Assembly (NCBI GenBank): GCA_021828545.1
Contig: JAJZEN010000079.1
Coordinates: 1 to 40,837, forward strand
Length of the DNA: 40,837 nt
Origin: Actinomycetes bacterium
Lineage (GTDB): Bacteria; Actinomycetota; Acidimicrobiia; Acidimicrobiales; RAAP-2
Reading direction: 5' to 3'
Shown here in pieces: positions 1 to 40,837 of the stretch; position 1 is the first letter of the stretch; the number at the start of each line of letters is the position of its first letter. A program made the position numbers and the translations under genes. Below the pieces are notes generated by a model that was not told the DNA's origin, did no database searches, and was given only the letters and a program-made list of their open reading frames with translations.

Positions 1-161
1 TATTCGAACTACTCGGCGTCGCTCCGCCCCGTCGACTGATGTAGTCAGCACAGGCCGGGCGAGAAGCTCATCAACCCTTGCAAATACTGCCCTCCACGTC
101 CTGGCAAAAGTAACTTCGGCCTAGGTCCAGCGCCATGAATCTACGACACCGCGCGACATTG

Positions 162-770
162 TCATAGCGATGGGGGGTAGCGCCCGGGTACGTACTGACG
201 GAGAGATGGCAACGTCGATCGAAGTACAACTGCACCCCGTACGCGGTGCCCCCGGAAAGATACGCAGGTGCACCTTATACGTCCCTCAATCTCTTTACCC
301 GGGCGAAGTCGTACGACTGATGTCACCACGTGTTCTCGGCCAGCGCTGGAGGGGCCGACCGTCGATTGAAGACCTAGATCATCGAGGGTTGACGGCCCCG
401 GAGAGAGCCCTTTTGAATTGGTGACGATGATAGTGATGCCCGAGCGAAGCAGTGGGACGCGGGGACGACCGCCAAGACTTTGACTCCGGTCTTGGGGGCG
501 TGGCGGAGCTCATCGGTCAAAAAAGGACTTGGACGATGGATCGTTCTTGGTCGTGAGGCCGGTGAGCCCGCTCGTCGTCACCGGAGAGAGCAATTTCCTG
601 CCACGACGTCGGGAGCGAGAATGTGACGCCGTCTTTCGCATCGGTCACCCGCGATGTTGGTGCCCCGGCCGGCGTCGTGACGAACGCTCTCATTGGCCCT
701 GTCGTGGCGATGGCCAAAAGGTTTCGTTCCCAAGCGACGGCCGATCGCGCCCGCGCCATCTCGTTCTCAT
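162..770 (-). pseudogene. Decayed gene for a secreted protein or lipoprotein-like domain
   Basis: No intact frame spans this stretch, but successive minus-strand frames read like one protein. From the ATG at 770 an Arg-rich start (MRTRWRGRDR) leads, after a frame change near 730, into a hydrophobic segment (LLAIATTGPMRAFV) like a signal peptide. The same frame continues to about 600 with DGVTFSLPTSWQEIALSG, a pattern typical of exported one-domain proteins. A second frame change near 580 gives GLTGLTTKNDPSSKSFFD, then an in-frame TGA near 517-519. The same frame then carries SGITIIV, GLSPGPSTLDDLG and HVVTSVVRLRPGKEIEG down to a stop at 162-164. At least two frameshifts and one stop are needed, so I call it a relic. 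The family is not identified. The plus-strand frames here are its shadows. Bases 1-161 and 771-993 hold no gene I can support. Confidence 0.5.
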
Positions 771-993
771 CGTTGCTGCCAAAGTCAATCTAGGCGACCC
801 CCTCGAGCGCCCCGAAGTCATGTCTCGAGGGGGAGGCGCGGACGTAGTCTCGTGGACGTACCCGACACCCCTGGAGCCGGAGATCGGGCTCGTCATGACG
901 CAATGGCCTCGTCGCCATGACGTCGCGGCTCTGTCGATGTGACAGCATGGGCTATGTCTCGACTCGTAGTGCCATGGTAAGGCCCGCGACGAA

Positions 994-1920
994 GTGAGCG
1001 ACGGGCACGATCACCGTGGTCATTCGCACGGAGTTCACCCGGACGCGGATTTGAAGTGGGTGCTCATCGCCCTGGTGCTGATCGGCCTCTTCCTCGTCGT
1101 CGAGGTGGTGGCCGCGGTTGCCGACAATTCGTTGGTTCTTTACGCGGACGCGGGACACATGGTGACCGACGTCGCGGCACTCTCGCTGAGTGCCGGGGCG
1201 ATCAAATTGGCGCGACGACCCGCACGCGAGCGGTGGACCTACGGATTCAAGCGAGCCGAGATCCTCGCGGCAGCCGCCAATGGAGCCCTTCTGGTCATCG
1301 TCGCCCTCCTCATCGGAGCCGATGCGGTGGTTCGCCTCATCACGCCTCGCCACGTCGGTGGGGGCCTCGTCCTCGTCGTCGCGTTGATCGGGGCCCTCGT
1401 CAACGTGATTGCCGTACGCGTCTTGGCCCAGGGGAATCGCCAAAGTCTCAATCTGCGCGCCGCTTTCGCGCACATCGTGAGTGACCTCTACGCATTCGTG
1501 GGAACCGCGCTGGCGGGTCTCGTCATCATCCTCACCCACTGGGAAAGGGCGGACTCGATTGGGTCGATACTCGTCGTCATCTTGATGTTGTGGTCGTCCT
1601 GGGGACTGTTACGCGACTCGGGGCGCATCCTTCTCCAAGTCGCGCCCGACGATTTGGATTTGAGCGACGTGCGACGTCACTTGGAAAAGGTCGACGACGT
1701 GCGCGATATCCACGACCTTCACGCGTGGACCCTGACGTCGGGCTCCATCACGTTATCGGCCCACGTCATCGTCGAAAGTCGCTGTTTCGATACGGGCCAC
1801 GCGCCGCTGATCTTAGATGACCTACAAGCACGTCTCGCCGAACGCTTTGGCATCACCCACTCGACGTTCCAGTTGGAGCCCGCGGGGCACGCCGCGCACG
1901 AGGACGATATCCATCTATAG
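994..1920 (+). CDS. Cation diffusion facilitator (CDF) family metal/proton antiporter
   Basis: Inner-membrane exporter of divalent metals such as Zn, Co, Cd or Fe, 308 residues, usual CDF length. The GTG start opens a His-rich N-terminus (DGHDHRGHSHGVH) as in CzcD/ZnT relatives. The transmembrane metal site is visible as DAGHMVTD in helix II and the matching HIVSD in helix V, giving the H/D pairs seen in Zn transporters. After about six membrane segments, a cytoplasmic C-terminal domain follows (DDVRDIHDLHAWTLTSGSITLSAHV), the dimerising metal-binding fold of the family. The end is again His-rich (GHAAHEDDIHL). It stands alone, converging on the TetR gene. Substrate is not decidable from sequence; the His/Asp site suggests zinc or cobalt. 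Confidence 0.93.
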   Translation: MSDGHDHRGHSHGVHPDADLKWVLIALVLIGLFLVVEVVAAVADNSLVLYADAGHMVTDVAALSLSAGAIKLARRPARERWTYGFKRAEILAAAANGALLVIVALLIGADAVVRLITPRHVGGGLVLVVALIGALVNVIAVRVLAQGNRQSLNLRAAFAHIVSDLYAFVGTALAGLVIILTHWERADSIGSILVVILMLWSSWGLLRDSGRILLQVAPDDLDLSDVRRHLEKVDDVRDIHDLHAWTLTSGSITLSAHVIVESRCFDTGHAPLILDDLQARLAERFGITHSTFQLEPAGHAAHEDDIHL

Positions 1921-1935
1921 ATCATTCGCGCCTCG

Positions 1936-1951
1936 GTCACCAGCCGGTGAC
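1936..1951. terminator. Candidate bidirectional terminator hairpin between convergent genes
   Basis: A perfect 6-bp inverted repeat, GTCACC/GGTGAC with a 4-nt loop AGCC, lies in the 52-nt gap between the CDF stop and the TetR stop. Flanking CTCGG (about 1933) and CCGAG (about 1966) could extend a larger structure. There is no T-run, so the role is inferred from position. Confidence 0.35.
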
Positions 1952-1972
1952 GATCGGTCTCGCGGCCGAGTT

Positions 1973-2584
1973 CTAGTCCTTGTGGACGGCGCGTAGTCCG
2001 CCCCACGCCAACGTGGCGCTATGGGAAGCGAGTCGTCGCGCTTCGTCGGGCGACGGCGTCGGCCAACCCTTGGCCTCCTGCTGCAGGAGCCAGACGATCG
2101 CGGCTCCCTCAGCGATCCCGACGATTCCCGCGGCGAGTTGACGGCGATGATCGTGCCCAATGGACACGTCAATATAGGGGACGAGGAATCCGACGAGGCT
2201 TACTTCGATCTTTCGCAACTCGGTCGCCGTCTCGCCCTCGTGTGAGTGAATGAAGAGGAGTCGGAAGGCGTCGGTGTCGTTGACGACCATTTCGAAGTAG
2301 ACACGAAACGCGCTCTCAATCTTCGAGCGAGGTGTGGTCACCGAGGTGACGGCCCTCATGAGGTTCTCGACCAGCACCGCTCCCGTGTGCGCCACGATCT
2401 CTCGGTAGAGCGTGCCCTTTGACTCGAAGTACTGATACAGGATCGGCTTGGTGAAGCCCGCCGCCTTGGCGATGTCGTCCATGGTGGTCGACTGGTACCC
2501 GCGCTCCGCGAAGACCGCTTTGGCGATCTCGAGGAGTTGCTCACGTCTCTCGAGATGAACTGGGCGATCGTCGCGTAGGACCAT
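1973..2584 (-). CDS. TetR/AcrR family transcriptional regulator
   Basis: DNA-binding repressor type, 203 residues. The N-terminal helix-turn-helix is clear at residues 30-60: YQSTTMDDIAKAAGFTKPILYQYFESKGTLY, the classic TetR_N pattern. The C-terminal ligand-binding part is helical and contains FIHSHEGETATELRKI and a long helix near GIVGIAEGAAIVWLLQ. I chose the ATG at 2584 because the TetR domain begins right after it; the open frame extends upstream but overlaps the glycosyltransferase gene in the other frame. It lies 31 nt downstream of that gene on the same strand and may be cotranscribed. Effector and targets are unknown. Confidence 0.9.
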   Translation of the reverse strand: MVLRDDRPVHLERREQLLEIAKAVFAERGYQSTTMDDIAKAAGFTKPILYQYFESKGTLYREIVAHTGAVLVENLMRAVTSVTTPRSKIESAFRVYFEMVVNDTDAFRLLFIHSHEGETATELRKIEVSLVGFLVPYIDVSIGHDHRRQLAAGIVGIAEGAAIVWLLQQEAKGWPTPSPDEARRLASHSATLAWGGLRAVHKD

Positions 2585-2615
2585 TGGAGTCAATCTAATC
2601 GGCGCCCGGTGCGCG

Positions 2616-3629
2616 TCAGTGACCGAGCACCTCATTGAGTCGCCGGGGCAGATCGGCCAGGTCGAAGAAGCGTCGTGCGACGGCGAGGTTGGAGTCGTAG
2701 AGGGTCTCGTCGGGTTGCGCGAGGAACTCCTCGATAGCGTCAATGTCGTCGAGGTCGAAGAACGTGAAGCCGTGTGCCGTGATCTCTCGCGCCACCGGAT
2801 AGGGGTTCAGAGCGAGTGGGCGTCGATGAGTCACCGATTCGAGGACCGGATTCCCGAATCCCTCCCACGTGGAGGGCATCACGACGAGATCGGCCGCGGC
2901 GTAGGCGTCCGACATCGTGACCCCGTCGGGGACTCGACGAATGACCGTCACGGGGGAGGAGTCGAGGAGCTCGTGGAGTTGCTGACCGTAGCCGTCCTCG
3001 GCGGGACCCATGATCCACAGCGTCGCGTCGAGGCGTTCGCACAGGGTGAGGGCACCGGCGACGTTCTTTCGTGGAATCGCCCGGGTGGGGAGCACGACGA
3101 GGCGCTCACGACCAATCGCTAGGGCGTCGCGCGTGGCGTCGCGTCGACCCGGCGGCGGAGAACAATCGAAGGTGTTGTAGATGGTCGTGGCCTCGATGCC
3201 GCGACTTCGAAGTTGGTGGCGCGAGAGTTCGTTGATGGTCACGTGGCGCCAACGTGGTTCGTCGCGCGGTCCCGCGAGGTGCGCCAAGTGCGGTCTCTGC
3301 CACGGTAAGTCGTGGTGACGAAACAGCGCGTCGCGACCCGTGAGGACCCGGTAAAGAGCGTCGCGGGCGGCGAGGTTGAGGGGGAGCGACGCTAGATTCT
3401 CGACGATCACCAGATCAAAGGGCGCGAGCACGTCGGCGAGTTCGCGCGGGTTCACGGCGCGCGGTGCGTCGGCGGCCAGGCCGTCCACGATGACGTCGGC
3501 GACGCCGGCTCCGGCGACCGTGGTCACCCGGTGTCCCGTGTCGCGCAACGCGCCAGTCCACTTCTGCGCTTCGATGGACACCCCGTCGGTGCCCCCGAGG
3601 CGAAAGCTCACCACCGCCGCGCGTGACAT
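2616..3629 (-). CDS. GT4-type glycosyltransferase (GT-B fold)
   Basis: Probable nucleotide-sugar-dependent glycosyltransferase of 337 residues. The N-terminal half has the glycine loop RLGGTDGVSIEAQKW used by GT4 enzymes for acceptor and donor contacts. The C-terminal half has LPTRAIPRKN, then DAYAAADLVVMPSTWEGFGNPVLE, which contains the E-x7-E donor-binding motif (EGFGNPVLE). The ATG at 3629 is preferred over an upstream start at 3665 because MSRAAVVSFRLGG begins the fold directly. It is divergent from gmd, which makes GDP-4-keto-6-deoxymannose, so a role in making a cell-surface glycan or glycolipid is plausible but inferred. Confidence 0.85.
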   Translation of the reverse strand: MSRAAVVSFRLGGTDGVSIEAQKWTGALRDTGHRVTTVAGAGVADVIVDGLAADAPRAVNPRELADVLAPFDLVIVENLASLPLNLAARDALYRVLTGRDALFRHHDLPWQRPHLAHLAGPRDEPRWRHVTINELSRHQLRSRGIEATTIYNTFDCSPPPGRRDATRDALAIGRERLVVLPTRAIPRKNVAGALTLCERLDATLWIMGPAEDGYGQQLHELLDSSPVTVIRRVPDGVTMSDAYAAADLVVMPSTWEGFGNPVLESVTHRRPLALNPYPVAREITAHGFTFFDLDDIDAIEEFLAQPDETLYDSNLAVARRFFDLADLPRRLNEVLGH

Positions 3630-3674
3630 GACGCTTACGCTACGCGACCAAGGGAAAATGATCACCGGTGGTAA

Positions 3675-4691
<1,017 letters not shown>

Positions 4692-4694
4692 TCC

Positions 4695-5345
4695 TTGCCG
4701 GGCGACCAGGCGGTCGTTCGACTCGTCAACGCCGTTGTCCTGTCGAAGGGTTTCCCTCTCCTGAGCGGCGTGAACTTGGAAGTCGATCGCGGATCGCTCA
4801 GCGTGGTGACCGGAGCGAACGGGGCGGGTAAGACCAGTCTGCTGCGTCTGTTGGCGGGTCTGGATTCCCTCACCAGTGGTGAGGGAATGGTTGCCGGCGT
4901 GAATTTGAACGGTGGTGACTTGCGTTTGCTACGCCGCCGAGTGGGTTGGCTAGGACACGAGGGCTCGTTCTATGCCGACCTAAGTGCTCGAGAGAATCTC
5001 GAGTTCGCCGCGCGCGCCCTCGAGCGTCCCGCGGACGAAGTGGGTTCGGCCCTCGAACGCGTGGGGCTCACCCACCGCGTCGACACCACGACCAAGCAGC
5101 TCAGTGCGGGCCAGCGCCGCCGCCTCGGACTCGCGTGGCTACTGGTGCGTCGACCCGAACTTTGGCTCCTCGACGAGCCGTACGCGTCGCTCGACGACGC
5201 TGGTCGCACATTCTTCGATCAACTGCTTCGCGAGGTGGTCGCTGCCGGGGCCACCGTCGTGATCAGCGCCCACGATCCCTTGCGCAGCGGCGGCATCTCT
5301 CCGCAACACTTTCACATGGTCGGCGGGCGAATGCGGACCACGTGA
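4695..5345 (+). CDS. ccmA: Heme-exporter ATPase CcmA (cytochrome c maturation System I)
   Basis: ATP-binding subunit of the CcmAB(CD) complex, which releases heme-loaded CcmE for transfer to apocytochromes; it acts on the cytoplasmic face of the membrane. Walker A GANGAGKT is at residues 40-47, the ABC signature LSAGQRRRLGLAWLL starts near 136, and Walker B LWLLDEP is near 156-162, followed by the D-loop SLDD and the switch histidine in SAHD. The 216-residue length is typical for CcmA. The start is a TTG 3 nt after the gmd stop, with no other start that keeps the full domain. It overlaps ccmB by 4 nt (GTGA). Confidence 0.9.
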   Translation: MPGDQAVVRLVNAVVLSKGFPLLSGVNLEVDRGSLSVVTGANGAGKTSLLRLLAGLDSLTSGEGMVAGVNLNGGDLRLLRRRVGWLGHEGSFYADLSARENLEFAARALERPADEVGSALERVGLTHRVDTTTKQLSAGQRRRLGLAWLLVRRPELWLLDEPYASLDDAGRTFFDQLLREVVAAGATVVISAHDPLRSGGISPQHFHMVGGRMRTT

Positions 5346-6001
5346 CGCGCGTCGCGTGGCTCGTGGCGGGGAAGGACCTGCGCATCGAAGCACGGAGTCG
5401 AGTACTACTCTGGCAAGTTCTCCCCTTCGGGGTCATCGCACTCCTGTTGTCGGGTCTCGCGCTCGGACCTACCCACGCGGGGAACTCGACCGCCGGGCCG
5501 GGTCTCTTCTACTTGGTGACGCTCTTCGTGGCTCTACTGATGATCAATCGGTCCCAGGCGCTCGAGAATGCGCCGGGCACTCGCGCGTCGGTCGCGACGT
5601 TGGGTCTGGACCCCGCGGGGGTGTTCCTGGGTAAGGCCCTGGCCTTGACCGTCGAGTTGTGGATTACGGGACTGGTGCTGTTGGGCGGATCCGTGTTGGT
5701 TTTACATACGTCCCTGATCGGAACGGTCCACGCCCTGCCCAGTGTCCTCGTCACGCTCGCCGCCCTCGCTGCAGCCGGTACGCTTTACGGAGCATTGACA
5801 CAGGGCGGTGACGGTCCGGCAACCCTGTTGCCGGTCCTGACCCTTCCGGCGTTCGCCCCACTGCTGATTGCCGGGGAGCGCTCCTACAGCGCTGCCTTGC
5901 ACGGGGGAGCACTGTGGGAGTGGTGGGTCATCGTCGTGGTCGCCCTCGTGGCGTACACGGCGGTGGGGATTCTGCTTTACGGTGTTCTGGAGGAATCATG
6001 A
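5342..6001 (+). CDS. ccmB: Heme-exporter membrane protein CcmB
   Basis: Integral membrane partner of CcmA, 219 residues, the usual CcmB length, with about six hydrophobic segments. The N-terminus (WLVAGKDLRIEARSR followed by a membrane helix) matches the CcmB pattern of a short basic amphipathic start, and the loop GLDPAGVFLGKAL is the family's conserved cytoplasmic loop. I chose the GTG at 5342, which overlaps the ccmA stop, rather than an upstream ATG at 4946 in the same frame that would read through ccmA. It overlaps ccmC by 4 nt (ATGA). Confidence 0.88.
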   Translation: MTRVAWLVAGKDLRIEARSRVLLWQVLPFGVIALLLSGLALGPTHAGNSTAGPGLFYLVTLFVALLMINRSQALENAPGTRASVATLGLDPAGVFLGKALALTVELWITGLVLLGGSVLVLHTSLIGTVHALPSVLVTLAALAAAGTLYGALTQGGDGPATLLPVLTLPAFAPLLIAGERSYSAALHGGALWEWWVIVVVALVAYTAVGILLYGVLEES

Positions 6002-6714
6002 TCAAACTCTCCCAACGACTACTGGGTCCCGTCACGTTGGTCTCCCTCGCCCTGACCTTCTGGTTGGGCCTGTGGGTGACGCCCCCCGACGTCGTGCAGG
6101 GCGATCTCGTGCGCTTACTCTACGTTCATCCCCCTATCGCGTGGGTCGCGCTCTACGTTTCCTTCGGCACCGCGACGATCGCCAGTTGTCTGTACCTGTG
6201 GCCGCGCACTCGCTCTGACGTCATGGACCGCGTGGCGTACTGCGCCATGGAGATCAGTGTCGTCTTCATCGCTCTGACCCTCATCACCGGTTCCATCTGG
6301 GGTCGACCTACCTGGGGGGTCTGGTGGGCCTGGGACGCACGACTCACGTCGACGGCGATCCTCGGCGTCTTCGCCCTCGCGTACTTAGCGCTGCGCCGCG
6401 CCAACGACGATCCCGCGGTGCGCGCCCGACGCAGTGGGGTCTTCGCCATCCTCACCGCCATCAACGTGCCCATCATTCACTTCTCGGTGCAGTGGTGGAA
6501 GACGCTCCACCAGGGTGCGTCGGTCCTCACCAGTAACGGAACGCTGAACGTGCACGGATCGATGCTCTGGACCATGTTGCTCGGATTCATCGGCTTCACC
6601 TTGTTGTTCTTCTGGTTACTGCGTTATCGCTACCGACTCGAGGTCAAACGCGATTTCGTGGTCGCCACTACCGTTGACGAGGCGCTGGCGCTGCGCCGTC
6701 GCGAAGGGGTCTAG
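5998..6714 (+). CDS. ccmC: Heme-handling protein CcmC
   Basis: Six-helix membrane protein of the heme-handling (WWD) family that presents heme to CcmE. The tryptophan-rich WWD motif TWGVWWAWDARLTS is at about residues 104-117. External histidines that ligate heme are seen in VHPPIAW (near residue 43) and HFSVQWWKTLHQG (near 161-172). Length is 238 residues, normal for CcmC. The ATG at 5998 overlaps the ccmB stop and is followed directly by the ccmD start after the TAG. Confidence 0.93.
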   Translation: MIKLSQRLLGPVTLVSLALTFWLGLWVTPPDVVQGDLVRLLYVHPPIAWVALYVSFGTATIASCLYLWPRTRSDVMDRVAYCAMEISVVFIALTLITGSIWGRPTWGVWWAWDARLTSTAILGVFALAYLALRRANDDPAVRARRSGVFAILTAINVPIIHFSVQWWKTLHQGASVLTSNGTLNVHGSMLWTMLLGFIGFTLLFFWLLRYRYRLEVKRDFVVATTVDEALALRRREGV

Positions 6715-6804
6715 ATGGGCTACGTGAGTGCGGGCTACGCATTTGCTTTCGGGGGCCTGGCGCTTTATACGTTATCCATCTGGTGGCGCGGTCGACGTGG
6801 TTGA
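6715..6804 (+). CDS. ccmD: CcmD, single-span membrane peptide
   Basis: A 29-residue open frame starts at the base after the ccmC stop and reads MGYVSAGYAFAFGGLALYTL, then SIWWRGRRG. It has one hydrophobic span ending in a basic cytoplasmic tail, as in CcmD of System I, which stabilises CcmC and CcmE and helps release holo-CcmE from the CcmABC complex. Sequence conservation in CcmD is low, so position between ccmC and ccmE is the main evidence. It is shorter than the usual 40-70 residues. It overlaps ccmE by 8 nt. Confidence 0.8.
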   Translation: MGYVSAGYAFAFGGLALYTLSIWWRGRRG

Positions 6805-7282
6805 CCTCGAGGCCAGCGCGCCGCTGTCCCCGATCGACCCTCCTGCGGCGAAGTCGCGTTCCTCTCGACGATCGATTGGGGTGATTCTGGTCCTGATCGC
6901 CCTCGTCGTCCTGCTCCTGAGTCAGGGTCTCTTGTCGTCACTGAACTACTTCGAGACCGTGGACCAGGCCCTCGCTCAGCGCGGATCCCTGGGGACCAAG
7001 GTGCTGCGTCTGGAGGGCGTCGTGGAGCCGGGGACCATCGTGCGCACCAACGCGGGGGCCGCGTTCACGTTGACGGGTTCGGGTGACCACCACGTGTTCG
7101 TGACCGCCCACGGCTCGCCCCCCCAACTCTTCCAAGCCAATATCCCGGTCGTGGTGGTGGGCCATTTCGTGTCATCGACGTCAGCGTATTTTGTCGGGAG
7201 CCAGATCATGGTGAAACACACGTCGTCCTACATCGCCGCGCACCCCAATCGAGTGAGGGCGCCGAACGGAACGAGTCGATGA
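6797..7282 (+). CDS. ccmE: Periplasmic-side heme chaperone CcmE
   Basis: Binds heme covalently on a histidine and passes it to CcmF/CcmH. The N-terminal 30 residues are cytoplasmic, then a membrane anchor (GVILVLIALVVLLLSQGLL), then the OB-fold domain. The heme-attachment motif HxxxY is present as KHTSSY with H141 and Y145 (canonical KHDENY), so this is the His-type CcmE, not the Cys variant known from some sulfate reducers and archaea. The conserved RLEGVVEPGTIVR is also present. The GTG at 6797 inside the end of ccmD is the best start; an upstream ATG at 6728 would overlap ccmD almost fully. It overlaps ccmF by 4 nt. Confidence 0.9.
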   Translation: MVDLEASAPLSPIDPPAAKSRSSRRSIGVILVLIALVVLLLSQGLLSSLNYFETVDQALAQRGSLGTKVLRLEGVVEPGTIVRTNAGAAFTLTGSGDHHVFVTAHGSPPQLFQANIPVVVVGHFVSSTSAYFVGSQIMVKHTSSYIAAHPNRVRAPNGTSR

Positions 7283-9237
7283 TCCTCACGTGGTTGGGGC
7301 GTGCGGCGCTCGACGTGGCGTTCCTCGCGTGCCTGGTGGGCATCGTCGCCCAGGTGTTGACCCTGCGGGGCCGACGGTCGCGCGCGATGCTCTGGGGATC
7401 GCTCGCCCTGGCGGGGATGGTCGCGGCGGTGGGGGTCATGCAATTCGCCCTCATCACGCACAACTTCTCCCTCGCCTACGTCGCCGAGAACAACGCGACG
7501 TTCACGCCATTGATCTACTCCATCACGGGAATGTGGTCCGCGCTCGAGGGTTCGCTCCTGTTGTGGGCCCTGATTCTGACCGGGCTCACCTTCGCGGTCA
7601 TTCGTCACTACCGTAGCGAGTCTGAGGACCACGTGGTGGTCTGGGCGACGTTCGTGCTCTTCGTGGTGGGCGCTTTCTTCATTCTTCTAATGGTGGGGCC
7701 GGCCGACCCCTTCCTGCACAACCCCGCGCACGTCTTGCAGGGCGCCGGCCCCAATGCGCTCCTCCAGGACAATCCTCTCGTCGCGGTGCATCCGCCGCTG
7801 CTCTACGGCGGATTCGTGGGGTTCTCGGTGCCCTTCGCGTTCGCGATCGCGATGCTCATCACCGGACGAGTCCATGATCGCTGGCCCCTCGAGCAACGAC
7901 GGTGGACGGTGCTGGCGTGGGGATGCTTGTCCGTGGGCATCGTGCTCGGAGCGTGGTGGAGTTATCAAGTGCTCGGTTGGGGGGGCTTTTGGGGGTGGGA
8001 CCCGGTCGAGAACGCCGCACTGCTGCCGTGGTTGACGGCCACGGCCTACATTCACTCGGTGATTGTCCAAGACCGTCGAGGTCTGTTTCGCATTTGGAAC
8101 CTGTCCCTGGCGATTGCGACGTTCGCCTTCACGGTGCTCGGCACTTTCTTCACGCGTTCGGGAGTCTTGCAGAGCGTCCACTCCTTCTCGTCGAGCACGC
8201 TGGGCCCCGCGCTCATCACCTTCTTCGCCCTCACGGTGGGGACGGGGGTGGGGCTCATCGCGTGGCGCGGGGACGAATTGCGCTCGCCCGTCGGCGTCGA
8301 CCATCCGGCGTCGCGCGAGGGACTCTTCGTCGCCAACAACATCCTGTTCGTGGGATTCGCTTTCGTGGTGCTGCTCGGCACGGTGTTCCCCCTGCTCTAC
8401 GAGGCGGTGAACGGTACCCAAGTCACCGTGGGCACTCCCTACTTCGCGTCGGTCGCCGCCCCCGTCGCGGTGGCCTTGTTGTTCTTGATGGCCATTGCGC
8501 CGGTGGTGAGTTGGCGAACCGTGGACGCATCCGTCCTCTGGCGGCGTGTGAGGGTCGCGGCGTGGTGCGCGCTAGCCAGCGTGGCAGTGCTCCTGGGCCT
8601 GGGTATTCGTCATTGGTCGGTGCTAGTGGCGGTCTTCTTGTCGGTGGGTGCCGCGGGGGCGGCCCTGCGTACCCTTAAGGGAGTGGTACAGAGTGCTCGT
8701 CGTCGCGGGGACCTCGTCTCGGCGTGGCGCGCACCCAGTACGGGTGGCATGGTGGTGCACTTAGGGGTGGTGGTGTTAGCGCTGGGCATCGTGGTCTCGA
8801 CGTCGTACACGACACGCTCCGAGGTGGCTTTGGCGAAGAATCAGCGCACGGTGGTCGACGGCCAGTACATCACCTTTGGTGGTTTCTCCGCCGTCGCGAC
8901 CTCACTGGAGAGACAAACACAATTGATGGTCACGGTGGACGGTAATGCGCTACGCCCGGCGATCACCACGTTCAACGGACGTTCCAGTCAGCCGGTGGGG
9001 ACGCCGGCGATCGATTCGAACCTCTTACGCGACGTGTACGTCACGTTCGACGCCGTGGGTGGTAACGGAACTACCTCGGGGGCCCAACTCGCGAACAACC
9101 TCCCGGCGGGATCGGTGCTGCTCGGGATCACGGTCGAACCACTGCTGTCGTGGCTCTGGATCGGCGGTCTCATGGTGGGCGTGGGAAGCGCCCTGTCGTT
9201 TTCTCGCCGTCGTCATCGCGACGAGGTGCGCGCGTGA
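7279..9237 (+). CDS. ccmF: Heme lyase subunit CcmF
   Basis: Large multi-spanning protein, 652 residues, that attaches heme to the CxxCH motif of apocytochrome c. The WWD domain GWGGFWGWDPVENAALLPWL lies at about residues 233-252. Conserved histidine motif VHPPLLYGGFVGF is near 171, and ENNATFTPLIYSITGMWSALEGSLLLW near the N-terminus is highly typical of CcmF. TFFTRSGVLQSVHSFSSS follows the WWD domain, again as in the family. The last third has the long extracytoplasmic domain before a final membrane helix. The start ATG overlaps the ccmE stop by 4 nt and the stop overlaps the ccmG GTG by 4 nt. Confidence 0.96.
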   Translation: MILTWLGRAALDVAFLACLVGIVAQVLTLRGRRSRAMLWGSLALAGMVAAVGVMQFALITHNFSLAYVAENNATFTPLIYSITGMWSALEGSLLLWALILTGLTFAVIRHYRSESEDHVVVWATFVLFVVGAFFILLMVGPADPFLHNPAHVLQGAGPNALLQDNPLVAVHPPLLYGGFVGFSVPFAFAIAMLITGRVHDRWPLEQRRWTVLAWGCLSVGIVLGAWWSYQVLGWGGFWGWDPVENAALLPWLTATAYIHSVIVQDRRGLFRIWNLSLAIATFAFTVLGTFFTRSGVLQSVHSFSSSTLGPALITFFALTVGTGVGLIAWRGDELRSPVGVDHPASREGLFVANNILFVGFAFVVLLGTVFPLLYEAVNGTQVTVGTPYFASVAAPVAVALLFLMAIAPVVSWRTVDASVLWRRVRVAAWCALASVAVLLGLGIRHWSVLVAVFLSVGAAGAALRTLKGVVQSARRRGDLVSAWRAPSTGGMVVHLGVVVLALGIVVSTSYTTRSEVALAKNQRTVVDGQYITFGGFSAVATSLERQTQLMVTVDGNALRPAITTFNGRSSQPVGTPAIDSNLLRDVYVTFDAVGGNGTTSGAQLANNLPAGSVLLGITVEPLLSWLWIGGLMVGVGSALSFSRRRHRDEVRA

Positions 9238-9764
9238 GACGTCGCCTCGTCCTGGTGACGTCGATCGCGGTACTGGCGATGATTGCCGGACTCTCGGTGC
9301 TGTTGGTGACGCGTCAACCGGTCGCCGCGACCGTCGTACCGAGCCCGCTCCTGGGCAAGGTGGCACCCGAGGTCGCGGGTCAGGAGTTCGGCGGCGGGAA
9401 GTTCTCCTTGTCCGCCGAGCGCGGCGCGATCGTCGTGATCAACTTCTTCGCGTCGTGGTGCGGACCTTGCCAGACGGAGGAGCCCAATCTCATCACCTTC
9501 GCGTGGCAACAGCGCCTCAAGGGGGTCAAAGTGCTGGGCGTCGTCTTTAACGACACCGTGGACGCGGCCAAGGCCTTCGACGCGAAGTACGGGACGTTGT
9601 ATCCGTCCATTGATGACCCCAACGGGACAATCGCCTTTCACTACGGGGTTTCCTCGCCGCCCTCCACCTTCGTCATCGATGCCCGTGGTCGCGTCGCGGC
9701 GGAATTGCTTGGCCCGGTGACGCTGGCCCAGTTGAACCAGGTCGTCGCGCGAGTTCGCGCGTGA
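9234..9764 (+). CDS. ccmG: Thiol:disulfide oxidoreductase CcmG/DsbE
   Basis: Membrane-anchored, extracytoplasmic thioredoxin-fold protein that keeps the apocytochrome CxxCH cysteines reduced. One N-terminal membrane segment (about residues 4-24) is followed by a TlpA/DsbE domain. The active site is NFFASWCGPCQTEEP with C76 and C79, and the cis-proline loop is GVSSPPSTFVID. Length is 176 residues, normal for CcmG. The GTG at 9234 overlapping the ccmF stop is preferred to an ATG at 9150 that would lie inside ccmF. Confidence 0.92.
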   Translation: MRRRLVLVTSIAVLAMIAGLSVLLVTRQPVAATVVPSPLLGKVAPEVAGQEFGGGKFSLSAERGAIVVINFFASWCGPCQTEEPNLITFAWQQRLKGVKVLGVVFNDTVDAAKAFDAKYGTLYPSIDDPNGTIAFHYGVSSPPSTFVIDARGRVAAELLGPVTLAQLNQVVARVRA

Positions 9765-10174
9765 GCGCTCTTCGCGGCACGAGCGCGCCCTCGCGCGCGC
9801 TGGGCTCCTTTCGATTCTGGGCCGTCGCGTTGGTGGTGGTGCTGGTGTTCGCCGTCGTGAACTCGCCCTCGACGTCATCGAGCGCGCAGCGTATCTCTCA
9901 CCTCGAATCACTGGTGAAGTGCCCGTCGTGTCAGGACTTGTCCGTCGCGCAAAGCACCTCGTCCTCGGCCCTCGCTGTGCGTCGCGAGATTACGACGCTG
10001 GTGGGGCGCGGCCAGAGCGATTCACAGATCCTGACCACGATCGAGGACGCGTACGGACCGTCGATCCTGCTGAGCCCCTCGACCTCGGGTATCGGCATTC
10101 TGCTCTGGTTGTTGCCCGCCGTGGTGTTCGCGGGTCTCGTCGTCTCCGTGCTCGTCCTGCGGCGGCGGCGGTGA
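9761..10174 (+). CDS. ccmH: Apocytochrome thioreductase CcmH
   Basis: Membrane-anchored redox protein of the heme-lyase module, 137 residues. After an N-terminal hydrophobic segment it has the LVKCPSCQDLSVAQS motif with C54 and C57 (canonical LRCPxCQ..S.A.S), then a three-helix bundle region with DSQILTTIEDAYGPSILLSP (canonical GxSDxEIxxxxxxRYGxxVLxxP), then a C-terminal membrane helix. It is the short, CcmL-like form; the TPR part is a separate gene downstream. Overlaps its neighbours by 4 nt on both sides. Confidence 0.92.
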   Translation: MSALRGTSAPSRALGSFRFWAVALVVVLVFAVVNSPSTSSSAQRISHLESLVKCPSCQDLSVAQSTSSSALAVRREITTLVGRGQSDSQILTTIEDAYGPSILLSPSTSGIGILLWLLPAVVFAGLVVSVLVLRRRR

Positions 10175-10914
10175 AGTCGCAGCGTCAACTCTTCGACGAA
10201 ATTCGTCTCCGCGAAGCCTCCCTCGAGGACGCGCGTCGCGAACGGGCGGCGGGCGAACTCGCCGACGAGGACTACGAGGGTATTCGCCAACGAGAGACCA
10301 CGATGCTCGAACGAGCGCGCGAGGAACTCGCCCAGTTCGAGCTCTCCGGGCCGGCCAGTAGCGTCGCGCTCGCGCGACGCGTTCCGCCGCGGCGTCATCG
10401 ACGTAGTCGCCTCGTCGTCGCCCTGGTATGTTTCGCCACCGCCGCGGGATTCTTGGTGTGGGCGAACATCGGACTACGCCAGGCGGGCACCTCGGCGACT
10501 GGGGGGCTCAATCTCTCGCAGTCCCAGAAGATCCAACAACTCTTGACCGAAGGTCAGGCCGACGTCGCCGGAGGCGACGCGCTCGCGGCGCTATCGGCCT
10601 ATCAGCAGGTGATCGCCATCGACCCGACCAATGTCTCTGCTCTCACCGAAGCGGGGTGGCTGGACTTCTCGGCCGGTAGTTCGAGTCGCGATGCGCTCGT
10701 CGTGGCCCGCGGCGTGTCACTGTTGCACCGTGCGGTGACGCTGGCGCCGGCGCAGGCGGCACCGCGGCTCTACTACGCGATCGTGGCCGATGCGACGCCC
10801 GGCAATCGGACCCTCGCCGTGTCTCAGTTCGAGGTGTTCGTCAAACTGCACCCGTCGAAGTACCAATTGAACATCGCCACACCTTTTCTCACGGCCCTCA
10901 AGATCACTCCCTAG
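10171..10914 (+). CDS. ccmI: CcmI-like TPR protein of cytochrome c maturation
   Basis: The GTG at 10171 overlaps the ccmH stop and gives 247 residues. The N-terminal part is a charged helical hairpin (LEDARRERAAGELADEDYEGIRQRETTML) that matches the start of CcmI/CycH proteins, although these usually begin with a membrane helix; here the single membrane segment (LVVALVCFATAAGFLVWA) follows it. The C-terminal half has TPR-like repeats (GDALAALSAYQQVIAIDPTNVSALTEAGWLDF and a second near AVTLAPAQAAPRLYY), the part that holds apocytochrome C-termini. Function is inferred from the operon plus this architecture. Confidence 0.82.
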   Translation: MKSQRQLFDEIRLREASLEDARRERAAGELADEDYEGIRQRETTMLERAREELAQFELSGPASSVALARRVPPRRHRRSRLVVALVCFATAAGFLVWANIGLRQAGTSATGGLNLSQSQKIQQLLTEGQADVAGGDALAALSAYQQVIAIDPTNVSALTEAGWLDFSAGSSSRDALVVARGVSLLHRAVTLAPAQAAPRLYYAIVADATPGNRTLAVSQFEVFVKLHPSKYQLNIATPFLTALKITP

Positions 10915-11377
10915 ACCGCGAGCACATCCGTCCCGAGGGTGCACGTCACCGCCGTGACGAGGGGGGGCACCGTCGAGTTGCGGCGCAGTCCACGTAGCCG
11001 CACCAGGGGCACTGCGAGAAGCCTCAACGGCCAGATGTTCGCCAATAGCGCGGTAAGGGGAGAGCGGACGCGCCGTTGAGTCTCGATCCCGGGCCCGCGA
11101 GGAGTGACTCAATCGTGGTGTTGGTGCGCAGTCGCTCGAACTGACGGGCGCCGACGAGGTCGAAACCGAACGACCGCGCGAAGGCTACCAACCACGTGAC
11201 GACGGCTCGCGTGAAGTCGCGTGCCGCGTCGCCGAACGCCCACACGGTCGCCACGCCGGGGCCCGAGGTAACCTGACCCCACGCCACCGCATTTTGGAAC
11301 TGGACCCCGCTCATCCAGTGACGTCGTTCGACGATGGTCGGGTGCAGGAGTGCGAGGTGCGCGGGTGGTCGGCCCAC
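10911..11377 (-). pseudogene. Hypothetical protein, apparently frameshifted
   Basis: After the SufR-like gene, a minus-strand frame from the GTG at 11377 (or ATG at 11314) reads ATVWAFGDAARDFTRAVVTW, FARSFGFDLVGARQF and RTNTTIESLLAGPG before ending at 11024. A second frame, open from just after that LAGPG, continues as TALLANIWPLRLLAVPLVRL and ends with TVPPLVTAVTCTLGTDVLAV at 10911-10913, tail to tail with ccmI. Joining them needs one frame change near 11080. The family is not recognised. It could also be an intact short protein ending at 11024 with noncoding DNA behind it, or a sequencing error. It may be cotranscribed with the regulator upstream, which ends 14 nt before. Confidence 0.4.
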
Positions 11378-11391
11378 GCCGATGGGTCGAC

Positions 11392-12102
11392 TTAGGCCGT
11401 GACTCGACAGGTGTCGTCGCCGCGGGCCCGTGACGTCAACGTCACGTTGGTCGACTTGGCGCCGAGACCTTCGAGCATCCCGGTGATCAGTCCGCGGTCC
11501 ACTGCGCACAACACCGGGTGGTGCTGGGCGGCCGTGCCGAAGGGGCAGTTGTCCGAGACGACGGACTGCGAGGTCGCGTCCTCCTCGACGCGCGCGGCGA
11601 AGCCGTGGGCGGTCAGGAGTCCAGCGATCGAGGACATGGCCGCCTTCACCGTGACTTCGGATTCGTTCGAGTTGGCCGTGAGTCCCAGACCACGTCCGTA
11701 CTCCATCCCCACGTCGTGGGACAGCGCCTCGGCGGCTTGGGGGCCGAGGCGTTCCAGGGCCATTTCGAGTAGGGCGACGAGCAGGGCATCGCGACGAATG
11801 GAACCCTCCATCGCCACGTTGGTGTCGACCACGCGGTACCCCTTCGCGGGGCGTCCGACGGTGGACTTGTGGACATTGTCGTACGTGACGTAGCCACCCT
11901 CGGTCAGGCGTTCAACGTGATGGCGCACCACGTTGGCGTGGACGTCGCAGTGACGCGCCAATTCCGCCGCCGTCGCACCTGGATTCTCACGAAGGTAAAG
12001 GTAGATTTTGCGTCGGGTATTGTCACCGAAGGAGTGCGCGAGACTGGTGACCGTCGCCGTGAACAGGGCGGGGTCCAGGTCGGACTCGAAGGACGATGCC
12101 AT
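11392..12102 (-). CDS. SufR-like winged-helix regulator with a cysteine-bearing C-terminal domain
   Basis: 236-residue regulator of the ArsR-like/COG2345 type. The winged HTH is at about residues 20-75 (LAHSFGDNTRRKIYLYLREN, ATAAELARHCDVHANVVRHHVERL). The C-terminal domain has NCPFGTAAQHHPVLC, giving C186-x12-C199, with another cysteine at 232 in GDDTCRV. A C-x12-C pair of this kind is found in the Fe-S sensing SufR regulators, which repress suf operons. The ATG at 12102 begins just before the HTH; the frame extends upstream but runs into the mrp gene on the other strand. It is divergent from mrp, an Fe-S carrier homologue, which fits a role in Fe-S control. Ligand and targets are inferred. 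Confidence 0.78.
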   Translation of the reverse strand: MASSFESDLDPALFTATVTSLAHSFGDNTRRKIYLYLRENPGATAAELARHCDVHANVVRHHVERLTEGGYVTYDNVHKSTVGRPAKGYRVVDTNVAMEGSIRRDALLVALLEMALERLGPQAAEALSHDVGMEYGRGLGLTANSNESEVTVKAAMSSIAGLLTAHGFAARVEEDATSQSVVSDNCPFGTAAQHHPVLCAVDRGLITGMLEGLGAKSTNVTLTSRARGDDTCRVTA

Positions 12103-12193
12103 ACGACCAAAGTGTAGGTGGTGAGCCCCCGTCGTAGAGCGCAGGCGCCCTGCGGTGCCGGTAGCCTCGTAGCACCACCACAAAGGAAGAGCC

Positions 12194-13300
12194 GTGAACG
12201 TCGACGCTACGAAATACCCCGAGTTAGCGGCTATCGTCGAGCCCCAGGTGTTGCGCCCCCTAGGCGAACTCGGCTTTCTCGACGCCGTGGTGACAACGTC
12301 GTCGCACCCCGAGGTGACCCTGGTTCTGCCGGCGCTCAACTGGCCCCAGCGCACCTACCTCGAATCAGCGATTCGCGGCGCCGTCGCAAATGCCGTCGTG
12401 CACGTACGCACTATGAGTGAAGAGGAATTGTTACGCCTGCGCAACTACCTTCGCGGGTCGATGACCGGTTCGTCCGCCCCGGGCGCGCCCGGGGCCGATC
12501 AACCCAAGTTCCTCGACCGACTCTCCAAGACACGGGTCTTGGGCATCTCGTCGGGCAAGGGTGGAGTGGGTAAGTCGTCGGTCACGGTCAATCTGGCGAT
12601 TTCGCTCGCCCGCCAAGGTCACCAGGTCGGCGTCCTCGACGCCGACGTCTACGGTTTCTCGCTCCCGAAGATGCTCGGCGCCGTCGCTGACCCGATTGTG
12701 CTCGGTGACACGGTATTGCCGACCCTGGTCCACGGAGTGCGCTGCGTCTCGATGGGGTATTTCGTGCCCGACGACCAACCCGTCATTTGGCGCGGTCCCA
12801 TGTTGCACAAGGCCATCGAGCAACTCATCACCGAGGCGTGGTGGGATGAACCCGACTTCTTGCTCATCGACATGCCTCCGGGCACGGGGGACGTCGCCCT
12901 CACTTTGTCCGAGATTCTGCCGCGCATCGAGATGTACGTCGTGACCACGCCCCAACCCGCGGCGCAGCGGGTGGCGCAACGCTCGGCCTACGCGGCCCGA
13001 AAGCTCAAATTGTCAGTGCGCGGCGTCATCGAGAACATGAGTTGGTTCTACGGCGACGACGCGGTGCGCTACGAGATCTTTGGTTCGGGTGGCGGCGAGA
13101 TGCTCGCACGTGACCTTGGCATAACGCTGCTGGGACAGATCCCGCTCGCGACGCCACTACGCGAGGGTGGCGACATTGGCGTTCCATTGGTGGTGAGCCA
13201 CCCCGATAGCGAGGCGGCTCGAGCGTTCGCGTCATTGGCGGCGAGGATCACCGCGCAAGGACCGGCGCGCGTCTATCGACGAGAACTGCGTATCGTCTGA
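12194..13300 (+). CDS. mrp: Mrp/ApbC/NBP35-family P-loop ATPase without the CxxC motif
   Basis: 368-residue Fe-S-carrier-like ATPase. An N-terminal region of about 90 residues looks like a diverged MIP18/DUF59 domain, then the deviant Walker A ISSGKGGVGKSS (about 119-129), LDADVYGFSLPKML, IWRGPMLHKAIEQLI and IDMPPGTGDVALTLSE, all diagnostic of Mrp. The usual cluster-binding CxxC after ENMS is absent: here the text is ENMSWFYGDDAVRYEIFGSGGG, with no cysteine. The start is a GTG with an AAAGGAAGA ribosome site just upstream. Divergent from the SufR-like regulator with a 91-nt shared promoter region. Confidence 0.9.
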   Translation: MNVDATKYPELAAIVEPQVLRPLGELGFLDAVVTTSSHPEVTLVLPALNWPQRTYLESAIRGAVANAVVHVRTMSEEELLRLRNYLRGSMTGSSAPGAPGADQPKFLDRLSKTRVLGISSGKGGVGKSSVTVNLAISLARQGHQVGVLDADVYGFSLPKMLGAVADPIVLGDTVLPTLVHGVRCVSMGYFVPDDQPVIWRGPMLHKAIEQLITEAWWDEPDFLLIDMPPGTGDVALTLSEILPRIEMYVVTTPQPAAQRVAQRSAYAARKLKLSVRGVIENMSWFYGDDAVRYEIFGSGGGEMLARDLGITLLGQIPLATPLREGGDIGVPLVVSHPDSEAARAFASLAARITAQGPARVYRRELRIV

Positions 13301-13311
13301 CGATCCAGCGC

Positions 13312-13335
13312 GCCGACGGAGGGATCACCGTCGGC
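13312..13335. terminator. Candidate terminator hairpin after mrp
   Basis: Perfect 8-bp stem GCCGACGG/CCGTCGGC with an 8-nt loop, in the 58-nt gap between the convergent mrp and NAD(P)-binding genes. No T-run follows, so termination is inferred from the strong stem and its position. Confidence 0.45.
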
Positions 13336-13358
13336 ACATCGCCGGGACCCCAGTGGAA

Positions 13359-14000
13359 CTAATACGCGACGCTCCATCGCTGTCGGTGGTGTCGTGGTGT
13401 TTCGATCTCGTCGACGAAAGCGACCGCGAAGTCCGCTCCGCTGATGAAAGAATTACCCTCGTCGTCACTGAGCAGCGTGTCGCCGCCGACGCGGAAGTGA
13501 CCAGTCCGCTCGCCCGGAGCGTAACTACCGAATCCTGCCGCGGGACTCACGTAGAACCAATCCGCCGACGAGGTCGACGCCTGCAGAGCCTCGAGCACCG
13601 CGGCGTGCGCCTTCGCCTCGCCCCTGAACTGCTCCGGGAAATCCGGCGAATCGAACAAGCGGGTCCCCGACGAGACGAAGAGACTGCCCGCTCCACCGAC
13701 GACGCCGAGTCGAGCGTCAGAGGTCGACACGGCCTGCAACAATGAGGGGACGAGGTCGACCAGGAATGGGTCGTCTCCGTTGAGGGCGTGGGTGGCGACG
13801 ACGAGGACCGAGGCGTTACGGGCCAGATCGTTGATCAGCGTCGGGTCAGCGATGTCGCCAGTGCGTCGCGTCAAGCCCGGCTGGGTCGCGACATTGCCGG
13901 TGCGCGAAACGCCGATCACGTCGAGTCCTCGTCGTAATGCCTCGTTCGCGATGTGTCCTCCGACGTAGCCGGATATTCCAATAACCGCGATGGTCGTCAT
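13359..14000 (-). CDS. NAD(P)-binding Rossmann-fold protein, YwnB/NmrA-like
   Basis: 213-residue atypical short-chain dehydrogenase. The nucleotide-binding motif AVIGISGYVGGHI is at the N-terminus (GxxGxxG), followed by a second strand ending in SRTG and RRTGDIAD. The middle part (GVVGGAGSLFVSSGTRLFDSPDFPEQF, WFYVSPAAGFGSYAPGERTG, GNSFISGADFAVAFVDEIE) matches the YwnB/COG2910 group of small NAD(P)H-binding proteins. The start is the ATG at 14000, behind a strong AAAGGAGGA site; the long upstream frame is noncoding. It is divergent from an Rrf2 regulator, the same pairing as ywnA/ywnB in Bacillus. Substrate unknown; a redox or electrophile stress role is an inference. Confidence 0.85.
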   Translation of the reverse strand: MTTIAVIGISGYVGGHIANEALRRGLDVIGVSRTGNVATQPGLTRRTGDIADPTLINDLARNASVLVVATHALNGDDPFLVDLVPSLLQAVSTSDARLGVVGGAGSLFVSSGTRLFDSPDFPEQFRGEAKAHAAVLEALQASTSSADWFYVSPAAGFGSYAPGERTGHFRVGGDTLLSDDEGNSFISGADFAVAFVDEIETPRHHRQRWSVAY

Positions 14001-14027
14001 GCGTCCTCCTTTTTCGTAACTTCGATA

Positions 14028-14072
14028 AGTACAAATAGAAATGTAGCAGAGATGAGTACAAATTGCTACATT
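14028..14072. promoter_or_regulatory. Candidate Rrf2 operator with inverted and direct repeats
   Basis: The 78-nt divergent gap is AT-rich against a GC-rich genome. It carries an inverted repeat AATGTAGCA (14040-14048) / TGCTACATT (14064-14072) and a direct repeat AGTACAAAT (14028-14036 and 14055-14063). The right arm ends 6 nt before the ATG of the Rrf2 gene, so the regulator could repress both itself and the NAD(P)-binding gene. Sequence repeats are seen; the binding protein is inferred. Confidence 0.55.
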
Positions 14073-14078
14073 GACTCC

Positions 14079-14516
14079 ATGGCCCGACCCACGAACACGC
14101 GATTCGCCCTCGCGGTTCATCTGCTCGCCCTGCTCGCGCTCGAGCCCGAGAAGACTTTGGATTCCGCGGGGTTGTCGGTAAGTCCCGGTACTAATCCGGT
14201 GCACGTGCGCCGGGTGTTGGGGCAACTGCGCGACGTTGGCCTCGTGCAATCGCGCACTGGTGTGCACGGGGGTTGGACCTTGACCCGAACACCCGAGCAG
14301 ATAGATCTGGGTCAAGTGTGGCGGGCACTGAACACCGATGACCCCGTCCTCGGTCTTCATACTCCCGACCCGAATTGTCCCACCGGACGACTCGTGAGTA
14401 CGAATTTGCGAGCTCTGGATCGTCGCGCCCTCGAGGTGCTCCTCGTTGAACTCAGTGCCGTCAGCGTCGCCGACGTGGTAGCGGGTGCGCACCCCGTCTC
14501 GCCCGCCATCCCCTAA
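14079..14516 (+). CDS. Rrf2-family transcriptional regulator, YwnA-like
   Basis: 145-residue Rrf2-type winged-helix protein: ARPTNTRFALAVHLLALLAL, then VSPGTNPVHVRRVLGQLRDVGLVQS and the wing SRTGVHGGWTLTRTPEQIDLGQVWRAL. It has only one cysteine (PDPNCPTGR), so the three-cysteine Fe-S site of IscR/NsrR is absent; it belongs with the YwnA/CymR-like non-cluster members. The ATG at 14079 was chosen because the domain starts there and the operator-like repeats sit just upstream. No clear ribosome site is visible, so the message may be leaderless. The divergent partner is a YwnB-like gene. Confidence 0.87.
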   Translation: MARPTNTRFALAVHLLALLALEPEKTLDSAGLSVSPGTNPVHVRRVLGQLRDVGLVQSRTGVHGGWTLTRTPEQIDLGQVWRALNTDDPVLGLHTPDPNCPTGRLVSTNLRALDRRALEVLLVELSAVSVADVVAGAHPVSPAIP

Positions 14517-14933
14517 GTCGTACGATTTCCTTCCCGTGCGGAGTGTGGAGGGCCCATCACAGGTAAGTACTCGCGCTCCACGTTGTTCGGTCCGAGGACG
14601 ACGTACGAACTGAGTCGTTCGGCCGATCGGCACCACGGGCCGAGGCACGACTGAATCGTCACCTAATCGAGAACGCGACGTTGATCGGGTCCAACGAGAC
14701 GTCACGGGTGATTGACGTCGGCACTCGCGTGGCTCCTTACAGCGGCGAACTCTCGATGGGTTCACAGGTGACGTTGCCGATGACGACCCGTGTGACGAAC
14801 CAGTTGCCGGCCTTCAACCCCAGTGGTCCCACGGACCACTCTCGTCTTCGCGGCACTCCGTGACCGTGCGATGTGACGATACGTATTGCGCGACCGGAGA
14901 ATCGTACGAATGCCCAGCCTCGGCACTCGCAAG
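14517..14933. other. Gene-poor stretch, possible coding relic on the minus strand
   Basis: No intact gene. Minus-strand frames around 14860-14650 read WSVGPLGLKAGNWFVTRVVI, a stop, then TSITRDVSLDPINVAFSI, and another frame around 14640-14530 reads RLSSYVVLGPNNVEREYLPV. This resembles a fragmented protein, but GC-rich noncoding DNA often gives such frames, and I recognise no family. Confidence 0.25.
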
Positions 14934-16358
14934 TCATTGGTGCAGAATCCGACAGACGCCTCCGAGTTCCTCCGCGACGTCCAGGAGCGCCGCTACGTCA
15001 TCGGAAGTCGTGCGGAAATTCGTGAAACACGGCCGAAGCCAAACACCACCATCGATCGTCGCTGGTGAAAGGTAGATTCGGCCATCACGTTGGATGGCGG
15101 AACACAGCGCGTCGTTGTGGTCATTAATATTCGGGCACCCTTCAACGACCGCACGAAAGGGGACTATAGAGAGTTGCGGGCGACTCCTCAACGTTTCGAA
15201 CAAAGGTCGTTGTTGGACCCAATCGAAGAGCATTTGCGCCTGGAGGCAATTTCTCTCGATTGCCTCGCGAACGGCGTCGGCACCGTGGGTCGAAAATAAC
15301 ATCCATAGTTTGAGTGCCCGAAAGGGACGAGAGTACTCCAGTGTGATGTCGACCGCGTTGTAGTGTCCTCCGGCGTGAGGCATATAGGCCTCCTCGTGCG
15401 CGAAGGCCTTCGCGAGGGAGGCGCCATCGCGCACCAGTACAGCGCTACACGCCTTGGGTACGAACATCCACTTGTGGCAATCGACGGTGACCGAATGGGC
15501 GCGATCGAGTCCGTCGAACAATTGCGCTCGACTGGCGACAGCGGCGGCCGGAACTCCGTACGCGCCGTCGACGTGGAGCCAGACGCCGAACTCTTCCGCG
15601 ACGTCAGCCAATTGTCCGATGGGATCAATTGCACCCGTGAGGGTGGTGCCCGTCGTCGCCACTATTGCCACCGGCGTGTAGCGATCGGTCAGATCACGTC
15701 GCAACTGTTCGCGTAAAGCGTCGGCCCGCATACGCCGCTGCGCGTCAATGGCGACAGCGCGCACGTTGGCTGAGCCGATTCCGAGGACCTCGGCCGCGCG
15801 GGTGATGGAGTAATGCGCCTCGACCGAACAATAAAGTGTTGGGCGCCGCCCGTCGAGTCCGTGTTCGCGGACGCCGGGAATCGCTGCCTCGCGTGCTGAG
15901 GCCAACGCGGTGATATTGGAAATCGTTCCACCACTGGTGAAGGTGCCGGTTTGCGCCGGGAATCCAATGAACTGAGCCAACCAACTCACGGCCTGCCATT
16001 CGAGCTCGGTGGCCGCACGCGCGTCCACCGCCAGGTTGGTGTCATAGGAGTGGGCGAGTAAGTCCGCGAGTGCGCCCACTTCGAGTCCCGCGGAACCAAT
16101 GAACGCAAAGTACCGGGGGCGGGACTGAGCGAGGGATGAGTCGAGAACCGCGACCGCGCGGTCGATAACGTCGAGGACGTCGCTACCGTCACGGGGTAAG
16201 GGTGTGGTCAGAAATTGGTGCAGTGCCTCACTGGGGAGTGACTCGTGGTCGCGAGCAGCATCGAACTCCTTCCACGCGGTCAATACATGTTGCGCGGTGC
16301 GGGCCAGCGCCGCCTCGCGTTGTTCGCCCAGCGACAACTTATTTTCGACGTAGTCCAC
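14934..16358 (-). CDS. PLP-dependent group II decarboxylase (aromatic amino acid / glutamate type)
   Basis: 474-residue fold-type I PLP enzyme. The N-terminal part has SRPRYFAFIGSAGLEVGALADLLAHS, the next FTSGGTISNITALASARE is the phosphate-binding segment, HVDGAYGVPAAAV carries the PLP-pyridine aspartate, and VDCHKWMFVPKACSAVLVRD holds the PLP lysine, K296. This motif set is that of the aromatic-L-amino-acid decarboxylase / glutamate decarboxylase family, which make amines from amino acids. The start is the GTG at 16358; the ribosome site is weak. The C-terminal part around 15000-15400 is less GC-rich than the rest of the window, and both flanks are gene-poor, which could mean recent acquisition. 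Substrate cannot be assigned. Confidence 0.85.
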   Translation of the reverse strand: MDYVENKLSLGEQREAALARTAQHVLTAWKEFDAARDHESLPSEALHQFLTTPLPRDGSDVLDVIDRAVAVLDSSLAQSRPRYFAFIGSAGLEVGALADLLAHSYDTNLAVDARAATELEWQAVSWLAQFIGFPAQTGTFTSGGTISNITALASAREAAIPGVREHGLDGRRPTLYCSVEAHYSITRAAEVLGIGSANVRAVAIDAQRRMRADALREQLRRDLTDRYTPVAIVATTGTTLTGAIDPIGQLADVAEEFGVWLHVDGAYGVPAAAVASRAQLFDGLDRAHSVTVDCHKWMFVPKACSAVLVRDGASLAKAFAHEEAYMPHAGGHYNAVDITLEYSRPFRALKLWMLFSTHGADAVREAIERNCLQAQMLFDWVQQRPLFETLRSRPQLSIVPFRAVVEGCPNINDHNDALCSAIQRDGRIYLSPATIDGGVWLRPCFTNFRTTSDDVAALLDVAEELGGVCRILHQ

Positions 16359-16682
16359 CTACAAAACCTACCCAGGGAAAGGAGAAGCCGCCGATAGAGC
16401 CGCCCATGGCCTGATCTCGCTCATGACGGACAATGCTCATGACGGACAATATTGGCCAACGAGAGTCGACGATAGATGCAACCGAGGGAGATGCTGGTCG
16501 GTCGGGTATGGGGGACCATCCACGGAGGGCCCGACCTGTGGGGTCCAGTCAAGGTTCATCCGCCACGCCGACATTGGGGTGAATCACTGCAGCATACTTT
16601 GGCTACCCGTTGCGGGGCCGAGTCGTCACCCGCAATGACTACGACGCTCGTCGTGGTTGGCCCCATAGGCATCGACGATCAT
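16359..16682. other. Intergenic stretch without a supported gene
   Basis: This 324-nt gap lies upstream of the decarboxylase start and after the end of the dGTPase-like gene. It holds the exact 16-bp tandem repeat listed separately and no frame with recognisable protein features. It must contain the decarboxylase promoter, but I see no convincing consensus. Confidence 0.4.
16419..16450. repeat. Exact 16-bp tandem duplication
   Basis: GCTCATGACGGACAAT occurs twice, back to back, at 16419-16434 and 16435-16450, about 60 nt upstream of the decarboxylase start. It could be a replication slip or a pair of regulator sites. Confidence 0.85.
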
Positions 16683-17834
16683 CTATCGATCGATGCCGTT
16701 AGGCAATTGATCGATGGGCCAGTCCAAGAGCACGACGGCGCTGCGGCAGGCGAAGCGATCGGTCATACCCGCGACATAACCGACCGCAGCGGTCAGGGCA
16801 GTCGTCGAACCCGCGACATCAACGGTGAACTCGTCGTCTGGCAAGTGTTCGGGGTGCGCTACGAAGTGTTCGACGAGGGCCCGCAGCATTCCCACCACGC
16901 GACTGGCTTGCAAGCGCGAGGCGTCGCGCATGTAGATGTCGCCATAGTTGAACGCTCGAAACGCGGCCAGGGCTTCGGCGTGGCGGAGGTCCATTCCGAT
17001 GACGCCGGTATCACGGATCGTGGCGATCATCGCACGGATGAAGGTTCCGAGTTGTTCGCGCCGCGACTCACCGCAGCGATCGCGCACGAGTCCTGGCAGA
17101 TCGGTCGCTCGGACGAGCCGCGCGGAGGTGGCGTCCTCGAAGTCGTGGCAGACGTAGGCGATACGGTCGGCCCAACTGACGACCTCACCTTCGGGGGTCA
17201 GCGGGGCGGGCCGCGACCACGAGTGATTGCGGATACCATCGAGTGTCTCCATACACAAGTTCAGCGGTCGCAGGGAAACGTCCGCACCCCAGCGCGCGTG
17301 GTCGAAGCCGCCCTCGACGTAGGGGTCGAGGGCTTCCTCACTGGCGTGGCCCCCAGGACCGTGGCCGCAATCGTGACCTAACGCGATCGCGTCGGTGAGC
17401 GACACGTTGAGACCTACCGCGCGGGCCACGCTGGTGGCCACTTGGGCGACTTCGAGGGCGTGAGTCAGCCGCGTACGCATATGGTCGTCGGGGAAGACGA
17501 AGACCTGGGTCTTGCCACTGAGTCGTCGGAACGACGAGGAGTGCAAGATCCGGTCGCGGTCGCGCTCGAAGCAGCTGCGATAGGTGTCGGGTTCCTCGTC
17601 GCGTTCACGCTGACCGGCACCGACGCTGCGAGTAGCGCCCCGGGCTAACGACCCATCGAGTTGTGTTTCGCGCTCCGAACGACGCGACGCGATGATCAAC
17701 TGCGGGTCGCCGGGGTCCAGGGCCGCGACCGAGGTTCGATGCGCTCGCACGATCTGGTCACGGGCAAAGCCCGCCATCGTTTCGGCCCACTGGACATTGC
17801 GTGGGTTCGGGGGCTCACTGGTCACGATCATCAT
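16683..17834 (-). CDS. dgt: Deoxyguanosinetriphosphate triphosphohydrolase-like HD protein
   Basis: HD-domain hydrolase that removes triphosphate from dNTPs. The core FERDRDRILHSSSFRRLSGKTQVFVFPDDHMRTRLTHALEVAQVATSVAR carries the first metal histidine, and IALGHDCGHGPGGHASEEALD carries the HD pair and downstream histidines. SWADRIAYVCHDFEDA supplies the last metal aspartate. The length is that of the shorter dNTPase group. The start is uncertain: in-frame ATGs at 17855, 17834 and 17777 all precede the core, none with a good ribosome site; I give 17834. It is divergent from the DUF3107 gene with a very short gap. Confidence 0.88.
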   Translation of the reverse strand: MMIVTSEPPNPRNVQWAETMAGFARDQIVRAHRTSVAALDPGDPQLIIASRRSERETQLDGSLARGATRSVGAGQRERDEEPDTYRSCFERDRDRILHSSSFRRLSGKTQVFVFPDDHMRTRLTHALEVAQVATSVARAVGLNVSLTDAIALGHDCGHGPGGHASEEALDPYVEGGFDHARWGADVSLRPLNLCMETLDGIRNHSWSRPAPLTPEGEVVSWADRIAYVCHDFEDATSARLVRATDLPGLVRDRCGESRREQLGTFIRAMIATIRDTGVIGMDLRHAEALAAFRAFNYGDIYMRDASRLQASRVVGMLRALVEHFVAHPEHLPDDEFTVDVAGSTTALTAAVGYVAGMTDRFACRSAVVLLDWPIDQLPNGIDR

Positions 17835-17884
17835 CTTGCCCGAACGCCGTAACATGGTGTGTCGTGACCGACGAAGGAGTGCTC

Positions 17885-18115
17885 ATGGAAATTCGAATTG
17901 GCATAATGCAATCGATGAAGGAGCTCAACATTGAGTTGCCCGAAGGCAGCGACCGTGATGCCATCATGAAAGAGGTCGAGTCGGCCCTGGGCGAGGACAA
18001 GTTCCTGTGGCTCACTGACCGCAAGGGCCGTCGCGTTGGTGTGCCGGCCGAACGTATTGCCTACGTCGAATTCTCCACTACCGCTGAGCGCACCGTGGGA
18101 TTTGGCGCGGCCTGA
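17885..18115 (+). CDS. DUF3107 protein (TB9.4-like)
   Basis: 76-residue small protein, MEIRIGIMQSMKELNIELPE to RVGVPAERIAYVEFS. It matches the actinobacterial DUF3107 family, including mycobacterial TB9.4 (Rv3208A), in its start (MEVKIGI-like), the central LTDxxGRR and the IAYVE near the end. No function is known; the fold is probably a small alpha/beta unit. The ATG at 17885 follows a good GAAGGAG site. It is the first gene of a DUF3107 - PHP - sensor kinase operon; the next gene starts 3 nt after its stop. Confidence 0.88.
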   Translation: MEIRIGIMQSMKELNIELPEGSDRDAIMKEVESALGEDKFLWLTDRKGRRVGVPAERIAYVEFSTTAERTVGFGAA

Positions 18116-18118
18116 GCC

Positions 18119-18997
18119 GTGATCGATTACCACCTTCATCTGTGGAATCACGAGGAGTCGTCAGTCTGGTACCGGCTCGATCAGGTGGCCCAGTACTGCG
18201 AAGAGGCCCAGCGCCAGGGGGTGAGTGAGCTCGCGCTCACCGAGCACTTGTATCGTTTTGTCGAGTTGCGCGCGACGGTGGGCGACTTCTGGACTCGTGG
18301 CGCGCACGAACCCACGTCAACGTTGATGGCGGAGTACTTCGATTTCCACTCGCGTAATTCTCTCGAAGAGTACGTGACCTTCGTCCAACTGGCTAAGTCC
18401 GAGGGTCTGCCGGTCAAGATCGGCATGGAGGTCGATTACTACCGAGATCAGATGGACGACGTGACCCGCCTGCTCGGCCAGTACCCCTTCGACGTACTCA
18501 TCGGATCGGTCCACTGGCTCGACACCTGGCAATTCGACGACATCGACAACGCGGTGCAAATGCATCAATGGCGGATGCGCGACGTTGACGAGAGTTGGCG
18601 CCAGTACACCCTCGCGTTCGAAGAACTGGCGGCGACGCGCTGCGTCGATGTCCTGGCCCACCCCGACGTCATCAAGGTCGCGGGGTTCCACGCGTCGGAA
18701 CCCGAACCCCTGTGGGACCGAATGGCCGACGCCGCGGTCGCGGCGCAGGTCTCGGTGGAGTGTTCGTCGTCGGGGTGGTTCAAGCCGGTCGCCGAGCAGT
18801 ACCCTTCCGCGGGCCTGCTCGATCGCCTAGTCGCGCGCGGGGTGACCTTCACGACTGCGTCGGACGCGCATCGTCGCGAACGCGTCGGCGCCAAAGCGGA
18901 CGAACTCGCGACCCTCCTGGAGGCGCGCGGCGTGACGGAACTGGCCACCTACGAGCAGCGGCGTCGCGTCATGGTGGACCTGCGCAGCGCGCCGTGA
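18119..18997 (+). CDS. PHP-domain phosphoesterase (histidinol-phosphatase-like)
   Basis: 292-residue metal-dependent phosphoesterase. The PHP metal motifs are visible in order: DYHLHLW with H5 and H7, ALTEHLYRF, KIGMEVDYY, LIGSVHWLD, DVLAHPDVIK and TTASDAHRRERVG. This is the HisK-type PHP arrangement with all metal ligands kept, so it is likely active. The substrate could be histidinol phosphate or another phosphate monoester; no other his gene is in the window, so hisK is not claimed. Start is a GTG 3 nt after the DUF3107 stop; its stop overlaps the kinase start (GTGA). Confidence 0.85.
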   Translation: MIDYHLHLWNHEESSVWYRLDQVAQYCEEAQRQGVSELALTEHLYRFVELRATVGDFWTRGAHEPTSTLMAEYFDFHSRNSLEEYVTFVQLAKSEGLPVKIGMEVDYYRDQMDDVTRLLGQYPFDVLIGSVHWLDTWQFDDIDNAVQMHQWRMRDVDESWRQYTLAFEELAATRCVDVLAHPDVIKVAGFHASEPEPLWDRMADAAVAAQVSVECSSSGWFKPVAEQYPSAGLLDRLVARGVTFTTASDAHRRERVGAKADELATLLEARGVTELATYEQRRRVMVDLRSAP

Positions 18998-20475
18998 CCA
19001 CCCTCGCGGAACTCTCGGAGGATTTCACCTCCCTCGGTGAGGTCGACGTCGATCATCTCCTTCGTCTCACCGCGTCGTGGTCGCTACTGGCGGATCTGTC
19101 GTTCTCCGACATGGTGCTCGTCGCCCCCGACGAGCGAACATCTGGTTACGAGGAGTTCGTGGTGTTGGGACAGGTTCGTCCCAACAACCGCTCCACGTTG
19201 ATCGTGGACGACCTAATCGGTTCGGTGCAAGCTTCGGGGGAGTGGCCTCTCGTGCGCCAGGCCTACGAGACGGGTAAACGCGCCGTGGGTGAGGTGGCGA
19301 TTCCGGCGATCGAGGGAGCCGTGCCCGTCTGGTGCATCCCCGTACGTTTCGGCGGCCGCGTCATCGCCGTCCTCGTGCGCCTCCAGGGACCCTTGCGCGG
19401 TCCAGCGTCCCTGTACGAACGCGCGTACCTCTCAATTTTCGAGCGCCTCTGCTCCATGGTCTCGGACGCAACGTTCCCCTACCGCGAGGACACCGTGGCC
19501 GGACCCGGCATGCCGCGGGTGGGTGACGGCATCATCTTGATCGACCACGCGGGCGTGGTGGAGTTTGCGACGCCCAACGCGTCCAACGCCCTTCATCGAC
19601 TTGGGGTGTACGCGGCTACGGAGGGCAAGACACTCGCCGAAACGGGCCTGCGACTTCGCGCGGTTGAACGTTCTCTCGAATACGGGATACCGGCGATGGA
19701 GGAGGTGGACCGTTCGAGTGACGTGGCGATCTTGTTTCACTGCGTGCCGCTCTTCGACGGCGGCGTCGTGACGGGCGTCGTGTTGTTGTTGCGCGACGTG
19801 TCGGACCTTCGCCAGTTGAATCGACTGGTCTTGAACAAGGAGGCGGCCGTGCGTGAGGTGCACCATCGCGTGAAGAACAACCTACAGACCATCTCGTCAC
19901 TCTTGCGTCTCCAGGCCCGCCGGAGTGACGAGCACGACACCGTGGTCGCCCTCCAAGAGGCCGAGCGTCGGGTGCGGTCGATCGCCGTGGTGCACGAAGT
20001 CCTCTCGCGCGAACCAGGCGAGGAAGTGGTATTCGACGAGATCGTGCGATCGATCGTTTTGCTCGTCGAGGATACGGTACTGGCCCTGCACCCCGTGGAA
20101 ATCGTGGTGAATGGTGACCTCGGGACCCTCCCAACCGATCTGGCCACGCCACTGGCTCTCGCACTGACCGAACTGCTCACCAATGCGGTCGAGCACGCCT
20201 TCGTCAACTTCGGCGGACCAGACAACGAGCACGTGGGTATCGTGACCCTGGACCTGAGTCTCGAGGGAGGCGACGCCGTCGCGGAGATCCGTGACAATGG
20301 TCGGGGCCTCGAGGATGACTTCAAACTTGACGTCGCCACCAGCCTGGGACTGTCCATCGTGCGCGACCTCGTTCGATCCCAACTCAGGGGGTCGATCGAG
20401 ATGATGAGTGTCCCCTATGTCGAAGGCGGCGGAACGTTAATCCGCGTCGTGGTGCCGACGGAAATGGTGACCTGA
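18994..20475 (+). CDS. pdtaS: PdtaS-type sensor histidine kinase (HisKA_2)
   Basis: 493-residue soluble sensor kinase with no membrane helices. The N-terminal 150 residues look like a GAF-type domain (FVVLGQVRPNNRSTLIVDDL, GAVPVWCIPVRFGGRVIAVL). A PAS-like domain follows (DGIILIDHAGVVEFATPNAS, about 178-270), then the HisKA_2 dimerisation box AVREVHHRVKNNLQTISSLL with the His pair at 290-291, and the HATPase (LALTELLTNAVEHAF, EIRDNGRGL, LGLSIVRDLV). This order is that of mycobacterial PdtaS (Rv3220c), whose partner is the RNA-binding antiterminator PdtaR; PdtaR is not in this window. As in mycobacteria it converges on a whiB gene. The GTG at 18994 overlaps the PHP stop. Confidence 0.88.
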   Translation: MTTLAELSEDFTSLGEVDVDHLLRLTASWSLLADLSFSDMVLVAPDERTSGYEEFVVLGQVRPNNRSTLIVDDLIGSVQASGEWPLVRQAYETGKRAVGEVAIPAIEGAVPVWCIPVRFGGRVIAVLVRLQGPLRGPASLYERAYLSIFERLCSMVSDATFPYREDTVAGPGMPRVGDGIILIDHAGVVEFATPNASNALHRLGVYAATEGKTLAETGLRLRAVERSLEYGIPAMEEVDRSSDVAILFHCVPLFDGGVVTGVVLLLRDVSDLRQLNRLVLNKEAAVREVHHRVKNNLQTISSLLRLQARRSDEHDTVVALQEAERRVRSIAVVHEVLSREPGEEVVFDEIVRSIVLLVEDTVLALHPVEIVVNGDLGTLPTDLATPLALALTELLTNAVEHAFVNFGGPDNEHVGIVTLDLSLEGGDAVAEIRDNGRGLEDDFKLDVATSLGLSIVRDLVRSQLRGSIEMMSVPYVEGGGTLIRVVVPTEMVT

Positions 20476-20485
20476 GGACGAGCCC

Positions 20486-20782
20486 CTAATTCTGTTGCAT
20501 TCGCCGACGCGCGGCGAGCCACTGCTTGCGCAATTTGCGGCGCTCATCCTCGGTCGTCCCGCCCCAGACCCCGGATTCCTGGTTGGTCGCGAGGGCGAAT
20601 TCGAGGCAGTGCTTTTGGGCGTCGCAGTTCACACAGACGCGCTTGGCTGATTCGATCTGGTCCGTCGCCATGCCGGTGGTGCCCACGGGAAAGAACAATT
20701 CGGGCTCGGTATCACGGCACGCGGCGTTTGCACGCCAGTCGGCATCATCCCAGGCGTGTGTGCGGTTCCAGATCAACGACAT
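20486..20782 (-). CDS. whiB: WhiB-family Fe-S transcriptional regulator (WhiB1-like)
   Basis: 98-residue WhiB protein. The four cluster cysteines are ACRDTEPELFFP (first), then VCVNCDAQKHCLEFAL with the CxxC and CxxxxxC spacing, and the family's turn GVWGG followed by the basic DNA-binding tail TTEDERRKLRKQWLAARRR. WhiB proteins hold an O2- and NO-sensitive 4Fe-4S cluster and act with the primary sigma factor; they are confined to actinobacteria and their phages. The partner placement with a PdtaS-like kinase argues for the WhiB1/WhiB2 branch. Start ATG at 20782 has AGAAGG upstream. Stop lies 10 nt from the kinase stop. Confidence 0.95.
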   Translation of the reverse strand: MSLIWNRTHAWDDADWRANAACRDTEPELFFPVGTTGMATDQIESAKRVCVNCDAQKHCLEFALATNQESGVWGGTTEDERRKLRKQWLAARRRMQQN

Positions 20783-20935
20783 AGCAAAATCCTTCTAAAT
20801 CAACGGATAAACCACGGAAAATCATTCCGAGAACCCGTTAGGGCGGGAAGCCAATTTTACTCAGGCACACCGCGAAATTCAAGGTGTTTTTGGTTTTTCG
20901 GGCCCAAAGTTGTCGCGAATGGCAGAATTCTTATC

Positions 20936-21631
20936 GTGACCTCAATCTTCGCGCACCGCGGTCACCACGTGAACGCGCCCGAGAACTCGGTTGCCGCCGT
21001 GCGGGCCGCCAGGGACATCGGGGCCGACGGCGTCGAAATCGATGTGTGGCTCACCCGGGATCGATCCCTAGTGGTGCACCACGACCGTGTGGTCGACGGA
21101 CACTCTCTTCCGGCCAGCACACGGGCGCAGCACCCCGAAATTGCGTCCTGCGCGCGGCTGGGCGAAGTCATCGAGGCCGCCGGACGGCTAAGGGTGAACG
21201 TCGAGATCAAATCCACCCGCTCGACCGCTTACAACTTGTCCGTGGCACGCGCGGTCAGTGAGTACCTCGATGCAGCGCCGGGAACGTCGAGGTGCATGGT
21301 CTCGAGTTTCTCACTGAACATCTGTGAGGAAGTTCGGCGCCACTCGCCCGAGCGGTCCGTGGGCTGGCTGGTCTTACGTCGACCCGCGCATCACGCGCTC
21401 GATCAGGTAGCGCGTAGTCGACTGACGTCAGCGCATTTTCCCTTCACGCGCGTCAACGCGTCGGTCGCCCAGCGCGCGACACAACTCGGTGTCGAATTGC
21501 ACGTGTGGACTCCCAACCTGGGTCGTGACCTCGATCGCGTACTCGCGCTCGACGTCGGGGCTCTCATCACCGACGACGTCGTCCTCGCGATGGAACTGCG
21601 CTCGAGCTCGCAACGTTCTACCGAGGAGTAA
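20936..21631 (+). CDS. Glycerophosphodiester phosphodiesterase
   Basis: 231-residue TIM-barrel GDPD that cleaves glycerophosphodiesters to glycerol-3-phosphate and an alcohol. The catalytic and metal residues are in FAHRGHHVNAPENSVAAVRA and GADGVEIDVWLTRDRSLVVHHD, with NVEIKS and the C-terminal VHVWTPN-like segment (ELHVWTPN) also conserved. No signal peptide is seen, so it should be cytoplasmic. The GTG at 20936 sits right before FAHRG as in the family; the longer upstream frame runs back into the whiB promoter region and is not supported. Confidence 0.9.
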   Translation: MTSIFAHRGHHVNAPENSVAAVRAARDIGADGVEIDVWLTRDRSLVVHHDRVVDGHSLPASTRAQHPEIASCARLGEVIEAAGRLRVNVEIKSTRSTAYNLSVARAVSEYLDAAPGTSRCMVSSFSLNICEEVRRHSPERSVGWLVLRRPAHHALDQVARSRLTSAHFPFTRVNASVAQRATQLGVELHVWTPNLGRDLDRVLALDVGALITDDVVLAMELRSSSQRSTEE

Positions 21632-21652
21632 CTGCGGTCTAGATTGGTGGGC

Positions 21653-22435
21653 ATGAAGGTTGTCGTATGTGTCAAACAGATTCCCGATCCCGCCGTGGTG
21701 GGGTCGCTCGACGAAGCGTTTCGTTTACGCCGCACGGGTAAGGTAATCCTCGACGACGCCGACACCTACGGTGTCGAGGTGGCGTTGCGACTGGTCGAGG
21801 CCGCGGGCGAGGGTGAGGTCTCGCTGGTCTCGATGGGCGACGCCACCGACGTCACGGGGATCCGCAGCGCCTTGGCGATGGGCGCGGTGCGCGCGACGGT
21901 GGTGAGTGATCCGCTCTTACGCGGCGCCGATGCTCTCACGACGGCCAAAGTGTTGGCCGCAGTGATTTCGCGCGACGAACCCGACATCGTGATTGCCGCG
22001 ACCGAATCATCCGATGGTTACACCGGAACCCTGCCCGTTCAGCTCGCCTGTCTGCTCGAACTTCCGGCGGTGACGTTCGCCACGTCGGTGGCGATTGAGG
22101 GCGGCGTCGTCGTGGCACAGCGCCAGACCGAGGCCGGGTACGACGAGGTCCGCGCCGCGCTGCCCGCGGTGGTGACCGTCACCGCGGGCGTGGTGGAGCC
22201 GCGCTACGCGACCTTTAAGGGCATCATGGCCGCCAAATCGAGGACGGTGGACGTGCTGACGGTGGCCGACCTCGGACTTGACGCGCACTCCCTCGCGGTG
22301 CGACAGGAGGTCGTCTCGGTGGAGGTCACGCCGGAGAAGTCGGCGGGCGAGAAGTTCGTCGACGATGGCACTGGTGCCCAACGCATCATCGCGTACCTCG
22401 AGCGGGTCAAGGTGCTCTCGGGCGGTGGTTCATGA
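21653..22435 (+). CDS. etfB: Electron transfer flavoprotein, beta subunit
   Basis: 260-residue EtfB that with EtfA carries electrons from acyl-CoA and other flavin dehydrogenases to the quinone pool. The N-terminus MKVVVCVKQIPDP, the NADxYGVE-type DADTYGVEVALRL, the region IVIAATESSDGYTGTLPVQLA and YATFKGIMAAKSR are typical. The ATG at 21653 matches the family start; a TTG at 21644 in frame is less likely. It overlaps etfA by 4 nt (ATGA), forming the usual etfBA pair. Confidence 0.94.
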   Translation: MKVVVCVKQIPDPAVVGSLDEAFRLRRTGKVILDDADTYGVEVALRLVEAAGEGEVSLVSMGDATDVTGIRSALAMGAVRATVVSDPLLRGADALTTAKVLAAVISRDEPDIVIAATESSDGYTGTLPVQLACLLELPAVTFATSVAIEGGVVVAQRQTEAGYDEVRAALPAVVTVTAGVVEPRYATFKGIMAAKSRTVDVLTVADLGLDAHSLAVRQEVVSVEVTPEKSAGEKFVDDGTGAQRIIAYLERVKVLSGGGS

Positions 22436-23394
22436 GCGCGTTGAATATATGGGTGGTATGCGAGCCCTCCGGGACCGATATCACCACGACCTCGAAGGAA
22501 CTGCTCAGTGAGGCGGTTCGACTGAACGCCACCGTGAGTGCCGTCTCCTGGGGGCCGCACACCGACGGACTGTCCGACCTGACGGGGTCGTGGGGCGCTC
22601 ATCACTTCTACGACCTCGGCGATCTGGGCGGGGTATTACCCGGCAGCGTGGTCGCCGCGACCGTGGCGTCACTCGTGTCCGAGGGTACGCCCGACGCCGT
22701 GCTGATTCCCGCGAGCACCGACGGCCGCGACATCGCCGGCTGCCTCTCGGCCTTCCTCGACGCGCCCGTCTTAACCAATATCACCGGTCTGCGTGAGGGT
22801 CCTGACCTGCTCAGTGAGCACACCCTCTTCGGCGGCACGCAGGCCGCGTTCGCCCGCAACCTCGGCTCGGCGCCGAGCATCATGGTGGTACGACCCAAGT
22901 CCTTCGCCGTGGGGACCCCCGCCGCGGCCAGCGCCTCGCGGGTCGCGGTGACGCCGGTGACGCCGCGGGTCCGACTGGTGAACATCGCCTCCTCGCACAT
23001 CGAGCAACGTAATGGCCCGGCACTCGACGACGCCCAGGTGGTGGTGTCGGGAGGTCGCGGTTTAGGTGACGCCGCGTCGTACGGGCTCGTGGAGGAACTC
23101 GCGACGCTCCTCGGCGGCGCACCCGGGGCCAGTCGTGCCATCGTCGACGCGGGTTGGGTGCCGTACTCCCACCAGGTCGGCCAGACGGGCGCGACGGTCA
23201 AGCCCACTCTCTACGTGGCCTGTGGAATATCGGGCGCGACGCAGCACATGGTCGGGATGAAGGGGTCGACCTACATCGTGGCTGTCAACAAGGACCCCGA
23301 CGCGCCGATTTTCTCCCTCAGTGACTTTGGCGTCGTGGGCGACGTCCACAACGTCTTGCCCGCACTGATCGCGGCCCTGCGCGCGCGCTCGTAA
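22432..23394 (+). CDS. etfA: Electron transfer flavoprotein, alpha subunit
   Basis: 320-residue EtfA, the FAD-holding subunit. The C-terminal FAD-binding domain shows VVVSGGRGLGDAASYGLVEELA, AIVDAGWVPYSHQVGQTGATVKPTLYVACGISGATQHMVGMKGSTYIVAVNKDPDAPIFSLSDFGVVGD and a last helix, in the canonical order. The N-terminal domain is the usual alpha/beta unit shared with EtfB. Translationally coupled to etfB. No dehydrogenase partner is adjacent. Confidence 0.94.
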   Translation: MSALNIWVVCEPSGTDITTTSKELLSEAVRLNATVSAVSWGPHTDGLSDLTGSWGAHHFYDLGDLGGVLPGSVVAATVASLVSEGTPDAVLIPASTDGRDIAGCLSAFLDAPVLTNITGLREGPDLLSEHTLFGGTQAAFARNLGSAPSIMVVRPKSFAVGTPAAASASRVAVTPVTPRVRLVNIASSHIEQRNGPALDDAQVVVSGGRGLGDAASYGLVEELATLLGGAPGASRAIVDAGWVPYSHQVGQTGATVKPTLYVACGISGATQHMVGMKGSTYIVAVNKDPDAPIFSLSDFGVVGDVHNVLPALIAALRARS

Positions 23395-23479
23395 GCCCAT
23401 TGTTTCGTCGATTTAGGCGTTCGACGCTGTCCGGTGCCCTATCGCGGGTCGCGAAGTCTTTAGGCTAAGGACGATCTAT

Positions 23480-24934
23480 ATGCGACTTTCCTCCACGTCA
23501 CACTCCCGTCGGTGGTGGGCACTGGTGGCGGTGAGCATCTCTCAGCTCATGGTCGCCCTCGACGCCACGGTGATCAATATCGCGTTGCCGCGCGCGCAGG
23601 TCGATCTCAATTTCTCCCCCGCCAATCGGCAGTGGTTGATCACGGCCTACGCGCTGGCCTTCGGCTCGCTGATGTTCCTGGGGGGTCGCGTGAGCGATCT
23701 GTGGGGTCGTCGCCGTGCGTTGATCGTGGGTCTCGTGGGCTTCGCCCTCGCGTCGGTGGTCGGAGGATCCGCCAAGACCTTCGGGGTGCTGGTGAGCGCG
23801 CGGGCGATCCAGGGGGTCTTCGGCGCCCTCCTCGCCCCTGCCGCGCTGGCGTCGCTCACCACGACGTTTCGCGAGCCTCGAGAACGCGCCAAGGCCTTCT
23901 CCATCTTCGGTGCGGTGGGGGGGTCTGGTGCCGCGATCGGACTGATCCTGGGTGGCGCCCTGACTCAGTGGGCGTCGTGGCGGTGGTGCTTATGGGTCAA
24001 CGTGATCTTCGCCGCGCTGTCCTTTATCGGCGTGATGCTCTTCGTCGACGCCGGGCGCACTCACGAACGGACCCACCTCGACCTGGTGGGTTCGGTGCTC
24101 GGGAGCGCCGGCCTCTTCGCGCTGGTCTTTGGGCTCGGACGCGCGGTGACGACTGGATGGGGGAACGTCGACACGTGGATGAGTCTGGTAGTGGGCGCGG
24201 GGTTGATGGTGCTCTTCGTCATCTGGCAGGGGCGGACACGCTTCCCCCTGTTGCCGCTACGTATCGTCACGAATCGCACGCGGGGAGGGTCCCTCATCGC
24301 GCTGTTCATCACCAGTGTGGGGATCTTCGCTATCTCCCTGTTCCTGGCGTATTACATGCAGAACACGCTGAACTATTCACCCCTGAAGACTGGGCTGTTG
24401 TTTCTGCCCTTGGTGGGAGCGCTAGGGCTCTCGGCGACGCTGGCGAGTGCGCGGTTGCTGGCCTTGGTGGGTCCGCGCCCGCTGGTTCCCGTCGGCATGT
24501 TGCTCGGCATGATGGGCATGATCTTGTTCACCAAGTTGCCCGCGAACGCGGACTACCTCGGACACGTCCTTCCGGGACTGGTGCTCACCGGCCTGGGTCT
24601 GGGACTCATCTTCGCCCCGTCGACCGCGTCAGCCACGGCGGGGGTGGAACCCCGTGACGCGGGAGCGGCGTCGGCCATGGTCAATACCGCCCAACAGATC
24701 GGGGGTTCCGTGGGCACCGCGCTGCTCAATACCATCGCGGTGATCACCGCGCGACGTATGTCTTGTGGTGCGAACGGGGCGATGAACTGCCACTTCACCA
24801 CCGGCGCCACCATCCACGGTTACGCCGTGGCCTTCTGGTGGGCGGCGGGTTTCTTTGGCGTGGGCGCCGTCGTCACCTTCTTCATGCTCGAGTCCGGCGC
24901 GCCGGAGCTCGACGGTGAGGTAGCGCTGAGTTGA
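23480..24934 (+). CDS. MFS transporter, DHA2 (EmrB/QacA) family drug exporter
   Basis: 484-residue proton-driven exporter. The N-terminus ISQLMVALDATVINIALPRAQVDL is the DHA2 motif at helix 1, and FLGGRVSDLWGRRRALIVG is MFS motif A between helices 2 and 3. AGAASAMVNTAQQIGGSVGTALLNT near the end is the conserved segment of the 14-helix EmrB/QacA group, whose membrane topology fits this length. Substrate unknown. It is monocistronic, with an ATG behind CTAAGGAC, and is followed by strong hairpins at 24935-24979. Confidence 0.9.
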   Translation: MRLSSTSHSRRWWALVAVSISQLMVALDATVINIALPRAQVDLNFSPANRQWLITAYALAFGSLMFLGGRVSDLWGRRRALIVGLVGFALASVVGGSAKTFGVLVSARAIQGVFGALLAPAALASLTTTFREPRERAKAFSIFGAVGGSGAAIGLILGGALTQWASWRWCLWVNVIFAALSFIGVMLFVDAGRTHERTHLDLVGSVLGSAGLFALVFGLGRAVTTGWGNVDTWMSLVVGAGLMVLFVIWQGRTRFPLLPLRIVTNRTRGGSLIALFITSVGIFAISLFLAYYMQNTLNYSPLKTGLLFLPLVGALGLSATLASARLLALVGPRPLVPVGMLLGMMGMILFTKLPANADYLGHVLPGLVLTGLGLGLIFAPSTASATAGVEPRDAGAASAMVNTAQQIGGSVGTALLNTIAVITARRMSCGANGAMNCHFTTGATIHGYAVAFWWAAGFFGVGAVVTFFMLESGAPELDGEVALS

Positions 24935-24979
24935 CCCGGAGGTGGTGCGAGGTGACTCCTCCGGGGGGTCGGGAGTCAC
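24935..24979. terminator. Overlapping hairpins between convergent genes
   Basis: Two perfect 8-bp inverted repeats share this gap: CCCGGAGG (24935-24942) with CCTCCGGG (24958-24965), and GTGACTCC (24952-24959) with GGAGTCAC (24972-24979). They overlap, so only one can form at a time. The first starts at the base after the MFS stop. Position between convergent genes suggests bidirectional termination; there is no T-run. Confidence 0.5.
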
Positions 24980-25013
24980 GCGAGTCCGCCCCCGCGAGCC
25001 GCCGGACGTCACG

Positions 25014-25721
25014 TCAGATCAGCGGCCATGGATACGGGGGCCAGTCATTCTCCTCATTCGGGGCGGGAAAAGCGCGTGCGGCGACGAGTTCGTGCGCTCG
25101 GCGTCGGGTCGAGGCGACCTCGTCGGCACTGAGGTAGAAGCTCAAGTCACCGTCCTCGCCCCGGGCGAGTCTGTCCAGGGGCGCCACGAGGCGCTCGGGG
25201 AGCACCTCGTGGACGTACTCCCAGACGACGGTGCGCAGTTTCTCCTCCTCATGAAAACATAAGCCGTTGTCGATCGCCCAGCAGCGATGCTCGTCGAAGA
25301 GGATATGGCCGGCCTTGCGATCGGCGTTGTTGGCCACTACGTCAAAAGCGCACAGGTCCTCGAACCACTCGGACAAGGTGTCGCGTTCGCGCAACGTGAA
25401 GTAGTGGTCGTCGGTCGCTCCGTCGACCCACCACTGTAGAGAGCCGACGCCGAAGGGGAGGTCGTCGCGCGCGATCGTCGTGGGAACGAGGTCGGTCCCC
25501 AGTAGCTGGTCGAGCTCCCACGCCGCCACCTCACGGCGCCATAACCCGTCACTAAAATCCCACAGGGGACGTTCGCCGGCCTCCGCCTTGTAACACGCCA
25601 GTCCCGTCACGCCGTCGAGCGTCACGCTCACCAGCAACGCCTGGTTGGACGAACCCGCGACTCGCCCTTCGACGTTGATGGCGCCACGACGTAACAATTC
25701 GAGTTGGTCCTCGCGTCGCAC
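25014..25721 (-). CDS. SCO1664-family protein with a PI3/4-kinase-like fold
   Basis: 235-residue protein of the SCO1664 family. GSSNQALLVSVTLDGVTGLACYKAEAGERPLWDF is the nucleotide-loop region, WRREVAAWELDQLLGTDLVP follows, then the catalytic-like segment LCAFDVVANNADRKAGHILFDE with an HRD/DRK-style loop and CWAIDNGLCFHEEEKLR with a DxG-style metal site. Whether it is an active kinase is not known. I chose the GTG at 25721, 2 nt after the DUF3090 stop, over an upstream start that overlaps DUF3090 by 28 codons. Last gene of a four-gene operon. Confidence 0.85.
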   Translation of the reverse strand: MRREDQLELLRRGAINVEGRVAGSSNQALLVSVTLDGVTGLACYKAEAGERPLWDFSDGLWRREVAAWELDQLLGTDLVPTTIARDDLPFGVGSLQWWVDGATDDHYFTLRERDTLSEWFEDLCAFDVVANNADRKAGHILFDEHRCWAIDNGLCFHEEEKLRTVVWEYVHEVLPERLVAPLDRLARGEDGDLSFYLSADEVASTRRRAHELVAARAFPAPNEENDWPPYPWPLI

Positions 25722-25723
25722 GT

Positions 25724-26206
25724 TCAGCGCAGGGGTGCGCGGTGACCATTGGTGCGTGGACAGTCGTGGCCTCGCGCGTCGAGGGGCCCGCCACACAGGG
25801 GGCACGGCGCCCGCCCCGCTTCAACCAGTCGCGTAATGGCGATCGCCAGACCGCCGGCCCATTCCTTCGTGAGGGTGAGAGTGGCGAGGTTCTCGTCTTC
25901 CTCGACTGATTCGAAGGTCACTTCGATGACGTCGCGCTCCTCGTCCACCGCGATGGCAATGTCCCCGACGGAGAAGTCGACTTCGTATTCGGGTTCGAGG
26001 GTGAAATCGTCGGGCAAGTGACCGGGTCGCCCCATATCCTCGAGCACTTGAGAGATCCATTGCGCCAACGCGGCGAGTTGGATCTTCTCACACTTCAAGA
26101 TGACGAGCCGGCGGCCCTGGCGGGCCTGGAGCAGGAAGAGGCGATTGCCCACTTCACCGCGAACGCCGACCATGATTTTGTCGGGGGCATCGAATTCGTA
26201 CTTCAT
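25724..26206 (-). CDS. DUF3090 protein
   Basis: 160-residue protein of the DUF3090 family, which is almost always found next to SCO1664-type and MSMEG_4193-type genes in actinobacteria. The start MKYEFDAPDKIMVGVRGEVGNRLFLLQARQG is typical. The C-terminal end CPLCGGPLDARGHDCPR is a probable small zinc-binding site. Function unknown. The ATG overlaps the stop of the phosphatase upstream by 4 nt. Confidence 0.88.
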   Translation of the reverse strand: MKYEFDAPDKIMVGVRGEVGNRLFLLQARQGRRLVILKCEKIQLAALAQWISQVLEDMGRPGHLPDDFTLEPEYEVDFSVGDIAIAVDEERDVIEVTFESVEEDENLATLTLTKEWAGGLAIAITRLVEAGRAPCPLCGGPLDARGHDCPRTNGHRAPLR

Positions 26207-26847
26207 GAGGGGATGAGCTCCTTGAGAGTTCCGGTGTTGTTCACGCTCAGTACCACCGGCGTGGAATTCGTCAATACGACCGCACTGATGGAACACGTCG
26301 AGATGACCGTGCGTTGAAAGAGGTCCAGGGGCACGCCCTGGGCGTAGGTGACGGCGGCCTTGATGGGGTCGGCGTGGCTGACCACGACGATCGTCTCACC
26401 CGGGTGAGCCCTCGAGAGCCGTTCCAGGGTGGTCCACATGCGCAGTTGCATCTCGGTGAAGGATTCACCCGCGGGGAAGCGGAAAGTACTGGGCGAATTC
26501 TGCACCGCGCGCCACTCGGGCTTCTTACGCAGCGACGAGAGCCTCGCTCCCGTCCACTCCCCGAAATCACATTCGAGGAGCCCCTTGTCGACCTTGGCGC
26601 GCAACCGTAACGCGCGGGCGATAGGTGCCGCCGTCTCGCGAGTGCGCTCGAGTGGCGACGCGTAGAGGGCGCTAGGTCGCACGACCAACTCGTCGAGGCG
26701 CTGCGCGGCAACCTGCGCTTGGCGCTGGCCCGTGGGCGAGAGGTGCAGACCCGGTGCGCGGCCCGGGAGGACCTTGCCGGTGGTGGAAGTGACGCCGTGG
26801 CGCACGAGCAAAATGGTCGTGGGCCGGGGTGGGCGAGGACGAGTCAC
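26203..26847 (-). CDS. Histidine phosphatase family protein (MSMEG_4193-like)
   Basis: 214-residue phosphoglycerate-mutase-like phosphatase. The catalytic LLVRHGVTS (R16, H17) is at the N-terminus, SPLERTRETAAPIA follows, CDFGEWTGARLSSL and the second-His motif VVVSHADPIKAAVTY complete the active site. It matches the MSMEG_4193 group that pairs with DUF3090 and SCO1664 genes. Start is a GTG 3 nt after the FrhB-like gene's stop; it overlaps DUF3090 by 4 nt. Substrate unknown. Confidence 0.88.
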   Translation of the reverse strand: MTRPRPPRPTTILLVRHGVTSTTGKVLPGRAPGLHLSPTGQRQAQVAAQRLDELVVRPSALYASPLERTRETAAPIARALRLRAKVDKGLLECDFGEWTGARLSSLRKKPEWRAVQNSPSTFRFPAGESFTEMQLRMWTTLERLSRAHPGETIVVVSHADPIKAAVTYAQGVPLDLFQRTVISTCSISAVVLTNSTPVVLSVNNTGTLKELIPS

Positions 26848-26850
26848 GTT

Positions 26851-27975
26851 CTACGACCCGCGCACGGGGAGGCGTCGGGGCCCGGGGGTCGCGGTGGCGG
26901 GCCAGCGCTTGCGCGACACTTGGGCCAGTTTGTGCAAGAGGGCCACCGCGCCGGGGTCGTCGTCGCCGGGACGGGTCTCGATGAGGCCCTTTTCCTTGAG
27001 CGTGGTCATCAGGTCGCGACCGAGGTCGGTGCGCACGATGACGAGGGTCCAGTCGTTGAAGGCACCAATGCCCCCCGCCGAGAGGTCGGCGTGTTCGGCG
27101 GCGAAATCCGGACAACTCGTGCAGCCCTCCCGAGTGTAGGCGTGCGCCTCCTTCAGGGGGACCTCGTGGTAGCCACCGTCGCGCGTCCATATCTGGAACA
27201 CGCCTTTGATGTTCATCTTGACAATGTTGGCGCGCGACAGTCCGTACTGGCTCTCGAAGAGCTCTTCGAAGATGGCGTCGTCGAAGGTCTTGGAGCACAA
27301 GAGCCCGACGGTCAGGCTCAGGCGGCGCGCGATCTTGCCGGCCTTACGCGTCTGCATCGCGCCCGGCGCCGACGCCATGCAACCCATGCCCACCAGGGCG
27401 ATACGTTCGGCGCCCGTCTCTACGGCCTGGGGATAGGCGAGCAGATTGGCGCTGTAGGTGTAGCGCGACTTCGCGGTCTCGAGCACGTCCTGGCGCGTGC
27501 GCGCGACGCGAGGCTGCGCCCGCCACGTCGTGCCGTCACCTTCGAGTGCGCTGACCAGCGCCGCGTCGATGACGTCGTTCTCCAGGGCGTAGACCAGCAG
27601 CGTAGTGACGAAGCCACCGTCTTGTCCGTTTTCCACCAGACTCACGTCGGTGGAGCGGGCCAACAGGACGTCGCCAATCCCAAAGACCTCGTCCTCGGTG
27701 CGTTCACGCGCGAATCGGTGCTGGTCGATCTCGGACTCCCAGTTACGAAAGCGTGGGCACGCGCGCGTGCACATCGTGCAACCCTTCACGCCGTGGGTGC
27801 AGTCTTCGCGACCTCCGTCGATGTCGAGGTGCCAGGGTTTGTAGACGCCCCCGGTCGATTCGTAGTCCAGCACGTCGTGAGGGCACGCCACCACGCACGC
27901 CGCGCAGCCGGTGCAGAGACCCGAGGTGACGACCTCGGTGAAGAGTTCTTTCCACTGCGGTTTCTCTAAGGCCAT
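26851..27975 (-). CDS. Coenzyme F420 hydrogenase/dehydrogenase beta subunit (FrhB-like)
   Basis: 374-residue iron-sulfur flavoprotein-like oxidoreductase. The N-terminus has two cysteine clusters: CTGCAACVVACP (C21, C24, C27, C31) and C59, C66, C69, C73 in CTHGVKGCTMCTRACP, enough for two 4Fe-4S clusters. The FrhB domains follow, with GQDGGFVTTLLVYALEND, VGMGCMASAPGAM, GLLCSKTFDD and the diagnostic REGCTSCPDFAAEHADLSAGGIG. Relatives oxidise or reduce F420 or use ferredoxin. It is the first gene of the operon with the phosphatase, DUF3090 and SCO1664 genes. ATG at 27975; divergent from the Fpg-like gene with a 46-nt gap. Confidence 0.87.
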   Translation of the reverse strand: MALEKPQWKELFTEVVTSGLCTGCAACVVACPHDVLDYESTGGVYKPWHLDIDGGREDCTHGVKGCTMCTRACPRFRNWESEIDQHRFARERTEDEVFGIGDVLLARSTDVSLVENGQDGGFVTTLLVYALENDVIDAALVSALEGDGTTWRAQPRVARTRQDVLETAKSRYTYSANLLAYPQAVETGAERIALVGMGCMASAPGAMQTRKAGKIARRLSLTVGLLCSKTFDDAIFEELFESQYGLSRANIVKMNIKGVFQIWTRDGGYHEVPLKEAHAYTREGCTSCPDFAAEHADLSAGGIGAFNDWTLVIVRTDLGRDLMTTLKEKGLIETRPGDDDPGAVALLHKLAQVSRKRWPATATPGPRRLPVRGS

Positions 27976-28021
27976 CTCGCAACCTTAGTTACCGCCATTG
28001 CGGGTCAGATATTGTGCCCTG

Positions 28022-28807
28022 GTGCCCGAAGTCCTCGAAGTCGAGTCGTATCGCCGACTGGCCGACGCCGTGGTGGGCGCCACGATCACCAAGGGGTGGA
28101 GCGACGGGTACGCCGCGAAGAAGCTCCTGTCGCCCTCGCAGTGGGCGCGCACCGTCAAGGGACGGCGCATCACCGCGACGGGACGCCGGGGTAAGTTGAT
28201 GCTGATTGAGACCGATGGGGTCACGCTCGGCATGCGATTCGGCATGACCGGAGTGCTACTCGTCGACTCCGACGCCGGGATCGAGGGCTTGTTCTACGGA
28301 CCCCACTCCTATCGATCGCAGTGGGTGCGCGCGGGACTCGAGTTCGGCGACGGGCGACGCCTGGTGCTGCACGACCCCCGGCGCCTGGCGCGCGTAGAGA
28401 TCGATCCGGACCTCTCCGACCTCGGTCCCGACGCCCTGTCATTGACGCGCGCACAATTCGATCACGCGGTGTCGACGACGCGCGGCGAGGGCCCCGCCGT
28501 CAAGGCGCGTCTGCTCGATCAGTCCGCGGTCGCGGGCGTGGGTAATCTCTTGGGCGATGAGATCTTGTTCCGCGCGGGCGTCGATCCGCGTACCCCCGTG
28601 GGACGGTTGACACCCTCGCAGCGCGCCCGACTCTACGCCGCGTTCACGCGCACGATGAGGACCCTCCAGCGCCGCGGTGGGTCCCATACCGGAGACCACA
28701 TGATCGCGCGATTGCCGGGGGGCCTGTGTCCGCTCGACGGCGGCGACATGCGCATCAACGTCATCGGGGGGCGCACGACCTACTGGTGTTCGGTGCACCA
28801 AAAGTAA
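28022..28807 (+). CDS. Fpg/Nei-family DNA glycosylase with a C-D-C-H zinc finger
   Basis: 261-residue bifunctional base-excision enzyme for oxidised bases. With the GTG start at 28022 the protein begins MPEVLEVESYRR, placing the catalytic Pro and Glu at positions 2-3. The catalytic-loop lysine is in GRRGKLMLIE, the H2TH region is around DQSAVAGVGNLLGDEILFRAGVDP. The C-terminal finger is LCPLDGGDMRINVIGGRTTYW then CSVHQK: C-x2-D-x16-C-x2-H, with the exact spacing of the usual four-Cys finger but Asp and His in place of two cysteines. The finger arginine (GGRTTYW) is kept. Substrate choice between Fpg and Nei is undecided. Confidence 0.9.
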   Translation: MPEVLEVESYRRLADAVVGATITKGWSDGYAAKKLLSPSQWARTVKGRRITATGRRGKLMLIETDGVTLGMRFGMTGVLLVDSDAGIEGLFYGPHSYRSQWVRAGLEFGDGRRLVLHDPRRLARVEIDPDLSDLGPDALSLTRAQFDHAVSTTRGEGPAVKARLLDQSAVAGVGNLLGDEILFRAGVDPRTPVGRLTPSQRARLYAAFTRTMRTLQRRGGSHTGDHMIARLPGGLCPLDGGDMRINVIGGRTTYWCSVHQK

Positions 28808-28859
28808 GAATTTGATTGGATGTTCGAGGCGCCCGCGCCCGACGGAGGAGACTAGAACG

Positions 28860-29480
28860 ATGCAACATCTCATCTCGCAGTACGGCTACGTGGCCCTCTT
28901 CTTTATTTCTCTGCTGTCCTCGGCCTGTCTGCCGATACCCTCGGAAGTCGCCTTCGGGCTCGCCGGTGCCTACTGCACCACGGCGTTCGCGGCTCACCCG
29001 CAGTTCAGCGTGGTCAACGTGGTCATCATTGGCACCATCGGCTCGGTCATCGGCGCGATCATCGCCTACGAACTCGGCCGGTACGCGGGACGCGCCATCG
29101 TGGACCGATACGGAAAATGGTTATTGCTCTCGCACAAGGACCTCGATGCGTCGGAAGTCTGGTTCGCCAAGTACGGCGCGCCCTCGGTACTGCTGGGTCG
29201 AATGATGCCGGTCGTGCGCGCGTTCATCTCACTCCCCGCCGGTCTGGCCGAGATGAAGCGGGGACGCTTCATCGTGCTCACCACTATCGGGTCGGCGATC
29301 TGGGTATGGTTGCTCACCGAACTCGGGTACCGCGCGGGTAAGAATCAGCATTTCGTGAAGTACTTCAAGACGGCCGAATACCCGATCATCGCGGTGGTCG
29401 TCGTGGTCATTGCCGCAGGCGTTTGGCACCGCTGGCGTTCCATGAAGGAACCGCCGCGCCACGCTCGCGGACGGCATTAA
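28860..29480 (+). CDS. DedA-family membrane protein
   Basis: 206-residue DedA/SNARE-associated (VTT) protein. The N-terminus YGYVALFFISLLSSACLPIPSEVAFGLAGAY, the segment GSVIGAIIAYELGRYAGR and the signature GRMMPVVRAFISLPAGLAEMKRGRFI with its two arginines are all typical. Relatives act in lipid (undecaprenyl-phosphate or phospholipid) flipping and membrane homeostasis. Start ATG at 28860 behind GGAGGAG. Its stop overlaps the stop of the convergent bcp gene by 4 nt, so the two messages overlap at the 3' ends. Confidence 0.9.
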   Translation: MQHLISQYGYVALFFISLLSSACLPIPSEVAFGLAGAYCTTAFAAHPQFSVVNVVIIGTIGSVIGAIIAYELGRYAGRAIVDRYGKWLLLSHKDLDASEVWFAKYGAPSVLLGRMMPVVRAFISLPAGLAEMKRGRFIVLTTIGSAIWVWLLTELGYRAGKNQHFVKYFKTAEYPIIAVVVVVIAAGVWHRWRSMKEPPRHARGRH

Positions 29481-29941
29481 CCCTCGATGGCCGCACGCAC
29501 GCGTTGGGCGTGGCCTTTCGTGCGCGGACCGTACCAGAGGTGTTCGATGAGTCCGGTCGGCCCAATGACGAAGGTCGAACGGATGACGCCCGTGACGTGC
29601 TTGCCGTAGAGAATCTTGTCGCCGTACGCTCCGTAGGCCGCCATGGTCGTCGTCGTGGGGTCGCTCAAGAGGGTGAGGTCGAGTGAGTACTTGGCCCGGA
29701 AGTTCTGATGGGAGCGCGCGTCGTCAGGCGAGACGCCCACGACGACGACCCCCAGGTCACGATAATGCGCCAACTCGTCGTTGAACCCACAGGCTTCGAC
29801 GGTGCAGCCAGGGGTATCGTCTTGGGGGTAGAAATAGAGCACGTACCGTTGCCCGCGTAGCGAGGCGGTGCTCACCGAGCGACCCTGGTGATCGCTCAAT
29901 GTGAAGCTCGGGGCTGGGTCACCCACTGCCAAACGTGCCAT
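29477..29941 (-). CDS. bcp: Thiol peroxidase / peroxiredoxin Bcp
   Basis: 154-residue PrxQ/Bcp peroxiredoxin that reduces H2O2 and alkyl hydroperoxides. The active site YPQDDTPGCTVEACGFND has the peroxidatic C46 and the resolving C51, the atypical two-cysteine BCP pattern. SFTLSDHQG, VVVGVSPDDARSHQNFRAKY and RSTFVIGPTGLIEHLWYG are also conserved. Divergent from the DEAD-box helicase with a 125-nt gap that should hold both promoters. Confidence 0.94.
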   Translation of the reverse strand: MARLAVGDPAPSFTLSDHQGRSVSTASLRGQRYVLYFYPQDDTPGCTVEACGFNDELAHYRDLGVVVVGVSPDDARSHQNFRAKYSLDLTLLSDPTTTTMAAYGAYGDKILYGKHVTGVIRSTFVIGPTGLIEHLWYGPRTKGHAQRVRAAIEG

Positions 29942-30066
29942 GGTGGTCCTTTCGTGGTGGGTCGACGTCGATCTCGCACCTAGACTAGGAGCGAAGCTCT
30001 AGAAGTGAGCTTGGGCCCCCCTTATCAACGCCGGTTCCGGGTCCGACCGAGAAAAGTTGTTGGCCC

Positions 30067-31317
30067 GTGAACAGGGAAAATATCGTCGAGACGTCAACGT
30101 CTCAAGACTCCTATGACACCAAGAAGACTTTCGCCGACCTGGGCGTCGCGCCCGAACTGGTGGCGGTACTCACCGCGCAAGGCATTACCACCGCCTTTCC
30201 GATCCAGGCGATGACGATCCACGACGCCCTCGCGGGCCGTGACGTGTGCGGCAAGGCCAAAACCGGATCGGGCAAAACGCTGGGCTTCGGACTTCCGCTG
30301 CTGCAACGCGTCGCGGCCAGCGACGAATTGGTGCGCAAGGAGGGCGGGGCCGCGCGCCCGCGCGCATTGGTGCTGCTACCCACGCGTGAACTCGCCGTCC
30401 AGGTGCACGAGGTCCTCGAACCCCTCGGCGCGGCGCTGGGGTTGCACGTTAACGCCGTCTACGGCGGCGCCGATATCGAGCGCCAAGTGAAGTCATTGCG
30501 TAAGGGCTGCGACGTCATCATCGCCACGCCCGGACGGCTCATCGACTTGGGCGACCGCGGTGAGGTCAATGTCGAGCACCTCGACGTGCTGGTCCTCGAC
30601 GAGGCGGACCGCATGGCCGACATGGGCTTTATGCCCCAGGTCGAGTGGGTGTTGCGTCGCATCGCCGAACACCCCCACCAGACGTTGCTGTTCTCGGCCA
30701 CCCTCGACGGCGCTATCGATCGACTGGTCAAGCGCTACCTCACCAACCCCGTCTTTCACGAGGTGGCCAGCGACTCCCAGACCGTATCGCTCATGGTGCA
30801 CCATTTTCTCAATGTCCACCAGATGGACCGCATCAAGGTCGCCGCGGCGATCTGTAACTCCTTTGACAAGACCATCATCTTTTGTCGCACCAAGCGTGGC
30901 GCGGATCGTCTCGTCGAGCAGCTCCAGAAAGAGGGTGTCAACGCTGCGGCCATTCACGGTGACCTGCGTCAGAGTCAGCGCGAAAAGGCACTGGCGGACT
31001 TTGGCGCGGACAAGTTGCCGGTGCTCGTGGCGACCGACGTCGCCGCGCGCGGACTACACATCGACGGGGTCGATTGCGTGATGCACTTCGACCCCCCCGA
31101 GGACCACAAAGCCTATCTGCACCGTTCGGGGCGAACCGCGCGCGCCGGTTCGACCGGCGTGGTTGTGTCGTTGCTCTTGTGGAACCAGGTCATCGAAGCT
31201 GAGGTGATCATGCGTCGTCTGGCGCTCAAGCGACCGGTGGTCGAAGTGTTCTCCAACGACCCTCATCTCAAGGATCTCGCGAATTGGGACCCCACGCAGG
31301 AGGCGGCGAGGTCGTGA
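30067..31317 (+). CDS. DEAD-box RNA helicase
   Basis: 416-residue ATP-dependent RNA helicase. All core motifs are present: Q motif (FADLGVAPELVAVLTAQGITTAFPIQ), motif I AKTGSGKT (64-71), Ia PTRELAVQ, II DEADRM, III FSAT, V TDVAARGLH and VI HRSGRTARAG. There is no long C-terminal RNA-binding tail, so it is a core-only form such as RhlE-type proteins. Start GTG at 30067; no better start. Its stop overlaps the PIG-L gene start by 4 nt (GTGA). Confidence 0.93.
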   Translation: MNRENIVETSTSQDSYDTKKTFADLGVAPELVAVLTAQGITTAFPIQAMTIHDALAGRDVCGKAKTGSGKTLGFGLPLLQRVAASDELVRKEGGAARPRALVLLPTRELAVQVHEVLEPLGAALGLHVNAVYGGADIERQVKSLRKGCDVIIATPGRLIDLGDRGEVNVEHLDVLVLDEADRMADMGFMPQVEWVLRRIAEHPHQTLLFSATLDGAIDRLVKRYLTNPVFHEVASDSQTVSLMVHHFLNVHQMDRIKVAAAICNSFDKTIIFCRTKRGADRLVEQLQKEGVNAAAIHGDLRQSQREKALADFGADKLPVLVATDVAARGLHIDGVDCVMHFDPPEDHKAYLHRSGRTARAGSTGVVVSLLLWNQVIEAEVIMRRLALKRPVVEVFSNDPHLKDLANWDPTQEAARS

Positions 31318-32054
31318 GCGACACGTTGGTTAAGGTCTATTCCACCGATCCCGTGGTGGCGCGGGCGCTGGCGATCGTGGCGCACCCTGACGATATCGAT
31401 TTCGGTATGGCGGGGACGATTGCGACACTGACGCGCGACGGTGTCGAGGTGTCCTACTGTCTCGTCACCTCCGGCGACGCCGGCGGTGACGCGTCGACGC
31501 ACACGCGCGAGGAGCGCTCGGCGATTCGCGAGGCCGAGCAGACCGCCGCGGCGCGAGCCGTCGGCGTGACGCACTTGACGTTCCTGCGCTGGCCCGACGG
31601 CCAAGTGGAGCCCACTCTCGAACTACGTAAGGCCATATCGCGCGTCATCCGTCAACGCCGTCCCGATCTGGTCCTCACCCAAAACCCCGAGCGCAACTTC
31701 GAACGTATCTACGCCTCGCACCCGGATCACATGGCGGCGGGTGAGGCGACCTTACGCGCGGTGTATCCCGACGCACGTAATCCCCACGCTTTCCCCGAAC
31801 TCCTCGAGGAGGGCCTGGCCCCCCACGCGGTTCCCCTCGTCTGGGTGGGTGGCACCACCACGCCGAACCTCGTCGTCGATATCACGGACACCTTCGAGGA
31901 CAAGATCGCGGCGCTACGCTCGCACGTGTCCCAAGTGGGCGACCGCGAGGACCTTGAGGACACGATGCGCGCGTGGGCCGGCGCTAATGCGCAGGTCGCT
32001 GGACTCGCGACGGACCGCCTCGGCGAGACATTCCGTGCGATCGACACGGCGTGA
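31314..32054 (+). CDS. PIG-L/LmbE-family deacetylase
   Basis: 246-residue zinc-dependent N-acetyl-sugar deacetylase. The metal and catalytic motif is IVAHPDDIDFGMAGTIATL, with the third metal histidine in YASHPDHMAAG. The rest (VTSGDAGGDAS, REAEQTAAARAVGVTHLTFLRWPDG, VDITDTFEDKIAALRSHVSQ) fits the family of MshB, BshB and LmbE. It could take part in mycothiol synthesis, but other PIG-L members act on other substrates and no msh gene is next to it. The GTG at 31314 overlaps the helicase stop. Confidence 0.87.
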   Translation: MSDTLVKVYSTDPVVARALAIVAHPDDIDFGMAGTIATLTRDGVEVSYCLVTSGDAGGDASTHTREERSAIREAEQTAAARAVGVTHLTFLRWPDGQVEPTLELRKAISRVIRQRRPDLVLTQNPERNFERIYASHPDHMAAGEATLRAVYPDARNPHAFPELLEEGLAPHAVPLVWVGGTTTPNLVVDITDTFEDKIAALRSHVSQVGDREDLEDTMRAWAGANAQVAGLATDRLGETFRAIDTA

Positions 32055-32392
32055 GCGAGAAACTCGGCTGAGTTGATCCGGTTGTGACATCACGGTCCAG
32101 GGTCGTGACGTGGTCCGCCGGCGGCCCCTCGGAGGCCACACGACCTTGGCCGAGTGGTGTAGGGAGGATCCCTGTTCGAGCCGCCTGGTCGGCTCCGGAG
32201 CGCGTTGGAGCGAGTCGCGGAGCCGTCGAAGTGGGTTGGAGCGCGCTGCGCGACCGATGACGTTTCTCGGACGTCGAGAGACGTTCGCGCGCCGCGCACG
32301 CACAATGCGTAGTGTGAGACCATGGTGGCCCGCGATGACGACGACGCTCGGTTGGATCCATTCACGCACGTCGCGCGGTGCGTAATCCTAAA
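32055..32392. other. Intergenic stretch without a supported gene
   Basis: This gap of about 340 nt precedes the aquaporin. It has no frame with protein-like features and no complete RNA gene. A short hairpin AACTC/GAGTT lies just after the deacetylase stop. Confidence 0.4.
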
Positions 32393-33193
32393 ATGACCAG
32401 CGACCCCGACGGGCTGAGCCAACCGCACTCGAGCGTGCTCGCTCGTGGCTCGCACGCGAGTGAGCCGCGTTGGGTGCATAATCCCAATCTTCGTCGTGAC
32501 GAATGGCGGCGACTCTTCTCGGAATTCTTCGGTACTTTCCTCCTCGTGGTCGTCGCGGCCGGTGCGCCAGTCGTCAATGCGGTCTCCCACGGTCAAGTAC
32601 CGATCGACGCCCAGGTGGTGGCTCCCGCGCTGATGGTGATGGGAATTATTTATTTCATGGGTATGGTGAGCGGCGCTCATCTCAATCCTGCCGTGACGCT
32701 GTCTTTCGCGATGCGAGGGAACTTCCCGTGGCGTCGGGTCCCCGCGTATCTAGTGATTCAGATCTTCGGTGCGGTTGTGGCTGCGCTTCTTTTACGTGGA
32801 CTCTTTGGTAACGTCGGTCACCTCGGGGCGACGTTGCCCGGCCCCGGAATCTCGTCCGGCAAGGTCGTGATCGTGGAGGCCCTCTTGACCCTCGGGCTCG
32901 TAAGCGTAATTTTGGGTACGGCGTCGGGAGCGCGAAACGTTGGGGCCAACGCGGCGATTGCCGTGGCGGGTTACATCGCCCTAGCGGGCATGTGGGCCGC
33001 CCCCATTACGGGGGCGTCGATGAATCCGGCGAGATCCTTCGGCCCTCAACTGGTCGGAGGTAATTGGACGTCGTGGTGGGCCTACGTCGTGGGACCCTTG
33101 CTGGGTGGCGCCATCGCCGTTGGGGTGGCCTGGATTCTTAGGGGGCCCCCCTCGGAGTCGGCGAGTTCGGCGGCCCAGGGCGATTTGCAGTGA
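32393..33193 (+). CDS. MIP-family channel (aquaporin / glycerol facilitator)
   Basis: 266-residue channel with six membrane helices and two half-helices. The NPA motifs are HLNPAVT (98-100) and SMNPARSFGPQL (211-213), the second followed by the conserved selectivity-filter arginine. The first helix FSEFFGTFLLVVVAAGAP is typical. It has a longer hydrophilic N-terminus (about 38 residues) than most bacterial AqpZ. The missing Asp after the second NPA (NPARS rather than NPARD) fits water rather than glycerol selectivity. Start is ATG at 32393; a GTG at 32378 in frame is possible. Confidence 0.9.
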   Translation: MTSDPDGLSQPHSSVLARGSHASEPRWVHNPNLRRDEWRRLFSEFFGTFLLVVVAAGAPVVNAVSHGQVPIDAQVVAPALMVMGIIYFMGMVSGAHLNPAVTLSFAMRGNFPWRRVPAYLVIQIFGAVVAALLLRGLFGNVGHLGATLPGPGISSGKVVIVEALLTLGLVSVILGTASGARNVGANAAIAVAGYIALAGMWAAPITGASMNPARSFGPQLVGGNWTSWWAYVVGPLLGGAIAVGVAWILRGPPSESASSAAQGDLQ

Positions 33194-33230
33194 ACCCCAC
33201 TGGGTCCTGGCATGGTGAAGGGAGGTAGTT

Positions 33231-33617
33231 GTGTCATCACATCACCCGAAGGCCCGTGAAAGATGGAAATCCGAACCCGATGATCAGGACTACCCCGCCG
33301 CGCGCTCGTACCTGTCGCTCCTGGTCCCTGGGAAGGACGCTCGACGTTACGCCAAGTTGCTGTCCCGGGAGAAGAGATTGTCGCACTACAAGGCCAAGGA
33401 CATCCTTCGCGCCAGCGGACTCGCCCTCTTGGCGCCCGACGATCACGAACTCGAGAAGGATCGCGCCAAGATTCGAGACGGCATCAAGTTGTCGCCAGTT
33501 CTTCTGGTGCGCGGCGAACCGTTGTGGGTGGCGGATGGCTATCACCGAATATGTGCCAGCTATCACCTTGACGAGGACGCTCTGATACCTTGTCGACTCG
33601 TCGATCGTTTCGCGTGA
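33231..33617 (+). CDS. Hypothetical protein with ParB-like nuclease-type motif
   Basis: 128-residue soluble protein. The central and C-terminal part, KAKDILRASGLALLAPDDHE, KLSPVLLVRGEPLWVADGYHRICASYHLDEDALIPCRLV, resembles the ParB/Srx fold in which a DGxHR-like box binds nucleotide; here DGYHR. Similar small proteins occur alone in many actinobacteria; their function is unknown to me. Start GTG at 33231 with GGGAGG nearby upstream. It lies 37 nt after the aquaporin and may be cotranscribed. Confidence 0.75.
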   Translation: MSSHHPKARERWKSEPDDQDYPAARSYLSLLVPGKDARRYAKLLSREKRLSHYKAKDILRASGLALLAPDDHELEKDRAKIRDGIKLSPVLLVRGEPLWVADGYHRICASYHLDEDALIPCRLVDRFA

Positions 33618-33723
33618 GGCGATAGATTTCCCGGCGTGTCGCTCGTGCGGTCCACGGTGCGCGGTGGGCGTCGGTCACCCGTCGTTGCTCGTTGGTGTCA
33701 CGCCGGGGCCGACGTGCTGGTGA

Positions 33724-36405
33724 CTACGCTCGCGCCAGTTGTCGTAACACGAAGTTGAGTACACCCCCGTGACGGTAGTAGTCGGCCTCGGTGGGGGTAT
33801 CGATGCGCAGGCGGACCTCGAAGTCCACGTGGTCGCCCCCGTCGCGCGCTGCGGTCACGGTGACGCGTGACACGCTCTCACCGCGATTGAGCGGATCAAG
33901 GCCCCGAATCGAGAACGTTTCGGTTCCGGTGAGTTGGTACGTCGCCGCAGACTCGCCGGGGAGGAATTGCAGGGGCAGGACCCCCATTCCGACCAGGTTG
34001 GACCGATGGATGCGTTCGAAACTCTCCACCAGTACGGCCCTGACGCCGAGCAGTTTCGTGCCCTTGGCCGCCCAGTCGCGACTCGATCCGCTGCCGTACT
34101 CCTTGCCCCCCAGGATCATCAAGGGAGTTCCCTGGGCCGCGTAGGCCATGGCGGCGTCGAAGATCGACATCTCCGTGCCCTCGGGCAACTTGATCGTGAC
34201 GCCGCCCTCGGTTCCTGGGGCGAGCTGATTGCGCAGACGGATGTTGGCGAAGGTGCCACGGACCATGACCTCGTGATTACCCCGACGGGTGCCGTAGGAA
34301 TTGAAGTCCCCCGGGGCGACGCCGCCGTCGGTCAAGTAGCGTCCGGCCGGGACGCTGGGTCGGATGTTGCCGGCGGGCGAGATGTGATCGGTGGTCACCG
34401 AATCGCCGAGTTTGGCGAGCACCCGAGCGTTCTCGATGTCGGTGACGGTGCCGGGTTCCATCGTCAGGCCCTCGAAGTACGGGGGGAGTTTCACGTAAGT
34501 GGAACGATCGTCCCAGGCGTACGTGACGGCGTTGGTGGTGGGAACTTCCTGCCACTTCTCGTCGCCACTGAAGGCACTGGCGTAGCGCTCCTCGAACATC
34601 TCGGGCGTGATTGATGCGCGTACCGCCGCCGCCACGTCGGCGTCGCTCGGCCACAGGTCCGAAAGGTACACCGGCACACCATCTCGGTCGACGCCCAGGG
34701 GCTCGCTCGAGAGGTCGATATCGATGGTGCCCGCGAGCGCGTAGGCCACGACGAGCGGCGGGGACGCCAAAAAGTTCTGCTTCACGTCGGGGTGGATGCG
34801 ACCTTCGAAGTTGCGGTTACCCGACAGAACCGAGACGACCGAGAGGTCGTGCTCATTGACCGCCTCAGAGACCCCTTCGAGGAGTGGTCCGGTGTTCCCG
34901 ATGCACGTGGTGCACCCGTACCCGGCGAGGTAGAAACCCAACGCGTCGAGCGGCCCCACCAGGTCAGCGCGCTCGAGGTAGTCCATCACCACGCGACTAC
35001 CCGGGGCCAGGGACGTCTTGACCCAGGGCTTGGTGCTCACGCCGCGGGCCACGGCGGCCCGGGCCACGAGTCCCGCGGCCACGAGGACCGAAGGATTCGA
35101 GGTGTTGGTGCACGAAGTGATAGCGGCCACGGTCACGTCGCCGTCACGTAGACGTTCCGCCGCCTCGATCCCCATGACCTCGCGTGGCTCGCGCCCCAGT
35201 GCGGTGCGAAACGCGCCGCGGGCCCCCGACAATGAGACGCGGTCCTGGGGACGCTTGGGTCCCGCGAGGCTCGGCTCGACGGTCGAAAGGTCGAGTTCGA
35301 CGTACTCCGAGTACGTGGGCTCGAGCGCGTCGGCGTCGTGCCAGATTCCTTGGGCTTTGGCGTACGCCTCGACCAGGGCCAGTTGTTCGGTGGGTCGGCC
35401 CGTGAAGGCCAGGTAGTCCAGGGTGACACGGTCGATGGGGAAGATCGCGCACGTCGCGCCGTATTCGGGGGACATGTTGCCGATGGTCGCCCGGGTCTCG
35501 AGCGAGAGTGATGCGACGCCGGGGCCGTAACCTTCGACGAATTTTCCTACCACGCCCTGTTTGCGCAGGAGTTCGGTGATGGTGAGGACGACATCGGTCG
35601 CGGTGACACCCTCCTTGGTGGCGCCCGAGAGACGTAGTCCGACGACGGGGGGGATGAGCATCGACGTGGGCTGACCCAGCATGCCGGCCTCCGCCTCGAT
35701 GCCGCCGACACCCCAGCCCAGCACGCCCAGTCCGTTGACCATCGTGGTGTGTGAGTCGGTGCCGACCACGGTGTCGAGGTAGGCGACCCCGTTGTTCTCG
35801 AACACCACTCGCGCGAGATGCTCCAGGTTGACCTGGTGACAGATTCCCATACCGGGTGGTACCACGCGGAACTGGTCGAAACTGCTCTGAGCCCACTTGA
35901 GGAAGGTGTAGCGCTCGATATTGCGGTCGTACTCGATGGCAACGTTCTGGTCGTAACTCTGCGCGGTGCCCGTACGTTCCAAGATGACCGAGTGGTCGAT
36001 CACGAGTTCGACGGGTACCAGGGGGTTGATCTTGTCGGGGTCGCCCCCGAGGGAGATGATCGCGTCGCGCATCGAGGCGAGATCGACCACGGCCGGGACT
36101 CCGGTGAGGTCTTGCATGAGAACGCGCTCGGGCGTGAAGGCGATCTCCTGGGCGTCGTCGCCCGCCGCCTCACCGTGACGCGTGGGCGCCTCGGACCATC
36201 GTGCCAGCGCCTCGATGTCCGCCGCGGAGACCTTGACGCCGTCCTCGTGACGCAAAAGATTCTCGAGGAGCACCTTGATGGAGTAGGGAAGTCGGTCAAT
36301 CGCGAACTGGCTGAGTCCACTCGCGCGCAGGGAGTAATACTGCAGCGTGCGACCGTTCACGTCCAGGGTGTCGAGGGCGTTGAAGGAGTTGAGAGAGGAG
36401 GTCAT
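33724..36405 (-). CDS. acnA: Aconitate hydratase A
   Basis: 893-residue aconitase of the IRP1/AcnA type, which interconverts citrate and isocitrate in the TCA cycle. Cluster cysteines are in [13 protein letters not shown] and [13 protein letters not shown]. Other landmarks: [76 protein letters not shown], and the C-terminal swivel domain with [25 protein letters not shown]. The ATG at 36405 has GGAGA upstream and fits the family start; the frame continues 30 codons upstream but overlaps the argS start region. Divergent from argS with a 79-nt gap. Confidence 0.97.
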
Positions 36406-36484
36406 GTCTCCATTCTGCCCGTTTTTTTCATCACCCGAGGATGTCCGACGCGACGCCGCGCGGGTCAGGTGTGAGAATGGGACG

Positions 36485-38200
36485 GTGACTTCCACCTACG
36501 ACCTTCTCCGGGACCGATTACGACGTGCCTTCGACGCCATCGACGAGGGGGCCGATCCGGTTCTGCGGATCTCGGAGCGCAGTGATTATCAGGTCAATGG
36601 CGTCATGGCGCTCGCCAAAGCACAGGGCGTCGCGCCTCGTGAGATGGCCGCGCGCGTGCTCGAACATCTCGAGATTGATGACCTCGCCGAAGTCGAAGTC
36701 GCGGGCCCGGGCTTCTTGAACCTGACTCTCACGGATTCGTTCTTGAACGCCCAGTTACGCGCTCTACTCGGCGATGATCGACTCGGGGTGGGCCTCGTCG
36801 AAAAACGGACCGTCGTGATCGACTACTCCGCGCCCAACGTGGCCAAGGAGATGCACGTCGGGCACCTACGCTCGACCGTGATCGGCGACTCCCTCGCACG
36901 GATGTACCGTTTCCAGGGGGACCGGGTTATCGCGCGTAATCACGTCGGTGACTGGGGTACGCCCTTTGGCATGCTCATCGAACACCTGGTGGATTTGGGC
37001 GAGGACGAGGCCGTGGCGTCGCTCTCGATCGGGGACCTGGACGGCTTCTACCGGGGGGCGCGCGCGAAGTTCGACGCCGACGAGGGCTTCAAGGAGCGCT
37101 CGCGATCGCGCGTGGTGGCACTTCAGGGCGGCGACCCCGAGACCCGTCGACTCTGGAGGATGTTGGTCGACGAGTCCGTGAAGTATTTTGCCGAGGTCTA
37201 CGCGGCCCTCGACGTGACGCTCACGCCCGAGGACGTGACGGGCGAGTCGTACTACAACGACATGCTCGAGGCGGTCGTGCGCGACCTCGACACCGCGGGG
37301 CTACTCGTCGAAAGCGGGGGCGCCCTGTGTGTTTTCCCCGAGGGTTTCGTAAATCGCGAGGGCGAACCGTTGCCCCTCATCGTGCGAAAGAGCGACGAGG
37401 GTTTTGGTTACGCCGCCACCGACCTCGCGGCCGTGCGTGACCGCGTCGACCACCTGCACGCCGACGAGATCCTTTACGTCGTCGGCGCCCCTCAGGGCCA
37501 GCACTTCGACATGGTTTTCGCCGTCGCGCGCGCGGCGGGGTGGCTCCTTGATTCGGTGCGATGCGTGCACGTGGCTTTCGGGAACGTGCTGGGTCCCGAC
37601 CGCAAGATGTTCGCGTCGCGCTCCGGAGAGACGATCAAACTCATCGATCTGCTCGATGAGGCGCGCGAGCGCGCGCTGAGCGCCTTACGTCAGCGTTCAC
37701 TCGACGTCGCGCCCGAAGCGCGAGAGCGCTTGGCGACCCAGATTGCGCGCGCGGCCATCAAGTACGCGGACCTCTCCACGGATCGCCAGCGTGACTACGT
37801 CTTCGATCTCGATCGCATGATCGCCTTCGAGGGCGACACCGGCCCGTATTTGCAGTACGCCCACGCGCGGCTGCGCTCGATCTTTCGTCGCCTCGACGCA
37901 CCGTGGGATGGCGCGGACGTGACGTTCGACCTCGCCGAGAGTGCCGAGCGCACGCTCGCCCTGGGACTGTTGCACTTCCCCGAGGCCCTCGACGGCGCGC
38001 TCGCCACCCTTCAGCCCCATCGCCTCAGCGGTTATCTCTTCGACCTGGCGCAACGGTTCACCACGTTTTATGAGGCGTGCCCGGTTCTCTCGGCGCCTGA
38101 GCCCACGCGTACCCAACGCTTGGCGTTGTGTGAGCTGTGCGCGCGCACGCTGTCCCTCGGGCTCTCGTTGCTCGGGATCGAGGCGCCCGACCAGATGTAG
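36485..38200 (+). CDS. argS: Arginyl-tRNA synthetase
   Basis: 571-residue class I synthetase. The N-terminal Add-1 domain recognises the tRNA D-loop. The HIGH motif appears as [23 protein letters not shown] (about residues 117-140), followed by [18 protein letters not shown]. The KMSKS-like segment is [19 protein letters not shown]. The C-terminal DALR anticodon-binding domain begins after [28 protein letters not shown] at 36485 is the start that matches the family; the longer frame runs into the acnA coding region. Confidence 0.96.
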
Positions 38201-38237
38201 GGGCGCCACCGCGAGAAGGATGCTTCGCGCGCGTGCA

Positions 38238-38346
38238 CTATGGTCGAGGGTGCCTCGGTGCAGCGAAGTTGGTGAGACTCCAACGCTGTCCCGCAACTGT
38301 AAGCGGACGTGTCGTCCGCGTAGCCAGGTCGCCTGCGTCGAGGAGA
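38238..38346 (+). promoter_or_regulatory. Cobalamin riboswitch
   Basis: An aptamer that binds adenosyl- or other cobalamins. The conserved core is clear: GAAGTTGGTGAGACTCC, then GCTGTCCCGCAACTGTAAGC (38285-38304), and the B12 box AGCCAGGTCGCCTGC (38322-38336), in the order and spacing of the family. It lies 175-280 nt upstream of the btuCD-type genes, and the first AGGAG after it starts at 38341, so translational control is possible. High B12 would reduce expression of the importer. Confidence 0.93.
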
Positions 38347-38348
38347 TT

Positions 38349-38414
38349 GTGAAGACAGCTCTCGCGGCACGGGGCGGTCGTTCGGATACCCATCCGTCGT
38401 CGCGACTGCTGTGA
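38349..38414 (+). CDS. Candidate leader micro-ORF 1 after the riboswitch
   Basis: A 21-codon frame (GTG start, TGA stop) reads MKTALAARGGRSDTHPSSRLL. It begins 4 nt after an AGGAG that directly follows the riboswitch. The short spacing makes translation doubtful. No similarity recognised. If translated, it could couple ribosome passage to the downstream hairpin at 38395-38421. Confidence 0.25.
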   Translation: MKTALAARGGRSDTHPSSRLL

Positions 38415-38421
38415 GACGACG
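38395..38421 (+). promoter_or_regulatory. Hairpin before the leader peptide ribosome site
   Basis: CGTCGTC (38395-38401) pairs perfectly with GACGACG (38415-38421), 13-nt loop. The Shine-Dalgarno AGGAGA (38425-38430) begins 3 nt downstream, so the stem could affect access to it. Candidate part of the riboswitch expression platform. Confidence 0.4.
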
Positions 38422-38435
38422 ACGAGGAGATACCC

Positions 38436-38516
38436 ATGGGTAGCCAGTGGCGCGCTGAACCGGTGCTCTCCGTGCTCGTGCTCGAGGTCGCGGCGGACCC
38501 GCACGTCGAAAGATAG
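38436..38516 (+). CDS. Candidate leader micro-ORF 2 before btuC
   Basis: A 26-codon frame, MGSQWRAEPVLSVLVLEVAA then DPHVER, with a textbook ribosome site (AGGAGA, 5 nt spacing) and ATG start. It ends 7 nt before the btuC GTG, which itself lacks a strong site, so btuC translation may depend on termination of this peptide. The ATG is in the centre of a perfect 12-bp palindrome, TACCCATGGGTA (38431-38442). No family recognised. Confidence 0.45.
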   Translation: MGSQWRAEPVLSVLVLEVAADPHVER

Positions 38517-38523
38517 TCGCGAC

Positions 38524-39564
38524 GTGGCGGCCAACCCACCCAGTCCTCGACGATTCCTCGTCGTCGCGATCGCGACGGTGGTGGTGCTCGTCATCGCCGT
38601 GCTCTGTGGACTGGTGATCGGACCGACGTCGATCTCGACGTGGCACATCGTGGGCAATGCCCTGAGTCACGTGGGCGTTGGTCACTCGACCTTGACGCCC
38701 CTGCAATCGCTCATCATTTGGCAGGTGCGCGCGCCACGCATGGTCCTGGGTCTGGTGGCGGGCGCGATGTTGGCCGTCGCCGGAAGTACCTTCCAGGGTG
38801 TCTTTCGCAACCCTCTCGCTGATCCCTATCTGCTCGGCGTCGCTGCGGGCGCGGGCCTGGGGGCAACGCTCGCCATCGTCAACATTGGTGGCGGCAACGC
38901 CGTGCCGACGTGGACCCCCTTGCTCGCGTTCGTTGGAGCGATGGTCTCGGTGGCCCTGACGTGGCTGATCGGTGGGCGCAGTCTACGTTCGACACCCACC
39001 ACCTTGGTCCTGGCCGGGGTCGCGGTGTCGGCCTTGTTCACCAGCGCCCAGACGTATCTGCAACAAGAATCTTCGAGCCAGTCCATCGCGCGGGTCTACA
39101 TCTGGTTGCTGGGATCGCTCGCCAGCGCTAGCTGGTCGTCGATCGTTCTGATCGTCCCCTACGTCGCGGTGTGCGTGGCGGTCTGCGTCTTGGCGGGTCG
39201 GGCCCTGGACGTGATGAGCGTGGGAGATGACGAAGCACGCTCCCTGGGCCTCTCGGTGCGTACCTTGCGCCTCGTGGTCGTGACGGCAGCGTCCCTGGGT
39301 ACTGCGGCCGTCGTCTCGGCGGTGGGTCTGATCGGTTTCGTCGGGATCATCGTGCCACACATAATTCGACTGCTGGTGGGAACGTCGTATCGCAGGATCC
39401 TTCCCCTCAGCGTGGTCTTCGGGGCGGCCTTCCTCGTCTTGTGCGACACGGTGGCTCGCACGGTGATCGCCCCGTCGGAATTGCCGCTCGGCGTGGTGAC
39501 TGCGGTCATCGGGGCGCCCGTGTTCGTGGTGATCTTGAGCGCCCGACGTCTGGGGACGTCGTGA
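38524..39564 (+). CDS. btuC: BtuC/FecCD-type ABC importer permease
   Basis: 346-residue permease with about ten membrane helices. The conserved motifs are RAPRMVLGLVAGAMLAVAGSTFQGVFRNPLADPYLLGVAAGAGLGA near the N-terminus and VSAVGLIGFVGIIVPHIIRLLVGTSYRRILPLS near the C-terminus, which contacts the ATPase. The family imports B12, heme or siderophores; the riboswitch upstream points to B12. Start GTG at 38524; it overlaps the ATPase start by 4 nt. No BtuF-type binding protein is in the visible part of the locus. Confidence 0.92.
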   Translation: MAANPPSPRRFLVVAIATVVVLVIAVLCGLVIGPTSISTWHIVGNALSHVGVGHSTLTPLQSLIIWQVRAPRMVLGLVAGAMLAVAGSTFQGVFRNPLADPYLLGVAAGAGLGATLAIVNIGGGNAVPTWTPLLAFVGAMVSVALTWLIGGRSLRSTPTTLVLAGVAVSALFTSAQTYLQQESSSQSIARVYIWLLGSLASASWSSIVLIVPYVAVCVAVCVLAGRALDVMSVGDDEARSLGLSVRTLRLVVVTAASLGTAAVVSAVGLIGFVGIIVPHIIRLLVGTSYRRILPLSVVFGAAFLVLCDTVARTVIAPSELPLGVVTAVIGAPVFVVILSARRLGTS

Positions 39565-40364
39565 ACATGGTGCACCTCGAGCACGTGTCGGTGCGCGCCG
39601 GTGCCGCAACACTGGTCGACGACGTGAGCATCGACGTGACCGCGGGGTCCTGGTGCACCATCATCGGTCCTAATGGCGCGGGTAAAACTACCTTGGTGTC
39701 CGTGATGGCGGGTTTGCGCCCGGTCGCGCACGGAGTGGTGCGCGTCGACGACTGTCACCTCGCCGAGTTGAGCGAACGAGAGCGCGCACGTTTGATCGCG
39801 TACGTACCCCAACACCCTGAGGTTCCCGTCGGTATGACCGTAGAGGACTACGTGGGACTCGGGCGCGTCGCGTTCCACGGCGTGTTACGCGCACCGTCGG
39901 CGCGTGATCGTGACGTCGTGGCGGGAGTGCTGGAGCGACTCGATCTCGTGACGTTTCGTCGACGTGATGCGACGTCGCTGTCGGGCGGCGAACGTCAGCG
40001 AATGGTGCTCGCGCGCGCCCTCGTCCAGTCCACCAAGGTGGTGATCCTGGATGAGCCGATCACCGGTCTCGATGTCCGTCACCAGATAGACATACTCGAG
40101 TTACTCAAGACCGAGGTCGTACAGTGTGGACTCACCGTGATCGCGACGTTGCACGATCTCACCCTGGCCGGCACGTTCGCCGATCGGCTCATATTGCTCT
40201 CGCGAGGCGCGGTCGCCAAGGACGGATCGGCCTACGACGTGATCCGCTCCCGGGAACTCGCGTCGAGTTACGGAATGACGTTGCGGGTGGTGAACGTCGA
40301 CGGCAGCGACGTGGTGGTACCGGTGCGTGGTGACGGCGCTGCGCTCGGCGACGACCTCGCGTGA
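39561..40364 (+). CDS. btuD: BtuD-type ABC importer ATPase
   Basis: 267-residue ATPase of the FepC/BtuD group. Walker A is IIGPNGAGKTT, the Q-loop is YVPQHPEVPVGMTVEDYV, the signature is LSGGERQRMVLARAL, Walker B is VVILDEPITGLD and the switch histidine is in ATLHDL. Start GTG at 39561 overlaps the permease stop; an ATG at 39567 is also possible. Works with the permease to import cobalamin, as inferred from the riboswitch. Confidence 0.92.
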   Translation: MNMVHLEHVSVRAGAATLVDDVSIDVTAGSWCTIIGPNGAGKTTLVSVMAGLRPVAHGVVRVDDCHLAELSERERARLIAYVPQHPEVPVGMTVEDYVGLGRVAFHGVLRAPSARDRDVVAGVLERLDLVTFRRRDATSLSGGERQRMVLARALVQSTKVVILDEPITGLDVRHQIDILELLKTEVVQCGLTVIATLHDLTLAGTFADRLILLSRGAVAKDGSAYDVIRSRELASSYGMTLRVVNVDGSDVVVPVRGDGAALGDDLA

Positions 40365-40378
40365 ACAGGTCGAGACAC

Positions 40379-40397
40379 TGCGCGAATCAATCGCGCA
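40379..40397. terminator. Candidate terminator or operator palindrome
   Basis: Perfect 7-bp inverted repeat TGCGCGA/TCGCGCA with a 5-nt loop, 15 nt after the btuD stop and about 95 nt before pyk. No T-run. Position suggests the end of the btu message; an operator for pyk is also possible. Confidence 0.4.
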
Positions 40398-40492
40398 CAT
40401 TTCCCGGCCCAGTGCGGCGTGGTCGCCCGGCCGGGGCCAAAAGTCGCCGCGCCGCCCTCAACTAGACTGCTGAAAAGACTTAAGGGGACATC

Positions 40493-40837
40493 TTGCGTCG
40501 CACTCGAATCGTGGCAACCATCGGACCGGCGTCGGAGAGTGACGAAGTTCTCCAGAATCTCGTCAAGGCGGGGGTGGACGTTTTTCGCGTCTCCATGGCG
40601 CACGGCGATATTCCCTCGAACATCGAACGACTTCGCCGCGTGCGTGCCGTAGCGCCGGACATTGCCCTCATGGTCGACATCCCCGGTCCCAAGATTCGCG
40701 CGGGTTCCTTCGGCACGACTCCGGTCAATCTTGAGATCGGGCACGAGATCGAACTGGTCGAAGCCTTCGGCGAGACGTCCACCGCGGATCGCATCGCCGT
40801 GGAGCGCGAGGGGATTCTGGCTCACCTCAAGATTGGT
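40493..40837 (+). CDS. pyk: Pyruvate kinase, N-terminal part (cut by window end)
   Basis: 115 codons, open to the last base. The start RRTRIVATIGPASESDEVLQ, then LVKAGVDVFRVSMAHGD and ALMVDIPGPKIRAGSF align with the pyruvate kinase N-terminus. The enzyme makes pyruvate and ATP from phosphoenolpyruvate and ADP. The canonical RxNxSHG and DTKGPEIRTG motifs are changed here to RVSMAHG and DIPGPKIRAG, so this is a divergent member. Start is a TTG with AAGGGGA upstream; no ATG fits. A TAGACT at 40463 is a possible -10 element. Confidence 0.85.
   Translation, partial: MRRTRIVATIGPASESDEVLQNLVKAGVDVFRVSMAHGDIPSNIERLRRVRAVAPDIALMVDIPGPKIRAGSFGTTPVNLEIGHEIELVEAFGETSTADRIAVEREGILAHLKIG

Follow-up and report, generated by a model that had tools for sequence, protein, structure and literature searches.

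Towards its end the window, i.e., the whole stretch of 40,837 nucleotides that was analysed, carries argS, a cobalamin riboswitch, two short reading frames, a btuC-like permease gene, a btuD-like ATPase gene and the start of a last frame, which we take from its sequence to be pyk (Table 1). The genome to which it belongs (G000) comprises 1.96 Mb in 167 contigs, is 91% complete and has a contamination estimate of 0.1. The parts of a BtuFCD transporter have been found through Pfam as a FecCD permease, an ABC ATPase (ABC_tran) and a Peripla_BP_2 binding protein, and the NCBIfam BtuC and BtuF models match with scores below their cut-offs; the names btuC, btuD and btuF and the predicted B12 substrate are assigned from the Pfam families, the riboswitch and the cob-gene context. 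The btuC of the window is of full length and shows 78–82% identity to those of eight relatives that carry the same native locus.

An earlier note on this DNA had described two short frames between the aptamer and btuC, each preceded by CGAGGAGAT; both frames do translate as it proposed, and CGAGGAGAT occurs exactly twice in the window, at 38339 and 38423, both on the + strand. The note was also right that btuC has no strong ribosome site and starts 7 nt after the second frame: by eye, no AGGAG-like site exists in 38500–38526, and the GTG at 38524, following the TAG that ends at 38516, is the first ATG, GTG or TTG of the open frame, which offers no alternative start upstream. Direct masking of a btuC ribosome site was discarded, no such site having been seen. 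The btuF stop and the btuC start are about 2–22 nt apart in the eight relatives, where a GGAAG overlying the stop is the best site seen, and because of this close spacing and these poor sites, the coupling of btuC to the preceding frame is probably an inherited state.

Table 1. Coordinates of genes and leader features at the locus (positions in the window)
Feature	Position	Strand	Remark
argS	36347..38200	+	PF00750; upstream neighbour marking the native locus; synteny with relatives
Cobalamin riboswitch aptamer, compact, fused P1-P3 arm	38231..38350	+	Rfam RF00174
Putative -10 promoter element TATGGT	38239..38244	+	Just 5' of aptamer; by-eye motif
5' strand of fused P1-P3 helix, CCTCGGTGCAG	38253..38263	+	11-bp duplex with 38333-38343
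3' strand of P1-P3 helix, CTGCGTCGAGG	38333..38343	+	Overlaps GAGGAG 38340-38345 (first ribosome site of the earlier note)
Micro-ORF 1, 21 codons	38349..38414	+	GTG 38349 to TGA 38414; judged not a gene
Conserved hairpin GCUC-loop-GGGC	38358..38375	+	AGCTC with GAGC or GGGC in 56/57 leaders
Local hairpin CGGAU-ACCC-AUCCG, possible anti-sequestor	38383..38396	+	Overlaps sequestor 5' arm
Sequestor 5' arm GGATACCCAT	38384..38393	+	Pairs with 38436-38445, 9/10 bp
Sequestor inner stem, 5' strand	38395..38402	+	8 bp with 38417-38424
Sequestor inner stem, 3' strand	38417..38424	+	8 bp with 38395-38402
AGGAG ribosome site of scar frame (ancestral btuF site)	38425..38429	+	6 nt before ATG
Micro-ORF 2, proposed btuF scar, 26 codons	38436..38516	+	ATG 38436 to TAG 38516
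Sequestor 3' arm ATGGGTAGCC	38436..38445	+	Includes start codon; pairs with 38384-38393
btuC-like permease (FecCD family), proposed coupled target	38524..39564	+	PF01032, 310.9 bits
btuD-like ATPase	39567..40364	+	PF00005; synteny argS-btuF-btuC-btuD-pyk in relatives
pyk, start only	40493 to window end

The aptamer and the first short frame

The presence of a cobalamin riboswitch upstream of btuC, recognised in the earlier note, has been confirmed by an RF00174 (Cobalamin) match of 36 bits, above the gathering score of 31.5 and the sole match of the window at gathering thresholds. Of the 99 genomes searched in the genus, the window's own included, 82 gave a match to the same family; near relatives also exist in another collection, under names such as Acidimicrobiaceae bacterium and some palsa or fen isolate names. 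The aptamer match spans 120 nt and has only a short variable stem in place of the P8–P12 extension, which sets it apart from the class I B12 riboswitch as outlined in PMC11260477. Longer and much stronger cobalamin riboswitch matches were seen elsewhere in the search at L063 (G015:C171:1594-1807, 94 bits) and L064 (G011:C215:4546-4760, 88 bits). Directly before the aptamer, a TANNNT box was present in 28 of 28 upstream sequences read by eye (30 rows were taken and 2 were not located by the script), as TAAGGT in many of them and TATGGT in the window. This box is a putative -10 promoter element, and the transcript probably starts at the aptamer edge.

Leaders were compared in a set of 57, made up of the window, its own second copy on contig C60 and 55 others; 58 distinct leaders were found, one of which (L031) was too diverged to parse, and L072 and L073 were added by a narrower pattern. 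The fused P1–P3 helix comprises 11 pairs in the window (−16.6 kcal/mol), and across 51 distinct arm pairs (L027 and L079 skipped) the mean pairing of each leader's own arms was stronger than that of swapped arms, with 0 of 5000 permutations as strong. L5 is nearly invariant in these leaders, themselves picked by an L5 pattern; as to an L13 partner for it, no convincing one was recognised by eye, the UCGAGG loop of the GCUC/GAGC hairpin having no perfect match. That hairpin appears in a compensated version, AACCC with GGGT, in one of the 57 leaders.

The first short frame is not regarded as a gene, since its GAGGAG overlaps the P1–P3 helix and a closed frame of eight or more codons before the main start is found in only four of the 57 leaders, the window among them; in the remaining leaders, the frames at this place are shorter, overrun the main start or are missing. 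A GAGGAG in the homologous box is carried by 40 of the 57, a count that leaves out L072 and L073, whose GAGGAG is a later one. Frame 1 as a translated leader was thus rejected, being unconserved in relatives and having a supposed SD that overlaps an aptamer helix.

The second frame and its counterparts in relatives

Homology of the leaders runs past the aptamer through the platform, and in an alignment of 30 (the window, its own C60 copy, 27 relatives of the same genus and the diverged L031) the ATG of micro-ORF 2 is in register with the start codon of the gene that comes next in the relatives, with the window's AGGAG aligned to the AAGGAG before their btuF start. Of these relatives, 26 have a recognisable btuF beginning at the homologous start, 25 of them complete and one (L021) without a stop; in the 27th, L015, the contig ends after nine codons. 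Among the 29 readable starts, the window has 26 codons, and its own C60 copy and 25 relatives have complete BtuF-like frames of 301–314 aa. The L021 frame, the btuF of G012, has no stop for 489 codons; the btuC of the same genome (G012:C3:25413-26247) and one btuF of G067 (G067:C22:58344-59161) each lie in two pieces in different frames, a possible frameshift or assembly error.

The spacer between riboswitch and btuC points in the same direction, measuring 173 nt in the window vs 924–1120 nt in all 81 other pairs of the genus. Such pairs, on one contig and strand, exist for 82 of 90 riboswitch places, the window's included; the other 8 have no btuC on the contig and were not counted. Of the 81 pairs, 14 are from a second, more distant system, and where a riboswitch or btuC match is incomplete the spacer is an approximate value. 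This second system occurs in part of the genus (L182–L196, in G024, G080, G030, G028, G089 and others), its btuF being 38–42% and its btuC about 50–55% identical, with weaker riboswitch scores of 26–35 bits; cobO follows in 11 of the 14 stretches L183–L196, which did not match the leader pattern and stand outside the leader counts.

Synteny adds to this picture. Eight relatives (G078, G009, G031, G025, G024, G109, G083 and G080) share the arrangement argS–btuF–btuC–btuD–pyk, in which the riboswitch precedes btuF, and the gene order of the window is theirs minus btuF; a ninth stretch, in G075, has no argS upstream. Because the same start opens btuF in the relatives and all 81 pairs are spaced by 924–1120 nt, frame 2 most likely represents a scar left when btuF was deleted. 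The tail of the frame has been compared with the 3' ends of the relatives' btuF genes: it scored 21 against that of L093/G078 (maximum of 1000 shuffles, 16) and 19 against that of G109 (shuffle maximum 14, 0/1000); for G009, one of 1000 shuffles reached the score, and for the other five relatives 108, 350, 674, 75 and 21 of 1000 mononucleotide shuffles did. The match covers a short stretch of about 36 nt, and no confident alignment could be made for the middle of the scar; G078 and G009 have the same stop codon and, before btuC, the same gap of 7 nt. What was retained of btuF is most likely the start codon, about ten last codons and the stop. An alignment of the proteins further suggests that the retained tail starts at the S-[RQ]-W motif near the BtuF C-terminus, in a scar whose middle is too changed to prove it. 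The deletion is known from one genome, with no second case among the genomes searched.

The earlier note had named a lack of conservation of the leader frames in relatives as a refutation of its reading, and this outcome goes against its leader-peptide part, a closed first frame of eight or more codons existing in four of 57 leaders and the start of the second frame opening btuF instead. Its proposal of leader-peptide control survives in part: the platform does target the frame 2 start and control through an upstream frame is the best reading, but two evolved leader peptides are unsupported.

The sequestor and the palindromic start codon

In the relatives, an upstream arm (commonest form CGGATATCCATCCG) pairs with GATATCC between the ribosome site and the start codon, enclosing an inner stem CCGTCG/CGACGG. 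The two arms vary jointly, as GGATGTC/GACATCC in L084 and L113, GGATGCC/GGCATCT in L024 and L025, GGATCTC/GAGATCC in L072 and L073, ATGTTGA/TCAACAT in L028 and a 9-pair arm in L082. Permutation of the arms over 36 to 46 distinct pairs gave a mean duplex energy of −12.4 to −12.9 kcal/mol for a leader's own arms and −10.0 to −10.5 for swapped ones (0/5000), and for the inner stem 31 of 5000 permutations over 13 distinct arm pairs, both figures, like that for the P1–P3 arms, being uncorrected for the relatedness of the leaders. Pairing of the arms is weak (−9.4 to −10.8) in L014, L023, L047, L007, L029, L108 and L201. The conserved platform thus appears to target the start of frame 2, i.e., the btuF start of the relatives, and not that of btuC. 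A local hairpin CGGAU-nnnn-AUCCG, which shares the upstream arm and whose flanks CGGA...TCCG are found in 53 of 55 leaders (the exceptions being L014 and L044), could be an alternative open state.

The window differs from this arrangement. Its arms pair with −4.3 kcal/mol on the ancestral span and with −13.1 kcal/mol when 10 nt past the ATG are included, and only three of the 57 leaders (the window, L030 and L028) gain over 0.5 kcal/mol when bases beyond the start codon are added. GGATACCCAT is 90% complementary to ATGGGTAGCC, which comprises the start codon and runs into the following codons, and the direct repeat GATACCCAT lies at 38385 and 38429; neither had appeared in the earlier note. 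Two elements that it did report are present: the 7-bp hairpin, as 38395-38401/38415-38421 or with 8 bp as 38395-38402/38417-38424, and the perfect palindrome around the second ATG, TACCCATGGGTA, of 12 nt (38431–38442), which is the sole CATG-centred one among the 26 palindromes of that kind in the window. The minimum free energy (MFE) fold of 38345–38460 lies no lower than those of shuffles (z −0.01) and lacks the sequestor, which is present in the centroid; the C60 leader reaches z −1.73, with 11 of 200 shuffles folding as well. Folding alone is uninformative for the window and moderately supportive for C60.

These comparisons indicate that the old pairing has collapsed and that the start codon and the bases that follow it now provide the partner strand. 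The palindrome around the start codon is thus most readily explained as a by-product of the old repeat GATACCCAT, which occurs twice, together with a new 3' arm within the scar. Selection for the new arm is not proven by this, because 243 of 20000 random 10-mers (1.2%) pair as well as that of the window.

Two B12 operons and the proposed mechanism

The genome's one further riboswitch lies on contig C60 and is followed by btuF (304 aa), cobO, cobU, cobS, cobC and a bluB–cobT fusion; its identity to the window copy is 82%. The C60 protein is the only Peripla_BP_2 match of the genome at E 0.001, and among FecCD matches the btuC of the window alone exceeds the cut-off, a weak one on C76 falling short of it. 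The C60 cob operon is devoid of btuCD, and its counterpart in G017, G020 and G035 runs btuF–btuC–btuD–cobO–cobU–cobS–cobC–bluBcobT with pyk further on. The operon continues at L092:10105-13369, where the frames, judged by eye, are presumably cobQ-, cbiB/cobD- and aminotransferase-like, followed by an ABC exporter pair.

Trees of 31 genomes (the best BtuF loci and the native-locus relatives) among the 87 with a BtuF match placed the BtuC of G000 with the native-locus relatives (100/98 for the nine) and its BtuF with G017, G062, G106, G020 and G035 (98/95). Forced regrouping was rejected both for BtuF into the native group (p-AU 0.0015), a result by which a plain move of the native btuF to C60 was rejected, and for BtuC into the G017 group (p-AU 0.00126), on trees in which the C60 BtuF branch is long (0.61) and with groups named after the trees had been seen. 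The tetranucleotide distance of C60 to the two halves of the window (0.043 and 0.063) is smaller than that between the halves (0.07) and than that of C60 to stretches of 12 other genomes (at least 0.093); C60 as a stray contig is unsupported by this composition. The arrangement suggests two B12 operons in one genome with reciprocal loss, each having lost what the other kept. Another copy could lie in the missing part of the genome.

The best explanation as a whole, which we regard as quite probable, is that frame 2 is a btuF deletion scar gated by the riboswitch and that btuC is reached from it by coupling. According to this proposal, a translational cobalamin riboswitch would first have masked the btuF start in a btuF–btuC–btuD operon between argS and pyk, and a deletion that spared only the start codon, the last codons and the stop of btuF would have left the 26-codon frame. 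Ribosomes would still enter at the AGGAG and ATG of the scar, an entry that the sequestor hairpin can close, and the 3' arm of this hairpin would have shifted from its place immediately 5' of the ATG so that it now spans this codon and the next 7 nt, giving rise to the palindrome. As in known B12 riboswitches, the ligand would turn expression off: B12 would stabilise the closed sequestor over the scar start, and in its absence the 26 codons would be translated up to the stop, with termination and reinitiation across 7 nt giving the restart at btuC, which would thus depend on the scar. Comparison with relatives supports the homology of start and tail, the synteny, the loss of btuF, the covariation of the sequestor and P1–P3 arms and the presence of BtuF in the second operon. 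On balance, we also lean cautiously towards the fuller history of a relay caught at birth. In it, deletion would have spared only the start codon and tail of the first target gene, ribosomes bound for btuC would have come to enter at this scar, and a sequestor would have evolved anew inside it, around the start codon; BtuF would then be supplied by an operon from another lineage that had itself lost btuCD, so that two operons with reciprocal defects, each with a B12 riboswitch of its own, would together provide one working transporter.

A rather improbable alternative is that the leader is decaying, i.e., that with btuF gone the platform has lost its regulatory role and a weak site serves for independent translation of btuC. 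The fall of the ancestral pairing to −4.3 kcal/mol, an MFE fold of the platform no better than shuffles and the divergence of the scar tail agree with decay, but a replacement arm of 9/10 bp with an 8-bp inner stem is present, the AGGAG, its spacing and a frame open to 7 nt before btuC have all been kept, and btuC is of full length with the identity to the eight native-locus relatives given above. It is very unlikely that frames 2 and 1 are evolved regulatory leader peptides in which codons or peptide matter: that both follow CGAGGAGAT, found nowhere else in the window, and that frame 2 is open would fit such peptides, yet the SD of frame 1 overlaps P1–P3 and its closed form is rare among the leaders, in relatives the start of frame 2 serves btuF, and none of the 81 other genus pairs has so short a spacer before btuC.

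We give hardly any credence to the deletion being an assembly or binning artefact, produced by two riboswitch copies in one genome with C60 as a stray. The number of contigs (167), the 91% completeness, the two riboswitch copies of 82% identity and the lack of the same deletion in a second genome among those searched could be read in its favour. Against it, such identity would be low for a misjoin, the scar end resembles the btuF tails of the native-locus relatives, the tetranucleotide profile of C60 is nearer to the window halves than these are to each other, and contamination is estimated at 0.1.

Riboswitch-controlled upstream frames are now coming to light in bacteria. In the present case, 55 distinct leaders from relatives make the ancestral platform readable, and a plausible origin can be proposed, namely the deletion of a first cistron that keeps start and stop. 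A caution also follows, in that a short frame downstream of a riboswitch could be the scar of a gene instead of an evolved leader peptide, and a covariation-supported sequestor is now given for this group of B12 riboswitches. Among the titles and abstract openings listed from the literature searched, no description of a riboswitch upstream frame as the scar of a deleted gene was found, which is no proof of absence, and one search of the same literature for cobalamin riboswitch with Acidimicrob gave no paper. The leader resembles the RF00174 family in its score over the cut-off, its B12 box and its position before B12 uptake genes; the platform of the genus is a two-part sequestor directly before btuF, and in this genome its target is the scar frame.

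Another case of a translational platform controlling a small upstream frame is the Mbox of pe20 in M. tuberculosis, with the uORF rv1805A; this riboswitch senses Mg2+ and rv1805A is reported to be highly conserved, unlike frame 2 here (PMC12810186). The closest precedent found is the B12 riboswitch of ppe2 in M. tuberculosis, which also has a compact aptamer with a fused P1–P3 arm, and in which an anti-TIR stem masks the start region of the short upstream frame uPPE2 (Kipkorir et al. 2024, PMC11260477). The ppe2 gene lacks an SD and has been shown by experiment to depend on the translation of uPPE2, mainly by termination-reinitiation; as to its origin, the idea of an invading ppe gene is offered by the authors as speculation (PMC11260477). 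As with uPPE2, an upstream arm would mask the start of an upstream frame, here by covariation and pairing only, and btuC, like ppe2, has no SD-like site of its own by eye in the span inspected. The two cases differ in that the relay of ppe2 is experimental and that of btuC would follow from the comparisons made here, in the geometry of stop and start (an AUGA overlap in ppe2, a 7-nt gap here) and in their likely origin, the upstream frame of the window resembling a remnant of the operon's first gene after its deletion.
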